From positions 1,804,501 through 1,868,500 of the forward strand of contig NZ_CP104209.1 in assembly GCF_025244765.1 (NCBI RefSeq): a stretch of 64,000 nucleotides of DNA, in the 5' to 3' direction. The stretch comes from Empedobacter stercoris (lineage in GTDB: Bacteria; Bacteroidota; Bacteroidia; Flavobacteriales; Weeksellaceae). The notes beneath the pieces are model-generated. The model was not told the origin of the DNA, ran no database searches, and saw only the letters and a list, made by a program, of their open reading frames with translations. The translations under genes and the position numbers were made by a program. Position 1 is the stretch's first letter; each line of letters begins with the position of its first letter. Positions 1 through 64,000 of this stretch are shown piece by piece.

Positions 1-903
1 CGCTAAACGACGAATCACGACAAAGAAGAACATGAATAATGCAATTAAAATGACTACATTTTGTCCTGCTAATCCTCCTATTGAAAAGTCAAATAAATTA
101 ATTCCTCCAATTGCATTTAAGGGATCATTGAACGCATATCCTAAACCTAATAACGTCATTATAACGATTAAGATTTGATCTAAAATAGTAAAAGGATTTG
201 GTTTTTCACCTGGCTCATATTTTGGTGTTTCATCGTCAGCAGTAATTTGATTTCCAGTTTTTGATGGAACTTCACCTATATGTCCAAATAATGGTTTAGC
301 CAACCAGAATTGCAATGTTCCTAATAACATAAAGATTCCAGCTAATCCGAATCCCCAGTGCCATCCAACTTTTTCTGCTAAGAATCCACATAACATCATT
401 CCGAAGAATGCACCAGCGTTAACTCCCATATAGAAGATTGTGTAAGCACCATCTTTTTTCTCTGGGAAATCTTTATACATTTCTGATAATATTGATGTCA
501 TGTTTGGCTTAAAGAATCCTGTTCCAATTACCAAACATCCTAATCCTAAGTATAAAAATAATGGAGTGTCAAAGGCCATAAAAGCGTGACCTAACGTCAT
601 AATTATCGCCCCTACAACTACTGCCCATCGATAACCTATGTATTTATCGGCAATAATACCTCCAAAAATAGGCGTAATGTATAGTAACATTGCGTAGGTT
701 CCGTATAAAGCTGTTGCCTTTTCAATAGACCATTCCCAGCCTGGATTTAAACCAATAACTGCAGCTGTTAAAAACTGAATTAATAAAACGCGCATTCCGT
801 AGAATGAAAAACGCTCCCACATCTCTGTAAAGAAAAGCACGAACAAACCCGAAGGATGCCCAAGTACTTTTGAATCAAAGAAATTTTCCGATTTTGAACT
901 CAT
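1..903 (-). CDS. POT-family peptide:H+ symporter, C-terminus beyond the window
   Basis: Proton-coupled uptake of di/tripeptides across the inner membrane (POT/PTR2 branch of the major facilitator superfamily). The frame starts with ATG at 903 and stays open for 301 codons to the window edge, so the C-terminal part is missing. The proton-coupling ExxER motif is present in helix 1 (E27, E30, R31, within EMWERFSFYGMR), followed by the family block FFKPNMTS and YMGVNAGAFFGM. It lies 29 bp downstream of a second POT gene in the same direction, so the two are probably cotranscribed. Substrate preference cannot be read from sequence alone. Confidence 0.9.
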   Translation of the reverse strand, partial: MSSKSENFFDSKVLGHPSGLFVLFFTEMWERFSFYGMRVLLIQFLTAAVIGLNPGWEWSIEKATALYGTYAMLLYITPIFGGIIADKYIGYRWAVVVGAIIMTLGHAFMAFDTPLFLYLGLGCLVIGTGFFKPNMTSILSEMYKDFPEKKDGAYTIFYMGVNAGAFFGMMLCGFLAEKVGWHWGFGLAGIFMLLGTLQFWLAKPLFGHIGEVPSKTGNQITADDETPKYEPGEKPNPFTILDQILIVIMTLLGLGYAFNDPLNAIGGINLFDFSIGGLAGQNVVILIALFMFFFVVIRRLA

Positions 904-932
904 GTTTGTTTGTTAAAAGTATTTCTTAAAAG

Positions 933-2417
933 TTATTTTACGTCTTGCATTAATTTGCGAATTAATGGGGATAAAGCGATTACAATAATACCAGCTATTA
1001 ATGAATATAAAGCTAATTGTTGATAACCATCTGTATAAGCCATTAATTTATCCATTAATGAAGCATTTTCGTTTGGAGAAGACATTCCCGCTCCTAAAAT
1101 ACCAGCCAAATATTGTCCATAAGCAGAAGCTAAGAACCAAAGCCCCATCATCATTCCTCCTAAATGCTTAGGTGATAACTTTGTTACCATCGATAAACCA
1201 ATTGGAGAAAGACATAATTCTGCTATTGTTACAACGAAATACGCTAAAGCAAATATCTCTAATGAAGATAATCCGTTTTCATCTGCAAAGAATCTTAACG
1301 AATAGAAAATGTAATATGCACCTGCTAACATTAAGAACGCTAAACCAAATTTTACAACTGTATTTGGTTCAATTTTCTTTTTAGCCATCCATAACCAAAC
1401 TAATCCTAATAAAGGTGCAAAAATGATTACGTATAAAGAGTTTGCACTGTTATTTACAATATTTGGATCTAATGGAACTGAGAATAAAGTAGAATGTAAA
1501 TTTTTATTCGCAAACAAAGCTAAAGAACCTCCTGCTTGTTCGAAGATTGCAAAGAATAAAATAGAAAATGCAATCATAATAAAGGCTGCAATAAACTTAC
1601 TTTTATCTTTAGAATCTGGAATTTTATATAATTGGATTAAAAAATAAATGATTGCTAATGGTCCAACAATAAACATAAACATATCTGTATATGCCGTATT
1701 ATGAATCATAATAAAGATTAATGGAATACAAGCTATTGCACCTGCATAAACTGCAATTTCGCGAATTAATCGTTTTTTAGGATCCATTTTTATTAGAGGT
1801 GAATCACCAATTGGTCCTAATTCATTTCTAATAAATAGGAACAACACAACCCCAATAATCATCACAATACCTGCAGCTAAGAAAGCTAAGTTCCAGCTCA
1901 CTTGTTTTCCTAAATAAACACAAACAATACCTCCTAAAAAGGCACCAATGTTAATTCCCGAATAAAATAATCCAAAACCAGCATCACGACGTGGATCGCC
2001 TGGTTTATAAAGTTCTCCAACCATCGAAGAAATATTTGGTTTGAAGAATCCTGTTCCGATAATACTCAGTGTAATCCCGTAGTAAAAGAAATGATGAGGG
2101 TCTGCAGCAATTAATAAGTTTCCTGCAACCATAACCAATCCTCCAAAAACTAAAGACTTTTTGAAACCTAAAATTTTATCAGCAAAAATACCTCCTACAA
2201 ACGTAAACGCGTAAACAAAGGCTTGGATTGCGCCATATTTCAAATTCGATTCTGCATCTGTAAGTCCTAACATATCTACCATAAAAATGGCAAGAACTCC
2301 TCTCATTCCGTAAAAGCAAAAACGCTCCCACATTTCTACCATAAACAAATGCCAAAGCTGCTTTGGGTATTTTCCCTCAAAGTTTTGAATTTGATCCAAC
2401 GTTAATTTTTGACTCAT
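933..2417 (-). CDS. POT-family peptide:H+ symporter
   Basis: 494-residue inner-membrane transporter of the PTR2/POT family, about the usual length. ExxER motif at E28/E31/R32 in helix 1, FFKPNISSMVGELY near residue 125, and GINIGAFLGG in the following helix. Many hydrophobic segments fit 12-14 membrane helices. Start is the ATG at 2417. A terminator lies just upstream (2481-2508), so this gene begins its own transcript, which probably continues into the next POT gene. Expected to import short peptides such as those released by the dipeptidyl peptidase encoded upstream. Confidence 0.93.
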   Translation of the reverse strand: MSQKLTLDQIQNFEGKYPKQLWHLFMVEMWERFCFYGMRGVLAIFMVDMLGLTDAESNLKYGAIQAFVYAFTFVGGIFADKILGFKKSLVFGGLVMVAGNLLIAADPHHFFYYGITLSIIGTGFFKPNISSMVGELYKPGDPRRDAGFGLFYSGINIGAFLGGIVCVYLGKQVSWNLAFLAAGIVMIIGVVLFLFIRNELGPIGDSPLIKMDPKKRLIREIAVYAGAIACIPLIFIMIHNTAYTDMFMFIVGPLAIIYFLIQLYKIPDSKDKSKFIAAFIMIAFSILFFAIFEQAGGSLALFANKNLHSTLFSVPLDPNIVNNSANSLYVIIFAPLLGLVWLWMAKKKIEPNTVVKFGLAFLMLAGAYYIFYSLRFFADENGLSSLEIFALAYFVVTIAELCLSPIGLSMVTKLSPKHLGGMMMGLWFLASAYGQYLAGILGAGMSSPNENASLMDKLMAYTDGYQQLALYSLIAGIIVIALSPLIRKLMQDVK

Positions 2418-2480
2418 GATTTTTTAACTATGCACTAATATATCCTTTAGATTTTATTAGCAATCAACGAAAGTAAAAAA

Positions 2481-2508
2481 AACCTCTGACAAAGCAGAGG
2501 TTTTTTTT
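2481..2508 (-). terminator. Rho-independent terminator after the POT/DPP-IV operon
   Basis: Six-bp GC-rich stem CCTCTG/CAGAGG with a 6-nt loop, flanked by A8 and T8 tracts, so it could act on either strand. It follows the gene ending at 2536 and separates the two transporter transcription units. Confidence 0.85.
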
Positions 2509-2535
2509 ACTTATTCAATGATTTTTGTCAAATTA

Positions 2536-4122
2536 TTAATTTATTCCGTGCATCATTCGTTTTAAAACAGGATTTAATGCAATTAATATAATCGCAGTAA
2601 TCGCAGGGATAATTGCGAATATCATAAAGAAATAAGACATTGAATGTGTTTCTACAATCTGATCTATATACGATCCTAAGAAACCTCCAATAAAGTTTGC
2701 AATTGCAGATGCACAAAACCAAAAACCAAATAATAAGCCTAAGAATTTCTTTGGAGATAATTTTGATACATAAGACAATCCCACTGGAGATAAACATAAC
2801 TCTCCTGATGTATGGAAGAAATAGGCAATAATTAACCAAATCATACTTACAGAAGCTGTTTTTGCTCCTTGAGGTATTTCGCTTGCTCCATAAGCTAAAG
2901 CTGCAAACCCTACTCCAACTAAGAATAATCCTAATGCAAACTTAATTGGTCCTGAAGGATTCCACATTTTTTCCCAAAACTTACTAAATGATGAAGCTAA
3001 AGCAATAATAAAAAAGGAATTCAAGATTTGAAACCAAGAAGCCGCAACCTCTGTTTCTACAGAATTAAATTCTCTGAAAATTTTCCATAAACCTAATCCC
3101 CAAATAATTACAAATGAAACTGCGGTAAAAATAATGGTTAGAGGGTATTGTTTATAAATCTTTTTTGCAAGCGCATATAAAACAAGTGTTACAATTGCTA
3201 TCGGAACAACCGTCAAAATAGCATCAACCCATTTAAAAGTTGTTGCAGCATTTCCTTCTAAAACACGCTGTGTATAATCTTTCGCAAAAATAGACATTGA
3301 CCCTCCCGCTTGTTCAAAAGCTAAGAAGAATACAATACTTGCTAACATTAAAACAGCAACAACTATTAATCGATCTCTTACCACAGCAGCAGATGTCTGT
3401 ACTTCTGGCTCTTCTTCGTGATTTGCAATTTTTTTGTCATGAAAAGCTTTTACTTCTTTCGGAGATTCTCCAATTATACCAAAAATCTTTTCTCCAAAAT
3501 AAAACTGTAACATTCCAAAGAACATAAAAACTCCAGCTAATCCAAAACCATAATGCCAGCCTACTTTTTCACCGATATATCCACACAATAACATCCCTAA
3601 GAATGCACCAGCGTTAATACCCATGTAGAAAATTGTATAACCTGCATCTTTTTTAGCACTTGTATCAGGGTATAAATTTCCAACCATTGAAGAAATATTT
3701 GGCTTGAACATCCCATTACCCAGAATCATTAATCCTAACCCCAAATAGAAAAACCAAGGAGCTATTCCTTCAAAAGCCATTGATAAATGACCTAATGTCA
3801 TAATCAAAGCACCTATTAAAATTGCTTTTTTATAACCTGTAAATTTATCTGCAATGATTCCTCCTAATAAAGGTGTTAAATATACCAACCCTGTATAGGT
3901 TCCGTATAATTTCATAGCTTCGGCATTTGTCCATTCCCAACCTCCATCTGCAATTGTACTGATTAAGAATAATGTCAACAATGCACGCATTCCGTAATAA
4001 CTGAATCGTTCCCACATTTCTGTAAAGAACAATACAAATAATCCAGCAGGATGACCATTTACCATTTTATCGTCCATCCCCAAACTATGAAGATGTTTAA
4101 CTAAACTATTGTCTTGACTCAT
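2536..4122 (-). CDS. POT-family peptide:H+ symporter
   Basis: 528-residue POT transporter with ExxER at E35/E38/R39, a MFKPNISSMVGNLY block near residue 135 and YMGINAGAFLGML after it. It is longer than its neighbour because of a charged cytoplasmic loop around residues 215-245 (EEEPEVQTS). It begins 26 bp after the dipeptidyl peptidase gene in the same direction, so peptide cleavage and uptake are probably cotranscribed. The N-terminal third resembles the partial POT gene at the window edge more than the one between them, suggesting local duplication (by-eye inference). Confidence 0.93.
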   Translation of the reverse strand: MSQDNSLVKHLHSLGMDDKMVNGHPAGLFVLFFTEMWERFSYYGMRALLTLFLISTIADGGWEWTNAEAMKLYGTYTGLVYLTPLLGGIIADKFTGYKKAILIGALIMTLGHLSMAFEGIAPWFFYLGLGLMILGNGMFKPNISSMVGNLYPDTSAKKDAGYTIFYMGINAGAFLGMLLCGYIGEKVGWHYGFGLAGVFMFFGMLQFYFGEKIFGIIGESPKEVKAFHDKKIANHEEEPEVQTSAAVVRDRLIVVAVLMLASIVFFLAFEQAGGSMSIFAKDYTQRVLEGNAATTFKWVDAILTVVPIAIVTLVLYALAKKIYKQYPLTIIFTAVSFVIIWGLGLWKIFREFNSVETEVAASWFQILNSFFIIALASSFSKFWEKMWNPSGPIKFALGLFLVGVGFAALAYGASEIPQGAKTASVSMIWLIIAYFFHTSGELCLSPVGLSYVSKLSPKKFLGLLFGFWFCASAIANFIGGFLGSYIDQIVETHSMSYFFMIFAIIPAITAIILIALNPVLKRMMHGIN

Positions 4123-4148
4123 ATTTCTTGTGTTAAATTTTTAGAAAG

Positions 4149-6308
4149 TTATAAATTCTTTTTAATAAAATTTGTCATCTTACGGTAAAGCTGTACACGT
4201 GTATTTCCACCATAAATTCCATGGTCCTTATCGGTATAGATTGCCATATCAAAATCTTTATTTGCTTGTACCAACGCTTCCGATAATTCGTATGTGTTTT
4301 GTGCATGTACATTATCATCTGCAGATCCAGAAATCAACAAGAAGTTACCTTTCAAATCATTTGCATAATTAATAGGTGAATTGTCATCATATCCAGATGC
4401 ATTTTCTTGTGGTGTACGCATAAAACGCTCCGTATAAACCGTGTCATAATAACGCCAATTGGTAACAGGTGCTACTGCAATCGCCGCTTTGAACACATCA
4501 TTTCCTTTAAACAAAACATTAGATGCCATAAATCCTCCGTAAGACCAACCCCAAATTCCGATTCGTGAATTATCAACATAAGGTAATTTCCCAATTTCTT
4601 TTGCTGCTGCAATCTGATCTTCTACCTCATATTTACCCAATTGTAAATACGTTTGTTTTTTGAATGCTTCTCCTTTATAACCTGTTCCACGTCCATCAAC
4701 ACAGAAAACAATATACCCTTCTTGTGCCAACATCATGTGCCAATAATCGTTTGAATTGAAGTACGAATTGTTGACATTCTGAGAACCTGGACCAGAATAT
4801 TGATACATCAACACAGGATATTTTTTGTTTGCATCAAAGTCTTTTGGTTTTATCACATACGCGTTCAATTCGTTTCCTGCAGCAGTTTTCAAAACAAATA
4901 ATTCTTTTGTCCCGATATTATCTGCATTCAATTTTTCTTTTACAGATGTATTGTCAACGATAACTCCTAAGTCTTTGCCTGATTTAGAATCTACTAAACT
5001 AATTGTTCTTGGCGTAGTGATAGAGGAAAAAGTATTAATGAAATACGTAAAATTCTTACTAAAAGCAGCCGAATTTGTCCCATTATTCTTCGTTAACATC
5101 GTTGTTTTCTTACCATCTAAACTAACCGAAGAAATTTGTCTTTCTGTCGAAATACGTTTCCCGTTATTAGAATTTGATTGATAATAAAGCGTTTTGTTTG
5201 CCGGATTATACCCATAATAATTCGTTACTTCCCACTCGCCTTTTGTAATTTGATTGATTAACTTTCCGTTATCGGCATAATGGTAAATATGATTATTTCC
5301 ATCGCGCTCAGAAGTCCATAAGAACGAATTATCCGCTAAAAACTCTACAGTTAAGTTATCTGTCTCAATCCACGCTTTATTTGTTTCAGTAAATAATTTA
5401 TTTACTTTTTTCGTGTTGATATCATAAAACGAAACATCTACATTATTTTGATGACGGTTAGACGTTACAACCGTTAATAAATTCGCTTTTGAAGAGAACT
5501 TAATTTTAGGAATGTAATAATTCTGAACTCCGTCTAAATTAACATTTGCAGTTGAGTTATTCTTCGTATCAAAAACATGTAACGAAACTTCCGAATTATC
5601 TTGCCCTGCCTTTGGATATTTGTAACGTAATTCTTGTGGATAAAGATTGTTGTGATAAATCGGAATATTAATTTCTTTGACTTTCGATTCGTCAAAACGA
5701 ACATAAGCCAAAGACGTTCCATCAGCATTCCAATCAAAATTTCTTACGAAACCAAACTCTTCTTCATAAACCCAATCGTTGATCCCGTTGATAATATTAT
5801 TCTTTTTACCATCAGTGGTAACTTGCGTTACTTTATTTGTTTTAAGATCCTGAATGTATAAATTATTTTCAAAAGCAAAAGCTACTTTAGATGCATCTGG
5901 CGAAAACAAAGGTTCTTGAATTTTCTTCCCATCAAAAACAACTACTTTCGATTTCGTTTGTGTATCATATACTTCAAATTTTGCTGTAAATGAATGGCGA
6001 TAAATCCCTTTCGTTTCTGTTTGCAATAATACATAGCGCTCATCCGAACTAAATTCATATCCCTCAAACTTACCTGGCACAACTACAACGTCAGAAGATT
6101 GTCCCTTTTTCAATGTCGATTCGTACGAACGTTTTACCAATCCGTCTTTTGTCAGAATAGTATAATTTTCTCCATCATTCAATGAATTAACACCAAATAA
6201 TGAGCTTTCGCGGTATTTACCTCCATAAATTCCTTCGAGCGTAATTTGCTGTGCATACGAATACGCACCCATCGCTAAGACCGCTAAACTTAAAATAAAT
6301 TTCTTCAT
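4149..6308 (-). CDS. Secreted dipeptidyl peptidase IV family serine peptidase (S9B)
   Basis: Removes N-terminal X-Pro/X-Ala dipeptides from peptides, in the periplasm or at the cell surface. The 719-residue form starting with ATG at 6308 has a clean signal peptide (MKKF, hydrophobic stretch, cleavage near SYAQ-Q). An upstream in-frame start at 6389 would bury this signal and is rejected. A long beta-propeller region fills the N-terminal two thirds. The hydrolase domain has the nucleophile in GWSYGGF (near residue 588), an Asp in SADDNVH (near 665) and a His in DKDHGIYGG (near 694). The DW.YEEEF segment resembles the Glu motif that binds substrate N-termini in DPP4. Probably an operon with the POT gene 26 bp downstream. 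Confidence 0.93.
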   Translation of the reverse strand: MKKFILSLAVLAMGAYSYAQQITLEGIYGGKYRESSLFGVNSLNDGENYTILTKDGLVKRSYESTLKKGQSSDVVVVPGKFEGYEFSSDERYVLLQTETKGIYRHSFTAKFEVYDTQTKSKVVVFDGKKIQEPLFSPDASKVAFAFENNLYIQDLKTNKVTQVTTDGKKNNIINGINDWVYEEEFGFVRNFDWNADGTSLAYVRFDESKVKEINIPIYHNNLYPQELRYKYPKAGQDNSEVSLHVFDTKNNSTANVNLDGVQNYYIPKIKFSSKANLLTVVTSNRHQNNVDVSFYDINTKKVNKLFTETNKAWIETDNLTVEFLADNSFLWTSERDGNNHIYHYADNGKLINQITKGEWEVTNYYGYNPANKTLYYQSNSNNGKRISTERQISSVSLDGKKTTMLTKNNGTNSAAFSKNFTYFINTFSSITTPRTISLVDSKSGKDLGVIVDNTSVKEKLNADNIGTKELFVLKTAAGNELNAYVIKPKDFDANKKYPVLMYQYSGPGSQNVNNSYFNSNDYWHMMLAQEGYIVFCVDGRGTGYKGEAFKKQTYLQLGKYEVEDQIAAAKEIGKLPYVDNSRIGIWGWSYGGFMASNVLFKGNDVFKAAIAVAPVTNWRYYDTVYTERFMRTPQENASGYDDNSPINYANDLKGNFLLISGSADDNVHAQNTYELSEALVQANKDFDMAIYTDKDHGIYGGNTRVQLYRKMTNFIKKNL

Positions 6309-7106
6309 AGTTTTCTTAAAATGTGAGTTCAAACTATCAAATATAAACAATTCTATTTTTTCTAAAAGCACATTTTTTCGATAATCCATTATAATTATCG
6401 TTTCAAAAAAATATATAAAGCTACTTTACACTTTGGATAATGAACAACTCACAAGATTCTTTGCGGTGTTTTAAAGCTTTTTGTATTCCAAATCCACTTA
6501 TTTTATCTCTAAAAAGTTATAATATAACAAATTAAACCACACAAATTACAATTCAATTCATTTCTGTCCATATTTGTCCACTTTTGTCAATCAATTTTCA
6601 AAACAATAAGTGCTTTAAGTAAAAATAAAACACCTCCTATCCCTCTGTTTATCAGAGCTAACGAAGATATATGTTTTGAGTTGATTTTGAGCTTGTTCGA
6701 CCTTTGTTCGAGGATGCTTCGAGAACTCTTCGGAAAAATGGGCTTTTAGTCGAAGGATAGTTGAACAAGACTCGAACATAACACGAATAATTCTTATGAT
6801 TTTGGGTAACGAAAAGATAAATTTCGAATATTTTATCTAAAAAACGACACTACAAAAAGAAGTTATTTATAGTAAAAAAAAATAGAATGTATAATATTTT
6901 TGTCCGATTTGGATATGCCGTTTCAACGGCAAAAAGCACCTTACAGAGTAGTTTTAGACATAAAATCATTTATTCAAAACGGCACTTATTAAAAGTCAAT
7001 GTTTTGACTTAAAAACTTTTAGTGTATAATATCGATTATGATAAGTAGATTATTTTCATTGAAAAATTCATTTTTTCTAATCGATGTCTAACATACTTAT
7101 ATTATA
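6309..7106. other. Long intergenic region, no gene supported
   Basis: About 800 bp of AT-rich DNA without a convincing reading frame. It should carry the dipeptidyl peptidase promoter on its left side. It contains a TCGA-rich imperfect palindrome (6692-6778) and a small hairpin TGCCGTT/AACGGCA at 6915-6930 that lacks a T tract on the expected side. Together with the decayed toxin gene next door it looks like a patch of accessory-DNA erosion. Confidence 0.5.
6692..6778. repeat. TCGA-rich imperfect inverted repeat
   Basis: The left half carries four spaced TTCGA/TTCGG words and the right half carries TCGAA/TTGAA words. The clearest arms are TGTTCGAG (6705-6712) with CTCGAACA (6771-6778), and CTTGTTC (6692-6698) with GAACAAG (6763-6769). 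Function unknown; possibly a mobile-element end or a regulatory palindrome. Confidence 0.4.
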
Positions 7107-7619
7107 TTACAAGTCCTTAAGATTATTTTTAATATTTATTCTTCCAAAAAAAAGAAGAGATAAATATTGTAAAATAGATAAGTCTAAACAAATTTCATTC
7201 ATTATAAGTGTATTATTTATACTTGTCATGTTTTCATAATGTTGTCCCATTATTTTAAAACTAGTCATATTATTTTTATCTACTAAATATATAACATTAT
7301 AAGAACCTGTAATACTTACCTCCTGCATACGTATTTTACCTATAAATTTGTCCAAGTCTAAAGACTTGCCAAAAGGGTGAAATATATTATAATATTTCAA
7401 CGTGTCTTTTTTTAAAATTATCCATTTTATATGTTTTAAAAAATTTACTAGAAAGTATAGAATAATAATAAGAAACAGTATAATTAATATATTGATTATA
7501 CTGAAATTATTATAAATATATCTCAATCCTTTTAACACCATAAACACTCCTATTATAAAAAACAATAAAGAGAATATTCCCCAAAATATCGTGTCTTTTT
7601 TAAATTTACTTATTATCAT
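7107..7619 (-). CDS. Hypothetical membrane protein, possible orphan immunity protein
   Basis: 170 residues. Two hydrophobic segments (about residues 10-35 and 42-62) are followed by a small soluble domain with a beta-rich look, like PH-type domains of small membrane proteins. The ATG at 7619 is preferred over an in-frame TTG at 7634 that would overlap the preceding stop. It starts 1 nt after the stop codon of the decayed toxin-like gene, the usual position of an immunity gene. The AT content is extreme even for this genome, which also fits an immunity cassette. No family was recognised; the immunity role is inferred from position. Confidence 0.6.
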   Translation of the reverse strand: MIISKFKKDTIFWGIFSLLFFIIGVFMVLKGLRYIYNNFSIINILIILFLIIILYFLVNFLKHIKWIILKKDTLKYYNIFHPFGKSLDLDKFIGKIRMQEVSITGSYNVIYLVDKNNMTSFKIMGQHYENMTSINNTLIMNEICLDLSILQYLSLLFFGRINIKNNLKDL

Positions 7620-7620
7620 T

Positions 7621-8127
7621 TTAATACAAATCAATTGTTAAATTCTGTCCTAATTCACTTTGGTTGATCATGTCTCCAAGTCCTAAGGTTCCATTACCTA
7701 TAATATAATTAACCCCCATTGTACCATAATCAGCCACAAACCATACTCCTGCAACTATAGATCCTACCCCGTCCTTTATCAGAGTCTGAAGAACCTCCTA
7801 ATAAAAGTCCCCATCTTGTGTAGAAACAGCCGTATAAAGAAAATCATTTCCTGAACCTCCTAACGATTTAATCCATTCTTGTTTTCCATTTTCATCTAAT
7901 TTTGAAATAAAATAATCCAATCCTTCTTTTGATGAACTTTCAGTATGCTTAGAAAAATTAGCCCCTGAACTTCCTAAAAGAATAAAACCGTAATCTGGTG
8001 TTGAAATAGCATTATATAAATACTCTGCTTGTTCTCCTCCAATCGTTTTTTCCCACAAAACATCCTGCTGAGCAGAAAGTGTAAGCATAGAAAATAGGGA
8101 GAAAAAAGAAAGTAAAGTTTTTCTCAT
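7621..8127 (-). pseudogene. Remnant of a large Rhs/polymorphic-toxin-like secreted protein
   Basis: Positions 8127-7798 encode an intact N-terminus: signal peptide MRKTLLSFFSLFSMLTLSAQ, then two repeats of the type KTIGGEQAEYLYNAISTPDYG.ILLGSS and KSLGGSGNDFLYTAVSTQDG, as in long secreted flavobacterial proteins. The frame then stops at 7798, but reading continues in another frame as LLLGGSSDSDKG, as expected if one G was lost in the run near 7803-7806. After GACGGGG the sequence switches to a third frame encoding a glycine-rich hydrophobic tail (VGSIVAGVWFVADYGTMG) that ends at 7621. The middle of the gene, normally thousands of bp, is missing. So there is one frameshift and one large internal deletion. 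The Rhs/toxin identity of the tail is inference. Confidence 0.72.
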
Positions 8128-8454
8128 ATTATTAAGTGTTAATCATTTAAATATATAAAAAATAATTAACACTATTACATATAAACAATATTTATCCAAA
8201 TAAATCAATCTTACTAAAATTTTATAACACCTTTTATGTCAAGTAAAAGATGTTTTAACGTGTTTAAAAATATCAATCTTATTTCGTAGCTATTTGCCTT
8301 CAAAAAAAGGATTGAATCCACACAACAAGCCTCTATTTATTGCACTCCCTTAATTTGCTATTCTACTAAATCGTTAAAAATTAATGAAAAAACACAACAA
8401 GTAGAGTTTAACATTCAAAACGTTTGTATTTTTGTCTTATAAAATATATCCAAT
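8128..8454. other. Divergent intergenic region
   Basis: AT-rich spacer between the decayed toxin gene and the HMG-CoA reductase gene. The only signal seen is TATTTTTG at 8427-8434, matching the Bacteroidota -7 box TAnnTTTG about 20 nt upstream of the reductase start. No good -33 box was found at the usual distance. Confidence 0.5.
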
Positions 8455-9810
8455 ATGAAGCATCAAGCAGTAGAAGGTTTTTCGAAATTATCGAAAGAAG
8501 GAAAAATTGAATGGGTTGTAAATGAATATTTGAATGGCGATGAAAAAGCAATTCAAATCATGAAACAATATTGGAATGATGATGCAGATTTACAAAAACT
8601 GCACGACGAGTTTTCAGAAAATACAGTTTCTAATTTCTATATGCCGTTTGGTTTAGCACCAAACTTTTTAATCAACGACGAATTATATGCCATTCCTATG
8701 GCTGTTGAAGAGTCGTCTGTTGTTGCTGCAGCTTCTAAGGCTGCAAAGTTTTGGCAAACACGTGGTGGTTTCAAAACAACTATTTTATCGACAACAAAGT
8801 TGGGGCACGTGCATTTTATGTACGAAGGTGATAAAGAAAAGTTGAGAAATGCTTTCGAATCGACTATCAAACTACAATTAATCGAAACTACAAATGATAT
8901 TACCAAAAATATGCGTGCACGCGGTGGTGGAATTTTGGATTTAGAATTAATTGATAAAACTGCTGATCTAGCAAACTACTATCAAATAAAAGCCTCTTTC
9001 GAAACAATGGATTCGATGGGTGCCAACTTCATCAATTCATGTTTAGAGCAATTTGCAAAAACATTACGCAACGAAATCGAAGCTGATACAACTTTTACAG
9101 CTGATGAAAAAGATTCTGTTCAAATCGTGATGTGCATTTTATCAAATTATACACCCGATTGTATTGTTCGTGCAGAAGTTTCTTGTCCAGTAGAACAATT
9201 AGCAGAAGGAAATGTAACGGCAGAAGAGTTTGTGGAAAAGTTTTCGCGTGCTGTACGAATTGCAGAAATTGAACCTTATCGTGCTACTACACACAACAAA
9301 GGAATTATGAACGGTATTGATGCGGTTGTAATTGCTACGGGTAACGATTTTCGAGCAGTAGAAGCTTGTGCACATACCTATGCTGCAAAAGATGGTCAAT
9401 ATTCTTCGTTAACGCATTGCGAAGTAATAGATGGTATTTTCCGTTTTTGGATAGATTTACCAACTGCACTTGGTACAATTGGTGGATTGACAGCTTTACA
9501 TCCATTGGTAAAATTAGCGTTAGGAATTCTTGGAAAACCAAATGCAAAAGAGTTAATGGGATTTGTTGCTGTTGCTGGTTTAGCACAAAACTTTGGTGCA
9601 TTACGTTCGTTGGTTACAACAGGAATTCAGAAAGGTCACATGAAAATGCACTTGATGAATATTTTAAACCAATTGGAAGCAACAGATGAAGAAAAGAACT
9701 ATTTTGTGAATTATTTTAAAGATAAAACAGTTACGCATCACAATGTTATCGATGAATTTTGCAAATTACGTGGTGTAAAAAATGTAGAAGAGATCAAAAA
9801 AGAAAAATAA
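8455..9810 (+). CDS. mvaA: Hydroxymethylglutaryl-CoA reductase, class II
   Basis: Interconverts HMG-CoA and mevalonate, the committed step of the mevalonate route to isoprenoids used by some Flavobacteriia. 451 residues, close to bacterial class II enzymes. The substrate motif AVEESSVVAAASKAA lies near residues 84-98 with the catalytic Glu at about 86. NKGIMNG carries the catalytic Lys at about 282, and TGNDFRAVEA the catalytic Asp. GTIGGLTALHP and GHMKMH near the C-terminus hold the cofactor loop and the mobile His region. It is first of four closely packed genes on this strand, although the others have no evident link to isoprenoids. Class II enzymes can also run in the degradative direction; direction is inferred from the lineage. 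Confidence 0.93.
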   Translation: MKHQAVEGFSKLSKEGKIEWVVNEYLNGDEKAIQIMKQYWNDDADLQKLHDEFSENTVSNFYMPFGLAPNFLINDELYAIPMAVEESSVVAAASKAAKFWQTRGGFKTTILSTTKLGHVHFMYEGDKEKLRNAFESTIKLQLIETTNDITKNMRARGGGILDLELIDKTADLANYYQIKASFETMDSMGANFINSCLEQFAKTLRNEIEADTTFTADEKDSVQIVMCILSNYTPDCIVRAEVSCPVEQLAEGNVTAEEFVEKFSRAVRIAEIEPYRATTHNKGIMNGIDAVVIATGNDFRAVEACAHTYAAKDGQYSSLTHCEVIDGIFRFWIDLPTALGTIGGLTALHPLVKLALGILGKPNAKELMGFVAVAGLAQNFGALRSLVTTGIQKGHMKMHLMNILNQLEATDEEKNYFVNYFKDKTVTHHNVIDEFCKLRGVKNVEEIKKEK

Positions 9811-9825
9811 TTTAATAAAATACAA

Positions 9826-10257
9826 ATGCGAATTTGGTCTGTTCATCCGAAATACCTTGATGCAAAAGGAATAGTTGCGCTTTGGCGTGAAACACTTTTG
9901 GCAAAGAATGTTTTGGTAGGCAATACAAAAGGGTATAAAAATCATCCGCAATTAAGTCGTTTCAAATCGGTAGAAAAACCTATTGAAGCGATTAATCAAT
10001 ATTTGGCAGAAGTTTGGGACGAAGCGACACAACGAGGTTATAATTTTGACCGAAATAAAATTGATTTTGATTTCAAAAAGATTAAAATTGAGGTTACAAC
10101 AGGTCAAATGCAATATGAATTCAACCATTTATTAAAGAAGTTAGAACAAAGAGATCCTAAACAATTCAAACAATTTGAAAACCTCAAAATGGTTGATTGC
10201 GCGGAGATTTTCGAAGTAAAAGAAGGAGAAATAGAAAAATGGGAGATCATTTCTTAG
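9826..10257 (+). CDS. Pyrimidine dimer DNA glycosylase / endonuclease V family protein
   Basis: 143 residues with the diagnostic opening MRIWSVHPKYLDAKG, then LWRETLLA, GYKNHPQL.RF and a central EATQRGYNF, which characterise the bacterial family annotated as pyrimidine dimer DNA glycosylase (Pfam Pyr_excise). It is expected to start repair of UV-induced dimers by cutting the glycosidic bond. It starts 15 bp after the reductase stop and overlaps the next gene by 19 bp, so translation is probably coupled. The repair activity is known for phage T4 endonuclease V; for this divergent bacterial branch it is by homology only. Confidence 0.85.
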   Translation: MRIWSVHPKYLDAKGIVALWRETLLAKNVLVGNTKGYKNHPQLSRFKSVEKPIEAINQYLAEVWDEATQRGYNFDRNKIDFDFKKIKIEVTTGQMQYEFNHLLKKLEQRDPKQFKQFENLKMVDCAEIFEVKEGEIEKWEIIS

Positions 10258-10736
10258 AAGAATATTTTGCTAAAGCAAAAGAAAAACAACGCGAACACAA
10301 AAAATTTTTGGAGAAGTTGAAGAAGAAACCACCTAAAAACTTGGATCAAAAAATGGAAGAAATTCACGAAGATGTTTTCAATCGTATTGATTGTCTTTCT
10401 TGCGCGAATTGTTGCAAAACAACTGGTCCACTTTTTACACAAAAAGATATTGAGCGTTTAGCGCATGTTTTTCGAATCAAACCAAGTCAATTTATTGATA
10501 AATATTTGCGAATTGATGAAGACAACGACTATGTTTTGCAGCAAGTTCCTTGTCCGTTTTTGGATAGTGAAAATTATTGTTTGGTTTATGAAGATCGCCC
10601 GAAAGCTTGTCGTGAATATCCGCATACAGATCGTAAGAAATTTTACCAGATTAATCATCTTACCATAAAAAACACGCTAATTTGTCCTGCGACTTACGAA
10701 GTTGTAGAACAAATGCAGAAAGAAATAAAAGTATAA
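10239..10736 (+). CDS. YkgJ-type cysteine-cluster protein
   Basis: 165 residues. The ATG at 10239 has a good AGAAGGAGA ribosome site upstream and is preferred over an earlier in-frame start at 10197. A charged helical N-terminus is followed by the family signature CLSCANCC (C52, C55, C58, C59) and two later cysteines in PCPFLD..NYCLVY and RPKACREYP. The family (Pfam CxxCxxCC) is thought to bind a metal, zinc or iron, and has no settled function. It overlaps the UV glycosylase gene and ends exactly where the next gene starts. Confidence 0.88.
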   Translation: MGDHFLEEYFAKAKEKQREHKKFLEKLKKKPPKNLDQKMEEIHEDVFNRIDCLSCANCCKTTGPLFTQKDIERLAHVFRIKPSQFIDKYLRIDEDNDYVLQQVPCPFLDSENYCLVYEDRPKACREYPHTDRKKFYQINHLTIKNTLICPATYEVVEQMQKEIKV

Positions 10737-11024
10737 ATGGAAACACCTCTAAAAATAATCGCATTTATTATGTTGATATTTCCGACAATTTATCAAGGAA
10801 TTGCTGGATTTAGAACCAAAGATGCTACTGTTGTAAAAAAAATTGCTTGGCGCGCCGTTTTGATGCAAATCATGGGAACGCTTTTGGCTTATTTTATCTT
10901 CATAAAAATTGGTCAAGACAAACAAGTTGCCATTTATGTTGGCTTTATGTTTTTTACGTCGCTTGCAATTTTAGTCCTAATACAAAACATTTTGATTTAC
11001 TTAAAAAATAATAGTAATAATTAA
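10737..11024 (+). CDS. Small hypothetical membrane protein
   Basis: 95 residues with three hydrophobic segments (about 5-22, 36-55, 62-86), so probably an integral inner-membrane protein. The ATG follows the YkgJ stop codon with no spacer, so it is almost certainly cotranscribed and translationally coupled. No family recognised. Confidence 0.75.
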   Translation: METPLKIIAFIMLIFPTIYQGIAGFRTKDATVVKKIAWRAVLMQIMGTLLAYFIFIKIGQDKQVAIYVGFMFFTSLAILVLIQNILIYLKNNSNN

Positions 11025-11050
11025 AACGTCGCTCATAGAGCGACGTTTTT
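11025..11050 (+). terminator. Rho-independent terminator of the HMG-CoA reductase operon
   Basis: Nine-bp stem AACGTCGCT/AGCGACGTT with a short loop and a T6 tract, directly after the last gene on this strand. An A-rich left flank may let it also work on the opposite strand. Confidence 0.9.
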
Positions 11051-11073
11051 TAATTTAAAATTGAGTTTCTACT

Positions 11074-11523
11074 CTACTTATTTCTTATAAAAAATTTACC
11101 TATTTGTTCATCATTCCACTCATCAAAACCTTTTTCATTTTTATCTAAATAATTAAATAAAAATAAGGTATCATTCCTTTTAATAAAACATTGATTAGAG
11201 TTTTCAATTTTATAAATCTGATCGCCAATTTTAGAAAATCCATATAGTTGTTTAGATGGATTAATTATTTTGTTTATTGAATCATTCATTTTAGGTTTAT
11301 TCCAAACTTCATTTTCAGAAAGTTTAATACTATATTTTTTATCAGATAAATACAATGTATGATTTCTATGAGAGTTCTTATAAACTATGTAAAACTCGCT
11401 TTGATTTCTCAATATATTTTCAATTCTATTTATCTGTAAAGGATTTATATAAAATGTCTGAATAATATAAAAGAAAATAATTAGCAAAATAACTAATATC
11501 GAAAATACATAATATTTCTTCAT
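11074..11523 (-). CDS. Hypothetical membrane-anchored protein
   Basis: 149 residues: one hydrophobic segment at the N-terminus (about residues 5-26), then a polar domain rich in Asn, Lys and Ile that would face the periplasm. Start taken as the ATG at 11523; an in-frame TTG at 11535 would overlap the previous stop by 4 nt and is the alternative. It follows another small membrane protein gene in the same direction. No family recognised. Confidence 0.68.
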   Translation of the reverse strand: MKKYYVFSILVILLIIFFYIIQTFYINPLQINRIENILRNQSEFYIVYKNSHRNHTLYLSDKKYSIKLSENEVWNKPKMNDSINKIINPSKQLYGFSKIGDQIYKIENSNQCFIKRNDTLFLFNYLDKNEKGFDEWNDEQIGKFFIRNK

Positions 11524-11531
11524 ACTATAAT

Positions 11532-11981
11532 TCAAGCCAATAAATTAACGTATTGTTCTGCTTTTTCGGTTAGTTTAGTTTTTACTTGATCATAATTTGA
11601 ATCAAAAAAACTTCGTAATCTGAACTTTGATTTTTTGGTTTGAATAGTTAGAATTTGATTGCGATTCAAGCGAAAAATATCTTCTTCTTCGTACAAATAA
11701 TAAATTGCTCGATATGGAATTTCATCTTTTTTGAAAATTGTTCTGATTTCGAACGTTTCTTCTTTTAACGTAAATAAGGTCAAATTAAACGTTAAATCGT
11801 ATAAAATAGACATCGATGCAAGTAAAGAAATCATGAAAACGCCAATGCGTAAAAAAGGTTCGTCTATCCAAAAATTTCCTCCAAACCAAAAAGCTTTGAC
11901 AAACGTAAAGTTAACCATCATTAATAATAGAAAAATGATGACGAGAAGAAGTGTTTGCCAACTAAGTTTAGATTTTACCAT
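11532..11981 (-). CDS. Hypothetical membrane protein with PH-like domain
   Basis: 149 residues with two or three hydrophobic segments in the first 75 residues, followed by a short beta-rich segment (LFTLKEETFEIRTIF ... IPYRAIYYLYEEED) resembling the bacterial PH-domain pattern of small membrane proteins. It is first of a two-gene unit with the anchored protein downstream. Function unknown. Confidence 0.72.
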   Translation of the reverse strand: MVKSKLSWQTLLLVIIFLLLMMVNFTFVKAFWFGGNFWIDEPFLRIGVFMISLLASMSILYDLTFNLTLFTLKEETFEIRTIFKKDEIPYRAIYYLYEEEDIFRLNRNQILTIQTKKSKFRLRSFFDSNYDQVKTKLTEKAEQYVNLLA

Positions 11982-12049
11982 CTCTGATTGGATTTGTACT
12001 AATTTACAATTTTTTTGAACAGATTTAGAAAATTTTTCTACAAATAAAA

Positions 12050-12071
12050 AACCTCATATAAATCTGAGGTT
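12050..12071 (-). terminator. Terminator after the ECF sigma/OMP operon
   Basis: Stem AACCTCA/TGAGGTT with an 8-nt loop; on the minus strand the stem is followed by a T-rich run. It lies just past the end of the gene at 12135. Confidence 0.7.
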
Positions 12072-12134
12072 CATTATATTTTAAAAATGTTATGTTATAA
12101 AATTTCAATACTAAAACTATGATTGAGATATTTC

Positions 12135-13175
12135 TTATATTCCAAGATTTATGCCAAACTGAATCATTTTACGATTATCAAATGTGTTATCTTTAAAATA
12201 ATTGTTCAAATCTTTTCTTACAAAAACATCAATCAATCCTAAACCAATTGTTATTTCAGCTCCGTAGATAAAATTATTCACATTATAATTTCCACGTTCT
12301 TTGTTGCGAACACCATCTCCTTTGTAAATATTATTCGATGATAACAACGTTCCTCCATACATATACGCTGCGATATAGTGTTTTCCTTGCGGACGATATG
12401 CAAAATCTTCGGTAATATTTTTGACTTTCGAAAAGTTGTATTTAAATCCAACCGGAACCATAAAATAAGCCGAACGCAATTTCGATTTATCTAACGATTT
12501 ATCACTTTTTACCAAGCCAACATTTCCATTTTCATCACGATTAAAGCGCATATCATCGTCGATGCGATACGTTCTCCACGAAAATAACCCTCCTGCCAAA
12601 AAGTTAACAGGACTTGTTAACGATAATTGTCTTTCGTACATTAAACCTGCTGTTAAATTGCTCGAAAACTTCTCATGTTTGTTCAATTCTTCGTCTTTTT
12701 TTCCTGTAAACGCCATGTATCCAAAAGAAGCATAACCGTTAATTTGATTCGCAATTCGGTAACGTTTCGTCACATCTTGTTTCGTTTTTGGCGTAATTGG
12801 ATCTTCGCCGTTCATAATCGAAAATGCAACTTGTTGTTTGATGATATCATCTAAATTGAAATTTACCTCCTGAATACGATCATTTATCGTTCCCGAATAC
12901 ACGCTCGCAATAGCTTCTTTCTTAGCTGTAGCCTCAGAAGCATTCAGTTTTCCTTCTGTTAATTCTTTGTCAACTGCCGCAATTTTCTTTTCCATTGCAG
13001 ATTTTTCTTCCTGAACAATTTGACGAATCACTAACGTAAATTCGCTGATGCGATCTTTTACAATTGGACTGATTTTTTCGTCGTTTTTATCATTCAAATC
13101 AAATGTAAATTTTTGAGCATATAGTGATGTAGCTGATAAGCATAATAATCCTGCTACGATAAGTTTTTTTATCAT
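12135..13175 (-). CDS. Secreted outer-membrane beta-barrel-like protein
   Basis: 346 residues. Signal peptide MIKKLIVAGLLCLSATSLYA-Q, then a charged region (about residues 45-95) with helical/coiled-coil character, then a C-terminal part with alternating aromatic strands (GYASFGYMAF, AGLMYERQL, AYFMVPVGFKYNF, AAYMYGGTLL) ending in FGINLGI, typical of small outer-membrane beta-barrels. It is the third gene of a sigma factor/anti-sigma-like unit, so it may be the envelope target or sensor of that system. Specific function unknown. Confidence 0.78.
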   Translation of the reverse strand: MIKKLIVAGLLCLSATSLYAQKFTFDLNDKNDEKISPIVKDRISEFTLVIRQIVQEEKSAMEKKIAAVDKELTEGKLNASEATAKKEAIASVYSGTINDRIQEVNFNLDDIIKQQVAFSIMNGEDPITPKTKQDVTKRYRIANQINGYASFGYMAFTGKKDEELNKHEKFSSNLTAGLMYERQLSLTSPVNFLAGGLFSWRTYRIDDDMRFNRDENGNVGLVKSDKSLDKSKLRSAYFMVPVGFKYNFSKVKNITEDFAYRPQGKHYIAAYMYGGTLLSSNNIYKGDGVRNKERGNYNVNNFIYGAEITIGLGLIDVFVRKDLNNYFKDNTFDNRKMIQFGINLGI

Positions 13176-13204
13176 AATCTTGCTAATTTAGGGATATTAA
13201 TGTT

Positions 13205-13867
13205 TTATTTGAAGCCGATAGAAACCACGCGCGATTGGTTTGACTCCTTTAGATTTTCTTTATTTTCGATCGAATACAACAACATATTTGGATCTACAAA
13301 ATTCTTCTTCTTTTTGTTCACTTTTACAGAATCTAATGTTGTGTTAGCTGCAATATTTTTCTTTGGTTGAGCTTCTGATTTTAAATCTTCTTTCTTCTCT
13401 ACAATAGCTTCTTTCTTCGTTGGAAAAGCCATTTCAACTTGTTGAGATTCTTCGTTTATTGCCACTTGAACTTTACCATGTTGAATTGGTTTCTTCTCTT
13501 CTTGTGTCTGAATTTCAACTTCTTTTTTAGAGGAATCAATCTTTTCATTATTCGCTAAAATCGATTCTGAAGAATGAACTGTATTAGAATCTGATTGAAT
13601 TTCTTGCGGATTATTTTGTTCCTGATGATTTACAAATTCTTTTGGTCGATCATCTTTCGATTGATTCGAGAATAAATAAATTGATGTAGAAACCGTAAAT
13701 AACGCCACAACCGCAGCAGACAACCACCATTTAAAATTTGATTTTTGTGGTGATGGAGCGACATCCATACGAGCTTGAATTCTGTCCCACGCATCATGAG
13801 AAGGATTCAATTCACGATTTTCTAAATCGTCTTTTATATAGTTTGATATTTTATCGTTGTTTTTCAT
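13205..13867 (-). CDS. Probable anti-sigma-like single-pass membrane protein
   Basis: 220 residues. A short cytoplasmic part begins NNDKISNYIKDDLENRELNPSHDAWDRIQARM, a pattern common in membrane proteins encoded beside Bacteroidota ECF sigma factors. One transmembrane helix lies at about residues 46-66 (WWLSAAVVALFTVSTSIYLF), followed by a long low-complexity Glu/Lys/Gln-rich periplasmic tail. The gene overlaps the end of the sigma gene by 17 bp, so their synthesis is likely coupled. The anti-sigma role is inferred from position and topology; no zinc-finger motif is visible. Confidence 0.75.
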   Translation of the reverse strand: MKNNDKISNYIKDDLENRELNPSHDAWDRIQARMDVAPSPQKSNFKWWLSAAVVALFTVSTSIYLFSNQSKDDRPKEFVNHQEQNNPQEIQSDSNTVHSSESILANNEKIDSSKKEVEIQTQEEKKPIQHGKVQVAINEESQQVEMAFPTKKEAIVEKKEDLKSEAQPKKNIAANTTLDSVKVNKKKKNFVDPNMLLYSIENKENLKESNQSRVVSIGFK

Positions 13868-14426
13868 TTGTCATTTTCTTTTTACTTAGAACAATTTCTT
13901 TCAGTTTTGCCTTTGCTCGAAACAATTGCGTTTTGCTGGTCGACACCGAAATATTCAGCATTTCTGAAATTTCTTGATGCGAATAATCTTCGAGAATATG
14001 AAGATTAAACACCAATCGATAAGGTTCTGAAAGTTGATCTAACACCTCTTGCACATTAAAATTTAACCACGTTTCTTCTACTTCTTCATCTGCTTCATCA
14101 TAATTAGAAACTCTTACATCATCAACATAAATCAATGTTTTATTTGCACGTAAAAAAGTTAAACATTCGTTGACCATGATTCGACGCATCCAACCTTCGA
14201 AACTTCCTTTATTTTGAAATTTCTCGATATGATTAAAGACTTTACAAAAACCATTAATCATACAATCTTCTGCATAATGCATGTCTTCGATATAGCTTCT
14301 ACAAACGCTCAGCATCTTTTTGGAGCTTTGTTCGTAGAGTTCTTTTTGCGCCAAAGCATCGTTCTTTTTTAGTCGATCGACTAAAATTTCTTCTTTACTT
14401 TTTCGATTTAGTACAAATAATTTCAC
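13851..14426 (-). CDS. RNA polymerase sigma factor, ECF (sigma-70) family
   Basis: 191 residues beginning at a GTG. Region 2 includes YIEDMHYAEDCMINGFCKVFNHIEKF and FEGWMRRIMVNECL (about residues 45-95); region 4 is the helix-turn-helix QLSEPYRLVFNLHILEDYSHQEISEMLNISVSTSKTQLFRAKAKL (about 135-178). It directs RNA polymerase to an envelope or stress regulon. It is first in an operon with an anti-sigma-like protein and an outer-membrane protein, and its own upstream region carries an ECF-like promoter (14451-14479), consistent with autoregulation. Confidence 0.93.
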   Translation of the reverse strand: MKLFVLNRKSKEEILVDRLKKNDALAQKELYEQSSKKMLSVCRSYIEDMHYAEDCMINGFCKVFNHIEKFQNKGSFEGWMRRIMVNECLTFLRANKTLIYVDDVRVSNYDEADEEVEETWLNFNVQEVLDQLSEPYRLVFNLHILEDYSHQEISEMLNISVSTSKTQLFRAKAKLKEIVLSKKKMTNEKQR

Positions 14427-14450
14427 GTGTGTTAATTGCTTTCTTACTTA

Positions 14451-14479
14451 ATAGACTCAAGGTTTGTAAAAAGGTTACA
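14451..14479 (-). promoter_or_regulatory. ECF-type promoter upstream of the sigma gene
   Basis: On the minus strand TGTAACC (14479-14473) and GTCTAT (14456-14451) are separated by 16 nt. This resembles ECF-sigma -35 (AAC) and -10 (GTC) elements and differs from the housekeeping TAnnTTTG form. It implies the sigma factor transcribes its own operon. Confidence 0.6.
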
Positions 14480-14524
14480 GAAAATTAAACATTTTTTTTG
14501 AAATGATTTGATATAGAACGAAAA

Positions 14525-14549
14525 AAGCTCGCAATTAGCGAGCTTTTTA
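14525..14549 (-). terminator. Terminator after coaX
   Basis: Stem AAAAGCTCGC/GCGAGCTTTT with a short AATTA loop and T-rich flanks on both strands; it ends the peptidase-coaX unit. Confidence 0.88.
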
Positions 14550-14571
14550 ATCATATTTATCTAAAATAAAT

Positions 14572-15345
14572 TTATTTCTGAAACGAATCTTTATTCAATT
14601 CGTATAATATTTTAAGACCTTTTATTGTGTGTAAACGATCATCAATATCAATTTTATCTGTCAACGATTTGTAAACGCCACCAACTCCTCCTGTCGAAAT
14701 CACATAACATTGTTCTCCTTCTTCGGCATTGATACGATCAATCATTCCTTCAACCATACTCAAAAAACCATAAACCATTCCTGATTGCATGCAAGATTCT
14801 GTATCAGATCCTAAAACAGTTTTAGGCGCTTTCAGTTCTACTGTTGGTAATTGAGCCGTTTCTCCTACCAATGAATTTAAGGCAGTTATAATTCCAGGAG
14901 CAATCACTACTCCACCGACATTTGCCGATTCGTCAATCCCTAAAAAAGTTAACGCTGTACCAAAATCAATCACGATTTTCTTGCCTTTGTAGTCTTGATA
15001 ATGTGCTGCCACTGCATTCGCATACAAATCTGTTCCCATTTGGTTTGACTTATGCTTGATTGCTGATGGCGTATTACGATCCACAACCATTGGTTTGAAC
15101 TTGTGAATTTTTTGTAAAGCAATCTTAACACTTGCTGTAAGTGGTGGCACAACCGAACCAATCACAATATCTGTAATATCATATTTCTCAATTCCGAAAG
15201 GTTCGTACATGTTCGAGAATTTTGCAAAAAATTCGTATTCGGTACGATAAGGTTTTGAATTGATTGTCCATGTAATAATCTCCGTTTCACTTTTGAAAAC
15301 CGCGAAACGAAGATTAGTATTTCCAATATTTACTGCTAATAACAT
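14572..15345 (-). CDS. coaX: Type III pantothenate kinase
   Basis: Phosphorylates pantothenate with ATP, the first step of coenzyme A synthesis. 257 residues, the usual CoaX length, of the acetate and sugar kinase fold. N-terminal phosphate loop VNIGNTNLRF, central GTDLYANAVAAH and VIDFGTALTF with its acidic residue, then GGVVIAPGI and ISTGGVGG near the C-terminus. The first motif has Asn where many CoaX proteins have Asp (DxGNT). Its ATG overlaps the stop codon of the upstream peptidase (TAATG), so the two are translationally coupled. Confidence 0.92.
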   Translation of the reverse strand: MLLAVNIGNTNLRFAVFKSETEIITWTINSKPYRTEYEFFAKFSNMYEPFGIEKYDITDIVIGSVVPPLTASVKIALQKIHKFKPMVVDRNTPSAIKHKSNQMGTDLYANAVAAHYQDYKGKKIVIDFGTALTFLGIDESANVGGVVIAPGIITALNSLVGETAQLPTVELKAPKTVLGSDTESCMQSGMVYGFLSMVEGMIDRINAEEGEQCYVISTGGVGGVYKSLTDKIDIDDRLHTIKGLKILYELNKDSFQK

Positions 15346-17201
15346 TATTTTGTAAATACGTTATTTTTATCATTTACATCTGCCAAACGTTTTGTTGGAT
15401 CGATGGTAACTTGTTTAACTTCTTTTGAAACTTTAACGTCATATGTTGGTTTTGTCCAGAACCAATCTTCTAAAATCGTTCTTTTAGCACCTTGATATTC
15501 CACTAAATTTTCTGCTGGTTTTTCTCCACGCATTTCACGTAAAGGAATGTAAAATAATTCTTTCGAACCATCTGTATATTCAACCAATAAATCTATCGGC
15601 ATTGCAAAATCTGATTTATTTGCAATTGTGATTGTATTTCCGTTTACAGCTTCTACAGCGTAATCAATTTTGCGTGTTGTATTGATAAATAAGTTGAAGT
15701 ACCATTTTAAATTAATTCCAGAAACTTCTTCTGCAACACGTTTGAAATCGTTAGCGGTTGGATGTTTAAATTTCCATTGGTTATAGAATTCTAAAAATGT
15801 TTTGTCTAAATTATCTTGCCCAATAATATATCCTAACTGAATTGCTAAAACTTGACCTTTATAATATGCTTCTAATGAATACGCATAGTTTGTGTTGTAG
15901 TAATCTGCTAATAAACTTGCAGGTTCTTCTTTCCCTGATAATGCTAAATTGATGTAACCTTTTGATGCATCTAAATTAGGATTTGATGGTAAAGTTGCTT
16001 GCTTTCCGAATACTTGTAAAGAAGCTAAATTTTCGATGTAAGATGTGAAACCTTCATCAAACCATTCGTCAACCGTTTCGTTGATTCCAAATAAATGTTG
16101 GTACCAAGAATGCGCTGCCTCGTGGTAAATAACTCCTACCAAAGAAGCTAAATTTCTTTCTCCTGTAATCAACGTTGCAGTTCCGTATTCCATACCACCA
16201 TCACCACCTTGTACTACTGTATATGTTGGCCAAGGATATGCTCCGAATTTTTCTCCAGCATAATCAAAAAAACCAGTTGTGTAAGGCATTGCCTCTTTCC
16301 AAACTTTTGTAGTTTTTTCGCCTGGTTTGTACACGAAATATACTTTTACACCTCCTTTAGATGTAGCCTCATCTACAACAAATTTTTTGTCTGCAGCCCA
16401 AGCAAAATCGTGAATATTTGTTGCTTTAAAATTCCAAGAAGCACGTCCGTTTTTCTCTACAATTTTTGCATTTTTATCATAACCTTTTACTTCTTTCGGG
16501 TTTTGTAACACTCCAGATGAACCAATTACATAGTCTTTTCCAATATTGATTGTTACATCAAAATCACCAAAAGGCGCAATAAATTCGCGTCCAACATATT
16601 CGTCTAAATGCCATCCGAAATCATCAAATTGAGCCATTTTAGGGTACCATTGAGTCATCGAATACGCTACACCTTCTTTCGAATTACGTCCAGAGCGACG
16701 AATTTGCTCAGGAACTTGTGCTTCCCAAACCATATCAAATGTTGTTGATTCTCCAGCTTTAATTGGCGTTGCTAATGTTACTTCTAAGATTGTTCCATCA
16801 ACTTTATACGAAGTAGCTTTACCATTTTGAGTTAACGAAATAATTTTTTGGTAACCCATATTGTCTTTCCCTAAAGTTGCGATACGCGATTCTAATTTAG
16901 GATTTTCTTTTGTTCCGATATTATTTACCATTCGCTTGTCTGGATCTGCAATATTTGCTAAACGATAATCCATCATCGATTTAGGTTGGAAGGCATTAAA
17001 ATATAAATGAAAGTACACCTTGTTCAAGCTTTGACCTGAGTTGTTTGTGTATTTCAATTTCATTTTCCCATCGTATTGATACAAATCGTCTTTGATATCA
17101 ATCGTCATTTTATAATCTACCTTTTGTTGCCAATATCCTTTGCGCTGAGCGAAAACAAATTGCACCAAACATAAGCAGATTAATAATGTAAATTTTCTCA
17201 T
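15345..17201 (-). CDS. Secreted M1-family zinc metallopeptidase
   Basis: 618 residues from the ATG at 17201. This start gives a proper signal peptide (MRKFTLLICLCLVQFVFA-Q) and sits just after a promoter box; the longer frame from 17291 would run through a terminator and is rejected. Gluzincin signature: GGMEYG exopeptidase motif near residue 334, zinc-binding HEAAHSW (HExxH) near 358, and the third ligand Glu in DEGFTSY near 382. It is expected to remove N-terminal residues from peptides in the periplasm or outside. It shares an operon with coaX (1-nt overlap). Confidence 0.92.
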   Translation of the reverse strand: MRKFTLLICLCLVQFVFAQRKGYWQQKVDYKMTIDIKDDLYQYDGKMKLKYTNNSGQSLNKVYFHLYFNAFQPKSMMDYRLANIADPDKRMVNNIGTKENPKLESRIATLGKDNMGYQKIISLTQNGKATSYKVDGTILEVTLATPIKAGESTTFDMVWEAQVPEQIRRSGRNSKEGVAYSMTQWYPKMAQFDDFGWHLDEYVGREFIAPFGDFDVTINIGKDYVIGSSGVLQNPKEVKGYDKNAKIVEKNGRASWNFKATNIHDFAWAADKKFVVDEATSKGGVKVYFVYKPGEKTTKVWKEAMPYTTGFFDYAGEKFGAYPWPTYTVVQGGDGGMEYGTATLITGERNLASLVGVIYHEAAHSWYQHLFGINETVDEWFDEGFTSYIENLASLQVFGKQATLPSNPNLDASKGYINLALSGKEEPASLLADYYNTNYAYSLEAYYKGQVLAIQLGYIIGQDNLDKTFLEFYNQWKFKHPTANDFKRVAEEVSGINLKWYFNLFINTTRKIDYAVEAVNGNTITIANKSDFAMPIDLLVEYTDGSKELFYIPLREMRGEKPAENLVEYQGAKRTILEDWFWTKPTYDVKVSKEVKQVTIDPTKRLADVNDKNNVFTK

Positions 17202-17228
17202 TCTAACAGTATTATTAAACTTCAACTT

Positions 17229-17236
17229 CAAAAATA
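17229..17236 (-). promoter_or_regulatory. -7 promoter box of the M1 peptidase-coaX operon
   Basis: TATTTTTG on the minus strand, a full match to TAnnTTTG, about 28 nt upstream of the chosen start at 17201. It immediately follows the T tract of a terminator (17241-17275), so the promoter appears embedded in the end of that terminator. Confidence 0.6.
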
Positions 17237-17240
17237 CAAA

Positions 17241-17275
17241 AAAGCTTGAAACAAGTCGGTTTTGTTTCAAGCTTT
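17241..17275 (-). terminator. Second terminator-like hairpin between nuoN and the peptidase gene
   Basis: Arms AAAGCTTGAAAC and GTTTCAAGCTTTT with an 11-nt loop; read on the minus strand it ends in a T6 tract. It lies about 80 nt beyond the nuo terminator and shares the GTTTCAA/TTGAAAC words with it. Confidence 0.75.
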
Positions 17276-17354
17276 TGCTTACTTTAAACAATCAAACTCT
17301 ACTCTTATCAAGTCTAATAATTCTTTTAGAGATATTAATTCATTGTTTTAAACA

Positions 17355-17391
17355 AAAAAGCTCGTTTCAAATAACTTGAAACGAGCTTTTT
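17355..17391 (-). terminator. Terminator of the nuo operon
   Basis: Sixteen-bp stem AAAAAGCTCGTTTCAA/TTGAAACGAGCTTTTT with a 5-nt loop, 44 bp past the nuoN stop. Confidence 0.92.
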
Positions 17392-17434
17392 AAAATAATA
17401 AATAATAAAAAACTATATAATAATCATTTCACAA

Positions 17435-18823
17435 TTACCACATTGGTGTTTGTAAAAATGACGATAATATTCCTGGAAAAATTCCCATTACAATCAAGAT
17501 AACCATTCCGATTACTAAAAGGAAATTTGTTAAGCCATCTTGTGTTTTTAATTTATTTTTCCCTTTTTTGAAATACATATAGTTGATGATTTTGAAGTAA
17601 TAATACATACTCAAAACTGCCATAACTAATGCTATTACAATCAAAAATAAATTTTTCTCATTTGTTCCACCAATACTCAACGCCATGAATTTCGCAAAGA
17701 AACCTCCTGTTAACGGAATACCTGCTAATGAAATCAATGAAATTGTCATTGCTGCAGCCAAAACTGGATTTGCTTTTCCTAAACCAATGAAACTTTCAAA
17801 ATTTGGATTTTTGAATTGATCAATTGTATAGAAAATAATAAAATTCGCAATTGTATAAGCAATTGTATAGAACATCAATGCTTCTTTTGAAGCTGAGTTG
17901 ATATTAAATAAAACAAATAGCATGAAACCTGCTTGCGCGATTGATGAATAAGCCATCAAACGTTTGACAGATTTTTGAGAAACTGCTCCAAAATTCCCGA
18001 TAAACAACGTCAAAATAATGATTGACGCTAATAATAAACGGTAATACTCGGCATATTCTACATGTATTGGGAAAGATTTTAAGACTAAAATAAATCCTAA
18101 AAATGATCCTCCTTTGATAATTGTCGACATAAATGATGTGAACACTGTTGGTGTTCCATCGTAAACATCTGGTGTCCATGCATGGAAAGGTGCGGCAGAA
18201 ACTTTGAAACAAAATGCGAAGATGATTAAACACCATCCAGCGTAATAAATAGTTTCGAAATCTTTGTTATAGTTCACCAATTGGTCAACCATAAAAGTTC
18301 CTGTTGCGCCATACAAAAATGTAACCCCCAGCATCAAAATCCCTGTTGAGAAAGCTCCCATCAAGAAGTATTTTACAGATGCTTCTGTACTTTTTATACT
18401 TTCCTTATTGACACCTGCAAGAATGTACATCGGAATTGACATTAATTCGATTCCTAAGAACATAATGACCAAGTTGTGGAATTGTGCTAAAACGGCGATT
18501 CCTGTAAAAGAGAAGAAAATCAAGGCATAATATTCTGCTACATGCTTTCCTACTTTCTCAAACGAATCTTTGTTCAACAATAAGTAAAAAATTGCCAGTC
18601 CAGCCAATGCGATAAAGAAGGAAACGCCATAAAGCGATTGTCCAATCATATTATCGAATTTTCCTGCGAACATTGAGCAACCTTTCAAATCGAAAATTCC
18701 TCCTACAATCATTCCGAAAAACAGAACAACCGAAAGAATATTTAAGGCACGATTATTCTTGATGTAGAATCCACTAAACATCAAAATAATACCTGAAAGT
18801 GCTGATAAAATAATCGTATTCAT
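17435..18823 (-). CDS. nuoN: NADH-quinone oxidoreductase subunit N
   Basis: Antiporter-like proton-pumping membrane subunit of complex I. 462 residues, about 14 hydrophobic helices. Conserved segments include FLGIELMSIPMYILAG with the helix-5 Glu, KYFLMGAFSTGI, FCFKVSAAPFHAWTPDVYDGTPTVFTSFMS with the proton-path Lys, and SVKRLMAYSSIAQAGFML. It is the last gene of the nuo operon, 20 bp after nuoM and followed by a strong terminator. Confidence 0.96.
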   Translation of the reverse strand: MNTIILSALSGIILMFSGFYIKNNRALNILSVVLFFGMIVGGIFDLKGCSMFAGKFDNMIGQSLYGVSFFIALAGLAIFYLLLNKDSFEKVGKHVAEYYALIFFSFTGIAVLAQFHNLVIMFLGIELMSIPMYILAGVNKESIKSTEASVKYFLMGAFSTGILMLGVTFLYGATGTFMVDQLVNYNKDFETIYYAGWCLIIFAFCFKVSAAPFHAWTPDVYDGTPTVFTSFMSTIIKGGSFLGFILVLKSFPIHVEYAEYYRLLLASIIILTLFIGNFGAVSQKSVKRLMAYSSIAQAGFMLFVLFNINSASKEALMFYTIAYTIANFIIFYTIDQFKNPNFESFIGLGKANPVLAAAMTISLISLAGIPLTGGFFAKFMALSIGGTNEKNLFLIVIALVMAVLSMYYYFKIINYMYFKKGKNKLKTQDGLTNFLLVIGMVILIVMGIFPGILSSFLQTPMW

Positions 18824-18843
18824 ATCTATTTATTCAAAAATGA

Positions 18844-20262
18844 TTAATGTGCTAATAAATTAAAAATTGGTGTTGGATAAACGCCTAAAATGATTATCAA
18901 GATTGCGATTACAGAAATAACTGCAATTGGTCCAAAATCTCTTTTTTGAGCATCTCTGTGTTTGATGTTTTTTACTTCTCCAAACAATAATGCACTTGAT
19001 AATCTCAACGTGTAAACGGCAGATAAAATAACACCTAAACATGCAACCACGCATAAAACTGGATTATGTGTAAATAATGCTGAAAGCATCATAAATTCTC
19101 CGATAAATGCACTTGTTAATGGTAAAGCAATATTTGCTAAACCAAAAATCATAAACAAGATTGACAATGAAGGATCAACTTTTGCTAAACCACCTATCGA
19201 TTTAATGTCTGTCAACTCATATTTTCTTTCCATTACATCTACACATAACCATAATCCAAGAACAACTAAACCATGCGAAAACATTTGGAAATAAGCACCT
19301 GTTACACCATTTGCTAATTCTGAAAATAACGATACAAAAATTAAAGCCAAATGCGCAATCGAACTATACGCAATAATTTTCTTTACATTTTTTGTGCTCA
19401 AAGCGATTAACGAAGCGTAAACTAATCCGAAAATTGCGACGTACATAATGTATTCGAATAATTCAGAAATCGTTGGAAACATTCCTAAATACCAAGTTAC
19501 CACAGCAAATAATCCCATTTTTGCCATCAAAGCAGAAAGAACAACTGTTAATGGAGTTGGCGATGTTTTGTAAATCGTTGGTTGCCATGTATGAAATGGA
19601 AAGATTGGAATTTTAATTACAAAAGCGATTAAGAATAACAATGCTAACGCGGTGTTTGTTGAATATTGTGGTCCTGTTACTTGTACGATATCCGTTAATA
19701 AAAACGAAGTTGGTTGTAAGAAAAATCCGATGTAAATAATTCCAGCTAACATAAACATCGATCCTAAAATCGTGTATAAGAAAAATGTCATATTTGCGCG
19801 AATTTTGTCTTTTCCAATTCCGAATAATCCAATTAAGAAATAGACTGGAATCAAAACAACTTCCCAGAAGAAATAGAATAAAATTAAATCTTCTGCTAAG
19901 AAAACTCCATTTAAACCAGCTAAAGTGATTAGCAATAATCCGTAGAATGTATTGCTATATTTTTGTTTTGTTGTTGCCAAATAAACAAAAAGAGCGAAGT
20001 AAGTAAGGTTCGTTAATAAAATCATTAAACCTCCTAAACCTTGAGCATTTAACGCAAAATAAGTTTTAACGCTGTTGAAATTGAACCATTGTGTTTGGTA
20101 TGTTAACTCGTTTGTTCCTCCTTGACAACTGATAAACAAGTATAACGCTAACAATGCTCCGCCAACGAATGCTCCTAACCATCTTTGTGGTTTTTGTCCT
20201 TGCATTAATAGCATAAAAACTCCTACTATTAATGGTAATATGATAAATAAAGATAAAAGCAT
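18844..20262 (-). CDS. nuoM: NADH-quinone oxidoreductase subunit M
   Basis: Second antiporter-like proton-pumping subunit of complex I, 472 residues. FFWEVVLIPVYFLIG contains the helix-5 Glu, FVIKIPIFPFHTWQPTIYKTSPTPLTVVLSALMAKMG the broken helix and Lys, and NVKKIIAYSSIAHLALI the later Lys region. It lies 7 bp after nuoL and 20 bp before nuoN. Confidence 0.97.
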   Translation of the reverse strand: MLLSLFIILPLIVGVFMLLMQGQKPQRWLGAFVGGALLALYLFISCQGGTNELTYQTQWFNFNSVKTYFALNAQGLGGLMILLTNLTYFALFVYLATTKQKYSNTFYGLLLITLAGLNGVFLAEDLILFYFFWEVVLIPVYFLIGLFGIGKDKIRANMTFFLYTILGSMFMLAGIIYIGFFLQPTSFLLTDIVQVTGPQYSTNTALALLFLIAFVIKIPIFPFHTWQPTIYKTSPTPLTVVLSALMAKMGLFAVVTWYLGMFPTISELFEYIMYVAIFGLVYASLIALSTKNVKKIIAYSSIAHLALIFVSLFSELANGVTGAYFQMFSHGLVVLGLWLCVDVMERKYELTDIKSIGGLAKVDPSLSILFMIFGLANIALPLTSAFIGEFMMLSALFTHNPVLCVVACLGVILSAVYTLRLSSALLFGEVKNIKHRDAQKRDFGPIAVISVIAILIIILGVYPTPIFNLLAH

Positions 20263-20269
20263 TACTAAC

Positions 20270-22162
20270 CTATTTTGAAATTAAATATCCCATAAAAAAG
20301 ATAGCTATACCTGCAACGATTCCGAAAACCATCAACAAAATATAGAATCCTACATTTCCGTTTTGTAGCTGACGTACATTTTTTGATGCGCGACCAGAAA
20401 CAGTTCCAACTCCTAAAACAAAAGCTGCAATACCTGCTTTTTCTACATATTTTTTCAAGACATCGCCTAACTCAAACAATGGCTTTACAATTGCATTGTC
20501 GTATAATTCGTCGATGTACCATTTATCTTCAAAGAATTTTGCAATTCCTGTCGCTTCTCCATCTACATAATTGGTGTATTTCTTAATTGCAAAATAAATT
20601 GCTCCAAGTACACAAATTAATAAAGCGCCCATCATCATCCATTCTGTTGCATGAGAAACAGGATGTACTTCTCCGATAGAAACAACTCCACCTAAGAAAG
20701 TTTGCAACTTATGTCCATCTTGCATAAATAAAGCTGGAATTCCAATATAACCTGCAATAACAGAAAGAACTGCTAAAATGATTAATGGAATTGTCATTGC
20801 TGCTGGGCTTTCGTGCGGATGAGCATCTTTGCTTCGTAAATCGCCTAAGAAAGTCATGGCATATAAACGGAACATATAGAATGTTGTCATTACTGAAACA
20901 ATAAAACCAATTCCGTAAACAACTGGGTTAGATACAAACATTCCTAATAACATTTCATCTTTCGAGAAGAAACCTGATAAACCAGGAATACCTGCGATTG
21001 CCAAACATCCGATCAAGAAAGTGATATGAGTAATTTTCATGTATTTTTTCAACCCTCCCATTTTACGCATATCCTGTTCGTGGTGCATTCCGTGAATCAC
21101 AGAACCTGCTCCTAAGAATAATAAAGCCTTAAAGAAAGCGTGTGTCATCACATGGAAAACCGCTGCGATATATGCTCCAGAACCAATTGCTGCAAACATT
21201 AATCCTAACTGAGAAACTGTAGAATAAGCCAATACTTTTTTGATATCATTTTGACGCATTGCAATAGTTGCTGTAACAAATGCGGTTGCAATTCCTATGT
21301 ACTGAATAATTTCTAAAGTCAATGGCGCTGCAGTAAACAATTCATTACAACGTGTGATCATAAAAATACCAGCCGTAACCATTGTTGCAGCGTGAATAAG
21401 TGCTGAAACTGGCGTTGGTCCTGCCATTGCGTCTGGTAACCAAGTAAACAGTGGTAATTGAGCCGATTTTCCTGTTGCTGCTAAGAATAACAATAACGTA
21501 ATTCCTGTCAATACAAAACCTGTAAATGCTCCTGGCTGAATTGTTAATTGGCTAAATACTTTTACATATTCTAACGTTCCAAATTCTTTGAAAATCCAAA
21601 ACATTGCCAATAAGAATCCAACATCTCCGATACGGTTCATGATGAAAGCTTTCTTCGCTGCTTTGATGTATTCTGGATTTGTAAACCAAAAACCAATTAA
21701 TAAGAATGAACATAATCCTACTCCTTCCCAACCAATAAACATCATTACAAAGTTGTTTCCCATTACAAGAATCAACATGAAGAAGATGAATAAATTTAGG
21801 TAAGAAAAGAATTTTGCAAATCCTTTGTCTTCGCTCATATAAGCTGAACTATACACATGAATTAAAAATCCAACTCCTGTAATAATTAACAAAAACAAAC
21901 TCGTTAATGCATCTATTTGAAATGCAAACGGAACTTGTAAAGTTGGAATATTGATAATATCAAATGCCTTAAAAATTAATGGTTGCGCATCTGTTCCTGA
22001 AGGAACGGCGATGAACACCATGATTGATAAAATGAAACTTGCCAAAACTGCGCCACTTCCAATGAAAGTCACTAAGCTGTTAGAAAGTACATTTCGTCCT
22101 AAACCGTTAATCAAAAATCCGATGAATGGAATCAAAGGAATTAACCATATATACTGCTCCAT
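20270..22162 (-). CDS. nuoL: NADH-quinone oxidoreductase subunit L
   Basis: Largest antiporter-like subunit of complex I, 630 residues, with the extra C-terminal membrane region and amphipathic helix seen in NuoL. Key segments: FIGWEGVGLCSFLLIGFW, KSAQLPLFTWLPDAMAGPTPVSALIHAATMVTAGI, DIKKVLAYSTVSQLGLM and FKALLFLGAGSVIHGMHHEQDMRKMGGL. It starts 2 bp after nuoK ends, so translation is coupled. Confidence 0.97.
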   Translation of the reverse strand: MEQYIWLIPLIPFIGFLINGLGRNVLSNSLVTFIGSGAVLASFILSIMVFIAVPSGTDAQPLIFKAFDIINIPTLQVPFAFQIDALTSLFLLIITGVGFLIHVYSSAYMSEDKGFAKFFSYLNLFIFFMLILVMGNNFVMMFIGWEGVGLCSFLLIGFWFTNPEYIKAAKKAFIMNRIGDVGFLLAMFWIFKEFGTLEYVKVFSQLTIQPGAFTGFVLTGITLLLFLAATGKSAQLPLFTWLPDAMAGPTPVSALIHAATMVTAGIFMITRCNELFTAAPLTLEIIQYIGIATAFVTATIAMRQNDIKKVLAYSTVSQLGLMFAAIGSGAYIAAVFHVMTHAFFKALLFLGAGSVIHGMHHEQDMRKMGGLKKYMKITHITFLIGCLAIAGIPGLSGFFSKDEMLLGMFVSNPVVYGIGFIVSVMTTFYMFRLYAMTFLGDLRSKDAHPHESPAAMTIPLIILAVLSVIAGYIGIPALFMQDGHKLQTFLGGVVSIGEVHPVSHATEWMMMGALLICVLGAIYFAIKKYTNYVDGEATGIAKFFEDKWYIDELYDNAIVKPLFELGDVLKKYVEKAGIAAFVLGVGTVSGRASKNVRQLQNGNVGFYILLMVFGIVAGIAIFFMGYLISK

Positions 22163-22164
22163 TC

Positions 22165-22491
22165 TTAACCTTTTAAACGATTTAACACATTAATATCTAC
22201 CGAGTATACTTTGCGGAACAATAAGATCATCACCGATAATCCTACAGCAACCTCAGCTGCAGCTACAACCATAATAAAGAATACTAAAAGTTGTGCATCT
22301 GTTCCTTTTTCTAATGCTGGATTTGCGTGATAGTGCATTTTTGAGAACGCGACTAACAACAAATTCACAGAATTTAACATCAATTCTATACACATAAAAA
22401 TGACAATCGCGTTGCGACGTAGCATTACACCTGTCATTCCTATTCCAAATAGGATTAATGATAAAGTAATATAATAACTGATTGGTAACAT
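22165..22491 (-). CDS. nuoK: NADH-quinone oxidoreductase subunit K
   Basis: 108-residue membrane subunit with three helices and the conserved FMCIELMLNSVNLLLVAF, containing the membrane Glu of the central proton channel, followed by MVVAAAEVAVGLSVMI with the second conserved Glu. Sits between nuoJ (16 bp upstream) and nuoL. Confidence 0.96.
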   Translation of the reverse strand: MLPISYYITLSLILFGIGMTGVMLRRNAIVIFMCIELMLNSVNLLLVAFSKMHYHANPALEKGTDAQLLVFFIMVVAAAEVAVGLSVMILLFRKVYSVDINVLNRLKG

Positions 22492-22507
22492 CTTTTACTT
22501 TTTATAT

Positions 22508-23026
22508 TTAATCCAATAATTCTTCGTCTTTCTTTGATAACATCACTGCTCCAATCATTGCTGAAATAAACAAAATACTGCTCAACTCAAACGGTAAAAC
22601 ATATTCTGAATACAACAATGAACCTAAGTTGTGAATCAATCCTAAATCTCCTGTTCCTAATTCGACAGCTGTTTTTCCTGCTTCTTGATTTTGAGCAAAA
22701 ATTCCAATTGTCAAAGCAACAAATAACAAGGAGATTAAACTCGCAGCTACTATTTTTGCTGGTCGACCAAAAGATTTTTTCTCACTATTCAAGTTCATTA
22801 ACATGACCACGAATAAGAACAATACCATAATTGCTCCGGCATAGACAATTACATTTACAACTGCTAAAAACTGAGCGTTTAACAATACATAATGTCCACT
22901 GATGCAGAAGAATGTTACGATTAGATATAAAATGGAATGAACAGGATTTTTACTGAACACCATTAGTAGCGCACTTAACACCGTTAAGCTTGACAATACG
23001 TAGAATAAAATAATAGGTAATTCCAT
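22508..23026 (-). CDS. nuoJ: NADH-quinone oxidoreductase subunit J
   Basis: 172-residue, five-helix membrane subunit of complex I. VLLNAQFLAVVNVIVYAGAIMVLFLFVVMLMN holds the pi-bulge helix 3 that couples quinone chemistry to proton pumping. The start codon overlaps the nuoI stop by one base (TAATG). Confidence 0.95.
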   Translation of the reverse strand: MELPIILFYVLSSLTVLSALLMVFSKNPVHSILYLIVTFFCISGHYVLLNAQFLAVVNVIVYAGAIMVLFLFVVMLMNLNSEKKSFGRPAKIVAASLISLLFVALTIGIFAQNQEAGKTAVELGTGDLGLIHNLGSLLYSEYVLPFELSSILFISAMIGAVMLSKKDEELLD

Positions 23027-23526
23027 TAGTTTGTAGCTTTTTTCGGGATTAATAAATCTTCTTTAGAATAGATGAAGTTTTGACGTTTGAAACTTGCTGG
23101 TGGGACAGTTTGCGATAAATAAACGGCATCTTTTGGACAAGCTTCTTCACAAAATCCACAGAAAATACAACGTAACATGTTGATTTCATATTTCGCTGCG
23201 TATTTTTCTTCGCGGTAAAGATGCTCTTCCCCAGGAAGTCTTTCTGCTGCTTCCATTGTAATCGCTTCTGCTGGACAAGCTAAGGCACAAAGCCCACAAG
23301 CCGTACAATTTTCACGATCTTCTTCGTCTCTATTCAAAACGTGTAATCCTCTAAATACAGGACTAAACGGTCTTTGTTTTTCTGGATAACTAATTGTTGC
23401 TTTCTTCGAAAAGAAGTGCTTCAATGTAATCATCAACCCTTTTGCGATAGAAATCAAATAGATACTTTCCCAAAAAGTAAGGGGTTTACGTTCTACTTGT
23501 TTTACTCTATTTGTAATTGGTTTCAT
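23026..23526 (-). CDS. nuoI: NADH-quinone oxidoreductase subunit I
   Basis: 166-residue peripheral-arm subunit that carries two [4Fe-4S] clusters (N6a, N6b) leading electrons to NuoB. The ligand motifs CTACGLCALACP and CIFCGFCEEACP lie about 40 residues apart, as usual. An amphipathic N-terminus contacts the membrane arm. Overlaps nuoJ by 1 nt and follows nuoH by 22 bp. Confidence 0.96.
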   Translation of the reverse strand: MKPITNRVKQVERKPLTFWESIYLISIAKGLMITLKHFFSKKATISYPEKQRPFSPVFRGLHVLNRDEEDRENCTACGLCALACPAEAITMEAAERLPGEEHLYREEKYAAKYEINMLRCIFCGFCEEACPKDAVYLSQTVPPASFKRQNFIYSKEDLLIPKKATN

Positions 23527-23548
23527 ACTTTTAATGATTTTGATGATT

Positions 23549-24598
23549 CTACTTGTTTAATAATAAAATCACTAAGCCTGTAATTAACATATTGATTAAT
23601 GCTAAAGGCAATAATTTTTTCCAACCTAAATCCATTAATTGGTCATATCTGAAACGAGGAATTGTCCAACGCACCCACATATAGAAGAAGATGAAGAAAC
23701 AAGCTTTACCGAATAATGAAAGAAAATTAAGAATTGCCGTTCCATTCACTCCGATAGAGTTTACTAATGTTGCATCGTCTACAAATGGGATATCGTATCC
23801 ACCAAAATAGATGGTAGAAATTACCACAGAACTGATAAACATGTTGATGTATTCTGCAAATAAGAAGAATCCCATCTTCATCGAAGAATATTCTGAGTGA
23901 TAACCTCCAATTAATTCATTTTCTGCTTCTGGTAAATCGAACGGAGTACGGTTAGTTTCTGCAAACGAACACACCAAGAAAATGATAAATCCTAATGGTT
24001 GTAATAAGATAAACCATGCATGTTCTTGTTGATAATGTACAATATCACTCAATTTTAGAGAACCTGTCATCATCAAAATTGTGATTAACACAATTCCCAT
24101 TGGTAATTCGTACGAAATAATCTGCGAAGCTGCACGCAAACCTCCCATTAAAGAGTATTTGTTGTTCGATGCCCAAGCACCAATCATAATTCCATAAACA
24201 CCTAAACTTAACACACCTAAAATGTATAAAAACCCGATGTTAACATCTGCAATTTGAGGAACAACTACACGATCTCCAATCTCGAAAGCTGTCGACCATG
24301 GAATAACTGCACCTGTCATACAAGCTACAATCATTGCCAAAGATGGACCTAAGATGAATAAAAATTTATTCGAATCTTTTGGTGTAATTTCCTCTTTTGA
24401 GAATAATTTTAAACCATCGGCAAGTGGTTGTAATAAACCAAAAATACCTGCACGGTTTGGTCCGATACGATCTTGTAAGAATGCTGCAACTTTACGCTCA
24501 GCCCAAGTAGAGTACATGGCAACAACTAATGCAAAACCAATCATTACGCCTACTAAAGCTAACTTTTCTAATGCATCAGCAATAAATTCTTCTGTCAT
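23549..24598 (-). CDS. nuoH: NADH-quinone oxidoreductase subunit H
   Basis: 349-residue membrane subunit forming part of the quinone chamber. Conserved TWAERKVAAFLQDRIGPNRAG near the N-terminus, LLQPLADGLKLFSKE, the Glu-rich loop FAETNRTPFDLPEAENELIGGYHSEYS, and WVRWTIPRFRYDQLMDLGWK near the C-terminus. Confidence 0.97.
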   Translation of the reverse strand: MTEEFIADALEKLALVGVMIGFALVVAMYSTWAERKVAAFLQDRIGPNRAGIFGLLQPLADGLKLFSKEEITPKDSNKFLFILGPSLAMIVACMTGAVIPWSTAFEIGDRVVVPQIADVNIGFLYILGVLSLGVYGIMIGAWASNNKYSLMGGLRAASQIISYELPMGIVLITILMMTGSLKLSDIVHYQQEHAWFILLQPLGFIIFLVCSFAETNRTPFDLPEAENELIGGYHSEYSSMKMGFFLFAEYINMFISSVVISTIYFGGYDIPFVDDATLVNSIGVNGTAILNFLSLFGKACFFIFFYMWVRWTIPRFRYDQLMDLGWKKLLPLALINMLITGLVILLLNK

Positions 24599-24623
24599 TT
24601 TTGTTAATTTTATTTACGAATGA

Positions 24624-25706
24624 TTAATCTTTAAAATCTTTACTTGTTGCTGGTCCATCAATTTTAGATAAATCACGATTTGGTTCATTTACTTCTGAAA
24701 CCGAGTGAATATCTAATAAAATCTTTGGATCGCGTTTGATTACTTTCGGAAGTGTTTCTTTTGGCTCCACTTTATTCTCAAAGTAATGACCTTGACGAAC
24801 AACAGAATCTTTAGAAATTTCTGATGGTTTTTCTAACGTCCAATCGTTGATATCTTTTTTATCGAAACGACATGTGTTACAAATCCAATCTTTTACTTCG
24901 TTAAATTCATCTTTGCGAGCTGTTACACGGAAAACTTCGTTTCCACGGAACCACACTTGTGCTTTACCAGAACAAGTCGGACAATCGCGATGTGCATCAA
25001 CTGGTTTCAAGAACCAAACACGATTTTTGAAACGGAACGTTTTATCTGTTAGAGCTCCAACTGGACAAACATCAATAATATTTCCGATGAATTCGTTATC
25101 TAAACTTTTGTTGATATGAGTTGAAATTTCTGCGTGATCTCCACGATTCATTACACCATGCTCACGACAACCTGTGATTTGATCCGCAGTTTTTACACAA
25201 CGATAACATAAAATGCATCGGTTCATGTTCAACTGAATATTTGGACCTAAATCTTCTTTTGGGAATGTACGACGATCAAATTCGTAACGTGTTGCTTCTG
25301 CTCCGTGCTCGTAACTTAAATCTTGTAATTTACATTCTCCTGCTTGATCACATACTGGACAATCTAAAGGATGGTTGATTAATAATAATTCAACAATACC
25401 TTTACGTGCCTCAACAGTACGTTCAGACGTTTTATTGCCTACAACCATTCCGTCCATTACCGTTGTACGACAAGATGGAACCAATTTTGGCATTGGACGA
25501 GGATCTGCTTCACTCCCTTTTGATACTTCTACCAAACATGTTCTACAGTTTCCTCCTGTGTTTTCTAATTTACCGTAGTAACACATCGCTGGAGGTGCTA
25601 CTTCTTTACCTATCATACGAGCGGCTTGAAGGATCGTTGTTCCCGCAGGTACTTCAATCGTTTCGTTATCGATGGTAACTTTAAATAATGGTGTTTCTTC
25701 TGCCAT
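24624..25706 (-). CDS. nuoG: NADH-quinone oxidoreductase subunit G, short Bacteroidota form
   Basis: Iron-sulfur subunit of the NADH-oxidising arm. Only 360 residues: it keeps the N-terminal [2Fe-2S] ferredoxin domain (CYYGKLENTGGNCRTC), the PLDCPVCDQAGECKLQDL segment and the CILCYRC cluster, and a further CPTC...CNTC motif. It lacks the long molybdopterin-like C-terminal domain of proteobacterial NuoG. This short form is usual in Bacteroidota, so it is not taken as truncation. Lies 8 bp after nuoF. Confidence 0.94.
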   Translation of the reverse strand: MAEETPLFKVTIDNETIEVPAGTTILQAARMIGKEVAPPAMCYYGKLENTGGNCRTCLVEVSKGSEADPRPMPKLVPSCRTTVMDGMVVGNKTSERTVEARKGIVELLLINHPLDCPVCDQAGECKLQDLSYEHGAEATRYEFDRRTFPKEDLGPNIQLNMNRCILCYRCVKTADQITGCREHGVMNRGDHAEISTHINKSLDNEFIGNIIDVCPVGALTDKTFRFKNRVWFLKPVDAHRDCPTCSGKAQVWFRGNEVFRVTARKDEFNEVKDWICNTCRFDKKDINDWTLEKPSEISKDSVVRQGHYFENKVEPKETLPKVIKRDPKILLDIHSVSEVNEPNRDLSKIDGPATSKDFKD

Positions 25707-25713
25707 CTTCGTA

Positions 25714-27072
25714 TTAATTTGCGGTTTCTTTTATTTCGATTGGATCAGCATAATGTGCTAAACCAAAATTACGCGTCAAACATTCTTCTGGATTGTTAAT
25801 ATGCCACTCGAATTCATCACGGAAGTGACGAATTGCCGCTGCAACAGGCCAAGCCGCTGCATCTCCTAATGGACAAATTGTATTTCCTTCGATTTTACGT
25901 TGCACATCCCATAACAATTCGATGTCTGACATTTTACCTTTTCCTTCATCGATTCGTTTCAAGATTTTTTCCATCCAACCTGTTCCTTCACGACAAGGCG
26001 AACATTGTCCACATGATTCGTGGCGATAGAAACGAGCTAATGTATATGTATGATACACCACGTCTTGATCTTCGTCTAACACGATAAATCCTCCAGATCC
26101 CATCATTGTTCCTGTTTGGAAACCTCCTTCTGCTAAACTTTCGTAATTCATATAACGAGGTTTACCTTCGGCAGTTCTTAACAATAAGTTTGCAGGAACA
26201 ATTGGCACAGAACTTCCTCCAGGAATACATGCTTTAAGGCGTTTTCCGTTTGGAATTCCGCCACAATATTCGTCTGAATAGATAAATTCTTCAACCGTAA
26301 TCGTCATATCAATTTCATAAACACCTGGTTTATTAATATTACCACAAGCAGAAATTAATTTTGTTCCTGTAGAACGACCAACTCCGATTTTAGAATAGGC
26401 TTCTCCTCCAATTTCAATAATTGGAACTACAGCAGCAATTGTTTCTACATTGTTTACAACCGTTGGTCTTCCCCATAATCCTTTTACAGCTGGGAAAGGT
26501 GGTTTAAGACGTGGATTTCCACGTTTACCTTCTAACGATTCTAATAATGCCGTTTCCTCACCACAGATGTAAGCTCCACCACCACGCTGAACATAAATTT
26601 CTAAATCGAAACCAGTTCCTTGGATGTTTTTACCTAACCAACCTGCAGCTTTTGCTTCGTCGATTGCTTCTTCTAAAATTTCTGCAACCCACGCGTATTC
26701 TCCACGGATATAAATAAATGAAGTGTTAGATCCTAAGCAGAATGATGAAATCAAAACGCCTTCGATTAACAAATGAGGAATATATTCCATCAAGAAACGG
26801 TCTTTGAACGTTCCTGGTTCTGATTCGTCTGCATTTACCACCAAGTGTCTTGGAACACCTTCTGGTTTTGCCAAAAAGCTCCATTTCATTCCAGTTGGAA
26901 AACCTGCTCCACCACGCCCTCTTAAACCAGAAGTTTTTACTTCTTCTAAGATTTCGTCGGTTGTCATTTTAAATGCTTTTTCAGCATTTGCATACCCACC
27001 ATTTTCGCGGTAAACTTGGTAATGACGAATTCCTGGAACATCAATATTTTTTAACAGTAATTTTTGTCCCAT
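25714..27072 (-). CDS. nuoF: NADH-quinone oxidoreductase subunit F
   Basis: 452-residue flavoprotein that binds NADH and FMN and carries cluster N3. GLRGRGGAGFPTGMKWSF is the NADH loop, GAGAYICGEETAL-type segment (here GGAYICGEETALLESLEG) the FMN site, and SCGQCSPCREGTGWM with the later CPLGD supplies the [4Fe-4S] ligands. Its ATG overlaps the nuoE stop by one base. Confidence 0.97.
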   Translation of the reverse strand: MGQKLLLKNIDVPGIRHYQVYRENGGYANAEKAFKMTTDEILEEVKTSGLRGRGGAGFPTGMKWSFLAKPEGVPRHLVVNADESEPGTFKDRFLMEYIPHLLIEGVLISSFCLGSNTSFIYIRGEYAWVAEILEEAIDEAKAAGWLGKNIQGTGFDLEIYVQRGGGAYICGEETALLESLEGKRGNPRLKPPFPAVKGLWGRPTVVNNVETIAAVVPIIEIGGEAYSKIGVGRSTGTKLISACGNINKPGVYEIDMTITVEEFIYSDEYCGGIPNGKRLKACIPGGSSVPIVPANLLLRTAEGKPRYMNYESLAEGGFQTGTMMGSGGFIVLDEDQDVVYHTYTLARFYRHESCGQCSPCREGTGWMEKILKRIDEGKGKMSDIELLWDVQRKIEGNTICPLGDAAAWPVAAAIRHFRDEFEWHINNPEECLTRNFGLAHYADPIEIKETAN

Positions 27073-27563
27073 TATGCTAATTTTTTCAATTCCTCTAATA
27101 ATTCGTCCACTTTCTCGATCGTCAAATGCTCACGATAAGTTTTTCCTAACTGCATCATTGGTGCATAACCACACGCTCCTAAACATTCGACTGGTTTTAA
27201 GGTAAATAAACCATCAGTCGAAGTTCCTCCAGCTTCAATATTTAACTTTGATTTGATGTGCTCGATAATTTTGTCTGAACCATTTAACATACAAGGTCCT
27301 GTTTGACAAACTTCTAACACATATTTCCCAACGGGATTTAGGTTGAACATCGAATAAAAAGAAGCTACTTCGTAAACTTCTACTGGTAAAATTTCTAATA
27401 CTTCTGCCACATAATCTAAATGAGGTGTGTCTAACCAACCACCAAACTCAGCTTGTGCTACATGAAGTAAAGGGATCAAAGCACTTTGTTTTTTATCCGC
27501 TGGATAACGTGCGATGATTTTATCTACTTTTTGTTGTGTCTCTTCTGAAAATTGAATTGCCAT
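27072..27563 (-). CDS. nuoE: NADH-quinone oxidoreductase subunit E
   Basis: 163-residue thioredoxin-fold subunit with the N1a [2Fe-2S] cluster. Ligands lie in EVCQTGPCMLNG and VECLGACGYAPMMQ. Works with NuoF in the NADH dehydrogenase module and overlaps it by 1 nt. Confidence 0.96.
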   Translation of the reverse strand: MAIQFSEETQQKVDKIIARYPADKKQSALIPLLHVAQAEFGGWLDTPHLDYVAEVLEILPVEVYEVASFYSMFNLNPVGKYVLEVCQTGPCMLNGSDKIIEHIKSKLNIEAGGTSTDGLFTLKPVECLGACGYAPMMQLGKTYREHLTIEKVDELLEELKKLA

Positions 27564-27578
27564 TTTTAATAATTTTTA

Positions 27579-28820
27579 TTAAGCATCTAATTCTCCAGCA
27601 ATCAAATTCAGACTACTCATTGTAACAATGGCATCTGAAATCATTGATCCTTGGATCAATTCTGGATAAGCTTGATAATAAATGAAACAAGGTCTACGGA
27701 AATGTAAACGGTATGGCGAACGTCCACCATCAGAGATAAAATAATATCCTAACTCACCATTTGCGGCTTCTATAGAATTATAAATTTCTCCTTTTGGCAT
27801 ATCTACCTCTCCCATAATAATTTTGAAATGATAGATCAACGCTTCCATTTTTGTGTACACATCCTTCTTAAGTGGTAAATAGAAGTCTGGAGCATCTGCA
27901 TGATACTGTGTTGCTTCTTCTCCTTCTAACGCATCAATTTTTGCAATTGCTTGCTTGATAATGCTTAAACTTTGCCACATTTCTTGACCACGCACTAAGA
28001 ATCTATCGTAACAATCTCCTGTTGTACCAACTGGAATATCGAATTCGAATTCTTCGTAACGAGAATATGGTTTGGCAACACGAAGATCATAGTCTACACC
28101 TGCCGCACGTAAGTTTGGTCCTGTGAAACCATAATTTAATGCACGCTCAGCAGAAATTCCTCCAACTCCTTGTGTACGATCCATAAAAATGCGGTTACGT
28201 ACGAATAGGTTCTCAAATTCTGTTAAGACATCTGGAAATTCTTTTACGAAACGATGGATTTTTTCCCAAGCAGTTTCAGAAAAATCACGTTCAAAACCTC
28301 CAATACGACCAATATTTGTTGTTAAACGAGAACCACAAATTTCTTCGTAAATCTCATAAATTAACTCACGGTATTTCATCATATAAAGGAATCCTGTAAA
28401 TGCTCCTGTATCAACTCCCATAATCGAATTACATACGATATGATCTGCAATACGAGCCAATTCCATGATGATGACACGTAAATAAGAAACGCGTTTTGGA
28501 ACTTCAATTCCAACAAATTTCTCAACTGTCATGTGCCAACCCAAGTTATTCAACGGTGCCGAACAATAGTTCAAACGGTCTGTTAAAGGTGTAATTTGGT
28601 ACAATGGTCTACGTTCAGCAATCTTCTCAAAAGCACGGTGAATATACCCAACTGTAGAAACCGCCGATTTGATGATTTCACCATCAATCTCTAAAATATT
28701 TTGAAATACCCCATGTGTTGCAGGATGCGTAGGTCCTAAGTTTAAGGTTATTGTGCTTTTTTCTAAAGAACCGTCTGGAAGATCAAGATGTTTATTTGTT
28801 TTAGTTTTCTCTTTTCCCAT
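27579..28820 (-). CDS. nuoD: NADH-quinone oxidoreductase subunit D
   Basis: 413-residue subunit lining the quinone site. GPTHPATHGV near the N-terminus contains the conserved His pair, and LTDRLNYCSAPLNNLGW and the C-terminal GGRSPYRLHFRRPCF are family hallmarks. NuoD is separate from NuoC here, unlike the fused NuoCD of enterobacteria; the two genes are 2 bp apart. Confidence 0.97.
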   Translation of the reverse strand: MGKEKTKTNKHLDLPDGSLEKSTITLNLGPTHPATHGVFQNILEIDGEIIKSAVSTVGYIHRAFEKIAERRPLYQITPLTDRLNYCSAPLNNLGWHMTVEKFVGIEVPKRVSYLRVIIMELARIADHIVCNSIMGVDTGAFTGFLYMMKYRELIYEIYEEICGSRLTTNIGRIGGFERDFSETAWEKIHRFVKEFPDVLTEFENLFVRNRIFMDRTQGVGGISAERALNYGFTGPNLRAAGVDYDLRVAKPYSRYEEFEFDIPVGTTGDCYDRFLVRGQEMWQSLSIIKQAIAKIDALEGEEATQYHADAPDFYLPLKKDVYTKMEALIYHFKIIMGEVDMPKGEIYNSIEAANGELGYYFISDGGRSPYRLHFRRPCFIYYQAYPELIQGSMISDAIVTMSSLNLIAGELDA

Positions 28821-28822
28821 GG

Positions 28823-29362
28823 TTAATTTGCTTTTACATTAAAACCTCCATAATTGAAATCTCCTCCACGACCAAACATCTCATCGTCTTTATCTTTACG
28901 CGTCTGATCCTCTAATGGGAATTCTTTGCGTAAAGGGAAATAATCCATTTCTGGAACGTTCATTACACGAATTAAATTTGGATGCCCAACGAAATCAATT
29001 CCGAAAAAGTCATACGCTTCACGTTCTAACCAGTTTGCTGTTTCGAATAATTTAGTTGCTGTAAAAATCGAAGGTTTTTCGATTGGTAAAGCAAATTTTA
29101 AACGAACCTCAACATTCTCGTACATATTATAGACTAAATAAGTTACAACTAATTCCTCTCCAACATTATTTGGGTAATGAATCGCCGTTAAATCTTTCAA
29201 GAATTTAAATGCTAATTGCTCTTCGTCGTATAAATATTGAAGAATTTTCAGATTGAAATCTTTGTTTGCATGAATTGTCAAAACACCAAAGTGTTCTTCG
29301 TATCCAACGATGTTTTCTTGAAACTTTTGAACCAAACGGTCTTTTATAAATGAATTATCCAT
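28823..29362 (-). CDS. nuoC: NADH-quinone oxidoreductase subunit C
   Basis: 179-residue peripheral subunit. NWLEREAYDFFGIDFVGHPNLIRVMNVPEMDYFPLRKEFPLEDQ is the family signature region (about residues 108-150, interrupted here only by ordinary substitutions). Placed between nuoB and nuoD. Confidence 0.95.
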   Translation of the reverse strand: MDNSFIKDRLVQKFQENIVGYEEHFGVLTIHANKDFNLKILQYLYDEEQLAFKFLKDLTAIHYPNNVGEELVVTYLVYNMYENVEVRLKFALPIEKPSIFTATKLFETANWLEREAYDFFGIDFVGHPNLIRVMNVPEMDYFPLRKEFPLEDQTRKDKDDEMFGRGGDFNYGGFNVKAN

Positions 29363-29371
29363 TATTTCGAC

Positions 29372-29944
29372 TTATTTAATTCCATAACTTGTTAAAAGTT
29401 GCTGATATTCATCGCTACTTCTACGACGAACGCTTTCTGACTCTACCAATTCTTGAATACGCATTACGCCATCAATAATTGCTTCTGGACGAGGAGGACA
29501 ACCCGGCACATAAACATCTACAGGAATTACTTCATCAATCCCTTGTAAAACCGAATATGTATCGAAAATACCACCTGAGCTTGCACAAGCTCCAACTGCA
29601 ATAACCCAACGAGGTTCTGCCATTTGAATGTAAACTTGCTTCAGAACTGGAGCCATTTTCTTAGAAATTGTACCCATTACCATCAACAAATCGCACTGAC
29701 GTGGCGTAAAAGCCAAACGTTCAGATCCAAAACGTGCCAAATCGTAAGTCGAACCCATTGTCGCCATAAACTCGATTCCGCAACAACTTGTCGCAAATGG
29801 TAAAGGCCAAATTGAGTTTTTACGGGCTAATCCAACTACTTTTGATAATTGCATCGCCATAAAACCCTCACCTTCAAAACCACCTGGAGACTCAACGATC
29901 TTCACGTTGGTATTGTGTGTTACTGGTCTTTTATTATGAATCAT
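29372..29944 (-). CDS. nuoB: NADH-quinone oxidoreductase subunit B
   Basis: 190-residue subunit holding the terminal [4Fe-4S] cluster N2 that reduces quinone. Tandem Cys ligands in FATSCCGIEFMA, then VGACASSGG and VPGCPPRPEAI. Followed 9 bp later by nuoC. Confidence 0.97.
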   Translation of the reverse strand: MIHNKRPVTHNTNVKIVESPGGFEGEGFMAMQLSKVVGLARKNSIWPLPFATSCCGIEFMATMGSTYDLARFGSERLAFTPRQCDLLMVMGTISKKMAPVLKQVYIQMAEPRWVIAVGACASSGGIFDTYSVLQGIDEVIPVDVYVPGCPPRPEAIIDGVMRIQELVESESVRRRSSDEYQQLLTSYGIK

Positions 29945-29973
29945 TATACTATTATTTTAGATTTTAAAACGCT

Positions 29974-30339
29974 CTATTTTTCCCAGTTTAGAGCTCCTTT
30001 TTTGCGTACATATAAGTACATCACGAAGAATAATCCAACGAATGTTGCAACTGCTGCAAATCCTTCCCAACCTAATTCTTTAAAATTCGCTGCATAAGGG
30101 TAAAAGAAAATTACCTCTACATCGAACAACACGAATAAAATTGCAACTAAGAAATACTTAATGGCAAATGGCTGTCTTGCATTTCCTACTTTTTCTATCC
30201 CCGACTCGAAATTCTCTAACTTTTCATCTGTCTTTCTCGAAGGTCCAAGCAAATGTGTTGCAATGATAGTTCCTGCTACGAATGCAAAAGCAACGACAAA
30301 AAGAATGAGGATAGGAATATAACTTGATGCTGTGTCCAT
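29974..30339 (-). CDS. nuoA: NADH-quinone oxidoreductase subunit A
   Basis: 121-residue three-helix membrane subunit and first gene of the operon. Signature FESGIEKVGNARQPFAIKYF loop followed by LFVLFDVEVIFFYPYA. The upstream 150 bp must hold the operon promoter, but no full TTTG/TAnnTTTG pair was found; the nearest variants end in TTTA. Confidence 0.96.
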   Translation of the reverse strand: MDTASSYIPILILFVVAFAFVAGTIIATHLLGPSRKTDEKLENFESGIEKVGNARQPFAIKYFLVAILFVLFDVEVIFFYPYAANFKELGWEGFAAVATFVGLFFVMYLYVRKKGALNWEK

Positions 30340-30497
30340 AACTACTTTACTGTTTTTCCAACTAATATTTTATCGATAAAAATAATAATAAATTACCATA
30401 TTATTTATGATTATTCGTTTACAACGAGTTGCAGTTCTTAATATGATAAATATAATACAATTTATCTATATCGGTATTTGAGTTTATTCCACTAAAA

Positions 30498-30529
30498 AAG
30501 GAGAACTAACAACTTGGTTAATTCTCCTT
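30498..30529 (-). terminator. Terminator of mfd
   Basis: Stem AAGGAGAA/TTCTCCTT extended inside by TAAC/GTTA after one mismatch; T-rich tail on the minus strand. It lies 39 bp past the mfd stop. Confidence 0.85.
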
Positions 30530-30567
30530 GCGTATTTTATTAGATTACTAATTAAAACTAAAAAATG

Positions 30568-33500
30568 TTAATGAATTAATAAATTTTGTAGACTTTGTAA
30601 GGCTTCATGCACGTTTTGTATGTGTTCAAATCGCAGTAATAATGTTGGATATTCTTCTCCTTTTTTAGGTGATTTTTCCTTAAAACTGATATTTTTAGGG
30701 TTATTTTGAACGTTATTTAAAATTATTCTAAATTCATCTGATTGATAAAACTCGCTTTGTGGTTTATTAATAAAATAAGCCAAAAGCACGCCTTTTTTCA
30801 TGACCAATCGTTCGAAACCTAATTTTTTACTAATCCATTTCAATTGAATAGATTCTAATAAATTTTCAGCTTCAACAGGTAATTGACCAAAGCGATCAAT
30901 CAAATTGTTTTTAAACGCTTCTAACTCATTTTCAGTCTCAATATCAGCTAATTCCTTGTACAACAATAAACGTTCTTCAGAACTTTCTATATATTCATCT
31001 GGGAACATAATTTGCAAATCCGAATCAATCTGCACATCCGAAACATAGGATTTTACTTCTCCCGTTTTTTGATCTTCGAACAAATCTTTGAAATCCGTTT
31101 CTTTTAATTCTTCAATGGCTTCATTTAAGATTTTTTGATACGTTTCGAAACCAATATCCATCATAAATCCAGTTTGTTCTGCACCTAATAGATTTCCTGC
31201 ACCACGTATCTCTAAATCTTTCATCGCGATATTAAATCCAGAACCTAAATCTGAAAACTGTTCAATTGCTTGCAAACGTTTACGAGCCTCATCGGTTAAA
31301 ACAGACAACGGAGGTGCAACCAAATAGCAAAATGCTTTGCGGTTACTACGCCCTACACGACCACGCATTTGATGCAAATCGGCTAAACCGAAGTTTTGCG
31401 CATCATTGATTAAAATTGTATTGGCATTCGGAACATCCAATCCCGATTCGATAATCGTTGTGGAAACAAAAACATCGTAACGTCCATCAATAAAATCGAG
31501 TAAAACAGCTTCTAATTCTTTCCCTTCCATTTGCCCATGTCCAGTAGCAACACGCGCATCAGGAACTAAACGTTGTACCATTCCAGCAATATCTTTTAAC
31601 GATTGCACACGATTGTGAATGATATAAACCTGTCCACCTCGTTGCATTTCGTACATAATTGCATCACGAAAAACCTCTTCGTTAAATCCTACCAATTGCG
31701 TATCGACTGGTTGACGGTTTGGTGGTGGCGTTTTAATCACTGATAAATCACGCGCAGCCATCAACGAAAACTGAAGCGTACGAGGGATTGGTGTAGCCGT
31801 TAACGTCAATGTATCAATATTTTCGCGAAGTGTTTTTAATTTATCTTTTACTCCAACACCAAATTTATGTTCTTCATCAACAACCAATAAACCTAAATCT
31901 TTGTATTCGATTTTTGGATTAACCAATTGATGCGTACCAATCACAATATCCACTTGACCAGACTTTAAGCCATCTAAAACGGTCTTTTTCTTCGCTCCTG
32001 TAACAAATCGATTAAGATAAGCGACCTTAACAGGTAAATCTCTCAAACGTTCTGAAAACGTCTTAAAATGCTGAAAAGCTAAAATTGTTGTTGGTACTAA
32101 AACTGCAACTTGCTTTCCATCTACAGCAGCTTTCATTGCTGCTCGAATCGCTACTTCCGTTTTCCCGAAACCAACATCACCACAAACCAAACGATCCATC
32201 GGACGCTCCGATTCCATATCAGCTTTTACATCTTGCGTTGCTTTATATTGATCGGGTGTATCTTCATAAATAAAAGAAGCTTCCAATTCATTTTGCAAAT
32301 ACGTGTCGGGTGAATACGAAAATCCTTTTCTTGCACGCCGTTTAGCGTATAATTTGATTAAATCAAAAGCAATTTCTTTGACCTTTGCTTTTGTTTTATT
32401 CTTCAAATTTTTCCAAGCAGGCGAACCTAATTTTGAAATTTTTGGTTCTTGTCCATCTTTCCCTCGAAACTTGGCAATTTTATGCAACGAATGAATGTTG
32501 ACATACAAAATATCATTGTTTTGATAGATCAATTTGATCGATTCTTGCATAACACCATTGTTATTTAAACGTACTAGTCCAGCAAATTTTCCAATTCCAT
32601 AATCGATATGCGTCACGAAATCACCCACTTGCAACGAATTAATTTCTTTAAGCGTGATGGCTTCTTTTTTCGAAAATGAATTACGAAGATTGAATTTATG
32701 ATAACGTCCAAAAATTTGGTGATCCGTATAACACGTTAATTTGATTTCTTCATCGATGAAACCTTGATAAATAGATCCTAAAACTGGAATATACGACACT
32801 TCTTTTCCGATATCATCAAAAATTTCTTCGAAACGTTTGATTTGATTCTCGTTCGAACAAATCAGTGCATTTTTAAAACCTTCCGCTTTATGTTCATTCA
32901 AATCATCTATCAATAATTCGAATTGTTTATTAAAACTTGGTTGTGGCTTAAAAGGTGATTCAATTTCTTCAATTGTTTCGAAATAAGATTTCATCGAACA
33001 TTCGATCACTCCAAATGTTGAAATTTGTTGAAGAAAACCATTTTCATTCAAAAATAATTGATTCGGTTCAGCTTGTTTAATCTCACCTTTCAGTTCTGAG
33101 AAAGCAGCTTCGGCTTGTTCAAAATTCCGATTGATTTGTTTTGCTAAAACTGAAATGTTTTTAGCGATAATCAAACTATCTTTTGGTATATATTCTAAAA
33201 AACTTTCGCGTTTTTCATTGATTGATTTACTTTCAAGATTCGGAATAATCGTAATTTCTTTTGTTGTCGCAATTGACAATTGATTTTCAATATCAAATGT
33301 TCTGATTGTTTCAACTTCATCTCCAAACAGCGAAATACGATATGGATGTTCGTTGGAAAACGAAAAAACATCTATAATCCCTCCACGAATCGAAAATTCA
33401 CCTGGTTCGGAGACAAAATCTACTCGGTGAAAATTATAAGACGCTAATATTTCTGTCAAAAAATCAATCCCTAAATCATTTCCAACTTTTACTTTTAAGG

Positions 33501-33936
33501 TATTTGTTGTCAATGCTTTTTTCGTCACCACTTTTTCGGACAAGGCTTCTGCGTAGGTCACAATAATTTTTGGTCGCTTTGAATGCGAAAGCACATTTAA
33601 TACTTCTGTGCGTATGACCACATTCGCGTTGTTCACTTCCTCTACCTCGTAAGGACGTTTATAAGAAGAAGGAAAAAATAGAATTTGTTCTTTATCAAAC
33701 AAAGTTTCTAAATCATTCAACACATAAGCTGCTTCTTCTTTGTCATCAAAAATTAGAATGGTTGGACGAGCAACACGATCATATAAATGCCCCGTTAGGA
33801 TGCTTAATCCAGAACCTAAGAATCCTTTGATGTTAACTTTATGATGTGGATTATTTTTAAAATTGACAATAAGCTTCTGTACGAAATCTGAAGAATCGTA
33901 TAAGCTAAAAACGTTGTGAATAGTTTTCTGTTCCAA
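30568..33936 (-). CDS. mfd: Transcription-repair coupling factor
   Basis: Releases RNA polymerase stalled at DNA damage and recruits UvrA. Domain order fits Mfd: UvrB-homologous N-terminus with GFLGSGLSILTGHLYD, the RNA-polymerase-binding domain (GDFVTHIDYGIGKFAGL), then RecG-like helicase motifs CGDVGFGKTEVA (Walker A, near residue 590) and VVDEEHKFGV (DEEH, near 687), and a C-terminal TRCF domain. Start: no ATG is available near the 5' end. The longer frame to a TTG at 33969 runs across a promoter box (33944-33951), so the TTG at 33936 is preferred, giving 1122 residues. That implies a nearly leaderless transcript. The exact start is uncertain. Confidence 0.93.
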   Translation of the reverse strand: MEQKTIHNVFSLYDSSDFVQKLIVNFKNNPHHKVNIKGFLGSGLSILTGHLYDRVARPTILIFDDKEEAAYVLNDLETLFDKEQILFFPSSYKRPYEVEEVNNANVVIRTEVLNVLSHSKRPKIIVTYAEALSEKVVTKKALTTNTLKVKVGNDLGIDFLTEILASYNFHRVDFVSEPGEFSIRGGIIDVFSFSNEHPYRISLFGDEVETIRTFDIENQLSIATTKEITIIPNLESKSINEKRESFLEYIPKDSLIIAKNISVLAKQINRNFEQAEAAFSELKGEIKQAEPNQLFLNENGFLQQISTFGVIECSMKSYFETIEEIESPFKPQPSFNKQFELLIDDLNEHKAEGFKNALICSNENQIKRFEEIFDDIGKEVSYIPVLGSIYQGFIDEEIKLTCYTDHQIFGRYHKFNLRNSFSKKEAITLKEINSLQVGDFVTHIDYGIGKFAGLVRLNNNGVMQESIKLIYQNNDILYVNIHSLHKIAKFRGKDGQEPKISKLGSPAWKNLKNKTKAKVKEIAFDLIKLYAKRRARKGFSYSPDTYLQNELEASFIYEDTPDQYKATQDVKADMESERPMDRLVCGDVGFGKTEVAIRAAMKAAVDGKQVAVLVPTTILAFQHFKTFSERLRDLPVKVAYLNRFVTGAKKKTVLDGLKSGQVDIVIGTHQLVNPKIEYKDLGLLVVDEEHKFGVGVKDKLKTLRENIDTLTLTATPIPRTLQFSLMAARDLSVIKTPPPNRQPVDTQLVGFNEEVFRDAIMYEMQRGGQVYIIHNRVQSLKDIAGMVQRLVPDARVATGHGQMEGKELEAVLLDFIDGRYDVFVSTTIIESGLDVPNANTILINDAQNFGLADLHQMRGRVGRSNRKAFCYLVAPPLSVLTDEARKRLQAIEQFSDLGSGFNIAMKDLEIRGAGNLLGAEQTGFMMDIGFETYQKILNEAIEELKETDFKDLFEDQKTGEVKSYVSDVQIDSDLQIMFPDEYIESSEERLLLYKELADIETENELEAFKNNLIDRFGQLPVEAENLLESIQLKWISKKLGFERLVMKKGVLLAYFINKPQSEFYQSDEFRIILNNVQNNPKNISFKEKSPKKGEEYPTLLLRFEHIQNVHEALQSLQNLLIH

Positions 33937-33943
33937 ATTCTTG

Positions 33944-33951
33944 CAAAGATA
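33944..33951 (-). promoter_or_regulatory. -7 promoter box of mfd
   Basis: TATCTTTG on the minus strand, a full TAnnTTTG match, with TTTG 15 nt further upstream (shorter than the usual 19). The predicted transcript start falls within a few bases of the proposed TTG start codon. Confidence 0.55.
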
Positions 33952-33971
33952 ATCAATTGATAAAAACAAAA

Positions 33972-33995
33972 AAGAGGATAGAAAACTATCCTCTT
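33972..33995 (-). terminator. Terminator after the lipoprotein gene
   Basis: Ten-bp stem AAGAGGATAG/CTATCCTCTT with an AAAA loop and T6 tail on the minus strand, between the lipoprotein gene and mfd. Confidence 0.9.
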
Positions 33996-34017
33996 AAAAA
34001 TATAATTTTTAAACTAT

Positions 34018-34455
34018 CTATTTCTTGACAGCAACAGAATCTTTTTTTACTGTTATAGAATCAGCATTGGGAGCAATTGGTTTCACATCACTTGCATAGC
34101 CAACAACAATTCCGTCCAATTTATCTACTCTTTTTACTTTAAACGTTTCTGTTCCTTCTGCTCCTTTAAAAGATACTTTATAAACTGCTTCGTAAACCGT
34201 TTTATCACCGTCTTGTAGCGGAGTCATTTTCTCAAAATTATAGATGTCTACAGGTCCATATTGTTTCACAACTGCATTCAAATCATCAACATTCACACCT
34301 TCAACTTTAGCAAACAACGAATCTGGTTTATCGGCTCTGTATTTATAAACGTCTAAAATTGCCTCTTTCACTTTATAATCTGGTAAATCTGATTTTTTAT
34401 TACATGCTGTTAAAGCCAAAATCCCGCCAACCATAAATAATGCACTTGCTTTCAT
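34018..34455 (-). CDS. Hypothetical lipoprotein
   Basis: 145 residues. Short signal peptide with lipobox LTAC-N (Cys at about residue 18), so it should be lipid-anchored in the envelope. The rest has no recognised fold: a middle region TPLQDGDKTVYEAVYKVSFKG suggests beta strands, and the C-terminus is a Lys/Val/Asp-rich tail (ITVKKDSVAVKK) with a short internal repeat KKDSV/VKK. Monocistronic: it has its own terminator and is far from the upstream gene. Confidence 0.78.
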   Translation of the reverse strand: MKASALFMVGGILALTACNKKSDLPDYKVKEAILDVYKYRADKPDSLFAKVEGVNVDDLNAVVKQYGPVDIYNFEKMTPLQDGDKTVYEAVYKVSFKGAEGTETFKVKRVDKLDGIVVGYASDVKPIAPNADSITVKKDSVAVKK

Positions 34456-34557
34456 AATTCAATATTTTTTTGTGTTAAATGATTGTATCTAATGTAATAA
34501 CAAATAAATTTAAAAACAAGTATTTTTATTAAAATCAATAAGATAAAGGAATAAAAA

Positions 34558-34582
34558 AATCGACTCTACAAGAAAATCGATT
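34558..34582 (-). terminator. Weak terminator after the DUF2797 gene
   Basis: Short stem AATCGA/TCGATT followed by T7 on the minus strand. The stem is only 6 bp, so strength is doubtful. Confidence 0.5.
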
Positions 34583-34608
34583 ATTTATTGAATTATTTCT
34601 ATTTAACG

Positions 34609-35400
34609 TTACACTTCAAAATTCACATAAAATCCTTCGTGCCCACGTACATTAAAAACTGTATTGTCTTCAAAAATTAAGTATTGACCTTTAATTCCTT
34701 TCAAAACCCCTTCTATTTCATGCGTTTTTTTCAAATTTAATGATTTCACTTTTTCAGGATAGGATAAAACAGGATAATCTAATTTCATCACTTCTGGTTC
34801 TTCGACTAAAAACTGTCTAAACTCTGGATTAACCTCCTCTTTAATGGTTTGATAGTGTTGATACAAATCAATTTCAGGTACCTCATTTTTCAGCATACGT
34901 TGCCAATTTGTTTTGTCAGCAATTACATTTTTTAGGGAAACCTCTATCATTCCAGCTTCATAACGATTATCTGTCCGCGCTATAATAATTGCTTCTGATG
35001 CACCTTGGTCTATCCAACGTGTTGGAACTTGCGTTAAACGTGTCACGCCAACTTTAACACCAGATGAATTCGCTAAATAAACAATATGCGGTTGCAATTC
35101 GAACTTTGTTTCAAATTCTAAATCACGTTGTCCAATTCCTAAATGTGCGGTAGAAAGTTCTGGATTGATGATACTTGGATTGGCTTCTGGGACTGTAAAA
35201 AAACAATTTTTACAATATCCCATCTGGTAAATTTCTTTATCCTCGTGGCAACTCAAACATTCGTAATGATCAAAGCTAATCTTGATTTTTTTTCCTAACA
35301 ATTGATTCATCACGATAAAATCATTCTTGAAATTCCAATAGTAATTTATAGGAGTTCCATTTTCAGTTGTCATTTTACGAATTTGTCCTTCAAACTGCAT
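34609..35400 (-). CDS. DUF2797 domain-containing protein
   Basis: 263 residues. Contains a four-cysteine metal-binding cluster (CLSCHEDKEIYQMGYCKNC, about residues 48-66) followed by the family core SSGVKVGVTRLTQVPTRWIDQGAS.AIIIART, which resembles a GIY-YIG-like small fold. Function of the family is not established. Divergently oriented from the GH3 gene across a 52-bp gap. Confidence 0.88.
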   Translation of the reverse strand: MQFEGQIRKMTTENGTPINYYWNFKNDFIVMNQLLGKKIKISFDHYECLSCHEDKEIYQMGYCKNCFFTVPEANPSIINPELSTAHLGIGQRDLEFETKFELQPHIVYLANSSGVKVGVTRLTQVPTRWIDQGASEAIIIARTDNRYEAGMIEVSLKNVIADKTNWQRMLKNEVPEIDLYQHYQTIKEEVNPEFRQFLVEEPEVMKLDYPVLSYPEKVKSLNLKKTHEIEGVLKGIKGQYLIFEDNTVFNVRGHEGFYVNFEV

Positions 35401-35452
35401 ATTGCTAAAAAAGTTTAATTAATTTTGTGTAAATCTACAAAACTTTTAACGG

Positions 35453-36961
35453 ATGGGAATAGTCAATAAGATTATGGAAATTATGATGCGTAGCAGAATG
35501 AATGTTATCGAAGAAAGCATCAAAAATCCAATTGGTACGCAAGAACGTGTGTTGTTTGAAAACATCAAAAAAGCCAAATCGACTATTTACGGAAAGGAAT
35601 TTCATTTTGATGAAATTAAATCTATTCAGAAATTTCAAGAACAAGTTCCTGCTGTACACTATGAAGATTTTCAGCCTTATATCGAATTAGCAAGAAAAGG
35701 TGAAAAAGACGTTGCTTGGCATGGTAAAATAAAATGGTTTGCTAAATCTTCGGGAACGACAAATGCCAAAAGTAAGTTTATCCCGATTAGTAATGAATCG
35801 TTAGAAGATTGTCATTATGCAGCTGGAAAAACAATGTTTGCGTTGTATTTAAATGCTTATCCCGAAACGGATATTTTTATGCATAAAAATCTTCGAATTG
35901 GAGGAAGTAGTGAACTTTATCAACAATACGACACACGTTTTGGTGATTTATCAGCTATTTTGATTGATAATTTACCTTTTTATGCCGAAATGAAAAACAT
36001 CCCGAATCGTGAGATTTCGTTGATGTCAGATTGGAATGTAAAAATGGATGCCATTATTAATGCAACAAGAAATGAAGATGTCGGCTCTTTAACAGGAGTT
36101 CCATCGTGGATGTTAGTTGTATTAAACAAATTATTAGCTGAAATGGGAAAGAACTATTTGGACGAATTATGGCCAAACTTGGAGGTATTTTTCCATGGAG
36201 GAATCAACTTTACACCTTATGCTGAAAATTACAATTTAATCACTCAAAAAGATTTAAATTATTTCGAGTTATACAATGCTTCGGAAGGATTCTTTGGAAT
36301 TCAAGATCAATTGCATAAAAAAGATTTATTGTTATTATTGGACAATGGTATTTTTTATGAATTTATCCCGATGGAAGAATTTGGTTCAGAAAATCAACAT
36401 TATTTAACTATCGAAGAAGTTGAAGTGGGAAAAAATTATGCAATAGTCATTACCACTAATGGCGGATTATGGCGCTATATCATTGGTGATACGGTTCGCT
36501 TTACTTCAACAAATCCACACCGAATCGTTGTTTCTGGACGCACAAAACATTATATCAATGCATTTGGAGAAGAATTAATGATCGAAAATGCAGAAGAAGC
36601 GTTGAAAAGAGCTTGCCAGCAAACGAATTCTATTATTTCTGAATACAGTGCTGGTCCAGTTTTTATGGAAGGTAAAGAAAAAGGTGCACACGAATGGATG
36701 ATTGAATTTGATAAAGAACCTGAAAATTTTGAGCTATTTATTGATTGTTTAGACAAAGGATTGCAAGAAGTTAATTCCGATTACGAAGCAAAACGTTACA
36801 ATAATATGACGCTTAATCGTCCTATTGTTCATTGTGCGAGAAAAGGATTATTTATAGAATGGATGTCTTCTCGTGGAAAATTAGGTGGTCAAAATAAAGT
36901 ACCGAGATTATCCAATACAAGAGAATTTATAGAACCATTAATCGCTTTAAATAGAAAATAA
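35453..36961 (+). CDS. GH3-family acyl-acid amido synthetase-like protein
   Basis: 502 residues of the GH3 auxin-responsive promoter family, a branch of the ANL adenylating enzymes common in Bacteroidota. P-loop-like KWFAKSSGTTNAKSKFIPIS (about residues 93-112), SLTGVPSWM, NASEGFFGIQ and the RYIIGDTVRF hinge. By homology it would adenylate a carboxylic acid and attach it to an amine; the bacterial substrate is unknown. A TAATTTTG box at 35420-35427 precedes the ATG by about 25 nt, and a strong terminator follows. Confidence 0.9.
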   Translation: MGIVNKIMEIMMRSRMNVIEESIKNPIGTQERVLFENIKKAKSTIYGKEFHFDEIKSIQKFQEQVPAVHYEDFQPYIELARKGEKDVAWHGKIKWFAKSSGTTNAKSKFIPISNESLEDCHYAAGKTMFALYLNAYPETDIFMHKNLRIGGSSELYQQYDTRFGDLSAILIDNLPFYAEMKNIPNREISLMSDWNVKMDAIINATRNEDVGSLTGVPSWMLVVLNKLLAEMGKNYLDELWPNLEVFFHGGINFTPYAENYNLITQKDLNYFELYNASEGFFGIQDQLHKKDLLLLLDNGIFYEFIPMEEFGSENQHYLTIEEVEVGKNYAIVITTNGGLWRYIIGDTVRFTSTNPHRIVVSGRTKHYINAFGEELMIENAEEALKRACQQTNSIISEYSAGPVFMEGKEKGAHEWMIEFDKEPENFELFIDCLDKGLQEVNSDYEAKRYNNMTLNRPIVHCARKGLFIEWMSSRGKLGGQNKVPRLSNTREFIEPLIALNRK

Positions 36962-36998
36962 AAACAAAAGAGAATCAACTTAGATTCTCTTTTGTTTT
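36961..36998 (+). terminator. Terminator of the GH3 gene
   Basis: Sixteen-bp arms AAAACAAAAGAGAATC and GATTCTCTTTTGTTTT with a 6-nt loop, directly after the stop codon. Confidence 0.9.
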
Positions 36999-37229
36999 CC
37001 GTAAATTTTATAGGATAATTAACTCAAAACCAGTAAATTTATTTCTAAAAAATACGTTTCCCTTGAATAATTACATGAAAAACGATACGGAATATGGTAA
37101 ATTTTGGACAATCTTACACAAGGAATTCAAATTATCGAAAACTTTATGTGTAGAGATTTTCGATTATACCAAATTAATGCAAAACACAATTCAGCTTAAT
37201 TTTGAGAATATCTTAATATCTTCGCAACA

Positions 37230-37778
37230 ATGGAAAAGATTATTTTAGGGATTGATCCTGGTACAATGGTAATGGGTTTTGGTTTGATTGAAGTCAAAAA
37301 CAACAAGATGAAATTAATTACATTAGATGAATTATTGTTGCATAAACTTCCGAATCAACAAACGAAATTAAAAATGATTTTCGAAAAAACCTTGGCCATT
37401 ATCGATCAATATCATCCAGATGAACTGGCCATTGAAGCGCAATTTTTTGGTGTAAATGTTCAATCTATGCTAAAACTTGGGCGTGCACAAGGTGTTTGTA
37501 TTGCGGCGTGTTTGCATCGCGATATGCCAGTTGTTGAGTATGCTCCAAAAAAAGTTAAAATGGCAATTACTGGGAATGGAAATGCATCTAAAGAACAAGT
37601 AGCAGGGATGTTGCAACATTTGCTTGGCCTGAAGGAAATTCCAAAGCGTTTGGATGCCACAGATGGACTTGCTGTTGCAGTTTGTCATTATCTAAATTCA
37701 GGAAAAACATCAGGAACATCAAGTTCATATTCAGGTTGGGGTGCTTTTGTGAAAAATAATCCGAATCGAACAAAATAG
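37230..37778 (+). CDS. ruvC: Crossover junction endodeoxyribonuclease RuvC
   Basis: Resolves Holliday junctions during homologous recombination together with RuvAB. 182 residues. Acidic active-site residues lie in LGIDPGTMVMGFG (D9), LAIEAQFFG (Glu near residue 69) and DATDGLAVAVCH (two Asp near 140). The C-terminal extension is Ser/Gly/Asn rich. TAATTTTG at 37197-37204 may be its -7 box. Standalone gene between two terminated units. Confidence 0.95.
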   Translation: MEKIILGIDPGTMVMGFGLIEVKNNKMKLITLDELLLHKLPNQQTKLKMIFEKTLAIIDQYHPDELAIEAQFFGVNVQSMLKLGRAQGVCIAACLHRDMPVVEYAPKKVKMAITGNGNASKEQVAGMLQHLLGLKEIPKRLDATDGLAVAVCHYLNSGKTSGTSSSYSGWGAFVKNNPNRTK

Positions 37779-37779
37779 A

Positions 37780-37787
37780 TATATTTG
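37780..37787 (+). promoter_or_regulatory. -7 promoter box of the glutaminyl cyclase gene
   Basis: TATATTTG, a full TAnnTTTG match, 45 nt before the start codon at 37833; no TTTG at the standard 19-nt distance. Confidence 0.45.
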
Positions 37788-37832
37788 TACTATAATTAGC
37801 AACCTAATTTATAAAAACATAAAAAAAATCAA

Positions 37833-38891
37833 ATGAAAAAATATTTAATCGCTGCATCAGTTTGTGCCACTGTTTTCTCTTCCTTATTGTTTTCGTGCAA
37901 AGATTCTTCAGGAAAAAATAACACAGCTATCACTGAGATTGTATCGAAAATAGAACAAAACAAATATAAAATTGGAGATAAAATCGATATTCCTTTGACA
38001 AGTTTAGAAGGAATTACGAAAGTTGTGGTTTCTGTCGATGGACAAGAAGTGCCTGCTGATTTTACAATTGATGGAAAAACAATTGGATTAGGAAATCATA
38101 CTGTTAATTTGAGATTCTACAACGGTGAAGAAGAAACAAATTCACGCGATTTTACATTTGTGGTTTATGCAAATGAACCTGCTGCAAAATGGTCGTATGA
38201 AATAGTTGGTAGCTATCCACACAACAACGATTATTTTACACAAGGGTTTTATTTCAAGAATGGAAATATTTTCGAAGGAACAGGACTTCGTGATGGAAAA
38301 ACACGCCTGATTGAATATAAGTTAGGAGCAACGGAACCGACAAAATTGTACCAAATAAAAGATGATGTTTTTGGAGAAGGTATTACAGAATTAGATGGTT
38401 TTATTTATCAATTAACATGGCAAGATCGTGCAATTTACAAATATGATTTGGACTTTAATCAAGTCAAGAAATTAGATATGCCGGCACAAATAATTGAAGG
38501 TTGGGGAATTACAACTATCGGAAAAGAATTGGCTGTAACTGAGGGCTCTCAACGTATTCATTTCTTTGACGATAACTTTAATTACCTTAGAACCATACAA
38601 GCTTTTGATAGCCAACAACCATATAGTTATTTGAATGAAATTGAATACCACGATGGTTTCATTTACGCCAACGTGTACTTAAAATCTGGACACGCAGATA
38701 ATAGTAATATCGTGGTAATTGATCCGCAAACAGGTGCTGTAAAAGCTGAATTTAATTTTGCAGAACTGAAAGGTAAACAAGGTAATCCGCAAGCACAAGA
38801 ATTGAACGGTATTGCGTTCAAAGACAACGGAAACATGCTCGTAACTGGTAAACTTTGGGATAAAATTTTTGAAGTAAAAGTGAAGAAATAA
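37833..38891 (+). CDS. Glutaminyl-peptide cyclotransferase, lipoprotein
   Basis: Converts N-terminal glutamine to pyroglutamate on secreted proteins. 352 residues with a lipoprotein signal (SLLFSC-K, Cys at about 22), an Ig-like region up to about residue 110, then a five-bladed propeller of the bacterial/plant-type QC family: HNNDYFTQGFYFKNGNIFEGTGLRDG, ITELDGFIYQLTWQD, YLNEIEYHDGFIYANVY and the C-terminal ELNGIAFKDNGNMLVTGKLWDKIFEV. Exported Bacteroidota proteins often begin with Gln after signal cleavage, as several here do (cleavage at A-Q), which fits this activity. Confidence 0.9.
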   Translation: MKKYLIAASVCATVFSSLLFSCKDSSGKNNTAITEIVSKIEQNKYKIGDKIDIPLTSLEGITKVVVSVDGQEVPADFTIDGKTIGLGNHTVNLRFYNGEEETNSRDFTFVVYANEPAAKWSYEIVGSYPHNNDYFTQGFYFKNGNIFEGTGLRDGKTRLIEYKLGATEPTKLYQIKDDVFGEGITELDGFIYQLTWQDRAIYKYDLDFNQVKKLDMPAQIIEGWGITTIGKELAVTEGSQRIHFFDDNFNYLRTIQAFDSQQPYSYLNEIEYHDGFIYANVYLKSGHADNSNIVVIDPQTGAVKAEFNFAELKGKQGNPQAQELNGIAFKDNGNMLVTGKLWDKIFEVKVKK

Positions 38892-38906
38892 AATAATTTC
38901 CAAAAG

Positions 38907-38937
38907 AAAAGGCAAGCTTTATATAGCTTGCCTTTTT
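38907..38937 (+). terminator. Terminator of the glutaminyl cyclase gene
   Basis: Stem AAAAGGCAAGC/GCTTGCCTTTT with an 8-nt loop and T5 tail. Confidence 0.88.
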
Positions 38938-38960
38938 GGTTTGATTATTTTGGTGTAAAT

Positions 38961-38990
38961 AAAAAGCTCGACCTGCAAAATCGAGCTTTT
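38961..38990 (-). terminator. Terminator after the hemerythrin gene
   Basis: Stem AAAAGCTCGA/TCGAGCTTTT with a 9-nt loop and T-rich flanks on both strands, between the convergent cyclase and hemerythrin genes. Confidence 0.85.
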
Positions 38991-39044
38991 CTTATCAAAA
39001 ATCATCTAAAAAATTATAAGTAAAAATTTTTAGTTATGAGAGAT

Positions 39045-39542
39045 CTATAACCAAAATTGATCTTTCCAATCTGCATTAGTTAAAAGTGAATTAAACTGTT
39101 CATTGATTACTTTTAACTTTTTTTGTGTTGCATTTTTCTCGAATTCTGGAAACATTTGCTTTTCCTCGAATCGAATATGCAAATCCAATTCTTCTTCGAT
39201 ATAAATCAAACTTTTCATCGGATTTTTAGTGTCTATTTTAAACAAACGTCTCAAACGTCTGTGTTCCTTAAGTGCTCTTTTTACCAAATAATGATCCTCA
39301 TCCAGCATGGTAAAAAGAAATTGTTCTTCGATTTCAAATTTACGAAACAACACTTCTTTTCCGTACCAGCTAACATAATCTACAATACGCTGCATCTCGA
39401 TTCCCTTGTCAATTCCCGCTCTAATGTTCCAACAAAAAAACAGGGTTTTATGATGTCTTGCACAAGCCTCATTCAAATTTAAACCTAAAGAATAAGTTAA
39501 ATGCGATGGGTTAGTTTGAGGAATTTCTATGGCTAGTTTCAT
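39045..39542 (-). CDS. Hemerythrin-domain protein
   Basis: 165 residues forming a likely four-helix bundle with spaced His/Glu ligands: CARHHKTLFF, FEIEEQFLF, EHRRLRRLF and HIRFEEKQMFPEFE, matching the HHE di-iron pattern. Such proteins bind O2 or NO or repair iron-sulfur clusters. It lies 62 bp after an Rrf2 regulator with cysteines placed to hold an iron-sulfur cluster, in the same direction. A nitric-oxide or oxygen stress role is therefore likely (inference). Confidence 0.85.
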   Translation of the reverse strand: MKLAIEIPQTNPSHLTYSLGLNLNEACARHHKTLFFCWNIRAGIDKGIEMQRIVDYVSWYGKEVLFRKFEIEEQFLFTMLDEDHYLVKRALKEHRRLRRLFKIDTKNPMKSLIYIEEELDLHIRFEEKQMFPEFEKNATQKKLKVINEQFNSLLTNADWKDQFWL

Positions 39543-39604
39543 TTCTTAATATTTTAATTCGGATACTCGGATAGTTTTATCTTATTTATTGGTAATTTTT
39601 TTTT

Positions 39605-40039
39605 TTAATGTTTAAGGAAAGCTAATCCTTTCTCAAGGTCATCAATTAAATTGAACATCGAAGTTCTTTCTAACATCGCTCTCAAATCATTTCGAATAGC
39701 AAAAACTCTACTATGCAAAGCGCAAGGCTTTTCTGAATCACATTCTACCAAACCAAGAATACAACTATGATACAATCCGTCTCCATCAATCGCTTTGATG
39801 ATATGAACCAATTTGATATCTTCTAAATGTGTTGCATCCATTTGGAAACCTCCCATTTTTCCTTTCACAGAAGAAATTACATTAGCTTTTACTAATTGTT
39901 GTAAAATCTTTGCTGTATACGCTTCAGGTGAATTAATAGAATTCGAAATTTGTTTCAAATTAACTCTTTGTCCTTTTACTGATTCTTGTGCGATAAAAAC
40001 GCAAGCTTTTATGCCGTATTCACACGCTTTTGAAAACAT
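39605..40039 (-). CDS. Rrf2-family transcriptional regulator, NsrR/IscR type
   Basis: 144 residues. Winged helix N-terminus FSKACEYGIKACVFIA, then SPEAYTAKILQQLVKANVISSVKGKMGGF, the recognition helix and wing. Three cysteines C93, C100 and C106 (CILGLVECDSEKPC) match the [2Fe-2S] ligand spacing of sensor Rrf2 proteins. It probably represses itself and the hemerythrin gene until the cluster reacts with NO or is lost. Its promoter carries a palindrome at the -7 box. No cysteine desulfurase gene lies nearby, which favours an NsrR-like over an IscR-like role. Confidence 0.92.
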   Translation of the reverse strand: MFSKACEYGIKACVFIAQESVKGQRVNLKQISNSINSPEAYTAKILQQLVKANVISSVKGKMGGFQMDATHLEDIKLVHIIKAIDGDGLYHSCILGLVECDSEKPCALHSRVFAIRNDLRAMLERTSMFNLIDDLEKGLAFLKH

Positions 40040-40055
40040 TAAATTCCTTTATTCA

Positions 40056-40101
40056 TTGTAAATTACCTTACAAATATACAACAAAATTCAAATCGGACAA
40101 A
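40056..40101 (-). promoter_or_regulatory. Promoter and candidate operator of the Rrf2-hemerythrin unit
   Basis: Minus strand: TTTG (40101-40098), exactly 19 nt, then TATATTTG (40078-40071), a full Bacteroidota promoter. The palindrome TTGTAA-N6-TTACAA (40056-40073) overlaps the last bases of the -7 box and the predicted transcript start, where a repressor would block transcription. Confidence 0.65.
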
Positions 40102-40153
40102 TTTATCTTATTAAATTTTACTTCCTTTTATTTTCACCTTTTAAATCCTTTAT

Positions 40154-40927
40154 TTAGTATCTTTGTCTAACTGCTTCGTAAACACATATTGCTGCAGCAT
40201 TGCTCACATTCAACGAATCCACATAACCTAACATCGGAATTTTAATAAGTATAGCTGAATGATCTGCCCAAAAATCTGAAAGTCCTGTAGCTTCAGTTCC
40301 TAAAATAATCGCTGAAGATTTTGTAAAATCTGTTTCATATAAGTTTTTCGTTTCTTCTCTCAAAAATGTTGAAACGACTTGAATAGAATGAGCGTTCAAA
40401 AATGCTAAAACATCTTCTTTACTTGCAGATGCAATTTGATTTGTAAACAATGTACCAACAGAAGAACGAATGACGTTAGGATTAAAAAAATCGACCGTTT
40501 CGTCACAAACAATAACAGCATCTACTTTTGCGCCATCTCCTGTGCGTAAAACAGCACCAAGATTACCTGGCTTTTCTACCGCTTCTAAGACAATCACCAA
40601 CGCATTTTCTGGTAATTGTAAATCAGTTAAAGTAGATGATTTTGTTTTATAGGCACCAATAATTCCTCCCGTAGATTTACGATAAGCTAACTTCTCAAAA
40701 ACTTGTTTGGTAATTGTAAACACTTTTGCTCCACCAAAATCAAATGATTGGTTATAAATATCTTCACAAATATAAATTTCAACAGCTTCGTAACCACCTT
40801 TTAAAGCCAGCTCATTTTCTTGCGTACCTTCCACAATAAACAAACCTTGGCTTTTACGTTCTCTTGATTTTTCTTGCAATTTTAGCAAGTTTTTAATTCT
40901 TGGATTTTGAAGACTTTCTATTAACAT
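40154..40927 (-). CDS. TrmH/SpoU-family RNA 2'-O-methyltransferase
   Basis: 257 residues. A substrate-binding N-terminal domain (SLQNPRIKNLLKLQEKSRERKSQGLFIVEG) is followed by the SPOUT knot motifs: EKPGNLGAVLRTGDG (motif 1), AIILGTEATGLS (motif 2) and IPMLGYVDSLNVSNAAAICVYEA (motif 3). It methylates a ribose in rRNA or tRNA; the exact nucleotide cannot be assigned. Faces no partner gene; the DUF4377 remnant lies 40 bp upstream in the same direction. Confidence 0.9.
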   Translation of the reverse strand: MLIESLQNPRIKNLLKLQEKSRERKSQGLFIVEGTQENELALKGGYEAVEIYICEDIYNQSFDFGGAKVFTITKQVFEKLAYRKSTGGIIGAYKTKSSTLTDLQLPENALVIVLEAVEKPGNLGAVLRTGDGAKVDAVIVCDETVDFFNPNVIRSSVGTLFTNQIASASKEDVLAFLNAHSIQVVSTFLREETKNLYETDFTKSSAIILGTEATGLSDFWADHSAILIKIPMLGYVDSLNVSNAAAICVYEAVRQRY

Positions 40928-40967
40928 GTGACAAAATTAATCGAAATTCTTTGAAATAAAGTTCAAA

Positions 40968-41309
40968 TTAGTTCAATGTTGCTAATTTTTTACGCACAAC
41001 CTTTACTAATTTGTAGTTGATAGAAGATGCGTCTGCTGGTGGATTCTCTACTTTAGTTGTTGAAACGATAAGTTGATATTCAAATCCTGGTTCATACGTA
41101 AACCCTTCAATCGTATTATAAAAATATTGCCATTCGCCAACATCAGTATATTTTACCATCATACATTGCATTTTAGCAACACCATTGGAGCAATCTCTTG
41201 TTTCTGGAGCAATTGTTAACAACTCTTCTCCTTGTTACATTTGTTTGGTTGATGCGCAAGAGGTTAAAAACCCTATACTTAAAATAGTCGACAAAATAAC
41301 TTTCTTCAT
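40968..41309 (-). pseudogene. DUF4377 lipoprotein gene interrupted by a nonsense codon
   Basis: From the ATG at 41309 the frame encodes a lipoprotein signal peptide (MKKVILSTILSIGFLTSC-A, lipobox Cys 18) and then stops at codon 25, TAA at 41237-41235. The same frame, without any shift, continues as QGEELLTIAPETRDCSNGVAKMQCMMVKY to a normal end at 40968, which is the complete DUF4377 domain. A single base change of the stop would restore a 113-residue lipoprotein. Unless suppressed or re-initiated downstream (in-frame TTG at 41222, without signal), the protein is lost. Alternative: a sequencing error at one base. Confidence 0.8.
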
Positions 41310-41460
41310 TCTTTGAAATTTACTAACCTGAGGCAAATACTATGCTAAAACTCTAATGGAATCAAAACTTAATTCATTCTCTGAAATTTAACTTGATTAT
41401 AAATAACATAGTCACTTGTAATTTTTTTGTAACTTTGCACCTTAAAATCAGAATTTTCGT

Positions 41461-42753
41461 ATGACCAAAGATGGAAAAATGGAGTTGATGGCTCCTGCTG
41501 GGAATTTCGAATCGTTACAAGCGGCTTTAGATAATGGAGCTGATTCTGTATATTTCGGAGTTGAGCAGTTGAATATGCGTGCGAGAGCATCAATCAACTT
41601 TACAATGGACGATTTACCAGAAATCGTAAAACGTTGTGAAGAAAAAGGTGTGCGTTCTTACCTTACTTTAAATACAATTATATACGATCACGATTTATCT
41701 TTAATCAAAAACTTATTGGACAGAGCAAAAGAAGCTAAAATTACAGCGGTTATTGCAATGGATCAATCAGTTATTGCTTATGCAAGACAAATTGGGATTG
41801 AGATTCATATTTCGACACAAATTAACGTTACAAATATCGAAACAGTAAAATTCTATGCTATGTTTGCTGATACAATGGTATTATCGCGTGAATTGAGTTT
41901 GAAACAAGTGAACAAGATTTGTGAACAAATTATCAAAGATGACGTTCGTGGACCAAGCGGAAATTTAGTAGAGATCGAGATTTTCGGACATGGAGCTTTG
42001 TGTATGGCTGTTTCGGGTAAATGCTACTTGAGCTTACATTCGCACAATTCATCTGCAAATCGTGGTGCTTGTAAACAAAACTGTCGTAAAAAATATACCG
42101 TTATCGACCAAGAATCTGGATTCGAAATCGAATTGGATAATGAATATATGATGTCACCTAAAGATCTTTGTACAATGGAGTTCTTAGACGAAGTGGTTGA
42201 AGCAGGTGTCAAAGTATTGAAAATAGAAGGTCGCGGACGTGCGCCTGAGTATGTTGCAACTGTTATTCGTGCATACAGAGAAGCGATTGATTCGATTGCT
42301 GACGGAACTTATTCGAAAGAAAAAGTAGATTACTGGATGGGATTATTACAAACCGTTTATAATCGTGGTTTTTGGTCTGGCTATTATTTAGGTCAAAAAT
42401 TAGGTGAATGGTCTGCTGTTCCAGGTTCTATGGCAACTCAGAAAAAAGTTTACATTGGAAAAGGTGTTCATTTCTTCCCTAAACCAAGTATCGGACAGTT
42501 TGTGATTGATGCCTATGATTTGAAAGTAGGAGATTTAATTTTAGTGACTGGACCAACAACTGGAGCCAAAGAAATGGTGGTTACAGAAATGATGGTGGAA
42601 GATGTAAAATCTGATACAGCAAAGAAAGGTGATTCGATTACAATTCCGATGGAATTTAGAATTCGTCCTTCTGATAAATTATACAAATTAGTAAAAGTAG
42701 AAGAACCAGGAACGCAACAAAATAGTGTTGAAGAAGGTGCTTACTCACATTAA
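41461..42753 (+). CDS. U32-family peptidase-like protein (TrhP-type tRNA hydroxylation)
   Basis: 430 residues. Opens with the U32 TIM-barrel signature MELMAPAGNFESLQAALDNGADSVYFG, and has EIFGHGALCMAVSGKCYLS followed by NRGACKQNCRKKY, the family's conserved cysteine region, then LKIEGRGRAPEYV. The closest named group is TrhP/YegQ, which makes 5-hydroxyuridine at the tRNA wobble position using prephenate, rather than true proteases. TAACTTTG at 41430-41437 is a likely -7 box. A ferredoxin gene follows after 14 bp, suggesting a redox partner. Confidence 0.9.
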   Translation: MTKDGKMELMAPAGNFESLQAALDNGADSVYFGVEQLNMRARASINFTMDDLPEIVKRCEEKGVRSYLTLNTIIYDHDLSLIKNLLDRAKEAKITAVIAMDQSVIAYARQIGIEIHISTQINVTNIETVKFYAMFADTMVLSRELSLKQVNKICEQIIKDDVRGPSGNLVEIEIFGHGALCMAVSGKCYLSLHSHNSSANRGACKQNCRKKYTVIDQESGFEIELDNEYMMSPKDLCTMEFLDEVVEAGVKVLKIEGRGRAPEYVATVIRAYREAIDSIADGTYSKEKVDYWMGLLQTVYNRGFWSGYYLGQKLGEWSAVPGSMATQKKVYIGKGVHFFPKPSIGQFVIDAYDLKVGDLILVTGPTTGAKEMVVTEMMVEDVKSDTAKKGDSITIPMEFRIRPSDKLYKLVKVEEPGTQQNSVEEGAYSH

Positions 42754-42767
42754 TAAAACAATAATTC

Positions 42768-42998
42768 ATGGTCATTATTACGCTACAACGCGATAAATGC
42801 ATCGGATGCAACTATTGTTATGAGTTAGCTCCAGAACGTTTCAGAATGTCTAAAAAAGATGGTAAATCTGTTTTATTAAAAGCAATTGATAAAAAAGGAT
42901 TTCATACGTTAAAAGATCCTGATCATTCTATCGCTGACAACTGCGAACGAGCAGCAAAAGCTTGTCCTGTAAATATTATTACAGTAAAAGAAATATAG
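42768..42998 (+). CDS. Small [4Fe-4S] ferredoxin
   Basis: 76 residues with one cluster motif: C11, C14 and C17 (CIGCNYC) plus C66 in KACPV, the arrangement of single-cluster ferredoxins; C59 is extra. Cytoplasmic electron carrier. Its position 14 bp after the U32 gene suggests it serves or is needed by that enzyme, which is inference. Confidence 0.92.
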   Translation: MVIITLQRDKCIGCNYCYELAPERFRMSKKDGKSVLLKAIDKKGFHTLKDPDHSIADNCERAAKACPVNIITVKEI

Positions 42999-43020
42999 GT
43001 TATAACATTCGCTATATAAA

Positions 43021-43044
43021 AAGTCCATCATGATTGATGGACTT
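43021..43044 (+). terminator. Bidirectional terminator after the ferredoxin gene
   Basis: Ten-bp stem AAGTCCATCA/TGATGGACTT with a TGAT loop, A-rich left and T-rich right flanks, between convergent genes. Confidence 0.88.
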
Positions 43045-43067
43045 TTGCTTTTTATAAAGAATAAATC

Positions 43068-43769
43068 TTAATTCATTTTACTTTCTTTTTCTAATCGTTC
43101 TAAGGCTTTTTCGTGAGCAGATTTCACATCATTTTTGATTTTTTTATCTTGTGTAGATTTTCTAATCTTTTCAGCATGATAAGCCAAATCATCTAATGTC
43201 ATTTTATAACTCACATAGAAACCTCTGTTGTAACGAGAATAGGAAGCCAATCCCCAATTCGCAATCAATTGATTTTTGATTTTTTTGGTTTGATATTCAT
43301 TCAAATAGCGTTGTAATTTCGGAGAAATATCCTCTTTTTCAATCGATTTTACTGAACCATCCATTCGACTAAACCAATATTTATTATCCAATTTGATGTA
43401 AGATTTTGCACCTAAAATACTTTTAAAAGCTAAATCTCCTAACAATAAAACTTTCTCAAATTCAGACTTTTCATTCGTCATATAATCCCAATACATTTCA
43501 GAAGTCATTCCAACCATTGGACTTTTATCAATTGTTGCTTCGTATAAGGTTTTACCATTTTGATAGGCAGCAGCCACATTCTTAAACTCAATTCCGAAAT
43601 CATCACAAGCCTTTTGATAACCAGTAAAAGAACCTGAATATTTTTCGAAATTATCAATAAAAACACGATAAATACAATAATGTGAAATATCAATCAAAAC
43701 TTTTTTAGAATCGTCTAAAAAACCATTTATCAACTGAATCGGGAAGTTATAATATTCGTACGAACTCAT
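43068..43769 (-). CDS. Hypothetical protein
   Basis: 233 residues, soluble, no signal peptide or membrane segment. Aromatic and charged throughout (IDISHYCIYRVFIDNFEKYSG near the start, DNKYWFSRMDG in the middle), with a Lys/Glu-rich helical C-terminus (KIKNDVKSAHEKALERLEKESK). No family recognised. Stands alone between two terminated units and uses codons like its neighbours, so it looks long resident. Confidence 0.75.
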   Translation of the reverse strand: MSSYEYYNFPIQLINGFLDDSKKVLIDISHYCIYRVFIDNFEKYSGSFTGYQKACDDFGIEFKNVAAAYQNGKTLYEATIDKSPMVGMTSEMYWDYMTNEKSEFEKVLLLGDLAFKSILGAKSYIKLDNKYWFSRMDGSVKSIEKEDISPKLQRYLNEYQTKKIKNQLIANWGLASYSRYNRGFYVSYKMTLDDLAYHAEKIRKSTQDKKIKNDVKSAHEKALERLEKESKMN

Positions 43770-43880
43770 AATTATTTGATTGTCTTAAAGAGGTGTTAAT
43801 TTATCGACTAAGATAAGATAGTTTTTACGAATCATAAAATGATAAGTATCAAAAATAATTTTGAAAAAAATCAGAAATAA

Positions 43881-43911
43881 AAAAACTCTGCTTCGATGAA
43901 GCAGAGTTTTT
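43881..43911 (-). terminator. Terminator of the capsule gene unit
   Basis: Fourteen-bp stem AAAAACTCTGCTTC/GAAGCAGAGTTTTT with a 3-nt loop, just past the Wzc-like gene. Confidence 0.93.
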
Positions 43912-43915
43912 AGGG

Positions 43916-46300
43916 TTATTTTCTTTTGAATAATTTACTCAAGAATGAATTGCCTTTGTTATGATTTTCTCCATAACCATAGCCGTAACCATAGCCATAA
44001 CCGTAACCTTTCGTAAAGTCAACGTCATTCACCACCATAGTCATATTCTGAAGTCGATCCTCTTTGTAAAGATCTCGTGGTATCGTCAACATACGTTTAT
44101 CCAAATAGTTTGCACGTACTATATACATCGTAATATCAGCGCTATCTGCAATTAACAACGTATCTGTAACCAAACTTACTGGTGCTGTATCAACCAACAC
44201 ATAATCGTAGTTTTCTTTTCCATAATTTATAATCTCTTCAAAACGACCATTCATTAATAATTCTGAAGGATTAGGCGCAATTTGTCCTGAATAAATCACA
44301 TCAAATTTATAATCGGCAGGGTGTTTAATGATGATGTCATCAACACTGATATCATTAGAAATCAAATATTCCGTTACCCCCTGTCTATTTCTGTATTGAT
44401 CAGCTATAGTTAAGTAATCCAATACTTTTGGACTACGAATATCTGCACCAATTAATAAAACTGATTTACCAGACATCGTTAAAATTTGAGCCAAGTTTGT
44501 TGAAACAAAAGTTTTACCTTCTCCACTTGTGGTTGATGTAACATAAATTGCTTTGGGATCAGTCGAATTTTTCAATAAGAAATTGACATTTGTTCTTAAA
44601 ATTCTAAACGCTTCTGCTGTACTCGAACTATCATTATGTTCTATAATTGTAATATCGCTCTTCGGAACTTGTCCAGCTATTGGAGCACCTACTGCATCTT
44701 CCACTTCTTCTTTTGAGTTTACATTATTATTTAATAACTTATAAATGTAAATAATTGAAAACGGAACAATCAAACCTAAAATCATTGCTCCCAATAAGAT
44801 AATATTCTTTTTAGGTGAAACTGGAATTTTAGAATCATAAGCAAAATCAATCACCTTAATATTGTCTGGTGTTGCAGCAGCTTTAATTTCGTTCTCTTCT
44901 CTTTTTTGTAATAAGAATAAGTATAAAGCTTCTACGATTTGTTGTTGTCTCGATATATCTCTAAAACCACGTTCTTGACTTGGTACTTTTTGTATTTTAC
45001 TTGCTATTTGGTTTTGTTTCGTCTGTATTGTATTTAAAGTCGTTTGAGTATTATTTCGATACAAACGCAAACTATTTTTTAAATTACTCTTAACATCGCT
45101 AATTTGCTCCTGTAATTTAACCACATTTGGATGTTCGTTTGTAACAGATTTTAACATATCTTCTTTCGTTAAAACCAATTCATTATACGAAGCAATTTGT
45201 GATGCAATTGTTTGATCTTGTAACCCAATATTAGTTGGTAAAAGATCTGTTTTGTTCGAATTTAAAGCTGAATTCATATAATCAACTAATTGTAGCTGAG
45301 TAGATGATTCTAATAATTTCTTTTCATTATCTGATGCATTTTGTAAGAAAATATTCGCTTCAGAAGTAACATCAGTAATGTTATTGCTTAATTTATAGCG
45401 TTCTAAATCTCTGTCAACACCTTGTAAATCGCCTGTAACAATATCTAACCTCGAATTGATAAATTTAGAAGTAGCTTCAGTCAATTTATTATTATCTGTA
45501 ACAAGATCTAAATTGTATTGATTAATCAAATCATTGATGAATTTTTTAGAAATTTTCGGTATTGTTCCTACTAAGCTAAAGTTAACAACTTTAGAATTTT
45601 TATCTGAATTGGGGTCAATCTGAATTTTATTTTTATAATAGTTTACAGTTTGATCTAGTGAATTTAATTGAATTAACAACTCAGCATCAACACTCTTTAC
45701 GATATTTTTGTTTGGACTAATAATGATATCACCAAAATCGGTACTAATCTTTTGTCCAAACGAATAGGTGTTGGATTCTTTTGTTTTCCTGTTCGTTAGT
45801 TGAAATTTGGTTGTTGATTCTATTTTAACATGCAGTTGTTCAGCTAAATCTTCTTTCAATTTATCTGCTTCATTCAAAAACAAAATTTTAATAGGCGATT
45901 CAGCAGCTGTCGTTTCTATCTCTACAATTCTACCAACATTAAAATAGCGAATATTGAAATTATTTTGTTCAACCACTTTAGAAATTAAACGTCTTGATTT
46001 CAGAATTTCGATTTGGTCACCAACTTCTGCATTAGAACTCGTACCAAAGATAGTTGCTGCATCTGCCAAACCGGCTAATTCACCCGCCGCTGATTCTTTC
46101 TCATTTAATAAGATTTTTGCAGAAACTTGATATTGTTTTTGTGTATATTTTAAATAAAATAACGCCCCTATAATGGCTACGATTAATCCCAAAACAAACC
46201 ATTTCCAATAATATAAATATTGCTCTAAAACTTGTCTAAGATTAATATTCTCTTCTTCTTCAAAAGAAGAGTTATTTGTCGAATTATTAATTTGATTCAT
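43916..46300 (-). CDS. Polysaccharide co-polymerase / tyrosine autokinase (Wzc type)
   Basis: Controls chain length and export of capsule or exopolysaccharide. 794 residues: Wzz domain with a first membrane helix at about 33-52, a long coiled-coil periplasmic region, a second helix near 500-520, then a BY-kinase domain with Walker A TSTTSGEGKTFVSTNLAQ (near 590), Walker A' VLLIGADIRSPK and Walker B YVLVDTAPV (near 700). The C-terminal tail has six Tyr in a GY repeat (near 770), matching the autophosphorylated tyrosine cluster of these kinases. Last gene of a three-gene unit, 1 bp after the Wza-like gene. Confidence 0.94.
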   Translation of the reverse strand: MNQINNSTNNSSFEEEENINLRQVLEQYLYYWKWFVLGLIVAIIGALFYLKYTQKQYQVSAKILLNEKESAAGELAGLADAATIFGTSSNAEVGDQIEILKSRRLISKVVEQNNFNIRYFNVGRIVEIETTAAESPIKILFLNEADKLKEDLAEQLHVKIESTTKFQLTNRKTKESNTYSFGQKISTDFGDIIISPNKNIVKSVDAELLIQLNSLDQTVNYYKNKIQIDPNSDKNSKVVNFSLVGTIPKISKKFINDLINQYNLDLVTDNNKLTEATSKFINSRLDIVTGDLQGVDRDLERYKLSNNITDVTSEANIFLQNASDNEKKLLESSTQLQLVDYMNSALNSNKTDLLPTNIGLQDQTIASQIASYNELVLTKEDMLKSVTNEHPNVVKLQEQISDVKSNLKNSLRLYRNNTQTTLNTIQTKQNQIASKIQKVPSQERGFRDISRQQQIVEALYLFLLQKREENEIKAAATPDNIKVIDFAYDSKIPVSPKKNIILLGAMILGLIVPFSIIYIYKLLNNNVNSKEEVEDAVGAPIAGQVPKSDITIIEHNDSSSTAEAFRILRTNVNFLLKNSTDPKAIYVTSTTSGEGKTFVSTNLAQILTMSGKSVLLIGADIRSPKVLDYLTIADQYRNRQGVTEYLISNDISVDDIIIKHPADYKFDVIYSGQIAPNPSELLMNGRFEEIINYGKENYDYVLVDTAPVSLVTDTLLIADSADITMYIVRANYLDKRMLTIPRDLYKEDRLQNMTMVVNDVDFTKGYGYGYGYGYGYGENHNKGNSFLSKLFKRK

Positions 46301-46301
46301 C

Positions 46302-47066
46302 TTACCTTGTTAAAACAGAAATTACAGAAATAATAACACCTGCCATCGAAATCCATAACGAATAGTTAGGTGTAAATTTTGATGCAGAAACTTGAGCTGA
46401 ATTTGGTTCAACATAAACAACGTCATTTTGTGCTAAATAATAAACAGGTGAATTGAGCGCAGACTCAGAAGTTAAATCAACATTATAACGTTGTTTCACG
46501 CCATTACTTTCTCTAATCACCGTTACATTTTCTCGTTTCCCTTTAATGGTAAGATCTCCAGCCATACCTAAAGCATCCAAAAGTGTGATTCTTTCTGTCG
46601 GAACAATAAAACTTCCTGGATGAGAAACTTCGCCTAAAACGCTAATTCTAAAGTTGACGAAATTCACATTTACACCAGGATTAACCACATATTTACTAAC
46701 TTTGTTTTTAATTGTTTCAATCGCTTGACTTCTTGTTAAACCTGCCAATTTGACATTGCCAACCATTGGTAAACTAATATTTCCATTCTCATCAACAGTA
46801 TAAGTTGGACTGTATGGAGATATTGAATTACTACTCGCTGTATTCTGATTATTACGCATTTGATTAAAAGGAGCCACTGCAGCAACATCAGCTGCTGAAA
46901 TAACAATTGCTAATTGATCGGTTGGTTGTATTTTCGGTGTAAACTGTTCAAAGCTGGTTGTTAATTGCTCTTGGTTTTGAAAATAGACGATTTCTTTTCT
47001 TGAACCACATGAAGTGATGATGACGAAAGAAAAGAAACATAAAAATTGGAAAATTTTATTTTTCAT
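46302..47066 (-). CDS. Polysaccharide export outer-membrane lipoprotein (Wza type)
   Basis: 254 residues. Lipobox ITSC-G places the mature protein in the outer membrane. It contains the polysaccharide export domain (IQPTDQLAIVISA ... YTVDENGNISLPMVGNVKLAGLTRSQAIETI) and a SLBB-like domain (ISVLGEVSHPGSFIVPTERITLLDALGMAGDLTIKG), and ends in a hydrophobic segment. It overlaps the dehydratase gene by 11 bp and precedes the Wzc-like gene by 1 bp, so the pair likely forms the trans-envelope export channel. Confidence 0.94.
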   Translation of the reverse strand: MKNKIFQFLCFFSFVIITSCGSRKEIVYFQNQEQLTTSFEQFTPKIQPTDQLAIVISAADVAAVAPFNQMRNNQNTASSNSISPYSPTYTVDENGNISLPMVGNVKLAGLTRSQAIETIKNKVSKYVVNPGVNVNFVNFRISVLGEVSHPGSFIVPTERITLLDALGMAGDLTIKGKRENVTVIRESNGVKQRYNVDLTSESALNSPVYYLAQNDVVYVEPNSAQVSASKFTPNYSLWISMAGVIISVISVLTR

Positions 47067-48996
47067 ATATTACATTATCAAGTTTTTCAAATTCTGAGTT
47101 TTGAGATTTAAATTCGGGTACAATTTCTTTTATTTTTGCCACTAATTGCATCACTTGCTCATGTTTTTCTATAGTTGAGGACATGGTACACAATTCTTCA
47201 ATTAGTTTTTTATTATCATGGCATTTGTCTGTATTCACTTTAGCAATCATTATCTTTTCATGATGCGTTTTGATTGTATTCTCATCATTGGCTAACAATT
47301 CTTCATAAATTTTTTCACCTGGACGCAAACCTACAATTTTTATATCAATTTCTTCAGGATATTTGTACCCACTTAGTCGAATCATTCGTTTAGCTAAGTC
47401 AATTATTTTCATTGATTCTCCCATGTCAAAAACAAAGATCTCTCCTCCTTTTCCCATAATTGCAGCTTCCAAAACAAGTTGACATGCTTCAGGGATAGTC
47501 ATGAAAAAACGGGTAATATCTGGATGAGTAACCGTTAAAGGTCCTCCATGCTCTAACTGTCTTTTAAACAAAGGAATAACTGATCCATTTGATCCTAAAA
47601 CGTTACCGAATCGAGTGACAATATAATTGGTTTTCGATTTTTCATTAATACAATTAACATAAATCTCTGCAACACGTTTTGTTGCACCCATTACGTTAGT
47701 CGGATTAACTGCTTTATCTGTTGAAACCATTACAAATTTTTCAGCACCAAAATCGTTCGCCAAATCAGCTATTATTTTCGTTCCATAAACGTTGGTATTG
47801 ATAGCTTCGTAAGGAAATTTTTCCATCAACGGAACATGTTTATAGGCTGCTGCATGGAAAATAATTTGTGGACGATATTTGTCAAATAAACTTAACATAC
47901 GTTTTCGGTCGCGTACGCTCGAAACAATGTAGTCTATTCTGTTTTGTTTATCATCAGATAGGTCGTTTTTTAAATATTGTTGAATATCATATAAAGCTGA
48001 TTCGGCGTGATCAATCAAAATTAATTGATCAAAATCCATCATAGCAATTTGTCGTGAAATTTCACTCCCTATAGACCCTGCAGCCCCTGTCACTAAAACA
48101 ATTTTACCTTTAATTTCTTTATTGATAATGGGATTGTTTAGTTGGATAGACTCTCTTCCTAATAAGTCTTCAATTTTCAATTGTTTGATCTGAGCTGGTT
48201 TATAAGTTCCGTCAATCCAATTGGAAATTGGAGGGATTATTTTAATTTTAACAGGTAAATCTTCAACTGATTTTGAAAGTTTCAACAATTGATTGGTTTT
48301 GATATTCTGAATAGAAATAATGACTTCAGTGATATCATTTCTATCGATGAACTTTTCAGTGATATCATGAATAGAATATATTTTCACTCCATCGATAAAA
48401 GTTCCTACCTTAGAGGTGTTATCATCAATAAAACCAATGACTTTGTAGTTAAATTGTGTGTCATTTTGCAGAATATCTCTCGTAATTAGTCCAGAATCTC
48501 CCGCTCCATAGATTAGAATTCTTTGCACAGCTTTATTCTTCGAAAAGAAATAATCATAAATCCATTTATAGTACAATCTTGCAATCACCATAATAACTGT
48601 GGTGATAAATAAATGGACAAAAATTACAGAATACGACATTCTAAAAACATACATTAAACCAGAAGTGTCAGGTAAATTCTGTTCAATAATTTGTCTAAAA
48701 ACAAATGAGATGAAAAATAGAATTAAGAATGCTGTAGCATTAGACACGAAGACATTTTCCGCATCCTTTAGACCCGTTTTCTTTACAACACCTTTGTAGG
48801 TTTTGAAATAGATAAAACACAACGCATAGACAAATGTTATGAAAGGTAACTTATAAAAGAGCCTTTCTACACTAAATGTGTCTAAAAAACTGTTTAGGAT
48901 AAAGTTACTTACAATGTAACTGACCAAAACAATTAATATGTCTATCACTAATACTACCCATCTTGGCGTATTAAAGTGTTGATTAAAGGGATTCAA
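47056..48996 (-). CDS. Membrane-bound UDP-sugar 4,6-dehydratase (PglF/WbpM/CapD type)
   Basis: 646 residues. Four N-terminal helices (about 10-135), a Rossmann CoA-binding-like domain (ILIYGAGDSGLI, near 165), and an SDR domain with LVTGAAGSIGSE (near 300) and the substituted catalytic segment STDKAVNPTNVMGATKR, where Met replaces the usual Tyr of YxxxK, as in long-form dehydratases. It likely makes the 4-keto-6-deoxy intermediate from UDP-GlcNAc for surface glycans. The apparent start is a TTG at 48996; no ATG lies nearby. A DegT-type aminotransferase that could act on its product is encoded at 56.8-57.9 kb. Confidence 0.93.
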   Translation of the reverse strand: MNPFNQHFNTPRWVVLVIDILIVLVSYIVSNFILNSFLDTFSVERLFYKLPFITFVYALCFIYFKTYKGVVKKTGLKDAENVFVSNATAFLILFFISFVFRQIIEQNLPDTSGLMYVFRMSYSVIFVHLFITTVIMVIARLYYKWIYDYFFSKNKAVQRILIYGAGDSGLITRDILQNDTQFNYKVIGFIDDNTSKVGTFIDGVKIYSIHDITEKFIDRNDITEVIISIQNIKTNQLLKLSKSVEDLPVKIKIIPPISNWIDGTYKPAQIKQLKIEDLLGRESIQLNNPIINKEIKGKIVLVTGAAGSIGSEISRQIAMMDFDQLILIDHAESALYDIQQYLKNDLSDDKQNRIDYIVSSVRDRKRMLSLFDKYRPQIIFHAAAYKHVPLMEKFPYEAINTNVYGTKIIADLANDFGAEKFVMVSTDKAVNPTNVMGATKRVAEIYVNCINEKSKTNYIVTRFGNVLGSNGSVIPLFKRQLEHGGPLTVTHPDITRFFMTIPEACQLVLEAAIMGKGGEIFVFDMGESMKIIDLAKRMIRLSGYKYPEEIDIKIVGLRPGEKIYEELLANDENTIKTHHEKIMIAKVNTDKCHDNKKLIEELCTMSSTIEKHEQVMQLVAKIKEIVPEFKSQNSEFEKLDNVIYEK

Positions 48997-49035
48997 TATT
49001 ATAGTAATTTAAGTGGTGGTAAAGATAAAAAAAAA

Positions 49036-49080
49036 AATCAGGAATAGACAGCCCTCAATTGGAAAAATCTACCCCTGATT
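49036..49080 (-). terminator. Terminator after the OmpA-family gene
   Basis: Arms AATCAGG/CCTGATT reinforced inside by TAGA/TCTA across a 2x2 internal loop, with a long terminal loop; on the minus strand it runs into a T-rich tract of about 11. Confidence 0.65.
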
Positions 49081-49099
49081 AAATTTTATTTTAGAAAAA

Positions 49100-50368
49100 T
49101 TATTTTACTCTGAAAACAACTCTTCTTGCTAATTGATGAGATGAAACTTGAGAGTTTTTGAACTCTTTATCTTCACCTTCACCTATTGTAGTTAATTGAG
49201 ATGCGTTAGCGCCTTGATTAACTAAAATAGCTTTTACATTTTCTGCTCTTCTACGAGATAAATCTTTATTGAAAGCATCACCTCCTACTGGATCAGCAAA
49301 ACCTAAAATGTCAATTTGAGCATTTGGTTTAGCTTTTAAGTATTCAGATACAAATTTGATACCTCCAACTGATTGTTGGTATGGTTTATCCGAATTGTAA
49401 TCAAAGTATACATTGATGATACCAGAGTTGATCATTTGCTCTAAGAAATCAGCATCGTTAACGATTGTTGTATTTCCTCCAGCATTTTCTTTGATGTATT
49501 CTTCAATATTATCTGGAATACCATTCCCATTGTGGTCAATTGTAACACCTTTAGTATCAACAACTGCTCCTGGAGCTGAATCTGGCTCTTGATCTAAATA
49601 ATCAGCAACACCATCTCCATCAGAATCTTTTAACATTTGTTCAATGGTTGCAATACGTTCTTCTAAATCTGCACGAGATGGTTCATACACCCAATCCGCG
49701 TGTTTTTCATTTTTACCTAAGTAAAATGTTAAACCTAATGTCGCGTTCCATAAAGAACCATCAAACCCTCTACTTGCAGAAGTATTAGATGACTGTCCGT
49801 CCCATGTTGTTTTTTGACGAATAGTTTTTGAATAAGATAAATCTCCTGTTAAAACAAGTCTATTTGTCAATTTAACTTGTGGAGTTAAACCTAATGAAAC
49901 TAATCCCATTTCGTCGTTATCATCTAATAAGCCAGATGATTCTCCCTTAGTAGCATCATTGTTCATAAAACCATAACCAACACCACCATGAGCTAATAAC
50001 CCAAACGTGTTTGTCCAAGTTTCAAAATTCATCATTCGTCCTAAGTTAGCAACTCCTGATAAATCAACACGGTAGAAATTTGATCTAAAATGTTTAGAAC
50101 CTTCTCCTTCCTTCAAACGGTCATAACCACCTGATAATTTAAGACCAAATTTGTTGTTAAACATATAACGAATACCAAAGTTTACATTATAAAAACTTGG
50201 AGTTTCATTATAGTATCCATTTGTAAATGGAACTGTAGCCTTATTTGCACCAGCTTGTGCTTCAATAGACCACTTGTTGTAATCGTTGTTAACTGTTTCA
50301 GTTACTTCTTGCGCTTGAGCAAAAATCCCTAATCCAATTACACTTAATAGGTATGAAATCTTTTTCAT
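49100..50368 (-). CDS. OmpA-family outer-membrane protein
   Basis: 422 residues from the ATG at 50368, which gives the signal peptide MKKISYLLSVIGLGIFAQA-Q; the longer frame from 50440 would hide it. Beta-barrel-like N-terminal half (NVNFGIRYMFNNKFGLKLSGGYDRL and similar strands), then calcium-binding thrombospondin-type repeats (DSDGDGVADYLDQEPDS, DHNGNGIPDNIEEY, near 265-300), then a C-terminal OmpA domain (YFDYNSDKPY...LDILGFADPVGG...DLSRRRAENVKAIL) that holds peptidoglycan. Structural anchor between outer membrane and cell wall. Confidence 0.93.
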   Translation of the reverse strand: MKKISYLLSVIGLGIFAQAQEVTETVNNDYNKWSIEAQAGANKATVPFTNGYYNETPSFYNVNFGIRYMFNNKFGLKLSGGYDRLKEGEGSKHFRSNFYRVDLSGVANLGRMMNFETWTNTFGLLAHGGVGYGFMNNDATKGESSGLLDDNDEMGLVSLGLTPQVKLTNRLVLTGDLSYSKTIRQKTTWDGQSSNTSASRGFDGSLWNATLGLTFYLGKNEKHADWVYEPSRADLEERIATIEQMLKDSDGDGVADYLDQEPDSAPGAVVDTKGVTIDHNGNGIPDNIEEYIKENAGGNTTIVNDADFLEQMINSGIINVYFDYNSDKPYQQSVGGIKFVSEYLKAKPNAQIDILGFADPVGGDAFNKDLSRRRAENVKAILVNQGANASQLTTIGEGEDKEFKNSQVSSHQLARRVVFRVK

Positions 50369-50584
50369 GAGGATATATTTAATTACAAAAATTATATAAA
50401 TACTTAATAACGAATGAATAATTTGCCTAAAAAAAACCAATAACTAACTAAAATCATGTTTTCTGAAATTATTAAACGTGTTAAAAATTAGTACAATAAC
50501 TGTGCCGAAATTAATTTTCATTTTTCTTATACCATGTTTGAATCATTTAAATTATTTTTGCATAAATATTTCCCAAAACAAACA

Positions 50585-51520
50585 ATGGAACAATCAGCAT
50601 TTCTTTTTTCAACAAGAGGATCAGTAGATTTGGCACAAAAAATTGCCGATTATTATGGTCAAGAACTTGGTAAATCTAAAATTGTAGAATTTAGTGACGG
50701 AGAGTTCGTACCCGCTTTCGAACAACCTATTCGTGGAGCTCGTGTTTTCTTAATCGGTTCTACAATGCAACCAACAGACAATTTAATGGAATTACTTTTG
50801 ATGTGTGATGCTGCAAAACGCGCTTCAGCAAAAAGTATTACTGTCGTTATTCCTTACTTTGGTTTTGCTCGTCAAGACCGTAAAGATGCACCCCGCGTGC
50901 CAATTGGAGCAAAATTAGTAGCAAAAATGTTAATGACAGCAGGTGCTACACGTGTAATGACAATGGATTTACATGCCGATCAAATTCAAGGATTTTTTGA
51001 AATCCCTGTTGATCATTTGTTTGCTTCTACCATTTTTGTAGAGTACATCAAAGGATTAGGTTTAGATGATATTTGTATCGCTTCTCCAGACATGGGAGGT
51101 GCAAAACGCGCTAATACCTATGCAAAATACCTGAATGCAGATATTGTAATTTGTCACAAAGAACGTAAAATTGCAAATCATGTTGATAGCATGATGTTAA
51201 TCGGAGAGGTAGAAGGTAAGAATGTTATCTTAGTAGATGATATGATTGATACAGCTGGAACTTTAGCAAAAGCAGCAGAATTAATCATGTCAAAAGGTGC
51301 AAAATCTGTTCGTGCAATTGCTACTCATGGTGTCTTATCAGGACCTGCTTATGAGCGTCTTGAGAACTCGATGTTAACGGAAATTGCAATAACTGATAGT
51401 ATTCCATTAAAAAATAATAGCACAACTAAAATAAAAGTGTTATCTTGCGCTCCGCTTTTTGCTGATGTTATGCATTTAGTACACAGCAATAAATCTATTA
51501 GCCAACGTTTTGTTATCTAA
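50585..51520 (+). CDS. prs: Ribose-phosphate pyrophosphokinase
   Basis: Makes PRPP from ribose 5-phosphate and ATP for nucleotide, His and Trp synthesis. Start chosen at ATG 50585 (MEQSAFLFSTRGSVDLA), giving 311 residues like other Prs proteins; a frame start at 50534 adds 17 unlikely residues upstream of a TATTTTTG box (50553-50560). Motifs: PYFGFARQDRKDAPR (flexible ATP loop), MTMDLHADQIQGFF, and the PRPP loop VDDMIDTAGTLAKAA. It is followed after 45 bp by rplY, a pairing common in bacteria. Confidence 0.95.
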   Translation: MEQSAFLFSTRGSVDLAQKIADYYGQELGKSKIVEFSDGEFVPAFEQPIRGARVFLIGSTMQPTDNLMELLLMCDAAKRASAKSITVVIPYFGFARQDRKDAPRVPIGAKLVAKMLMTAGATRVMTMDLHADQIQGFFEIPVDHLFASTIFVEYIKGLGLDDICIASPDMGGAKRANTYAKYLNADIVICHKERKIANHVDSMMLIGEVEGKNVILVDDMIDTAGTLAKAAELIMSKGAKSVRAIATHGVLSGPAYERLENSMLTEIAITDSIPLKNNSTTKIKVLSCAPLFADVMHLVHSNKSISQRFVI

Positions 51521-51565
51521 TGATTTAGCTTAAAATTAAATTATTTTTATTATATACATATTATT

Positions 51566-52150
51566 ATGAAGTCAATTACAATTCAAGGTGTGAAAAGAGA
51601 AGACTTAGGTAAAGTGGCAACACGTAACCTACGTAATGCTGAACAAGTACCTTGTGTGGTTTACGGTTCAGGAGAGCCTATCCACTTTTCAGCTGAAGAA
51701 AAAGCATTCAAATCATTAGTCTATACTCCAGAAGCTCACACTGTGACGATCGAGTTAGCTGACGGTGCTAAAGTTCAAGCAATTTTACAAGACATCCAAT
51801 TTCACCCAGTAACAGATAGAATCTTACACGTAGATTTCTACCAATTAAGTGATGACAAAGCTGTAACAATGGAAGTTCCTGTTCGTTTAGTAGGACGTGC
51901 TCGTGGTTTAGTAGCTGGTGGGGTTTTACGTTTCAACATGCGTAAATTAAAAGTTCGTGCTATTCCAGCAAACTTACCTGATGAAATCGAAATCGATATT
52001 ACACCAATGAGAATTGGTCACAAAATGTATGTTGAATCATTGAAAAATGATAAGTATACTTTCGCACATCCAGATAACGCAGTAGTAGTAGCTATTCGTA
52101 CTTCTCGTAATGCTGTTAAGGATGCTGATCAAGATGAAGACGAAGAATAA
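51566..52150 (+). CDS. rplY: 50S ribosomal protein L25 (long TL5/CTC form)
   Basis: 194 residues. The N-terminal 5S-rRNA-binding domain ([34 protein letters not shown]) is followed by the extra beta domain of CTC/TL5 proteins and an acidic tail (DADQDEDEE). Cotranscribed with prs and closed by a strong terminator. Confidence 0.95.
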
Positions 52151-52173
52151 AATCTATTCTTTTTCAAATAAAC

Positions 52174-52203
52174 AAAAAATCCACTCAATTGAGTGGATTT
52201 TTT
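52174..52203 (+). terminator. Bidirectional terminator after rplY
   Basis: Stem AAAAAATCCACTC/GAGTGGATTTTTT with an AATT loop. It probably once served both rplY and convergent pheS; the foreign sul2 block now lies between this terminator and pheS. Confidence 0.92.
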
Positions 52204-52234
52204 GTTTTCTATAAACTTTTTTCTGATTATCCGT

Positions 52235-52729
52235 TTATGCACCTGTTATATTCGCAATTACTAGTCTGTCAAAGAGTTTGTCTCCAAAATACCGTCTGTT
52301 TAATTTGTAAATAAACTCGTTGAGATACAACTGTAAGTATTTCCTTTTGATTTTATGGTAGTTGCCCAGCAATGTCCGTTTTGCATTACTGATTGCGATA
52401 TGCACCCATTTGAGTGTTTCCTTGGTGGTTTTGGCGTCTGATTTCTCGGTGACGTGCAATTCCACCAGATCGGAGATGTCAACGTAAGAAGTGCTTTTGT
52501 CCGAAAATACGATGGCATCATCCTCCATGCAGTCCCTGACCACGCCGTTGATTCCTTCACTTTGATGGCTATCCAGTACCCTGGCCTTGAAATAACGCAC
52601 ATGCTTCTCCTTTTTGCCCGTTTCGATATCTTCCAACGGGGTGCTTTCGGCCATCACCGCAACGTTCTGCTTTCCCTCGGCTCCCCGGCCACGTGTACCC
52701 TTGCCTCGCTCGATTTCCTTACTGGCCAC
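52235..52729 (-). pseudogene. 5'-truncated IS1595-family (ISXO2-like) transposase
   Basis: 164 codons covering only the C-terminal half of a DDE transposase: RGRGAEGKQNVAVMAE, a DDAIVFSDKSTSYVDI segment with the second Asp, and the family ending KRTLLGNYHKIKRKYLQLYLNEFIYKLNRRY. The N-terminal zinc-ribbon region and the first catalytic Asp of the usual ~300-residue protein are absent. The fragment begins 7 bp after the sul2 stop, so the recombination junction lies at about 52730-52736. GC content is clearly above the host average. No terminal inverted repeat pair was found around the block. Not functional as a transposase. Confidence 0.85.
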
Positions 52730-52736
52730 CGAAAAG

Positions 52737-53552
52737 TTAACGAATTCTTGCGGTTTCTTTCAGCGCCGCCAATACCGCCAGCCCGTCGCGCAAGGGGCGC
52801 GGCTCGTGTGTGCGGATGAAGTCAGCTCCACCTGCGGCGGCGGCAAGCTCTGCAGCGAGTGTCGCGGCCCCGACATCCCCCGGACCACGGCCTGTGAGCG
52901 CGCGCAGAAAGGATTTGCGCGAAACAGACAGAAGCACCGGCAAATCGAAGCGCAGCCGCAATTCATCGAACCGCGCCAGCACCGAGAGCGAGGTTTCGGG
53001 AGCAGCCCCCAGAAAAAACCCCATGCCGGGATCAAGGACAAGGCGGTTGCGTTTGATACCGGCACCCGTCAGCGCCGCGATGCGCGCGTCAAAGAACGCC
53101 GCAATGTGATCCATGATGTCGCCAGCGGGTGCCTCGCGCCGATCTGCCTGCCCGTCTTGCACCGAATGCATAACGACGAGTTTGGCAGATGATTTCGCCA
53201 ATTGCGGATAGAACGCAGCGTCTGGAAAACCGCGAATATCATTGAGATAGGCCACACCACGCGACAAGGCATAGGCTTGCGTCGCGGGTTGATAACTGTC
53301 GAGCGAGACGGGAATGCCATCTGCCTTGAGCGCGTCCAGCACCGGCGCGATACGCGCGATTTCTGTGTCGGACGAAACAGGCGCGGCGTCGGGATTGCTG
53401 GATGCCGGACCGAGGTCGATCACATCTGCCCCCTCGGCCATCAGCTTACGCGCCTGCGCAATGGCTGCGTCTGGCGCCAGATACCGGCCTCCATCGGAGA
53501 AACTGTCCGAGGTTATGTTGACGATGCCGAAAATGATGAGCGATTTATTCAT
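52737..53552 (-). CDS. sul2: Sulfonamide-resistant dihydropteroate synthase Sul2
   Basis: 271 residues, the length of Sul2, and as far as recalled identical or nearly so to the widely spread enzyme. It makes dihydropteroate for folate synthesis but discriminates against sulfonamides. DHPS motifs: IFGIVNITSDSFSDGGRY, GADVIDLGPASSNPDA, PVSLDSYQPATQ, YLNDIRGFPD, LVLDPGMGFFLG and SVSRKSFLRA. GC is above 60% against roughly one third around it, with GCG/CGC-rich codons, so it is recently acquired. It lies 71 bp after pheS on the same strand with no visible terminator or clear host-type promoter between. No strA/strB, ISCR2 or integron parts are seen beside it. Confidence 0.97.
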   Translation of the reverse strand: MNKSLIIFGIVNITSDSFSDGGRYLAPDAAIAQARKLMAEGADVIDLGPASSNPDAAPVSSDTEIARIAPVLDALKADGIPVSLDSYQPATQAYALSRGVAYLNDIRGFPDAAFYPQLAKSSAKLVVMHSVQDGQADRREAPAGDIMDHIAAFFDARIAALTGAGIKRNRLVLDPGMGFFLGAAPETSLSVLARFDELRLRFDLPVLLSVSRKSFLRALTGRGPGDVGAATLAAELAAAAGGADFIRTHEPRPLRDGLAVLAALKETARIR

Positions 53553-53623
53553 GGGGGCTTCTATAATAATACCTAAAATCCGCAGGTAGTTAATTAGGAT
53601 GTTTAAAGATTCTGATAACTTTT

Positions 53624-54643
53624 TTAAAATAATTCTGATTGAAATTGCTCTAAGAAACGTTTGTCATTTTCTGTGTACAAACGGATATCTCCAATTTGAT
53701 ACAACAACAAGGCAATACGTTCGATTCCCATTCCAAATGCATAACCCGAATATTTCTCAGGATCGATATCGACATTACGCAAAACATTTGGGTCAACCAT
53801 ACCACATCCCATAATTTCTAACCAACCGGTTCCTTTGGTCATACGATAATCCGTTTCGGTTTCCAATCCCCAATAAACATCAACCTCAGCAGAAGGTTCA
53901 GTAAAAGGGAAATAAGAAGGACGTAAACGAATTTCAGATTTACCAAATAACTCTGTTGTGAAATAACTTAACGTTTGTTTCAAATCGGCAAAGGAAACAC
54001 CTTCATCAATATATAAACCTTCGATTTGGTGAAACATCATGTGCGAACGAGATGAAATAGCTTCGTTACGGTAAACACGCCCTGGCGCTAAGAAACGCAT
54101 TGGTGGTTGATTATTTTCCATGTGACGAATCTGAACAGATGATGTATGGGTACGCAACACTATATCTGGATCTTTTTCGATGAAAAAAGTATCTTGCATA
54201 TCACGTGCTGGGTGATGCGCAGGCAAATTAAGCGCTGTAAAATTGTGCCAATCATCTTCTATTTCTGGACCTTCAGAAACACTGAAACCAATACGATTAA
54301 AAATCTCGATAATACGATTTTTTGTAATGTTGATAGGATGACGAGACCCTAAAGTAAAAGGTTCTCCTGGACGAGTTAAATCTAAAGAAGTATCTGTTTT
54401 TCCTTCGTTTGAGATTTCATTTTTAAGAACAGTCGATTTTTCAGTTGCCAATGTTTTTAATTCATTCACAACTTGACCAAATTCCTTTTTTTGTTCATTT
54501 GGAACAGACTTAAACTGTGTAAACAAGTCTGCTAAAATTCCCTTTTTACCTAAAAATTTAATTCTGAACTCTTCTATTTCAGAAGCATTCGTCGAATGGA
54601 AGTTTTTTACTTCTTCAATATATTGTTTGATTTGGTCAATCAT
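53624..54643 (-). CDS. pheS: Phenylalanine-tRNA ligase alpha subunit
   Basis: Charges tRNA-Phe together with PheT. 339 residues: an N-terminal coiled coil (about 1-85), then class II motifs: HPIN near motif 1, [40 protein letters not shown] (motif 2) and [22 protein letters not shown] (motif 3). pheT is not adjacent. Intact despite the sul2 block inserted just past its stop codon. Confidence 0.96.
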
Positions 54644-54664
54644 AATTTCTGATCAATTTGATTA

Positions 54665-54695
54665 CAAATTTAACCGATAATCAACTTATAACAAA
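54665..54695 (-). promoter_or_regulatory. pheS promoter
   Basis: Minus strand: TTTG (54695-54692), exactly 19 nt, then TAAATTTG (54672-54665), a full match to the Bacteroidota consensus, about 22 nt upstream of the pheS start. May also drive sul2 by read-through. Confidence 0.75.
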
Positions 54696-54739
54696 TTATT
54701 CGAGTACTTTTATCTTTATTCCACTAAAACTCTGTAAAA

Positions 54740-54814
54740 ATGGCTCAACCAATTTTAGAAATTAATCTTGAAAAAATCAGTTATGATTTAGATAAAGTTA
54801 TTTTGAAGTATTGA
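54740..54814 (+). pseudogene. 5' stub of a gene cut off by the repeat cluster
   Basis: ATG start, 24 codons, then TGA. The first 20 residues (MAQPILEINLEKISYDLDKV) look like the start of a real protein, with some likeness to the N-terminus of alanine-racemase-fold PLP enzymes (weak). The last codons (ILKY and stop) already belong to the repeat: the 13 bp from 54802 onward recur at 55346. A TATCTTTA box lies upstream. The rest of the gene is not in the window's neighbourhood. Confidence 0.5.
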
Positions 54815-55278
54815 GAAATCTATTATTTTCATTTTTTGCTCATCCAAAAAACGAAACAAAAAAAGATGCCGACAGTAGTCTCTCAATGATTCAACTAAAT
54901 AAATTATTTCCATAAAGTTGGCAACTCGCTCCACTCAGACACTCCAACTTTTTTTATTCCAATAATTTAGAGTTGAATTGCATTTCGATCCTAAATCGTC
55001 GGATTTTTCTAATTCTTTTTTCTAATTCAGATTCGTTATCACTTTTATCAACGAATTTTAGAGTTGACATACGATTTGCAGACGAGCTTCAATCCATTGA
55101 AACAAGCGTAAAAAAGATTAGTGAGCGTATGCGAATCATTTAATCTTTTTAGTGCGTGAGATGAGAATTGAACGTCGAAAATCGCAGTCTTGTAATGCTT
55201 TGCATTCATGAATACCTTAAAAATAATAATAAACCATATGAATAACTTTTGATTACTTTTTGATCAAGCAAAAAGTAA
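54802..55278 (+). repeat. Modular ~0.5-kb repeat, unit 1
   Basis: Shares its start (TTTGAAGTAT, GAGAAATCTATTA) with unit 2 but lacks the CATATGCCCTTCGGG module, which is deleted between TTTTTT and GCTCATCC. It carries the GATGCCGACAGTAGTC central segment, the AAGTTGG/CCAACTT hairpin, a 36-bp module at 55059-55094 also found at 63825-63860, the AATGCTTTGCATT segment, and a final 11-bp hairpin ATTACTTTTTG/CAAAAAGTAAT with loop ATCAAG (55251-55278). No coding content supported. Confidence 0.85.
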
Positions 55279-55345
55279 TAAATAAAGAACTACTAATTAT
55301 CCTCTTATTCACGCAATTATGTTCAGAATCTCAACTCGTTGTTAA

Positions 55346-55880
55346 TTTGAAGTATCGAGAAATCTATTACTTTCATTTTTTATTCATTACATTTCTATTT
55401 TAATTATCGGTATTTATATGCCCTTCGGGTAAGCTCATCCAAAAAACGAAACAAAAAAAGATGCCGACAGTAGTCTCTCAATGATTCAACTAAATAAATT
55501 ATTTCCATAAAGTTGGCAACTCGCTCCACTCAGATACTCCAACTTTTTTTATTCCAATAATTTAGAGTTGAATTACATTTCGATTCTAAATCGTCGGATT
55601 TTTTTTTAATTCCTATTTAAACATTCGAATTCGTTTATAACAATGAATTTATAAATCGTCATTGCTGAAAAGTCGAGCGTCAATTCGGCGTAGTGAGCGT
55701 TAAAAATGATTTACTGTTCGCATTTCATATGCGAATGTTCTAAAGCATTTAGCGAATAGCCATTATTGACCGACTTGTAAGCACAGACTTGTAATGCTTT
55801 GCATTCATGAATAACATAAAATAATAATAAACCATATGAATAACTTTTTGGTTCGTTTTTTCATCAAGGAAAAAATGAAC
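55346..55880 (+). repeat. Modular ~0.5-kb repeat, unit 2
   Basis: Complete unit: start segment, CGGTATTTATATGCCCTTCGGG module (55408), central GATGCCGACAGTAGTC segment, AAGTTGG/CCAACTT hairpin with T7, CGATT/AATCG, an internal stem of GTCG, GTCAAT and GGC words pairing with GCC, ATTGAC and CGAC (about 55672-55785) around a TTCGCAT/ATGCGAA hairpin, AATGCTTTGCATT, and a final 12-bp hairpin GTTCGTTTTTTC/GAAAAAATGAAC with loop ATCAAG (55851-55880). Confidence 0.88.
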
Positions 55881-55884
55881 ATAA

Positions 55885-56419
55885 AGTACTTTCTATCACT
55901 TTTTTATTCATTACTTTTCTATTTTAATTATCGGTATTCATATGCCCTTCGGGGAAGCTCATCCAAAAAGCATTTGAAATTAAAAATTTGAAATTAAAAG
56001 GAGGAGCCATGGTATGGCTCAGGTAATTCAACTAACTAAATTATTTCCATAAAGTTGGCAACTCGCTTCTCTCAAACACTACAACTTTTTAATTTCAATA
56101 ATTTAGAGTTGAATTACATTTCGATTCTAAATCGTCGGATTTTTTTAATTCCTTTTTAAACATTCGAATTCGTTTATAACAACTAATTTATAAACCGTCC
56201 TTGCTGAAGAGTCGAGCGTCAATTCGGCGTAAAGAGCGTTAAAAATGATTTACTTTTCGCATTTTATATGCGAATGATTTAAAGCATTTAGCCAATAGCC
56301 AGTATTGACCGACTTGTAAGCATAGACTTGTAATGCTTTGCATTCATGAATACCATAAAATAATAATAAACCATATGAATAACTTTTTGGTTCGTTTTTT
56401 CATCAAGGAAAAAATGAAC
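55885..56419 (+). repeat. Modular ~0.5-kb repeat, unit 3
   Basis: Follows unit 2 directly. Same order of modules, but the central segment is the other type, with AAGGAGG and the GAGCCAT/ATGGCTC hairpin (56004-56020). A short internal duplication of TTGAAATTAAAA is present. The AAGTTGG hairpin is weakened (ACAACTT). Ends with the same GTTCGTTTTTTC hairpin, loop ATCAAG (56390-56419). Confidence 0.88.
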
Positions 56420-56717
56420 ATATATTCCTAAGCTCAACCAGAGCTTCTACTTTTAATTTAAAATTCTTTATCTCAACTTTTTGACACTCGTCTCCAAATC
56501 ATATGGCATTTTCTTCAACCTTTTTAAATATTCAAATTCGTTGTCATTCTGAGCGTGTCGAAGAATCTTAACCTTAACCACATTTTTATGTTTTACGCTT
56601 TTGTTACTTGCTGTCACATAAAGTAATCTTCGTTCTTAGAAAAAGAAAGTTGTATCGAAATGTCTTTTCTTTAATAACTCTTTTTTCTTCTATCAAATTG
56701 TATGATTTTGTTTCATA
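56420..56717. other. Intergenic remainder beyond the first repeat cluster
   Basis: No gene seen. Contains GTCATTCTGAGCGTGTCGAA (near 56543), a short extragenic sequence of a type widely scattered in Bacteroidota genomes (from memory). A related GTCATTCTGGGCTTG form occurs in the second cluster. Confidence 0.5.
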
Positions 56718-56750
56718 AAAAAATCCCCTTAATGAATTTAAGAGGATTTA
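56718..56750 (-). terminator. Weak terminator after the DegT-type gene
   Basis: Arms AAATCCCCTTAA/TTAAGAGGATTT with one mismatch, T7 on the minus-strand exit. Confidence 0.6.
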
Positions 56751-56770
56751 ATATTATTATTTGGATGAAA

Positions 56771-57907
56771 TTATTTTCCGAAAACTGCGTTCACTTTTGC
56801 TGCAATTCGTTCACGTTCTGCATCTGTTAAGTTAGAACCTGAAGGTAGACATAAGCCATTTTCGAATAATTCTTCGGCAACTTTACCACCATAATAAGGT
56901 GAATTTGCAAAAACAGGTTGTAGATGCATTGGTTTCCATAAAGGACGAGATTCGATCTCATCTTCTAAGAATGCTAAACGTAAATCTTCACGCGTTTTAC
57001 CGGCTACTTTTGAATCGATTAAAATCGCAGATAACCAATGATTAGAGAAATAATCTGATGTTGGCTCAACAAAAACTGTTACACCGTCAATGTCAGCAAA
57101 TAACGCTTGGTAGAAGTTGTTCATCGCACGACGAGCGGCAACTCTATCTGCTAAAACTTCCATTTGACCACGTCCAATTCCAGCCGTAATATTACTCATA
57201 CGGTAATTGTATCCAATATGCGAATGTTGATAATGTGGTGCATTATCACGTGCTTGAGTCGCTAAAAATACCGCTTTATCTTTATCTTCTTTTGTTTGAC
57301 ACACTAATGCTCCTCCTCCAGAAGTGGTAATAATCTTATTCCCATTAAACGATAACGCTCCAAAACGACCAAAAGTCCCTGCTGCTTTTTCTTTGTATGT
57401 AGAACCTAAAGCTTCTGCTGCATCTTCAATCACTGGAATATTGTATTTTTCTGCAACCGCATGTACTTCATCAACTTTATACGGCATTCCGTACAAATGA
57501 ACTGCTAAAATAGCTTTTGGTGTTTTTCCTTTTGCTATTCTATCTTTGATTGCTTCCTCTAAAGCGATTGGACAAATGTTCCATGTATCTTTTTCAGAAT
57601 CTACAAAAACAGGTGTTGCTCCTTGATAAGCAATTGGGTTCGCCGTAGCAGAAAATGTCATCGATTGACAAATTACCTCATCGCCCTGTGAAACTCCACA
57701 TTCAATTAATGCTAAATGAATAGCTGCTGTTCCTGCAGATAAAGCTGCAACTTTAACGTCTGCATTTAAAAAGTTTTCTAAATCTTCTTCAAATCCATTA
57801 ACATTTGGACCAAGTGGAGCAACCCAGTTAGAATCAAATGCTTCGTGAATATATTTCAACTCATTTCCTCCCATATGTGGAGAGGAAAGCCATATTTTAT
57901 TTGCCAT
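56771..57907 (-). CDS. DegT/DnrJ/EryC1-family sugar aminotransferase (PglE type)
   Basis: 378-residue PLP enzyme that aminates a keto-sugar nucleotide. ALSAGTAAIHLALIECGV (cofactor loop), VIEDAAEALGSTYKEKAAGTFG with the pyridine-binding Asp, SFNGNKIITTSGGGALV with the PLP lysine near residue 192, and HIGYNYRMSNITAGIGRGQ. The family fits the step after PglF-type dehydratases, giving UDP-4-amino sugars such as bacillosamine precursors. The only matching dehydratase seen is at 47-49 kb, so a joint surface-glycan pathway is plausible. Flanked by repeat clusters rather than other glycan genes. Confidence 0.92.
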   Translation of the reverse strand: MANKIWLSSPHMGGNELKYIHEAFDSNWVAPLGPNVNGFEEDLENFLNADVKVAALSAGTAAIHLALIECGVSQGDEVICQSMTFSATANPIAYQGATPVFVDSEKDTWNICPIALEEAIKDRIAKGKTPKAILAVHLYGMPYKVDEVHAVAEKYNIPVIEDAAEALGSTYKEKAAGTFGRFGALSFNGNKIITTSGGGALVCQTKEDKDKAVFLATQARDNAPHYQHSHIGYNYRMSNITAGIGRGQMEVLADRVAARRAMNNFYQALFADIDGVTVFVEPTSDYFSNHWLSAILIDSKVAGKTREDLRLAFLEDEIESRPLWKPMHLQPVFANSPYYGGKVAEELFENGLCLPSGSNLTDAERERIAAKVNAVFGK

Positions 57908-58064
57908 TTTTATAGTTGTTTTTGCTCTGCAAATTTAGAGTAAAAGAATCAATTTTAATCAGATTTAACTTTTTACTTTAGCTTATTATTCAAAAAATTA
58001 AATTCATCTCTATTCTAACGATTTTTTTTAAAATAGTAAACAACTCATCGTTTTGTTAATATCA

Positions 58065-58922
58065 TTACCAATTAATAAATTGAGCAGGATAATCTGTTTC
58101 TATAATATCGGGACGCGTAATTAAATGTTGAATATATCCTCTTGTTCGTTCGAGATCAGTTGGTAGTTTATCCGTGGTTGGAGCAATCGCAATCATTACC
58201 ATTACCCCTTTACTCCTAAGGTAATTTATCATTTCCTTTTGCTCCTGTTTAACTTCTCCTCCAATCCAAGCAATTATTCTATTGAATGGAACATTCAACT
58301 TTTCAAAACTCTTAACATCTTTCATGGTATGAAAAGGTTTCATAAACAATACATGATCTAAATGTTTGGCGTAATACGTAACTTCTTCATCTTTTCTCAA
58401 TCCCAACACCACATTTGGATAAGGGTTTTCTTTCAAAAACTTTACATAGGTTGCATACGGAACACCTTTATTATCTAACTGAAAAATAGTTTTTCCTTGA
58501 CTCCAATCTAAAGCTTCTTTAAGGGTAGGAATTTTAAAATCAGTTAAATTTCCTTCTCGGTCTTTTAACCTTGCATTCTTTATTTCAGCATAGGTATAGT
58601 CTTTTACTTTTCCTTTTAAGGTTGTCGTTCGATCGAAAGTATCGTCGTGCATAAGGATCAACACCGAATCTTTTGTTAATTGAGGATCTATCTCAAAAAA
58701 AGAAGGCATAATCGACAGTGTTTTTTCAAAAGCTTCAATACTATTTTCTGGATAACCCGGCATCATACCTCCTCTATGTCCTGAGATAATGATTGGTTTT
58801 GATTGATCTTGTTTGAAATAAGACTTCAAGTCTTCAAAATTTTTGATATTAATGGTATTTAATTGCGCATTAGCCACAGTAACTGTAGCTAATAGCACAA
58901 ACCATAAATGTATTTTTTTCAT
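58065..58922 (-). CDS. Secreted glycerophosphodiester phosphodiesterase family protein
   Basis: 285 residues. Signal peptide MKKIHLWFVLLATVTVANA-Q. GDPD TIM-barrel motifs: ISGHRGGMMPGYPENSIEAF (catalytic His and Glu-Asn), FFEIDPQLTKDSVLILMHDDTFDRTT (metal-binding Glu/Asp and second catalytic His), and a C-terminal DIIETDYPAQF. Expected to split glycerophosphodiesters into glycerol 3-phosphate and an alcohol in the periplasm or outside. It starts 9 bp after the TonB-dependent receptor gene, so the two are very likely cotranscribed. Confidence 0.92.
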   Translation of the reverse strand: MKKIHLWFVLLATVTVANAQLNTINIKNFEDLKSYFKQDQSKPIIISGHRGGMMPGYPENSIEAFEKTLSIMPSFFEIDPQLTKDSVLILMHDDTFDRTTTLKGKVKDYTYAEIKNARLKDREGNLTDFKIPTLKEALDWSQGKTIFQLDNKGVPYATYVKFLKENPYPNVVLGLRKDEEVTYYAKHLDHVLFMKPFHTMKDVKSFEKLNVPFNRIIAWIGGEVKQEQKEMINYLRSKGVMVMIAIAPTTDKLPTDLERTRGYIQHLITRPDIIETDYPAQFINW

Positions 58923-58931
58923 TTCTACTTC

Positions 58932-61900
58932 TTAAAAACTATAGCGGAAACCTATTTGAATTTGGTAAGGATTGAAGACATAATTTGTTTTTCCTGTATT
59001 GTTATTTACGTTATAAACAAATCGTTCATTATCCACGTCAAAACTTTTAATGGAATAGATATTTTGTTTACCAATTTTTGGACCTACTCCCCAATCTTTG
59101 TTCATTAAGTTAGCGACATTAAAAATATCTACTGCAACTTCAAAACGATGCTTTTCTACGATATTGAATTTTTTAGCCAATCTCAAATCAAATGTTCCTG
59201 CAAATCCATTAATTCCTCCATTACGTTCTGCGATTTTACCGAAACTCTTTCGAATATAATCTTTTGTATGCTTTTCAACTTCTGGATTATCTAAAATAGC
59301 TTGAATTCCATTTCTTAAATATTCAGGAGTTGAAGCAGCGTTAGGATCATAGATGTATGCCAAATCATTTGAATTTACGAAATCTCCATTCATATTTCCA
59401 CCTACAGCTAATGAGTAACGAGTTCCACCAATTCCACTAAAACGGATTCCTGCTGTCATTCCCCAAAAAGTTGGAGATTGCCCATACACCACTAACTTGT
59501 GACGAAAATGTGTATCCGAATAATTCATTTTACTTAAATCTCGAGGATCTTCAGGAACCATTAAGCTTAAGGTTGCTGTATTGGCAACATTTCCATTATA
59601 AGACGTATTGTCTTTTGAATCGTTCCACGTATACGATACGGATAGTTGTCCGTCTTTAAAATAACGGTATGTTCCGTCTAACACAATTGCGTATTGGTCT
59701 TTTTTACCATCACTAATTAACTCTAAAACTCGACCCAATTCATGTGTTTTACGTCCATTAACCCAATTGGCAGCACCATTTGTAGGGTTAATTGTTGACG
59801 CAGGTACATAAACACCTCGGTTTGCTTCTTCTTTTATTCTAAAAAAAGGTTCGTCTACCATATTACGGTCAACGTACATATAGTTGTTACGTGCCCAGTT
59901 CGCATAAGCACTAATTCCAACTCTCAATCGGTCGCTAAAAAAATGATTATAAGATGCATTTAATTTGTAAACCGTCGGTACTTTAGCATCTTTGCTATTG
60001 GCATTAATCGTAATTAGTTTTTCTATATTAGGGTTGTTAAAAAGATCTTTTCCTGGGGCATTTTGAGGGTTTTGTCTATAATCAATAAAATCTGGAGTAG
60101 GAACTAAATCTCCTACAATGTCTACTGCTGCGACTTTTGTTCCATCAAACAACATGTTGTTAATCATTGAATATGGATTTAATGAAGAGCCAAAAATACC
60201 TCCACCAAATTTTACAAAATCTTTTCTATTCTGATTAATATCCCATGTTAATTGGAAACGTGGTTGTAGTTGCCATGTATTGATTTTGTGATCTGTTCGT
60301 ACGCCCAATTGTTTATCTGCAACTTCGTTATAATTGGCTGCATTTAAATATTGCATATTTTCGAAACGAATACCAGCCATTAAGTCTACGCCAGGTAAAA
60401 TTTCTGTTTCCAATTGACCATAAACTGCTGATGATAATTGATTAATAACAGTTGAAGGATCATCTGTTAAGCGAATTTCACGGGCATAGCGATAAGGCGT
60501 CATGTTTTTGAAGTTCTCCATTCCTGTAAAATAAAAACGACCATTCATTTCACTCCCGTATACATTTTTCATGTGGTAATACGAAAAATCCCCTCCCAAT
60601 GTATATTTGATGTTATTGCGGTTGATGTAAACATTATTTACCAATTGCAATACATTTCCTTTGAACCATTCAGGAGAAAAGCGTTGACCTCCTAATTGAA
60701 TGTTGGTATAATGTGTTTTATCGCCTATTTGAGACCCAATACTTTCTACAATAGCACGTGGTATAGATTGACTTGGTAGCTCACTCGAAGGAATAATGTT
60801 TTGATTTTCGAAAAAATGCTGAACTTTTAATTCATTAGTAATGTCATTATTAAAATCAGTTCTTAACGATAACATCAAACTGTTGTCTGTTTTTTTTCTA
60901 TCAATATAGGATTCATACATGTTAATTGATGTATTATCCCCTTCAGAAAGTTTATCGTTTTCGTGAACAAAGTTGTTACGTAATGTCAATAAATTTCGGG
61001 AATTTAATTGCCAATCAATGCGTAAAAATGCTGCATTTGTATCTTTATTTTTATCAAATGCGCCAAATTGAGGATTAGTTGACACTCCATATTTTTCTCT
61101 TGCAATAGATAAAAATTGATCTAATGTTGATTGCGTTACATTATACACCGCTTCATCACTTGGGTTATTAATATTCGCAATAAATAAAGGGCGTTTATCT
61201 ACCTGTCTATCCCAAGCAACAAAGAAATGAGCTTTATCTTTCTTTATTGGTCCACCTAAAGAAAAGCCATATTGATAAGTTGAGAATTCGTTGTCTCTTT
61301 TGTTTCCACGAATGTCGTATGGACTCGATAGCCAATCGGCACGTCCATAAAGAAAAGCACTTCCTTCTAATTTATTCGTTCCGGATTTGGTTACTGTACT
61401 AATTGTTCCTCCCCCAGCACGACCATTCGTCACATCGTATTCATTGGTCACAACTTTAAACTCTCGAATGGCTTCCATTGAAATTGAATAAGAAGAAGAG
61501 GTAGAGCCTCCAGCTATTGTTCCTCTATTAGACATTCCGTCTATCGTATAATCTACTGATGAAGCTAATTGTCCTCCAATACTCGAACCATTACTTAATG
61601 GAGAAAGATCAATTAACGAGGTAAAGTTTCGTCCATTTACAGGTAATGTTTGCAAATCTTTTGCCGATACAGAAGTTGAAGCACCGACTTGTTTGATTGA
61701 ACTTTTTAACGTTTGTCCATTAACAACTACTTCTGATAAATCTGTTGTGCCGTTCGAAAATTTGAATGGGACCCAAATCAAATCACCTTGATTAAGACTA
61801 TACCCTGTTAACACCTCATCTTCATGATCATCAGAACGGATTGTAATGGTATAAGGGGAACCCAAAGGCAACTGCTTGAGGTTGTATTCTCCTTTTTCAT

Positions 61901-62087
61901 TTGTTTTTGTGGAAGTGGTAAAACCTGTTGATTCGTTTTTGACGATTACAGTTACTTGTGGCAAGTCATATCCTTCATTATCGGTTATCTTTCCAGCAAT
62001 TCCTGCTAAATCACCTTGTCCGTAGACTGCTGTTGAAGCCCCTATCGTAAAGACTACTGCTGATAATTGAAATAAATTGAGTTTCAT
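58932..62087 (-). CDS. TonB-dependent receptor, Oar-like, with carboxypeptidase-like N-terminal domain
   Basis: 1051-residue outer-membrane protein. Signal peptide to about residue 23 (VYG-Q), a carboxypeptidase regulatory-like domain (ITDNEGYDLPQVTVIVKNESTGFTTSTKTNEKGEYNLKQLPLG split across ~35-80), then a plug domain (LQTLPVNGRNFTSLIDLSPL, DYTIDGMSNRG, IREFKVVTNEYD), a large beta-barrel, and a C-terminal strand IQIGFRYSF. Imports a large or scarce solute using TonB energy. Operon with a phosphodiesterase, suggesting organophosphate or lipid-derived substrates (inference). No SusD partner. Confidence 0.93.
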   Translation of the reverse strand: MKLNLFQLSAVVFTIGASTAVYGQGDLAGIAGKITDNEGYDLPQVTVIVKNESTGFTTSTKTNEKGEYNLKQLPLGSPYTITIRSDDHEDEVLTGYSLNQGDLIWVPFKFSNGTTDLSEVVVNGQTLKSSIKQVGASTSVSAKDLQTLPVNGRNFTSLIDLSPLSNGSSIGGQLASSVDYTIDGMSNRGTIAGGSTSSSYSISMEAIREFKVVTNEYDVTNGRAGGGTISTVTKSGTNKLEGSAFLYGRADWLSSPYDIRGNKRDNEFSTYQYGFSLGGPIKKDKAHFFVAWDRQVDKRPLFIANINNPSDEAVYNVTQSTLDQFLSIAREKYGVSTNPQFGAFDKNKDTNAAFLRIDWQLNSRNLLTLRNNFVHENDKLSEGDNTSINMYESYIDRKKTDNSLMLSLRTDFNNDITNELKVQHFFENQNIIPSSELPSQSIPRAIVESIGSQIGDKTHYTNIQLGGQRFSPEWFKGNVLQLVNNVYINRNNIKYTLGGDFSYYHMKNVYGSEMNGRFYFTGMENFKNMTPYRYAREIRLTDDPSTVINQLSSAVYGQLETEILPGVDLMAGIRFENMQYLNAANYNEVADKQLGVRTDHKINTWQLQPRFQLTWDINQNRKDFVKFGGGIFGSSLNPYSMINNMLFDGTKVAAVDIVGDLVPTPDFIDYRQNPQNAPGKDLFNNPNIEKLITINANSKDAKVPTVYKLNASYNHFFSDRLRVGISAYANWARNNYMYVDRNMVDEPFFRIKEEANRGVYVPASTINPTNGAANWVNGRKTHELGRVLELISDGKKDQYAIVLDGTYRYFKDGQLSVSYTWNDSKDNTSYNGNVANTATLSLMVPEDPRDLSKMNYSDTHFRHKLVVYGQSPTFWGMTAGIRFSGIGGTRYSLAVGGNMNGDFVNSNDLAYIYDPNAASTPEYLRNGIQAILDNPEVEKHTKDYIRKSFGKIAERNGGINGFAGTFDLRLAKKFNIVEKHRFEVAVDIFNVANLMNKDWGVGPKIGKQNIYSIKSFDVDNERFVYNVNNNTGKTNYVFNPYQIQIGFRYSF

Positions 62088-62105
62088 GTATGTTTATTTG
62101 AAGCC

Positions 62106-62113
62106 CAAAATTA
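62106..62113 (-). promoter_or_regulatory. -7 promoter box of the TonB receptor-GDPD operon
   Basis: TAATTTTG on the minus strand, full TAnnTTTG match, about 20 nt upstream of the start codon. Immediately upstream lies a short palindrome TTGT-N7-ACAA that could bind a regulator. Confidence 0.55.
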
Positions 62114-62192
62114 TTGTACACTAAACAATAAGAGGTTAACTAAAATTTAAGAGATCTTTAACAAATCTTATTATTAAGGTTAATTCAATCTT

Positions 62193-62260
62193 TCTTTTTC
62201 ATTTTTTATTCATCGCTTATCTATTTTAATTATCGGTATTCATATGCCCTTCGGGGAAGA
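62193..62260 (+). repeat. Repeat module copy, CATATGCCCTTCGGGG type
   Basis: Solo copy of the ~55-bp module (TTATTCAT...CGGTATTCATATGCCC, TTCG, GGGGAA) that forms a CCC-TTCG-GGG tetraloop hairpin. It is followed here by unrelated GAGCGCAAAAAAG rather than GCTCATCC. Confidence 0.75.
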
Positions 62261-62309
62261 GCGCAAAAAAGTAATCAATGCTTCGAAAGGCTCAGCCCAA
62301 GCAACTCTT

Positions 62310-62605
62310 GGCCGTAAACCTCTCTACTAAAAATGTTCTCATTCCACTAAAGATTTTAAAAACCCTACGGGCTAAAACCTTTTAAACGCTCCATTCAAAC
62401 ATTTTCTTAACGTGAGAGTTTTAATGCCGGTTTCTCATCCTTTTTCAATATTCAAATTCATTTTTAAAAACAGATTTTGTCATTCTGGGCTTGTATCAGA
62501 ATCTCATCTTGTTGGTATTCTTAGCTTGTCGAAAAAGCTCTTCCTTTCATTTTTTATTCATTACTTATGTATTTTTATTGTCGGTATTCATATGCCCTTC
62601 GGGGA
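62310..62605 (+). repeat. ~300-bp direct repeat, copy 1
   Basis: Begins GGCCGTAAACCTCTCTACTA and ends in the CATATGCCCTTCGGGG module. It recurs almost unchanged at 63357-63657, an offset of 1047 bp. Includes AAACCCTACGGGCTAAAACC and a GTCATTCTGGGCTTG extragenic sequence. Confidence 0.85.
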
Positions 62606-63002
62606 AGCTCATCCAAAAAACATTTGAGATTAAAAGGAGGAGTCACGGTGTGGCTCAGGTATTTTAAATAAATTATTTCCATAAAGTTGGCAACTCGCTC
62701 CACTCAAACACTCCAACTTTTTTTATTCCAATAATTTAGAGTTGAATTGCATTTCGATTCTAAATCGTCGGATTTTTTTAATTCCTATTTAAACATTCGA
62801 ATTCGTTTATAACAACTAATTTATAAACCGTCCTTGCTGAAGAGTCGAGCGTCAATTCGGCGTAAAGAGCGTTAAAAATGATTTACTTTTCGCATTTTAT
62901 ATGCGAATGATTTAAAGCATTTAGCGAATAGCCAGTATTGACCGACTTGTAAGCATAGACTTGATTTTTTTGGTTCGTTTTTTCATCAAGGAAAAAATGA
63001 AT
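62549..63002 (+). repeat. Modular ~0.5-kb repeat, unit 4
   Basis: Same module order as unit 3, but the central hairpin is GAGTCAC/GTGGCTC (62640-62656) instead of GAGCCAT/ATGGCTC. About 50 bp containing AATGCTTTGCATT is deleted after ACTTG near 62962. Ends with the GTTCGTTTTTTC hairpin with loop ATCAAG (62973-63002). Confidence 0.87.
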
Positions 63003-63010
63003 GTAAAATA

Positions 63011-63300
63011 CTTTCTGTCACTTTTTTATTCATTATATATCTATTTTTATTGTCGGTATTCATATGCCCTTCGGGGAAGCTCATCTAAAAAAACATTTGA
63101 GATTAAGAGGAGGAGCCATGGTATGGCTCAGGTAATTCAACTAAATAAATTATTTCCATAAAGTTGGCAACTCGCTCCACTCAAACACTCCAACTTTTTT
63201 TATTCCAATAATTTAGAGTTGAATTGCATTTCGATTCTAAATCGTCGGATTTTTCTAATTCCTATTTAAACATTCAAATCCACGTTTTATAACATTTGAA
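63011..63300 (+). repeat. Modular repeat, unit 5 (3'-shortened)
   Basis: Contains the TTCG module (63053), AAGGAGG-like site, GAGCCAT/ATGGCTC hairpin (63113-63129), AAGTTGG/CCAACTT hairpin and AAATCGTCGGATTT, then stops before the GTCGAGCGTCAAT part and continues into other sequence at about 63280-63300. Confidence 0.85.
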
Positions 63301-63356
63301 ATTAAAAATTCTTTAATGTCACTTTTTACTTGACTAAAAAGTAACCAAAAAGTCAA

Positions 63357-63657
63357 GGCCGTAAACCTCTCTACTAAAAATGTTCTCATTCCACTAAAGA
63401 TTTTAAAAACCCTACGGGCTAAAACCTTTTAAACGCTCCATTCAACCATTTTCTTAACGTGAGAGTTTTAATGCCGGATTTTTCTAATTCTTTTTCAATA
63501 TTCAAATTCATTTTTAAAAACAGATTTTGTCATTCTGGGCTTGTATCAGAATCTCATCTTGTTGGTATTCTTAGCTTGTCGAAAAAGCTCTTCCTTTCAT
63601 TTTTTTATTCATTACTTATCTATTTTTATTGTCGGTATTCATATGCCCTTCGGGGAA
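63357..63657 (+). repeat. ~300-bp direct repeat, copy 2
   Basis: Second copy of the segment at 62310-62605, differing by a few substitutions and a short insert (GGATTTTTCTAATT in place of GGTTTCTCATCC). Preceded by a CACTTTTTA/TAAAAAGT-type hairpin near 63320-63345 that is a variant of the unit-end hairpin. Confidence 0.85.
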
Positions 63658-63715
63658 ACTCATCTAAAAAAACATTTGAAATTAAAAGGAGGAGCCATGG
63701 TATGGCTCAGGTATT
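63600..63715 (+). repeat. Modular repeat, unit 6 (short)
   Basis: TTCG module followed by AAGGAGG and the GAGCCAT/ATGGCTC hairpin (63692-63708), then cut and joined straight to the next module copy at about 63716. Confidence 0.8.
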
Positions 63716-63717
63716 CC

Positions 63718-63860
63718 TTTTCTTTATTTTCATTTTTTTATTCATTACTTATGTATTTTTATTGTCGGTATTCATATGCCCTTCGGGGAACAGTCAAAAA
63801 AACTAACGAAAAAAGACTTAATTGTAGAGTTGACATACGATTTGCAGACGAGCTTCAATC
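63718..63860 (+). repeat. Repeat modules: TTCG module plus 36-bp module
   Basis: A TTCG module copy (63766) followed by CAGTCAAAAAAAC, then the 36-bp segment at 63825-63860 (TAGAGTTGACATACGATTTG and onward) that is identical over its length to 55059-55094 in unit 1. Confidence 0.75.
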
Positions 63861-63914
63861 TATTAAAGTAAATGTAAAAAATCAGGAATGAAAATGAACA
63901 TTAAAATTTCTTGA

Positions 63915-64000
63915 AGAATCTTTCTGTCACTTTTTTTATTCATTACTTATCTATTTTTATTGTCGGTATTCATATGCCCTTCGGGGAACAGTCAAAAAAA
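63915..64000 (+). repeat. Repeat module copy running off the window edge
   Basis: Another TTCG module (63963) with the same CAGTCAAAAAAA continuation as the copy at 63766, cut by the window end. The cluster therefore continues beyond the window. Confidence 0.75.

Follow-up and report, generated by a model that had tools for sequence, protein, structure and literature searches.

The window analysed here, a stretch of 64,000 nucleotides from Empedobacter stercoris, carries four hairpins in which one loop sequence, ATCAAG, is closed by stems whose two arms differ together between copies, and the question raised by this locus is what such a fold belongs to and whether it matters. In the original prediction the hairpins were the ends of four local repeat units, and the concerted change of both arms around a constant loop was taken as a sign that the fold matters. 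The reading that we favour, and hold to be probable though well short of certain, is that the hairpin is one stem (S2) of a conserved pseudoknot at the 3' end of a non-autonomous mobile element of Bacteroidota, whose + strand fold is recognised in trans.

Hairpins of the window and the partner of their loop

All four hairpins were found in the window, those of units 2, 3 and 4 exactly where they had been placed (55851-55880, 56390-56419 and 62973-63002, + strand), whereas that of unit 1 lies at 55252-55279 (+ strand), its earlier coordinates (55251-55278) being one base low. The stem of unit 1 has the expected 11 pairs (ATTACTTTTTG-ATCAAG-CAAAAAGTAAT), and the stems of units 2-4 have 12 pairs including one internal G-T, the outermost pair of unit 4 being likewise G-T. 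Compared with dinucleotide shuffles, the isolated hairpins gave z values of -7.2 (unit 1) and -5.9 (units 2/3). Since perfect hairpins of at least 11 pairs are not rare within the window, the strength of the evidence resides in the common loop and its context, not in the stem alone.

The loop is indeed kept, as predicted, but its upstream partner, CTTGAY, which forms a second covarying helix, had been missed; the loop sequence is constant because it is paired with that partner. The arrangement is complete in unit 4, which has no insert and in which the intact series CTTGAT-TTTTTTG-GTTCGTTTTTTC-ATCAAG-GAAAAAATGAAT occupies 62960-63002 (+ strand). There the loop is the exact complement of the upstream CTTGAT, and the arms interleave in the order S1a, S2a, S1b, S2b: S1a (CTTGAT) at 62960-62965, the linker L1 (TTTTTTG) at 62966-62972, and hairpin S2 at 62973-63002, whose loop, at 62985-62990, is S1b. 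In units 1-3 the partner is invisible because S1a is split by an insert of 53-54 nt. In unit 1 this insert (about 54 nt, 55193-55246, + strand) lies between CTTG and the linker and includes ACCATATGAATAAC; in unit 2 (53 nt, 55792-55844, + strand) it stands in place of 3 nt of uninterrupted copies (locus L007 compared with L003), and the same insert is present in unit 3 at approximately 56331-56383. The sequence ACCATATGAATAAC preceding the hairpins is common to units 1-3 (repeat family D12), as had been noticed, but it belongs to the end of the insert.

The hairpin marks the 3' terminus of a dispersed element and does not close a local repeat unit. The element measures about 100-250 nt, carries no gene, and consists of a body followed by the pseudoknot. 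Unit 4 represents a complete copy of about 175 nt with a type I body (62828-63002, + strand; 5' end approximate), and its ends agree with those of 19 copies of the genus. Units 2 (55657-55880) and 3 (56195-56419), both on the + strand and with S1a split, also have type I bodies, unit 2 with a CGAAC-class S2, while unit 1 (55052-55279, + strand; 5' end approximate) combines a type II body with a GTAAT-class S2. A fifth element, on the - strand at 63318-63477, joins a type III body to an intact GTAAC-class pseudoknot (63318-63357) in which CTTGAC and GTCAAG are both kept; further copies of it were found at four loci (L017, L018, L021 and L022). The stem classes GTAAT/GTAAC and CGAAC are each joined to different bodies, and the difference between unit 1 and units 2-4, presented earlier as a compensatory change, is a contrast of two widespread classes. 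Judged from the window copies alone, exchange of modules could explain it, and the case for covariation rests on other copies.

Several other repeats were observed around these elements. The type III body occurs twice in the window (family D8: 62303-62433 and 63350-63480), with a pseudoknot at one of the two only (63318-63477). An eight-fold repeat (D1/D3; 62191-62314, 63011-63134, 63590-63713, 63723-63846 and others) ends in CATATGCCCTTCGGGGAAG, and in L013, L016 and L204 the S2b arm is replaced by a repeat with this ending; a similar ending (CGAAG/CGTAG ... CAT.ATGA) was observed in other genera (L084, L128 and L139), so that the 3' end of the element may exist in an alternative form. A second conserved hairpin, of 13 bp, ATTTAGAGTTGAA-TTRCAT-TTCGATTCTAAAT, was located at 55560-55591, 56101-56132, 62734-62765 and 63211-63242, near AACTCGC..CTCAAACA; this neighbourhood shows the element's tip motif in opposite orientation, and the hairpin probably represents one more such module. 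The arrays of copies are clearly tandem duplications, and an integron-like cassette array was rejected because the spacers are themselves repeats.

Covariation in the pseudoknot and in the body

The layout is that of an H-type pseudoknot, of which the hairpin looks like one half: two interleaved helices were found, each with covariation (T-A/C-G and A-T/T-A in S1, several pairs in S2). Among 21 distinct motifs of equal length, 93.9% of cells pair, even with four rows lacking S2b retained as a fair test. The covariation score was 0.283, compared with 0.121 in shuffled data (0 of 500 shuffles) and at most 0.085 with partners slid, and two-sided changes were present in 33 cells versus 11.8 in shuffles (0 of 500). 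The junction pair of S1 is T-A in 11 and C-G in 8 of the 21 copies, and an alternative S1 sequence, TGTC:GACG, is present in 4 of 19 elements of the genus. In a scan whose pattern left free both the upstream arm of S2 and the agreement of the variable loop base with its partner, the two bases were T-A in 99 cases, C-G in 9 and mismatched in 1. When the loop sequence itself was left unspecified (stem, loop and complement of the loop downstream), 181 matches were obtained in 1.06 Mb, versus 8 after shuffling, and 159 of them were CTTGAT or CTTGAC; these 1.06 Mb are loci picked by the motif, so that the result shows specificity, not prevalence. Because there is no linker (0 nt) at either the S2a-S1b or the S1b-S2b junction, a complete S1 of 6 bp would be strained and sterically tight.

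Runs of 5-8 T, T and A are carried by L1, S2a and S2b, respectively, and the T-run lengths of L1 and S2a are correlated (Spearman 0.475, p 2e-7; 108 distinct motifs), L1 of unit 4 following the same trend. The core U-A pairs of S2 are nearly invariant and the pairs around them vary. The topology, together with these invariant, length-matched tracts, hints at a putative U.A-U triple helix of the telomerase type between L1 and S2, although slippage in A/T runs could also yield the agreement in T-run length.

On the + strand the element reads, in order, a (T)GGCC-type 5' start, a long imperfect hairpin directly 5' of S1a, CTTGAY, a run of 5-8 T followed by G, S2a, RTCAAG, and S2b ending in TGAAC. 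The hairpin that makes up the body has two conserved internal loops (CGTTAAG opposite TAG, and tandem G.A pairs near the tip), and its arms vary among genomes yet match their own partner (22.7 for cognate versus 16.2 for swapped arms, p 4e-15; 63 distinct bodies). In an alignment of 19 Empedobacter elements, 94.4% of cells were paired, a figure biased upward since the 51-pair structure was drawn by hand from the same alignment; less affected by that bias, two-sided changes occurred at 20 of the 51 pairs, amounting to 86 cells compared with 23.9 in shuffles (0 of 500), and all seven helices contributed. In columns 67-68 and 77-78 of this alignment, the G and A of the tip-proximal tandem G.A motif never vary; the internal loop CGT... 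opposite TTTTAG is mostly invariant, and RNAalifold recovered the structure in part. Pairing in S1, S2 and four body helices is shown by covariation, and the proposal that the fold matters holds up well beyond the window, two-sided changes being far above shuffles both in the 21 pseudoknots and in the 19 whole elements of the genus.

Symmetric changes in the arms, which are A/T tracts, would also be expected if the site were a palindrome bound as double-stranded DNA by a dimeric protein, with no folding involved. A simple palindrome, however, predicts neither the body helices nor the majority G.T pair, which is strand-asymmetric, and the four interleaved arms (S1a S2a S1b S2b) co-vary independently; we consider this explanation very improbable.

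Distribution, placement and folding strand

Among Bacteroidota the element occurs widely, though patchily. About 24 copies, of two stem classes, are present in the genome from which the window comes (G000), and a scan of one genome per species retrieved at least 120 stretches with the motif. Among the matches listed were Flavobacteriaceae, Weeksellaceae, Saprospiraceae, Neolewinella, Cyclobacterium, Pontibacter, Flexithrix, Mangrovibacterium and others. The first genome-wide pattern did not include the GTAAC stem class, which was scanned separately; of 394 evenly drawn Bacteroidota genomes, 2 matched the exact CGAAC-class pattern and 9 the GTAAC-class pattern, with 0 control matches in both cases. 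Within Empedobacter, exact matches were present in 8 of 13 genomes (own genome counted) and absent from 5, with between 0 and 12 such matches in each genome. The motif was also observed on contigs of metagenome-assembled genomes labelled Williamsia, Peregrinibacteria and Calditrichia (L060, L062, L080, L082 and L104), which may represent either mis-binned Bacteroidota DNA or spread outside the phylum. The sole contig of a viral collection with the motif, among the matches listed, was L147 (IMGVR_UViG_3300001264_000004), with two copies at 7317-7347 and 10553-10583.

One 175-bp element has dozens of matches in related genomes, and these matches share their ends. In one of these genomes (G429; 2.4 of 2.84 Mb covered), 34 copies were counted, none of them in predicted coding sequence, though 86% is coding. 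Five orthologous intergenic sites that are filled elsewhere are empty in G429; filled and empty sites differ by more than the element (325 bp versus 8-10 bp at L197), and base-exact excision or insertion was not seen in these comparisons. In 19 flank pairs, inspection by eye revealed neither terminal inverted repeats nor a target duplication, which would point to a DDE transposase, and no base-exact empty site was found. Five copies of G429 (C1, approximately 658388, 1562406, 1627303, 1736991 and 2074629) are all separated by 1137-1139 bp from the nearest gene prediction to one side, as though they belonged to a duplicated context, perhaps rRNA operons; several loci of this genome probably derive from a single duplicated context.

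The strand of folding was approached through pairing, stability and gene orientation. The commonest pair at position 5 of S2 is G.T on the + strand, which becomes an A.C mismatch on the other. Predicted energies were lower for the + strand both as RNA (-8.8 versus -5.1 kcal/mol) and as DNA (-7.2 versus -4.9 kcal/mol). Counting one copy per genome, 15 were sense to their neighbouring genes, 14 convergent, 7 divergent and 5 antisense (sense plus convergent, 29 of 41), and the loci of G429 were distributed as 8 convergent, 6 sense, 2 antisense and 1 divergent, in a genome whose gaps of at least 150 bp comprise 73 convergent and 168 divergent ones. Placement after co-oriented genes is a tendency, not a rule, and the genes next to units 1-3 in the window are antisense to the elements. 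Taken together, the G.T pairs, the stability and the position after co-oriented genes point to the + strand of the window as the one that would fold. A replication-strand bias (about 12 versus 4 loci of G429 co-oriented with the leading strand, read by hand) is confounded with gene orientation and is not claimed.

These same observations would fit an RNA element useful to the host, in which a 3'-UTR pseudoknot, perhaps with a triple helix, shields mRNA 3' ends from exonucleases or exerts regulation, the copies being spread by recombination and retained by host selection. The excess of copies after co-oriented genes, the better folding of the + strand, the agreement in T-run length between L1 and S2, and the scarcity of broken pairs in dispersed copies all agree with it. 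Nevertheless, such a role is hard to reconcile with the patchiness inside one genus described above, with orthologous genes that manage without the element, with the antisense window copies, with at least one copy lying beyond an apparent intrinsic terminator, and with the unrelated genes that up to dozens of copies adjoin, and we regard it as possible but doubtful. For a mobile element recognised in trans, the favoured reading, the + single strand (RNA or single-stranded DNA) would fold in the cell, the fold would be what a trans-acting factor recognises, and the element would thereby spread as a non-autonomous unit.

Candidate mobilisers and relation to known systems

No recurrent transposase or other mobility gene emerged from an all-against-all comparison of the open reading frames near 120 loci. 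An origin from IS91/ISCR-type elements was rejected, since the Y2 HUH transposase (PF04986) is absent from 21 of 22 element-bearing genomes, and so was a retro-element (group II intron, DGR or retron satellite), reverse transcriptase (PF00078, RVT_1) being absent from G000, G424, G427, G429 and G435 and from 6 of 10 other element-bearing genomes. The search for a larger autonomous version, with arms up to 4 kb apart, returned tandem copies and one inverted pair only. In that pair (L118, 597-2000; Catalimonadaceae JC749), two short-bodied copies enclose a 314-aa open reading frame, presumably an AlbA_2/Schlafen-type protein (domain named by eye), and the whole might be a composite mobile unit. 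The mobiliser may be lost, or of another kind.

A Y1 HUH transposase (RAYT; subclass 2.6 or group 5 of Bacteroidetes) cutting the folded strand of a REP/REPIN-like repeat was weighed separately. A folded single strand with bulged stems, in intergenic position and with no visible target duplication, would fit such an enzyme; 'atypical secondary structures', of which the same genome holds further copies, have been described on the flanks of subclass 2.6 genes of Bacteroidetes (PMC6006769), and some Y1 gene is present in 20 of 30 element-bearing genomes. Yet no Y1 match was obtained in the other 10 of the 30, nor in five element-rich members of the genus (G426, G427, G432, G433 and G435), and within the genus the best full-length Y1 genes sit in G425 and G428, both without exact-pattern copies. 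No pseudoknot was found within 1.5 kb of the Y1 loci of element-bearing genomes, and no GTAG/GTGG foot was recognised. The genome of the window has one short Y1 remnant (L026, 1501-1743; C1:2865716-2865958) with one in-frame stop codon and no motif beside it; the GGATTTGCAATCC palindromes that flank this remnant are unrelated to the element. Absence of the motif beside Y1 genes argues that the subclass 2.6 structures, compared here by description, differ from the element. This explanation, already weakened, appears improbable.

A more far-reaching version of the mobile-element reading would be a phylum-wide family whose 3'-terminal pseudoknot, a triple helix of telomerase/ENE type, is recognised or protected, and which is mobilised by neither HUH transposase nor reverse transcriptase; as a whole, we judge it unlikely. 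Should the favoured reading hold, a structured element that many Bacteroidota carry, some of them in dozens of copies, and that belongs to no Rfam family would have escaped notice, and it would offer a clear case of a pseudoknot preserved by evolution while nearly all surrounding sequence changes. It would also raise the question of what copies a gene-less element in genomes without the usually invoked transposases and reverse transcriptases.

No family of Rfam 15 matched the element in the window stretch or at ten other loci, and no description of such an element was found in the open-licence literature, although its covarying helices with conserved internal loops are like those of the structured RNAs in Rfam. 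It is a new relative of the small structured intergenic repeats of the BOX/ERIC/REP kind, not a member of any one of them. ERIC-type enterobacterial repeats are small, gene-less, intergenic, imperfectly palindromic and dispersed, and are presumed to be moved in trans. The element was found to be likewise short, gene-less, intergenic, dispersed and of imperfect palindromic structure, and the BOX, RUP and SPRITE repeats of pneumococcus share these features, including presumed movement in trans (PMC3049150; for the general class of ERIC-type repeats, PMC2229807). Unlike BOX/ERIC, it has a 3' pseudoknot in which CTTGAY/RTCAAG is conserved phylum-wide while the body sequence is free; no sign of terminal inverted repeats or of target duplication was noticed by eye.

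Triple helices are familiar from the telomerase-RNA pseudoknot and from ENE elements. The order S1a, U-rich L1, S2a, S1b, S2b, the A-U stem beside the junction and a U-run able to lie along that stem are shared with them; the present element differs in being bacterial and repeated, and in its 0-nt linkers, and its triple helix is conjectural. Were that helix real, bacteria would have a counterpart of the RNA ends seen in telomerase and in eukaryotic transposons, an ENE being present in a plant retrotransposon (PMC12501189). With REP/REPIN sequences and their RAYT (TnpA-REP; PMC6006769, PMC3733652, PMC3116915), the element shares a strand-specific fold, intergenic position and many copies; unlike them, it is 4-9 times longer, pairs its loop in a pseudoknot, starts with (T)GGCC with no GTAG/GTGG foot in the 19-element alignment, and reaches high copy number in genomes with no linked or even resident Y1 gene.
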